Shown here: piece after piece, positions 1 through 12,182 of the stretch | Layout: the number at the start of each line of letters is the position of its first letter | Position numbering within the stretch: the stretch's first letter is position 1 | DNA from: Coriobacteriales bacterium | Lineage (GTDB): Bacteria; Actinomycetota; Coriobacteriia; Coriobacteriales; QAMH01 | Length of the DNA: 12,182 nucleotides | Assembly: GCA_024408695.1 (NCBI GenBank) | Contig: JAKSUU010000014.1 | Span: 1 to 12,182 of the forward strand | Direction: 5' to 3' | Notes under the pieces: model-generated | What the model was told of the DNA's origin: nothing | Database searches by the model: none | What the model saw: the letters and a program-made list of their open reading frames with translations, nothing else | Program-made: the position numbers and the translations under genes

Positions 1-592
1 AGTAAATAATGCTAATATTGCTCGTAAAACTCCACTTCGTGTAATTTTAAATGGCCTTGGTAAAGATGCCGCGCAAATTATTTCTCGTATCAATGGTTTT
101 ACTTATGTTCAAACTAAATATGATTACAAAAATTCTGAACTAACTATTGTTGCAGAAAAGCCCTATAGTAAAGGCGAACGTTCAAAGGTTCGTTGTTTTG
201 GTGCTGACGATGTTGTGGAAGGTGTTGCAATTATGCATCACGAAGGTGTTGATGTTTCTATTACTGGTAATTCAACAAATCCAACCCGTTTTCAACATCC
301 AGTTGCTGGCACTTACAAAAAAGAATGCATTGAGCAGGGCAAAAAGTATTTTAGTGTTGCAAGTGGCGGTGGTACTGGTCGCACTCTTCATCCAGATAAT
401 ATGGCAGCAGGACCTGCAAGTTATGGCATGACGGATACTCTTGGTCGTATGCACAGTGATGCGCAATTTGCTGGCTCTTCCAGTGTTCCGGCTCATGTTG
501 AAATGATGGGCTTTTTGGGCATGGGAAATAACCCGATGGTTGGAGCAAGCGTTGCCGTTGCGGTAGCTGTAAATAGCGCAGTAAATTCATAG
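1..592 (+). CDS. GGGtGRT family protein, C-terminal part (5' truncated)
   Basis: The reading frame is open from the left edge (first full codon at position 2) to TAG at 590-592, giving 196 residues. The protein contains the signature GGGTGRT followed by LHPDNMAAGPASYGMTDT and later QFAGSSSVPAHVEMMG, which I recognise as the GGGtGRT protein family (Pfam GGGtGRT). Family members are normally about 330 residues, so roughly the first 130 residues lie outside the window. The biochemical role of the family is unknown. From memory, family genes often sit beside NifU-like iron-sulfur scaffold genes, but that neighbour would be off the left edge. No signal peptide or membrane segment is visible in this part; the C-terminus is an Ala/Val-rich stretch. 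Two shorter frames opening inside it (147-431 and the minus-strand ones) are shadows. Family call is firm, function is not known. Confidence 0.88.
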   Translation, partial: VNNANIARKTPLRVILNGLGKDAAQIISRINGFTYVQTKYDYKNSELTIVAEKPYSKGERSKVRCFGADDVVEGVAIMHHEGVDVSITGNSTNPTRFQHPVAGTYKKECIEQGKKYFSVASGGGTGRTLHPDNMAAGPASYGMTDTLGRMHSDAQFAGSSSVPAHVEMMGFLGMGNNPMVGASVAVAVAVNSAVNS

Positions 593-673
593 CTTTTATT
601 TTGACTGTGCATGGGTTTTGTATACCGTGGTTTTTAATACTTGGTAAAATTTATTAAGAATTTTGCAGATTAA

Positions 674-702
674 ATTTTGCAAATATTATTTTCATTTATA
701 AT
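674..702 (+). promoter_or_regulatory. Probable promoter of the EF-G-like gene
   Basis: A perfect -10 hexamer TATAAT is at 697-702, 48 bases before the start codon. The -35 region is weak: the best match at the right spacing is the T-rich stretch around 674-680. The upstream gene ends at 592 and I see no strong terminator between, so some read-through from upstream is possible. Confidence 0.5.
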
Positions 703-719
703 AGATATACTTTAATAAT

Positions 720-742
720 CCCTTACGCTAAGGGGGAAGGTG
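720..742 (+). promoter_or_regulatory. Short hairpin abutting the ribosome binding site of the EF-G-like gene
   Basis: CCCTTA (720-725) and TAAGGG (729-734) form a 6-bp stem with a CGC loop. It runs directly into the purine-rich ribosome binding site GGAAGGTG (735-742), which lies 7 bases before the ATG at 750. The hairpin could modulate ribosome access, but it is short and may be chance. The binding site itself supports the start at 750. Confidence 0.35.
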
Positions 743-749
743 AAACATT

Positions 750-2813
750 ATGGCTGCAGATATTTCAAAAGTAAAGAACTTATGTCTTGTTGGACAAGAT
801 GGTGCAGGTAAAACTTCACTTGCAGAGGCTCTTTTGTTTGTTACAGGAAAAACAAGCAAAATGGGAACTACTGCAGATGGTAAATCTAATTTAGATTATG
901 ATGAACAAGAAATCAAACGCCAATTTACCATTAATGCATCTATTGCTCCATTAAAATACAAAGACTGTAAAGTTAATGTATTAGACACATCCGGTCATCC
1001 AGATTTTATTGGACAAACTCTTTATTCAATGCAAGCAAGCGAAATGGCAGTTGTTGTTGTTGATGCTTCAACTGGTCCGCAAATTATGACTAACAAATTT
1101 TGGCGTCATGCTCAAATTATGAATTTGCCACGAGCAATTTTTGTTAATCACATTGATTGTGAAGGTGCAAATTACGATCAAGTTATGGCCGACTTAACTT
1201 CTGCTTTTGGCAGTCGCCTTGGCGCTGTAACAATTCCTATGGGCGTTGACGCAGATTTCAAAGGTGTTATTGATATTGTTCGCATGAAGGCAAGAGTTAA
1301 CGAAGGTGGAAAAGAAAAAGTTAGTGACATTCCAGATGAGTTTGCATCTGTGGCAAATGATGCTCGTGATAAATTAGTCGATTTAGTTGCCGAAGCAGAT
1401 GATGAACTTATGATGAAATATCTTGATGGTGAAGAGCTAACTCAAGACGAATTAGAAAGCCTTCTCGATAAGGCAATTTCTCAAGAAATATTTATTCCTG
1501 TTTATGTTGGTTCTGCGTTAGCTACACAGGGTCTTGAACCATTATTAGACGATGCAATTTCTTATTTTCCAACTGCAGATGCTTATACAAGATATAAAAC
1601 AACAGATGGCGATGATTTTACAATTGATGCAAGTGGCAAGCCAGGTGCTTTTGTATTCAACACATTAAGCGATCCTTATGTTTGCAAATTAAGTTTTGTC
1701 AAAGTTGTTTCTCGTGAAATTTTACCAGGTACGGAGCTTGTAAATAGCCGCACAGGAAAAAAAGAAAAATGCGCTTCTATTAATGAGATGATGGGTAAAA
1801 ATCTTGAAAGCGTTAAAAGCGCTGGTGCTGGTGATATTGTTGTTATCCCTAAACTCGCCGAAGCAAAAACTGGTGATACATTAAGCGAAGGCGGAGCTAT
1901 TAAACTTGAGCCATTCGCTCTTCCTCAACCTCAATATCCTGTAGCTATTGAAGCTAAAGATAGAAATTCTGAAGACAAGTTAAGCACATTTTTGGCTAAA
2001 ATTATCGAAACTGATCCAACAATTAAACTTGTTCAGAATGAAGCTACACACCAAAGTGTTTTAACTTGCATGGGTGAAACTCAGCTTGATATGTTAATTG
2101 ACAAGGCTAAAAATCAAGGTAATGTCGAAGTTAATTTAGTTGCTGTCAAAATCCCTTATCAAGAAACAATTACAAAAGAATGCTCTGCTCAGGGTCGTCA
2201 CAAAAAACAATCTGGTGGTGCCGGTCAGTTTGGTGACTGCTTCTTGCGCCTTATGCCAAATGCAGGCAATGGTTATGAATTTATTGATGAGATTAAGGGT
2301 GGTGCCATTCCAGGTAGTTTAATTCCTGCTGTTGACAAGGGCGTTGTGGAAACTATGCGCGATGGCTTTTTAGCAGGTTATCCTATGGTCGACGTAAAAG
2401 TTGCAGTATTTGATGGTTCTTTCCACCCAGTAGATTCAAACGAAATTTCATTTAAATCTGCTGCACGTATTGCTTTTAAAGCTGCATGCGAGCAGGGTAA
2501 TCCTGTAATTTTGGAACCATATGCTCGCATTGACGTTACGGTTTCTGATGAATATTTTGGCGCAATCATGGGTGATGTTTCTACAAAACGTGGAAGCGTT
2601 ATTGGTCAAGATACAAATGAGTTTGGCGAGATGATTATTAAAGCTCGTGTTCCTTATGCAGAAGTTATTGAATATCAACGCGACCTTCGTCAAATGACTC
2701 GTGGTTCTGGTTCATTTACTCTAGAGATGGATGGATATGAACAAGTTCCTGGCGATGTTCAAAAGAAGTTGGTTGACGAATATCAAGCCGCAAGAGCTGC
2801 TGCTTCTGCGTAA
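750..2813 (+). CDS. Elongation factor G-like translational GTPase
   Basis: The 687-residue product has the five-domain EF-G layout. GTPase motifs are visible: G1 GQDGAGKT (15-22), switch I EIKRQFTI, G3 DTSGHPD (79-85) with the catalytic-type His kept at 83, G4 NHID (133-136) and G5 near GSAL. C-terminal domains IV and V are present (GAGQFGD, then EPYARIDVTVSDEYFG and a TRGSGSF motif close to the end). It belongs to the EF-G-like (FusA2-type) branch, not canonical EF-G: the G1 loop lacks GHIDAGKT, switch I lacks RGITI, and G4 has His where NKxD is usual. Family members are ribosome-associated GTPases of uncertain specific role. ATG at 750 has a good ribosome binding site. It stands alone between a promoter at 697-702 and a terminator at 2839-2940, so it appears monocistronic. 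It is not a tetracycline-resistance protein by the motifs I can read. Confidence 0.9.
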   Translation: MAADISKVKNLCLVGQDGAGKTSLAEALLFVTGKTSKMGTTADGKSNLDYDEQEIKRQFTINASIAPLKYKDCKVNVLDTSGHPDFIGQTLYSMQASEMAVVVVDASTGPQIMTNKFWRHAQIMNLPRAIFVNHIDCEGANYDQVMADLTSAFGSRLGAVTIPMGVDADFKGVIDIVRMKARVNEGGKEKVSDIPDEFASVANDARDKLVDLVAEADDELMMKYLDGEELTQDELESLLDKAISQEIFIPVYVGSALATQGLEPLLDDAISYFPTADAYTRYKTTDGDDFTIDASGKPGAFVFNTLSDPYVCKLSFVKVVSREILPGTELVNSRTGKKEKCASINEMMGKNLESVKSAGAGDIVVIPKLAEAKTGDTLSEGGAIKLEPFALPQPQYPVAIEAKDRNSEDKLSTFLAKIIETDPTIKLVQNEATHQSVLTCMGETQLDMLIDKAKNQGNVEVNLVAVKIPYQETITKECSAQGRHKKQSGGAGQFGDCFLRLMPNAGNGYEFIDEIKGGAIPGSLIPAVDKGVVETMRDGFLAGYPMVDVKVAVFDGSFHPVDSNEISFKSAARIAFKAACEQGNPVILEPYARIDVTVSDEYFGAIMGDVSTKRGSVIGQDTNEFGEMIIKARVPYAEVIEYQRDLRQMTRGSGSFTLEMDGYEQVPGDVQKKLVDEYQAARAAASA

Positions 2814-2838
2814 TTTTACGCGTTCATAATTTAGATTT

Positions 2839-2940
2839 AAGGATAGCCCTATACTCCTTGCTCAGACGAAAATTTGGTATATAAAATAATTTGTCAAATT
2901 TTCGTATCGTTCGCCTCGGAGTACAGGGCTATCCTTTTTT
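2839..2940 (+). terminator. Long hairpin terminator after the EF-G-like gene
   Basis: The left arm 2839-2857 pairs with 2918-2936 over 19 positions with one A-C mismatch (2851 with 2924). An internal loop follows, then CGAAAATTTG (2867-2876) pairs perfectly with CAAATTTTCG (2895-2904) around an 18-base loop. The outer stem runs into a T tract at 2935-2940, which fits intrinsic termination on the plus strand. The total of about 100 bases is far longer than an ordinary terminator, so the structure may derive from a miniature palindromic element. Confidence 0.75.
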
Positions 2941-3141
2941 ATTAGCTGAGCATAATATACACCGAGCAGTAGTTTGCATCTTGTTATTCTAGTCTATCTA
3001 GTCTTAGCTTTATTGTTGCTTAAATTCTGGCAAAAAACTTTGGTAAATTTCTTATTGCGTTGACCAGCAATTTGGTACAAAACATATCAGGTATTTTTTG
3101 TACCAAAATTAATTAATTTTTTTATAAAAGCATTTATTTAG
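2941..3141. other. Gene-free stretch upstream of the rpsB promoter
   Basis: No open frame with a credible ribosome binding site is present between the terminator at 2839-2940 and the rpsB promoter. The stretch is AT-rich. Its one clear structure is the inverted repeat at 3071-3107, listed separately. A good -35-like TTGACC occurs at 3060-3065, but the sequence 17 bases on (CATATC) is a poor -10. Confidence 0.5.
3071..3107. repeat. Perfect 12-bp inverted repeat, possible operator or hairpin
   Basis: TTTGGTACAAAA (3071-3082) and its exact reverse complement TTTTGTACCAAA (3096-3107) are separated by 13 bases. It lies 35 bases upstream of the rpsB -10 box and about ten bases ahead of a run of seven T (3117-3123). 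It could be a binding site for a dimeric regulator or a transcribed hairpin. The sequence does not decide between these. Confidence 0.55.
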
Positions 3142-3147
3142 TATAAT
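3142..3147 (+). promoter_or_regulatory. -10 box of the rpsB-tsf promoter
   Basis: A perfect TATAAT hexamer is at 3142-3147. The -35 position holds only a T-rich sequence (3119-3124), so activity may depend on upstream AT-rich DNA. Transcription would begin near 3154, leaving a leader of about 140 bases before rpsB. Confidence 0.55.
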
Positions 3148-3153
3148 AATTAA

Positions 3154-3292
3154 TCGCGCTAATAAGGGCGTGAATGAGGGTGCGTAATGCACAAAGTAAA
3201 CATGCGAGGGGAGCAACACCGCATGTGGGTCAATTGACCTGCGGTTTTAGTTTGCGATGATCTGAGCAGAGGTAGAACAAATAGGAGGATAT
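3154..3292 (+). promoter_or_regulatory. Candidate structured 5' leader of rpsB-tsf with alternative hairpins
   Basis: Between the -10 box and the rpsB start the DNA is more GC-rich than the flanking spacer and full of pairings. GTGC/GCAC (3180-3183 with 3189-3192) forms a small hairpin. ACATGCG (3200-3206) pairs with CGCATGT (3220-3226). ACCGCA (3218-3223) pairs instead with TGCGGT (3240-3245), stacked through a one-sided TGTG bulge on GGTC/GACC (3228-3231 with 3236-3239) with an AATT loop. The last two structures share 3220-3223 and cannot form together. Leaders of ribosomal protein operons often bind the encoded protein, so S2 autoregulation is the natural guess. I do not recognise a described RNA family here. 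The ribosome binding site AGGAGG is at 3283-3288. Confidence 0.5.
3174..3260 (+). CDS. Possible 28-codon upstream ORF in the rpsB leader
   Basis: ATG at 3174 opens 28 codons ending in TGA at 3258-3260, 32 bases before rpsB. An AAGGG at 3164-3168 lies 5 bases before the ATG, a usable ribosome binding site. The predicted peptide begins MRVRNAQSKHARG and is strongly basic. It runs right through the alternative hairpins of the leader, so its translation would melt them. I recognise no family, and an open frame of this length can occur by chance. Confidence 0.22.
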   Translation: MRVRNAQSKHARGATPHVGQLTCGFSLR

Positions 3293-4213
3293 ATGTCTAC
3301 AAAAGTGTCTTTAAAAGACCTACTTGATGCCGGAGTCCATTTTGGGCATCAAACACATCGTTGGAATCCAAAGATGAAACCCTATATTTTCACTGCTCGT
3401 AGTGGTATCTACATTCTCGACCTTAAACAGACAATTTATGGTTTAGATGATGCTATTACTTTTGCACGTGGCGTATGCGCTCGTGGTCAACAGGTGTTAT
3501 TTGTAGGAACAAAAAAACAAGCTACAATCACTATTAAAGAGCAAGCCGACCGCGCCAGCATGCCTTATGTTAACTATCGTTGGATGGGTGGTATGCTCAC
3601 AAACTTTAAAACTATTAGTAATAGTGTTAAGCGTATGGAAAAAATTGAGGCCATGATTGAAGATGGCACTATGGATTCTTACAACAAAAAAGAACAAGGT
3701 TCGTTTAGAAAACAATACGAAAAGCTAAATCTTGCTCTTGGCGGTATTCGCAGTCTTGGCAACATTAAAGATGTTAAGGAAAAGATTGGCGCAGTTTTTG
3801 TAGTTGATACTGTAGCAGAAGACATTGCAGTTAAAGAAGCTATGCGCCTTAATATTCCAATTATTGCTATGCTCGATACAAATTCCGACCCAGACGATAT
3901 TGAATATGGAATTCCCGCAAATGATGATGCGATGCGTTCTATCGAACTCATCACCACTGTTATTGCAGACGCTTGTATCGAAGGTGCTCAAGCATGTGTG
4001 AGCGAAGCAGATTTTAAGGGTGGCGACAAAGCCGGAAAAGCTTCAAAAGGTCCACGAGGGGCAAAAGCTCCAGCTAAAGGTTCTAAATCTTCTGTCAAAA
4101 AAGCTCCAAAAGCAGATGCCAAGGTAGAAGATAAGACAGACGAAAAAGCAGAAGATAAAGCTGATAAAAACCCTAAAGATGAAAATACAGCTGACGAAAA
4201 AGCAGCTGAATAA
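3293..4213 (+). CDS. rpsB: 30S ribosomal protein S2
   Basis: S2 is a small-subunit protein needed for late 30S assembly and for binding of S1 where that is present. The 306-residue product opens with the family pattern LLDAGVHFGHQTHRWNPKMK (10-29). It continues with VLFVGTKKQA, then YRWMGGMLTNFKTI, GALFVVDT-like IGAVFVVDT, and the C-terminal IPANDDAMRSIELIT. The S2 core ends near residue 240. Typical S2 is about 230-260 residues, so the last 66 residues are an extension: Lys/Gly/Ala/Pro-rich and basic to about residue 275, then Lys/Glu/Asp-rich and acidic. ATG at 3293 follows a strong AGGAGG. tsf starts 26 bases after the stop, so the two form an operon, probably controlled through the structured leader. 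Confidence 0.97.
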   Translation: MSTKVSLKDLLDAGVHFGHQTHRWNPKMKPYIFTARSGIYILDLKQTIYGLDDAITFARGVCARGQQVLFVGTKKQATITIKEQADRASMPYVNYRWMGGMLTNFKTISNSVKRMEKIEAMIEDGTMDSYNKKEQGSFRKQYEKLNLALGGIRSLGNIKDVKEKIGAVFVVDTVAEDIAVKEAMRLNIPIIAMLDTNSDPDDIEYGIPANDDAMRSIELITTVIADACIEGAQACVSEADFKGGDKAGKASKGPRGAKAPAKGSKSSVKKAPKADAKVEDKTDEKAEDKADKNPKDENTADEKAAE

Positions 4214-4239
4214 ATTTAGATATATTGAAAGGATAAATC

Positions 4240-5115
4240 ATGGCAGATATTACAGCAAGTATGGTTAAAGAATTGCGCGAGGCTACTGGCGCAGGCATGA
4301 TGGAATGCAAAAAAGCTTTAGTAGAAGCAGAGGGAGATGCCGAAAAAGCAACTGACATTTTGCGTACTACAGGCCTTGCAGCAGCTGCAAAAAAAGCTGA
4401 CCGCGCTACAAATGAAGGACGTATTTATACATGCGTATGCGAAAATCATCCAAATAAAGGTGCAATGACAGAGGTCAATTGTGAAACAGATTTTGTTGCG
4501 ATTAATGAAAAATTCGCAGAATATTGCAAAACTTTCACAAAGGCAGTTTGTCACAATAATCCAAAAGATGTTGATGAACTTATGGCTAGCGAATTTGATG
4601 GAACAAAGGTTCAAGATATTCTTACAGATGCAATTCATGTTATTGGCGAAAATATGAGCGTTGCTCGTTTTGAAAGAATCGAACTTGAAGAGCCTGCAGC
4701 TTTGGTTGATTATATTCATATGAATGGCAAGATTGGTGTTATTGTTGGCTTTAAGTTTGATAATGCAGATACTGCAAATAATGAAAAGTTCAAAGAAATG
4801 GCACGCGATGTTGCTATGCATATTGCTGCAACAAATCCAATTGCATTAGACGGAGCAAGTGTACCTGCTGATGTTGCCGCGCATGAGCTCGAAATGTACG
4901 AGGCGCAAGCAGCCGAAAGTGGCAAGCCGGAAAACATTCAAGAGCAAATTGCTCAGGGTCGTATGAAGAAATTCTATAAAGAAAACTGTCTTATGGCACA
5001 GGAATTTGTTAAAGATCCAGATGTTACGGTTGATCAATATATCAAAAATTGTGCTAAAGAAATTGGCGACAATGTTGTATGTGCAACATTTACACGCTTT
5101 GCAATGGGTCAGTAA
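4240..5115 (+). CDS. tsf: Elongation factor Ts
   Basis: EF-Ts is the cytoplasmic guanine-nucleotide exchange factor that recycles EF-Tu. The 291-residue protein has the N-terminal UBA-like helical region (MVKELREATGAGMMECKKAL, 8-27) and the conserved core motif TDFV (83-86), which contacts the EF-Tu GTPase domain in the family. The dimerisation subdomains follow, ending with a motif around GRMKKFYKENCLMAQEFVKD. Length is normal. The start at 4240 has GAAAGGA (4227-4233) 6 bases upstream. It is the second gene after rpsB. The pyrH and frr genes that often follow tsf are absent; a terminator closes the operon instead. Confidence 0.97.
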   Translation: MADITASMVKELREATGAGMMECKKALVEAEGDAEKATDILRTTGLAAAAKKADRATNEGRIYTCVCENHPNKGAMTEVNCETDFVAINEKFAEYCKTFTKAVCHNNPKDVDELMASEFDGTKVQDILTDAIHVIGENMSVARFERIELEEPAALVDYIHMNGKIGVIVGFKFDNADTANNEKFKEMARDVAMHIAATNPIALDGASVPADVAAHELEMYEAQAAESGKPENIQEQIAQGRMKKFYKENCLMAQEFVKDPDVTVDQYIKNCAKEIGDNVVCATFTRFAMGQ

Positions 5116-5137
5116 TTTTTGAGAGAAATGTCTAATA

Positions 5138-5176
5138 AAGAGCACTAGTGCAGTTTTGTGCTAGTGTTCTTTTTTT
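5138..5176 (+). terminator. Intrinsic terminator of rpsB-tsf
   Basis: A 14-position stem (5138-5151 with 5158-5171, including G-U pairs) closes a short T-rich loop. It is followed by a T run to 5176. It sits 22 bases after the tsf stop. Confidence 0.88.
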
Positions 5177-5198
5177 ATGAGGTCATCTAACGCATGGC

Positions 5199-5233
5199 CC
5201 TGCAACACCTGGGGACGGTAACCTAAGTGTTGC
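5199..5233 (+). repeat. 35-bp palindromic repeat, copy 1
   Basis: This unit has GCAACAC at its left and GTGTTGC at its right, with TGGGGACGG and GGTAACC inside. It is identical over 35 bases to copy 2 at 5244-5278. The arms can form a 7-bp stem. The GGGGACGG core resembles repeats found near RAYT/IS200-like transposases in other bacteria, an inference from memory. No transposase is in the window. Confidence 0.85.
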
Positions 5234-5243
5234 ACAATGCAAG

Positions 5244-5278
5244 CCTGCAACACCTGGGGACGGTAACCTAAGTGTTGC
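5244..5278 (+). repeat. 35-bp palindromic repeat, copy 2
   Basis: Exact second copy of 5199-5233, separated from it by 10 bases, giving a 45-bp period. Its right end is two bases before the -10 box of gltX, so it supplies the -35 region of that promoter. Confidence 0.85.
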
Positions 5279-5286
5279 GCTATAAT
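5258..5286 (+). promoter_or_regulatory. gltX promoter partly inside repeat copy 2
   Basis: A perfect TATAAT is at 5281-5286, 54 bases before the gltX ribosome binding site centre. The -35 position (5258-5263, GGACGG) falls inside the repeat and is a poor match to TTGACA. The assignment therefore rests on the -10 box and on the terminator at 5138-5176 isolating gltX from tsf. Confidence 0.5.
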
Positions 5287-5340
5287 TTTAGTATGCGAGA
5301 ATTAAATTTACTGTTAATTTTCAGACAATGAGGAGAAAAT

Positions 5341-6855
5341 ATGGATGAAGTAAGAGTTCGTTTTGCCCCATCCCCAACTGGTAAATTACACATTGGTGGA
5401 GCAAGAACAGCCATTTACAATTGGGCATATGCCAAAGCCTGCAAAGGAAAGTTTATTTTAAGGATTGAGGATACTGACCCTGCTCGCTCTACGCCAGAGA
5501 ACATTGATTTGATTTTGCGGGCTTTAAAATGGCTTGAGCTTGATTGGGATGAAGGTCCTGCGTGCGACCCACAAAATAATTGCTTACGTGATGCCCAGGG
5601 TAAGGCACAGTCTGAAGGCAATTTTGGTCCATATTTTCAGACTCATCGTTATGACTCTTACAACGAGGCTTTGCAAAAACTTATTGAAAACGATAACGCT
5701 TATCCATGTTTTTGCACGTCAGAAGAAATTGAAGCTAATCGTCAAGCAGCCCTAGAAGCAAAGGTAAAGTTTGTTGACCCTTGCCGGGCAATAAACAAAG
5801 ATGAAGCAATGGCTCGTGTTGAGGCTGGTGAATCCCACGTTTGGCGTCTTAAGGTTCCACAAGATCGAGGCGACATCATCGTTCATGATTTAGTTCATGG
5901 AGACAGTGCGTTTGATGCAAGCCTTCAAGATGATATGATTTTAATGCGTAGTGATGGCAATCCTACTTATAATTTTTGTGTAGTTTGCGACGATGCAAAT
6001 ATGAAGATTACGCATGTCATTAGAGGTGATGACCATTTAAGCAATACACCTAGGCAAATATTGATTTACGAAGCGCTTGGTCTTGATGTGCCCTGTTTTG
6101 CACATATTCCCATGATCTGCGGTGAAGATGGCAAAAAGCTCTCCAAACGCCATGGCGCTCAAAGTGTTGAAGAATTCAGAGATATGGGATATTTGAGTGA
6201 TGCTTTGTTCAATTATTTATCTTTGTTGGGTTGGGCTCCAGACGGCGAAACTACGATTTTTTCACGCAATCAAATGGCAAAAATTTTTGATCTTGTTAAT
6301 GTATCCAAAAATCCTTCTTCACTTGATTTTAAAAAGATGGACTGGATAAACAACCAATATATCAGAAGTATGAACAAGGATGACTACGCCATCGCTTTAT
6401 TGCCTCATCTTGTTTCGCAACAGACTTTTGCTTCTGTTGAAGATGCAAAAACGCAGTTTGATACTATAAAAGAAACCTATGAGCTTGTTTTTGAGCGTGC
6501 GAATACTTTGGTTGAAGCTGCACAAAAAATAGCATTTATTTTTGATGCAGAAATGAAGCTTGACGAGGCTAGTGCTGAAAAGGCTCTTAAAAAAGAAGGT
6601 AATTTAGCTAAAACAGTTTTGGAACGAAGTTTAGAGATTTTTAATGCATGCGATTGGAATTTCGAAGATATAGACACAAAACTCAAGTCTTTAATGGAGG
6701 AACTTGGGCTTAAGCCTCGAGTTTTCTTCCAAGCTATCCGAGTTGCAGTGTGTTTAAATATGGTTTCTCCGCCATTAGTAGAATCTATTGTTTTGATGGA
6801 TAAAGACTTGGTTATTAAGCGTATGCTTAACGCAATTTCATTAGCAGCCGATTAA
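5341..6855 (+). CDS. gltX: Glutamyl-tRNA synthetase
   Basis: This class I aminoacyl-tRNA synthetase charges tRNA-Glu with glutamate. Visible signatures are VRVRFAPSPTGKLHIGG (4-20, holding the HIGH motif as HIGG 17-20), RIEDTDPARS, the catalytic-loop KLSKRHG (266-272), and the helical anticodon-binding C-terminus. Cys123, Cys125 and Cys148 lie where some family members bind zinc. The 504-residue length is slightly above the usual 465-490, explained by about 17 extra residues between Pro73 and Gly96, which contain two further cysteines (75, 81). AGGAG at 5331-5335 supports the ATG at 5341. The gene stands alone: a terminator and two repeats precede it, and inverted repeat copies follow its stop. 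Whether it is discriminating (Glu only) or also charges tRNA-Gln cannot be decided here. Confidence 0.96.
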   Translation: MDEVRVRFAPSPTGKLHIGGARTAIYNWAYAKACKGKFILRIEDTDPARSTPENIDLILRALKWLELDWDEGPACDPQNNCLRDAQGKAQSEGNFGPYFQTHRYDSYNEALQKLIENDNAYPCFCTSEEIEANRQAALEAKVKFVDPCRAINKDEAMARVEAGESHVWRLKVPQDRGDIIVHDLVHGDSAFDASLQDDMILMRSDGNPTYNFCVVCDDANMKITHVIRGDDHLSNTPRQILIYEALGLDVPCFAHIPMICGEDGKKLSKRHGAQSVEEFRDMGYLSDALFNYLSLLGWAPDGETTIFSRNQMAKIFDLVNVSKNPSSLDFKKMDWINNQYIRSMNKDDYAIALLPHLVSQQTFASVEDAKTQFDTIKETYELVFERANTLVEAAQKIAFIFDAEMKLDEASAEKALKKEGNLAKTVLERSLEIFNACDWNFEDIDTKLKSLMEELGLKPRVFFQAIRVAVCLNMVSPPLVESIVLMDKDLVIKRMLNAISLAAD

Positions 6856-6860
6856 TTTTT

Positions 6861-6892
6861 GCAACACTAAGGTTACCGTTCCCAAGTGTTGC
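6861..6892 (-). repeat. Inverted, diverged copy of the gltX-upstream repeat
   Basis: The reverse complement matches the 32-base core of copy 1 (5202-5233) at 29 of 32 positions. Its own ends form a perfect 8-bp stem (GCAACACT with AGTGTTGC). It starts 6 bases after the gltX stop. No T tract follows on either strand, so it is not a good terminator despite its position between convergent genes. Confidence 0.8.
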
Positions 6893-6912
6893 GTCCGTTC
6901 CCCTTGCGTTGC
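6893..6912 (-). repeat. Degenerate fragment of the same repeat
   Basis: CCGTTCCCC followed by TTGCGTTGC resembles the right half of 6861-6892 with a few changes. It ends 3 bases before the stop codon of the convergent degV gene (6916-6918). Confidence 0.5.
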
Positions 6913-6915
6913 GGT

Positions 6916-7782
6916 TTATGCGCAGGCAGATTTTGTCAAGAATAAAACTCCAATACAATGTGGCCCACAATGAGAACCAATCGTGCAACTAGCATACGAT
7001 TTATGAATTGTTGCACCTGGCAATAGCCCTTGCACGTATTCAACGTAGCCATCAATAATAGAGTCGTCTTCGAAACCTGTTGATGTTACAAAAACATCAT
7101 CTAAAATGATGTCATCGTATTTTTTAATTTGATCTGCCATATATTTGCGAATAACTTTGTCGGATGGACCGCGATATAATTTGCCTACGCTCATGGAAGC
7201 ATCATTATTGTGAACTGTAATTTGTGGTTTGAAGTTTAAAGCTTTTCCGATGTGCGAAGCGATTGTTGGACACCTTCCGCCGGCAGCTAAAAATTCAAGA
7301 GTGTCTAAAACAAAAGAGGCATGTGAACAATTGCGAATTTTTAAGGCGTTTTTGTATACCTCTTCAATAGTTTTGCCTGCTTGAAGTTGCTTTCCTGCGG
7401 CAATAACTTGCAATCCTGTGCCAGTTGACAAAGATTGTGAATCAACAACATATACTCCATCTAAAGACTGACCTGCCATAATGGCGTTATTGCAGGCACT
7501 CGACAAAGAAGACCCTAAGCAAAAATGCAAAACTTTATAGCCTTGATTGGTGAATTGTTTAAAATATTCCATAAAAACGCCTGGAGAAGCTGCAGCAGTT
7601 TTAGGGAGTTCCCCATCTTTATAGAAGCCTTCATATATTGTTTCTACTTTTATGTCGACATTGTCTTTATAATCCTCACCTTTGTAAATAATGTGATAAG
7701 GAAAATATTCAACATTATATTTTTCCTTAAGCTCGTCCGACAAATCACAAGTTGAATCGGCACTTAGAATAATTTTTTCCAT
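6916..7782 (-). CDS. DegV family lipid-binding protein
   Basis: DegV proteins bind a long-chain fatty acid in a two-domain fold. In Firmicutes some members (FakB) present the acid to the FakA kinase. The 288-residue product has the opening motif SADSTCDL (7-14), PKTAAASPGVF (60-70, the family PKTSxPSPxxF site), a GSSLSSA loop (90-96), DSQSLSTG (114-121) and LDTLEFLAAGGR (159-170). It ends with a TIGSHCGPHCIGV motif. These cover both ligand-contacting loops and the length is typical. The start has AAAGGA 9 bases upstream (minus strand, 7792-7797). No fakA partner is in the window. It is convergent with gltX and divergent from the ATP-grasp fusion gene, with which it may share a control region. 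Family call is firm, ligand unknown. Confidence 0.93.
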   Translation of the reverse strand: MEKIILSADSTCDLSDELKEKYNVEYFPYHIIYKGEDYKDNVDIKVETIYEGFYKDGELPKTAAASPGVFMEYFKQFTNQGYKVLHFCLGSSLSSACNNAIMAGQSLDGVYVVDSQSLSTGTGLQVIAAGKQLQAGKTIEEVYKNALKIRNCSHASFVLDTLEFLAAGGRCPTIASHIGKALNFKPQITVHNNDASMSVGKLYRGPSDKVIRKYMADQIKKYDDIILDDVFVTSTGFEDDSIIDGYVEYVQGLLPGATIHKSYASCTIGSHCGPHCIGVLFLTKSACA

Positions 7783-7814
7783 TGGTATTAATCCTTTAAT
7801 ATTAAATAGTTAAC

Positions 7815-7822
7815 ATTATAAT
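7815..7822. promoter_or_regulatory. Overlapping divergent -10 boxes between degV and the fusion gene
   Basis: ATTATAAT reads as TATAAT on both strands: plus 7817-7822 towards the fusion gene, minus 7815-7820 towards degV. The two starts are only 62 bases apart. -35 regions are weak on both sides. If both are used, the two promoters would compete for the same site. Confidence 0.45.
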
Positions 7823-7844
7823 TGTAATAGACTTGTTTTTTTGA

Positions 7845-10082
7845 ATGCTAAATATTATGAATAAAGATACTGTTGCAAAAATTGCCATACTTCAACAATT
7901 TGGCGATTTGAATTATGCATTAAGCTTACGTTATTACTATATAGATTATTTTAGAGCCGCCGGACTTGATTGTTGCGTTATTGCTTATGATGAAGATTTG
8001 CAACGCTTTGAGCAAAGCCTTACAAGTTTTGATGGCATTGTTATTTGTGGTGGTGATGACCTTAATTTGCGTGATGATGGCTTTGCTTGTAGTTTTGATG
8101 AAGCTTGCTTGCGTCAAAAATGTGAAATTATTGCGTGTCGTGTTGCGGCTAACAATAACATTCCATTTTTTGGCATTTGTCGAGGTCATCAAGTTGCAAA
8201 TCTTGCATTTGGCGGTAGTATTTACAAAGATGTACCCAGTGAATATAAAACAAGTATCAAGCATAATAATGATTTGGCTGATGATGCTAGTGATCTGAAT
8301 AAAACGCACCATTTACTTTATATAGACCAAAAATTTGGACTTTATAAGTTACTCAGCAAAGAAAGTATTTTAGTAAATTCGTATCATCATCAAGGTGTAA
8401 AAGAACTTGCATCTTGTTTTGATATTTGTGCATACACAAAAGATGGTCTAATTGAGGCATTTATGCATAAAAGCTGCGATTTTTTCTTAGGGGTTCAATT
8501 TCATCCAGAGCTTATGCCATTAAGTGAAGACACACAACAACTGGCTTTATCTTTTGCCCAGGCATGTAGGTCTTATCATATAAACAACATTGCGAATTTT
8601 AATTTGTCGAATTCAATCAATGGTTTTAACCAGCAAGTTTATACTTTAAATCCACAGCCTAAATTTGCCGAAAGCTATGTTGAAAGTATCTGTTTTCCTA
8701 AGTCTAAAAATTTAGAATACGAACAAGAATTTTTATTCGAAATGCAAAGTCTCAATGGCGATGAAGCTTCGCGTCGTGCTGCCTGGGACTACATAAAATC
8801 TTCAACCGCAATTTTTGCAGGAATCCCAGTATATACTTCGTTTGTACCCAAATTATTCGATCAAAATACTTATGATTTTTGCAAAATTAGTGTAGATAAA
8901 ATTTATAAAATCTTATGCAAGGTGATTGAGCGTTTTAAGCAAGATGTGCAATATCGCAATTTATTCAATTATGATGAACGCTTGCTTGAACTCATGCTTT
9001 TGCCCGCTCAGGTTGATGCACCCCTTCCATTTGCACGTTTTGATTTTTTCTTGGATGAGCAAAATTTCAATATGAAATTCTGTGAGTTTAACACCGATGG
9101 TTCTAGCGGCATGAATGAAAATCGTGAAGCTTATTTGAGCATTCAAAATTCTGCAAGCTATAAAGCTTTTTGCAAAAATCATGACTGTCATGTTGATACT
9201 GAGTATCTATTTGAAGGATGGGTTGACAAATTCTTAGAGATATATAAAACCTATCCAAAGGCCAAGGATAATCCACATATTTGCATTGTTGATTATTTAG
9301 AAAATGGCGTGACTGAAGAATTTAAACTTTATGGACATATATTTGAAGAGCGTGGCTATAAATTTAGCATTTATGACATTCGCAATCTTGAATATGATGG
9401 TAAAAACTTGATAGGAAAACGTGCGTTTTATGGGCAAGATGGTGCTATTATTGATGCGCTTTGGCGTCGTAGCGTTGCTAGTGATTGTCTGCGTTTTTAT
9501 AATGAATCCCTTGCTTATTTTAATGCAATAAAAGATGATAATGTGTTTATAATAGGCTCATTCGCAACAAATATTGTTCACGACAAACAAATATTCAGAG
9601 TTCTTCATAACCCACAAACAAGTGCGTTTTTAGATAATGATGAACAAGATTTTATTAAAAGACATGTTCCTTTTACAAGTTATTTGGATGAAAAATATGT
9701 CAATCTAGACAAAATTATTGACGAAAAGGATGCATGGGTTATTAAACCCTGCGATGGTTATGGCTCAAGCGATGTTTGTGTAGGACGTGATTTTTCTGCT
9801 TCAGAGTGGTCGAAAATAATACATGAACATGCTAATTCAAAAACCGGTTTCCCGTTTTTGGCTCAAGAATTTTGTTCTTTTTATAAATCTAGCGCCCTTC
9901 CTTTTTATGATGAAGAATGCGATTATACTGCAAATCCATATTTGTATAATAATCTCTCTGGCTTGTTTGCCATAGATGGAAAGTTCAGCGGTATTTTTTC
10001 TCGTCTTGGACCAAACAGTATTATTTTAGGCAAGCGTGGAGGAGTTACTGCCCCAACCATATGGGTGGATGTGCAGCGCTGA
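7845..10082 (+). CDS. Fusion of peptidase C26 / class I amidotransferase-like hydrolase and glutathionylspermidine-synthase-like ATP-grasp ligase
   Basis: The 745-residue protein has two enzyme domains. Residues about 10-245 match the gamma-glutamyl-GABA hydrolase (PuuD, peptidase C26) pattern: GGDD (69-72), nucleophile elbow GICRGHQ with Cys112, VNSYHHQGVK (177-186), and the His220-Glu222 pair in FHPE. Residues about 270-745 match the GSP-synthase type of ATP-grasp: ARFDFFLDE, CEFNTDGSSG (413-422), a DKQIFRVLHN stretch, KPCDGYGSSD (634-643), AQEF (673-676) and SRLGP (719-723) near the end. By homology the first half hydrolyses a gamma-glutamyl or similar amide and the second ligates one using ATP. 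E. coli Gss joins the same two activities with an unrelated CHAP amidase. All catalytic residues I can identify are present. There is no signal peptide, so it is likely cytoplasmic. There is no clear ribosome binding site before ATG 7845 or the in-frame ATG 7857. Substrate unknown. Confidence 0.85.
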   Translation: MLNIMNKDTVAKIAILQQFGDLNYALSLRYYYIDYFRAAGLDCCVIAYDEDLQRFEQSLTSFDGIVICGGDDLNLRDDGFACSFDEACLRQKCEIIACRVAANNNIPFFGICRGHQVANLAFGGSIYKDVPSEYKTSIKHNNDLADDASDLNKTHHLLYIDQKFGLYKLLSKESILVNSYHHQGVKELASCFDICAYTKDGLIEAFMHKSCDFFLGVQFHPELMPLSEDTQQLALSFAQACRSYHINNIANFNLSNSINGFNQQVYTLNPQPKFAESYVESICFPKSKNLEYEQEFLFEMQSLNGDEASRRAAWDYIKSSTAIFAGIPVYTSFVPKLFDQNTYDFCKISVDKIYKILCKVIERFKQDVQYRNLFNYDERLLELMLLPAQVDAPLPFARFDFFLDEQNFNMKFCEFNTDGSSGMNENREAYLSIQNSASYKAFCKNHDCHVDTEYLFEGWVDKFLEIYKTYPKAKDNPHICIVDYLENGVTEEFKLYGHIFEERGYKFSIYDIRNLEYDGKNLIGKRAFYGQDGAIIDALWRRSVASDCLRFYNESLAYFNAIKDDNVFIIGSFATNIVHDKQIFRVLHNPQTSAFLDNDEQDFIKRHVPFTSYLDEKYVNLDKIIDEKDAWVIKPCDGYGSSDVCVGRDFSASEWSKIIHEHANSKTGFPFLAQEFCSFYKSSALPFYDEECDYTANPYLYNNLSGLFAIDGKFSGIFSRLGPNSIILGKRGGVTAPTIWVDVQR

Positions 10083-10443
10083 TTTACTGTAATAGTGGCA
10101 CACAAAATTTAATCCTTTATTCTTTCTGCGCAGTAATATTTATACAAATTTTTTACAAATCGTATGAATTAATTTATATATCGCTTTTAAACAAACTTGC
10201 ATTTAATGATGAATATTTTAGAATTAATTTAGTAAAAATTCAGTAATTTTTTAGAGTTTCTTTTGTATTTTTTGTTTTCAGTTTAGTTCTATATACTTTA
10301 TTTTTTCATCTTTTACTATAAAGAATTTTATTTAAGGCAATATAAATTCGCCTATATTTTAGATTAAGCTGCCTGCTAGTTCATTGTTTTTAAATTCGCA
10401 CTATGTTTAAATGTGTTTGTCGATTGATTTTGAAGGAGCAAAT
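10083..10443. other. AT-rich intergenic region before yraN
   Basis: These 361 bases are extremely AT-rich. I see no gene: the one longer frame (61 codons from 10061) overlaps the end of the fusion gene out of frame and matches nothing. TATAAA-like boxes occur at 10317-10322 and 10341-10346 without convincing -35 partners. A weak AGGC/GCCT hairpin is around 10335-10353. No strong terminator for the fusion gene is visible. Confidence 0.5.
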
Positions 10444-10830
10444 ATGACAAATACAACTCTTGATAAAAAGACTTTAGGACAGAAAGGAGAAAATGCCGCG
10501 TCTAGCTATTTGGAAGCAGATGGATATGAAATGTGAGATAGAAATTGGCGATGCAAATATGGAGAGGTAGATATAGTAGCAAAATCTCCAGATGAAACAG
10601 TCTGTTTTGTTGAGGTGAAAACAAGAAGCGGAATAAGTGCTGGACTTCCAGAAGATGCAGTTGATGCAAAAAAACAAAGTAAATATGAAAGAATAGCAAT
10701 GTTATATATGGCAGACAAAGAAAATATTGACAACTTGTGCATAAGATTCGATGCCATTGCCATATGCGCAAGCGAAAATAACCATGCTTTACTCCGTCAT
10801 CATAAAGGCTGCTTTGATGGGCGCGGCTAA
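10444..10830 (+). pseudogene. yraN: yraN (UPF0102) nuclease-like gene interrupted by in-frame TGA
   Basis: Read through one TGA (10534-10536, codon 31), the frame gives a 128-codon UPF0102/YraN protein: LGQKGENAASSYLEADGYEM, then the stop, then DRNWRCKYGEVDIVA and FVEVKTRSG. These hold the Asp and Glu-x-Lys residues of the family's restriction-endonuclease-like fold; the cellular role of YraN is unclear, though it usually sits by comM and dprA. In relatives the interrupted position is normally hydrophobic (GYxxLxRNW), so a single TTA to TGA change would explain it. No start codon lies between the stop and the GEVD motif, so a restart would lose the active site. AAGGAG (10433-10438) supports the ATG at 10444. 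The gene uses many AGA and ATA codons, unlike rpsB and tsf. It could be a recent pseudogene, a read-through gene or a sequencing error. Confidence 0.8.
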
Positions 10831-12182
10831 GACATATAGGTCTCAGGTTTGTACTTGCACGCTTCATGGTGTAAGTGCAATTCCTGTAACCGTCGAAATT
10901 GAAATTGGGCCTGGTCTTCCTGGTTTCCATATAGTTGGAATGGGAGATACTTCTGTTCAAGAGGCACGACAGCGAGTTAAAAGTGCGATTAAGTGTGCAG
11001 GTTTTGAGTATAAGAGCAATGCACATGTGGTAGTGAATTTAGCTCCTGCTTCTTTAAAAAAATATGGATCTGGCTTTGATTTGCCAATAGCTTTTGCGTA
11101 TCTTAGTGCTTTAAATATGATTCCTAAGCATTTAATACAAGATAAATTAATTATTGGTGAGCTTGGTCTTGACGGTAGTGTTCATAATGTTAATGGGATT
11201 GTAGCTTGCGCGCTTAAGGCTAAGGAACTTGGTTACGATTTGATTTCGGCTAGCCCAACAGAAACTATGCCTAAGATTAAGGATTTGGTTCATTATTGTT
11301 TAGATGACCTTTTTAATTTGCGTGAGCACTTGCAAAATAATACAGATCTTAAAAAATATAAACATACTAACGGCAAAGATTTTAGAAAAAATAAATTAGA
11401 TTATAAGGATGTCGTTGGTCAAAAAGTCGCTATAAGAGCACTAACAATTGCCGCTGCTGGGGGTCATGGTATTTTACTTTTTGGTCCTCCTGGATCTGGT
11501 AAATCAATGTTAGCTAAACGTTTTAATACAATTTTGCCTTCGTTGTTGCAGGATGAAATTTTAGAATGTGCAGTTATTCATTCTGTTGCAGGAGAAGATG
11601 TGTCTTCAATTGCTGCAGGTATTCGACCCTTTAGAAGTCCACATCATAGTGCAACAGTTCCATCTTTAGTAGGTGGGGGAACACCAATAAGGCCAGGTGA
11701 GGCATCGTTAGCCCATCTAGGAGTGTTATTTTTAGATGAACTCGGCGAGTTTTCAAATTCGTCTTTGCAAGCACTGCGGCAACCAATTGAAGATGGAGAA
11801 ATATTATTGTGTCGTGCGGAAGGACGGGCGCGTTTTCCTGCTAAGTTTCAGTTGCTTGCAGCTTCTAATCCTTGTCCATGTGGCTTTCTTGGAGATAGAC
11901 ATCATGAATGCAGTTGCAATATTACTCAAATCAATCGATATAAATCTAAATTAGCAGGTCCAATAAAAGATCGTATTGATATGATTTGCGAAGTTCATAG
12001 AACGGATCCTGAACTTGTTTTAGATAGTGGCCAGGGAAAATCTTCTGCACAAATTTTAGAAGAAGTATTGAACGCAAGAGAATTTGCTAAAAAATACGAT
12101 ATTCAAGCCAAACACTTTTCTTCGCTTAAACCGAGTAATGTAATTGAGGAATGTAATCTAAGAAATGAACAAAAAAAGTTAC
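10817..12182 (+). CDS. comM: ComM/YifB family Mg-chelatase-like AAA+ ATPase (3' truncated)
   Basis: ComM is a hexameric helicase that promotes branch migration during integration of transformed DNA; YifB homologues are widespread. The 455 residues seen begin with the N-terminal domain (GPGLPGFHIVGM, 31-42; ARQRVKSAIK; NLAPASLKKYGSGFDLPIA). They continue into the AAA+ module with Walker A GPPGSGKS (223-230), FRSPHHSAT, Walker B VLFLDEL (303-309) and the CPCG motif (353-356) followed by a CSC pair. Full-length members are about 500 residues, so only the last 50 or so are missing off the right edge. The start at 10817 lies inside the last codons of yraN (14-base overlap), with AAAGG at 10804-10808 as ribosome binding site. 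The overlap suggests translational coupling, which the yraN stop codon may disturb. No competence genes beyond this are in view. Confidence 0.95.
   Translation, partial: MGAAKTYRSQVCTCTLHGVSAIPVTVEIEIGPGLPGFHIVGMGDTSVQEARQRVKSAIKCAGFEYKSNAHVVVNLAPASLKKYGSGFDLPIAFAYLSALNMIPKHLIQDKLIIGELGLDGSVHNVNGIVACALKAKELGYDLISASPTETMPKIKDLVHYCLDDLFNLREHLQNNTDLKKYKHTNGKDFRKNKLDYKDVVGQKVAIRALTIAAAGGHGILLFGPPGSGKSMLAKRFNTILPSLLQDEILECAVIHSVAGEDVSSIAAGIRPFRSPHHSATVPSLVGGGTPIRPGEASLAHLGVLFLDELGEFSNSSLQALRQPIEDGEILLCRAEGRARFPAKFQLLAASNPCPCGFLGDRHHECSCNITQINRYKSKLAGPIKDRIDMICEVHRTDPELVLDSGQGKSSAQILEEVLNAREFAKKYDIQAKHFSSLKPSNVIEECNLRNEQKKL

Follow-up and report, generated by a model that had tools for sequence, protein, structure and literature searches.

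In E. coli Gss and in trypanothione synthetase, a hydrolase is joined to a C-terminal ligase of circularly permuted ATP-grasp fold. Gss has a CHAP domain as its amidase, and ligases of the GSS and GspS types couple an amine to a C-terminal carboxylate that they first activate. Peptidase C26 enzymes hydrolyse gamma-glutamyl amides. Gamma-glutamyl groups are removed by PuuD and by EgtC, the latter an Ntn-type enzyme, and plant cytosolic gamma-glutamyl peptidases begin the breakdown of glutathione. Plant-type GCS2 enzymes make gamma-Glu-Cys, and in GshF a glutamate-cysteine ligase (GCL) and an ATP-grasp domain share one chain. We know of no hydrolase partner of YgiC/YjfC or of the fungal ligase Cp1B. 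The substrate of Cp1B is reported to be trans-epoxysuccinate, and alanine mutants of its R139, D141, E163, and N165 to have abolished or much reduced activity (PMC12568646); YgiC/YjfC appear as peptide-spermidine ligases in a mention and in the reference list of the same source. In ergothioneine synthesis, EgtA is described as a gamma-glutamylcysteine synthase and EgtC as a glutamine amidohydrolase (PMC6154287).

The window (the whole stretch of DNA that was analysed, 12,182 nt) encodes a protein in which a C26 hydrolase is followed by a ligase half predicted to share the fold of the Gss ligase. The features discussed below are:

5341..6855, + strand: gltX, glutamyl-tRNA synthetase, a frequent neighbour of the ligase in the host order
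7845..10082, + strand: C26-ATP-grasp fusion gene, 745 aa (741 aa from the alternative ATG at 7857)
7878..8579, + strand: peptidase C26 domain (gamma-glutamyl hydrolase-like, class-I GATase fold), residues about 12-245, from PF07722, PDB matches, and the full-length model
8178..8180, + strand: Cys112, predicted nucleophile (GICRG)
8373..8396, + strand: VNSYHHQG motif, residues 177-184
8502..8510, + strand: His220 and Glu222, predicted triad partners
8580..8708, + strand: helix end and flexible linker, residues 246-288
8709..10079, + strand: predicted circularly permuted ATP-grasp ligase domain (GSS/GspS/YgiC/Cp1B fold), residues about 289-745, from structure prediction and the family profile against PDB
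9036..9092, + strand: R398, D400, E414, and N416 of the ligase
9744..9746, + strand: K634, predicted ATP lysine (KPCDGYGSSD)

The open reading frame contains no internal stop; the protein-database form (P0002) begins at the second ATG. Three other full-length fusions share 37-42% identity with the window protein across 96-98% of its length, and genome G309 carries a fusion in a single frame, nearly identical to one of them (P0003). The fusion is therefore confirmed as genuine, and an assembly accident is ruled out. Both enzyme kinds are known, and their joining is real and rare: when 5.8 billion proteins were searched with a profile built from four fusions, 488 relatives were found, and the best 120 of the 488 include four fusions (the window's own, P0003, P0004, and P0005). 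The architecture of the fusion, its catalytic residues, its predicted fold, and its gene associations are established. Among open-licence PMC papers, judged by title and start of abstract, we recognised none that describes the fusion or a link of ligase, GCS2, and C26. The 2009 amidoligase survey of Iyer and colleagues may already mention such neighbourhoods.

We compared the N-terminal half with Pfam, NCBIfam, and PDB entries. PF07722 (Peptidase_C26) matched residues 27-222 at 3.9e-39 (135.1 bits vs. a gathering threshold of 20.5), and the PDB matches include Lin1909 (2e-21) and PuuD (3.5e-14). An earlier note on this DNA had read a complete C26/PuuD catalytic set and the VNSYHHQG motif in this half, and both were borne out: the Cys-His-Glu triad of Peptidase C26 is present as Cys112, His220, and Glu222, all invariant in the four aligned fusions. 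The domain content suggests that this half is likely a gamma-glutamyl-removing enzyme. Scores for the PuuD equivalog NF008471 (60.3 bits vs. a cut-off of 266) and for the gamma-glutamyl-CDP-amidate hydrolase NF045546 (50.6 bits vs. 250) stayed below the respective cut-offs.

The C-terminal half is predicted to be a circularly permuted ATP-grasp domain of the GSS/GspS kind, as in Gss. The same note had called it a GSP-synthase-like ATP-grasp. The fold found by structure prediction agrees with that description, as do the quoted motifs (CEFNTDG, DKQIFRVLHN, KPCDGYGSSD, and GGVTAP), which are present with conserved core residues; the Pfam family it had named, GSP_synth PF03738, gave no match to the window protein up to E 10. 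Nothing in Pfam rose above cut-off on the C-terminal part, and the best ATP-grasp entry was PF14403 CP_ATPgrasp_2 (5.5e-4, 19.4 bits, under the cut-off of 32). In precomputed annotation, PF14403 is carried by many relatives and PF03738 by some close homologues. YgiC is the top row by Z in the fold comparison, level with some others; the human, soybean, and potato glutathione/homoglutathione synthetases scored 27.6, 28.6, and 27.5 (12-13% identity in those rows), and the synthetase half of Gss/trypanothione synthetase is also a close fold match. The fold and the catalytic R/D/E/N residues of eukaryotic-type glutathione synthetase were both found. R398, D400, E414, and N416 are invariant in all 14 alignment rows, as is K634, and correspond to Cp1B R139, D141, E163, and N165 as read off the R-x-D/E-x-N pattern rather than from superposed coordinates. 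The residues by which canonical glutathione synthetase holds the Glu of gamma-Glu-Cys (R, E, two Q, N, and Y; described in PMC5919673) were not recognised in the window ligase, in a weak alignment with coordinates not superposed.

The window ligase thus resembles eukaryotic-type glutathione and homoglutathione synthetases in its fold, its R-x-D and E-x-N pattern, and its association with a plant-like GCL (see below), but differs from them in its low identity and its fusion to a hydrolase, and their Glu-pocket residues were not recognised in it in the weak alignment. The arrangement resembles that of Gss, but here the hydrolase is a C26 domain and the bond it would cut a gamma-glutamyl one, the ligase half does not reach PF03738, and the recurrent partner is GCS2. 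CHAP gave no match in the window protein up to E 10. In the full-length model, two well-folded domains are joined by a flexible linker. Because pTM was 0.68 and linker residues 257-281 fell below pLDDT 50, we rejected a fixed docking of both active sites and do not claim a tunnel or a fixed geometry; the model suggests tethering of the two halves at most.

Searches with the full protein gave matches in 179 of 197 relative genomes and in 363 of 395 genomes of the host order, counts in which ligase and C26 matches are mixed. The ligase itself occurs in at least 121 of 197 genomes of the order, among the matches listed; a genome was scored as lacking it when these matches held no ligase row, and genomes with weaker ligases therefore count as without. 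Source names of the relatives include Gordonibacter, Adlercreutzia, Eggerthella, and Paraeggerthella, and their annotations read carboxylate-amine ligase, ATP-grasp protein, or hypothetical. We examined 120 ligase loci, 119 of them fetched after hand-picking from match listings, plus the window; L150, chosen for its C26 and without a ligase, was excluded. C26 lies directly upstream on the same strand at five loci; in the window and G309 it shares a frame with the ligase, and in G174, G163, and G189 it is a separate gene. C26 is absent within 3.5 kb at 113 of the 120 loci, so it is not needed for the core function of the ligase. A first scan of contigs for relatives found none; a second returned mostly ordinary C26 genes, together with three Gemmatimonadota loci described below.

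In two genomes (G039, locus L147; G161, locus L227), a divergent ligase of family f5 shares one open frame with a GDSL-type lipase domain. The ligase thus also takes a partner without an evident gamma-glutamyl role, and the family is not bound to gamma-glutamyl partners alone. At L146 and L148, a GDSL match lies upstream of the ligase in a different frame. All four of these loci have an HD-domain gene directly downstream.

The recurrent partner in the host order is GCS2 (PF04107). It lies directly upstream of the ligase on the same strand at 20 of the 120 loci, and at three (G009, G028, and G012, from three families) both share one open frame. G025 was not counted as a fusion because a stop falls between the start of the partner and the end of the ligase; G112, outside the fetched loci, also has an open frame spanning both. 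Over the 197 genomes, 97 have ligase and GCS2, 24 the ligase only, 10 GCS2 only, and 66 neither (ligase among the matches listed; G073 was removed from the GCS2 set as below cut-off), a co-occurrence with a Fisher value of 3e-21 when shared descent is ignored. The corresponding numbers by genus are 63, 6, 6, and 14, and within family f10 they are 11, 0, 1, and 35. The 24 ligase genomes in which GCS2 was not detected include 16 of family f5, 12 of them from one genus with ligases only 26-29% identical to the window's, and seven of family f2, five of them near-complete and from a single genus. The window's own genome (75% complete) has one GCS2, on another contig and truncated by the contig end, and the G309 genome has one as well. 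The earlier remark that no glutathione genes lie nearby therefore holds for the window, but not for the genome, nor for those relatives in which GCS2 adjoins the ligase or is fused to it.

For all six GCS2 proteins tested, the best-scoring model was that of plant glutamate-cysteine ligase, with scores under the NCBIfam equivalog cut-off, and the one compared with PDB matched glutamate-cysteine ligases (1.9e-43 to 5.9e-41). Judged from these matches, gamma-Glu-Cys is the likely product, likely rather than proven since the proteins fall below the equivalog cut-off. GshF resembles the GCS2-ligase fusions of the three relatives, although its GCL and ATP-grasp families are different ones; relative to GshF, the window protein carries C26 in place of the GCL. 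GshB (PF02955), the usual second enzyme of bacteria, was considered as the missing second enzyme and rejected, being over cut-off in just four of 197 genomes; in G012 the PF02955 match is the ligase domain of its own GCS2 fusion.

A similar grouping was found in a second phylum. Three loci titled Gemmatimonadaceae or Gemmatimonadetes have a homologous ligase (22-28% identity) beside C26. Pfam detected C26 in both loci tested for it and GCS2 in both tested for that family, and PF14403 is over cut-off in two of the three ligases. Since the first query had contained C26, the census was redone with the ligase alone, which matched in 48 of 121 genomes of that Gemmatimonadota order. We examined the 31 best-scoring loci of the 42 strong matches listed, one per genome. 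Within about 1.5 kb, C26 is present at 30, GCS2 at 29, and a further ATP-grasp-like gene at 30 of these 31; without the three loci that had been found via C26, each of the three is present at 27 of 28. This further gene, the fourth of the cluster (L071, L072, L074, and L257-L287), encodes about 320 aa; of three copies tested, one showed weak matches to Pfam. The cluster indicates that the link of the ligase with C26 and GCS2 is no accident of one lineage.

The ligase tree has 121 rows and omits 10 of the 120 loci, whose matched range contained a stop or had an odd length. Its eight C26-linked rows, among which P0003 and G309 represent almost one and the same protein, all belong to one 74-row clade, mostly as early branches. 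The window groups with P0004 and the stand-alone P0006 (support 92). In the C26 tree, the linked domains stand in three places (P0003/P0004/P0005/G174; G163/G189; the window). A single origin of the link is disfavoured on this tree, which needs three changes, although only one of these is forced by its starred branches and the window sits on a long branch. It is likely that this ligase acquired C26 repeatedly and independently.

The window ligase is up to 49% identical to ligases of f2 genomes and just 34-38% identical to those of its own family, and the gltX of the window is closest to its own family (56-59% identity to G004 and G003). From these identities, it is possible that a copy of foreign origin replaced the ligase close to this locus. 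Within 3.5 kb of the ligase, gltX was found at 75 and Lit (PF07314) at 56 of the 120 loci; many f2 genomes (L115, L119, L124, and others) have Lit and gltX downstream of the ligase. We considered the two as functional partners; they are frequent neighbours, but a mechanism was not found. The window begins with the 3' part of a GGGtGRT-family protein (up to 592, + strand; PF14057, 2.8e-79), which runs off the contig start. An EF-G-like protein at 750-2813 (+ strand) scores above the cut-off of subfamily NF009381 and below that of the main EF-G equivalog, and is perhaps a second, non-canonical EF-G by its profile scores. The frame from 10444 onward (+ strand), which we take to be YraN-like, is interrupted at codon 31 by an in-frame TGA that may reflect a pseudogene, recoding, or a sequence error, and a Mg-chelatase/ComM-like gene at 10751-12181 (+ strand; PF01078, 1.8e-82) runs off the contig end. 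Promoter and terminator scans of the window yielded no more than shuffled sequences, and tRNA and Rfam searches gave no match.

We propose, with a probability of roughly 0.6, that the fusion is a two-step enzyme of a gamma-glutamyl pathway, making one amide and breaking another. We infer the substrates, and the order and direction of the steps, as follows. The separate plant-like GCS2 would make gamma-Glu-Cys or a close analogue. The ATP-grasp half would activate the free carboxylate of this gamma-glutamyl compound as an acyl phosphate, to which an amine or amino acid would be coupled. The tethered C26 half would then hydrolyse the gamma-glutamyl bond of a pathway compound by a Cys-His-Glu thiol mechanism. 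The bonds made and broken by the fusion would be different ones, because GCS2 would make the gamma-glutamyl bond and the ATP-grasp half would act at the carboxyl end. The C26 step may be a biosynthetic removal of the gamma-glutamyl handle, yielding glutamate and Cys-X, a tentative assignment held at well below even odds; turnover of a stored glutathione-like thiol seems somewhat less probable, and we favour handle removal as the reason for the cleavage. By analogy, ergothioneine synthesis offers a precedent, in that a gamma-glutamyl group is added by EgtA and later removed, and PuuD follows the same logic; EgtC differs in being Ntn-type, whereas the window has C26 fused to ATP-grasp.

The earlier note had expected a C26 hydrolase joined to a GSP-synthase-like ligase, perhaps acting on a gamma-glutamyl conjugate; a C26 hydrolase and a ligase of predicted GspS/glutathione-synthetase fold are what we found, and gamma-glutamyl compounds stay the likeliest substrate class. 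Its idea that one and the same amide is made and broken, as in Gss, was not supported in that form, as GCS2, the maker of the bond that C26 would break, recurs with the ligase; two steps of a gamma-glutamyl pathway explain the fusion better than make-and-break of one bond. A Gss-like cycle, with the ligase-made amide broken by the hydrolase half under another condition (e.g., redox state), would follow the modular logic of trypanothione synthetase and E. coli Gss; the synthetase half of these enzymes matches closely in fold. We consider it unlikely and ranked it lower on the GCS2 association: C26 cuts gamma-glutamyl bonds, ligases of this type work by family knowledge at the C-terminal carboxylate, and the CHAP amidase of Gss gave no match here up to E 10. 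Conjugation of polyamines or peptides, by a YgiC/GspS-type peptide-polyamine ligase paired with a PuuD-type gamma-glutamyl-polyamine hydrolase, could draw on the YgiC row and on PuuD among the PDB matches. PF01564 (spermidine synthase family), however, is no commoner with the ligase (over cut-off in 41 of 121 ligase genomes vs. 38 of 76 others, mostly weak matches), G181, a genome without a ligase row, has the one match that is better than 1e-20, none is over cut-off in the window's incomplete genome, and the PuuD equivalog score is far from its cut-off. Spermidine was rejected as acceptor on these counts, the polyamine conjugate suggested earlier gained no support, and the reading as a whole is improbable.

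Glutathione-like homeostasis would make the ligase the order's missing glutathione synthetase, joining gamma-Glu-Cys to glycine or another amino acid, with C26 starting breakdown of the thiol. The plant-like GCL partner, the near absence of GshB, and the eukaryotic-GSS fold speak for it; the Glu-pocket residues, unrecognised in a weak alignment, speak against it, and the regular presence of C26 in the Gemmatimonadota cluster fits a regular step better than salvage. We regard it as a less probable, though serious, account. The fusion may also stem from chance co-transcription of enzymes that share no substrate. Fusions are few, and the divergent ligases of two genomes are joined to a GDSL-type domain instead, but several lineages, and a second phylum as well, have C26 next to this ligase, which makes chance very improbable.

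Returning to the two-step gamma-glutamyl enzyme, it is conceivable, and offered as a tentative extension, that the host order has its own route by which gamma-Glu-Cys is turned into a thiol or amide not yet described. A plant-like GCL would work with a circularly permuted ATP-grasp ligase that stands in for GshB, C26 would have been recruited more than once to release Cys-X, the Gemmatimonadota cluster would be related, and the window protein would be a compact form with the last two steps in one chain. Ligases of this family are common across the host order; their link to GCS2 supplies a testable substrate, and the C26 fusion indicates the pathway step that follows. Through the link to glutamate-cysteine ligase, the low-molecular-weight thiol chemistry of these bacteria becomes accessible to experiment.
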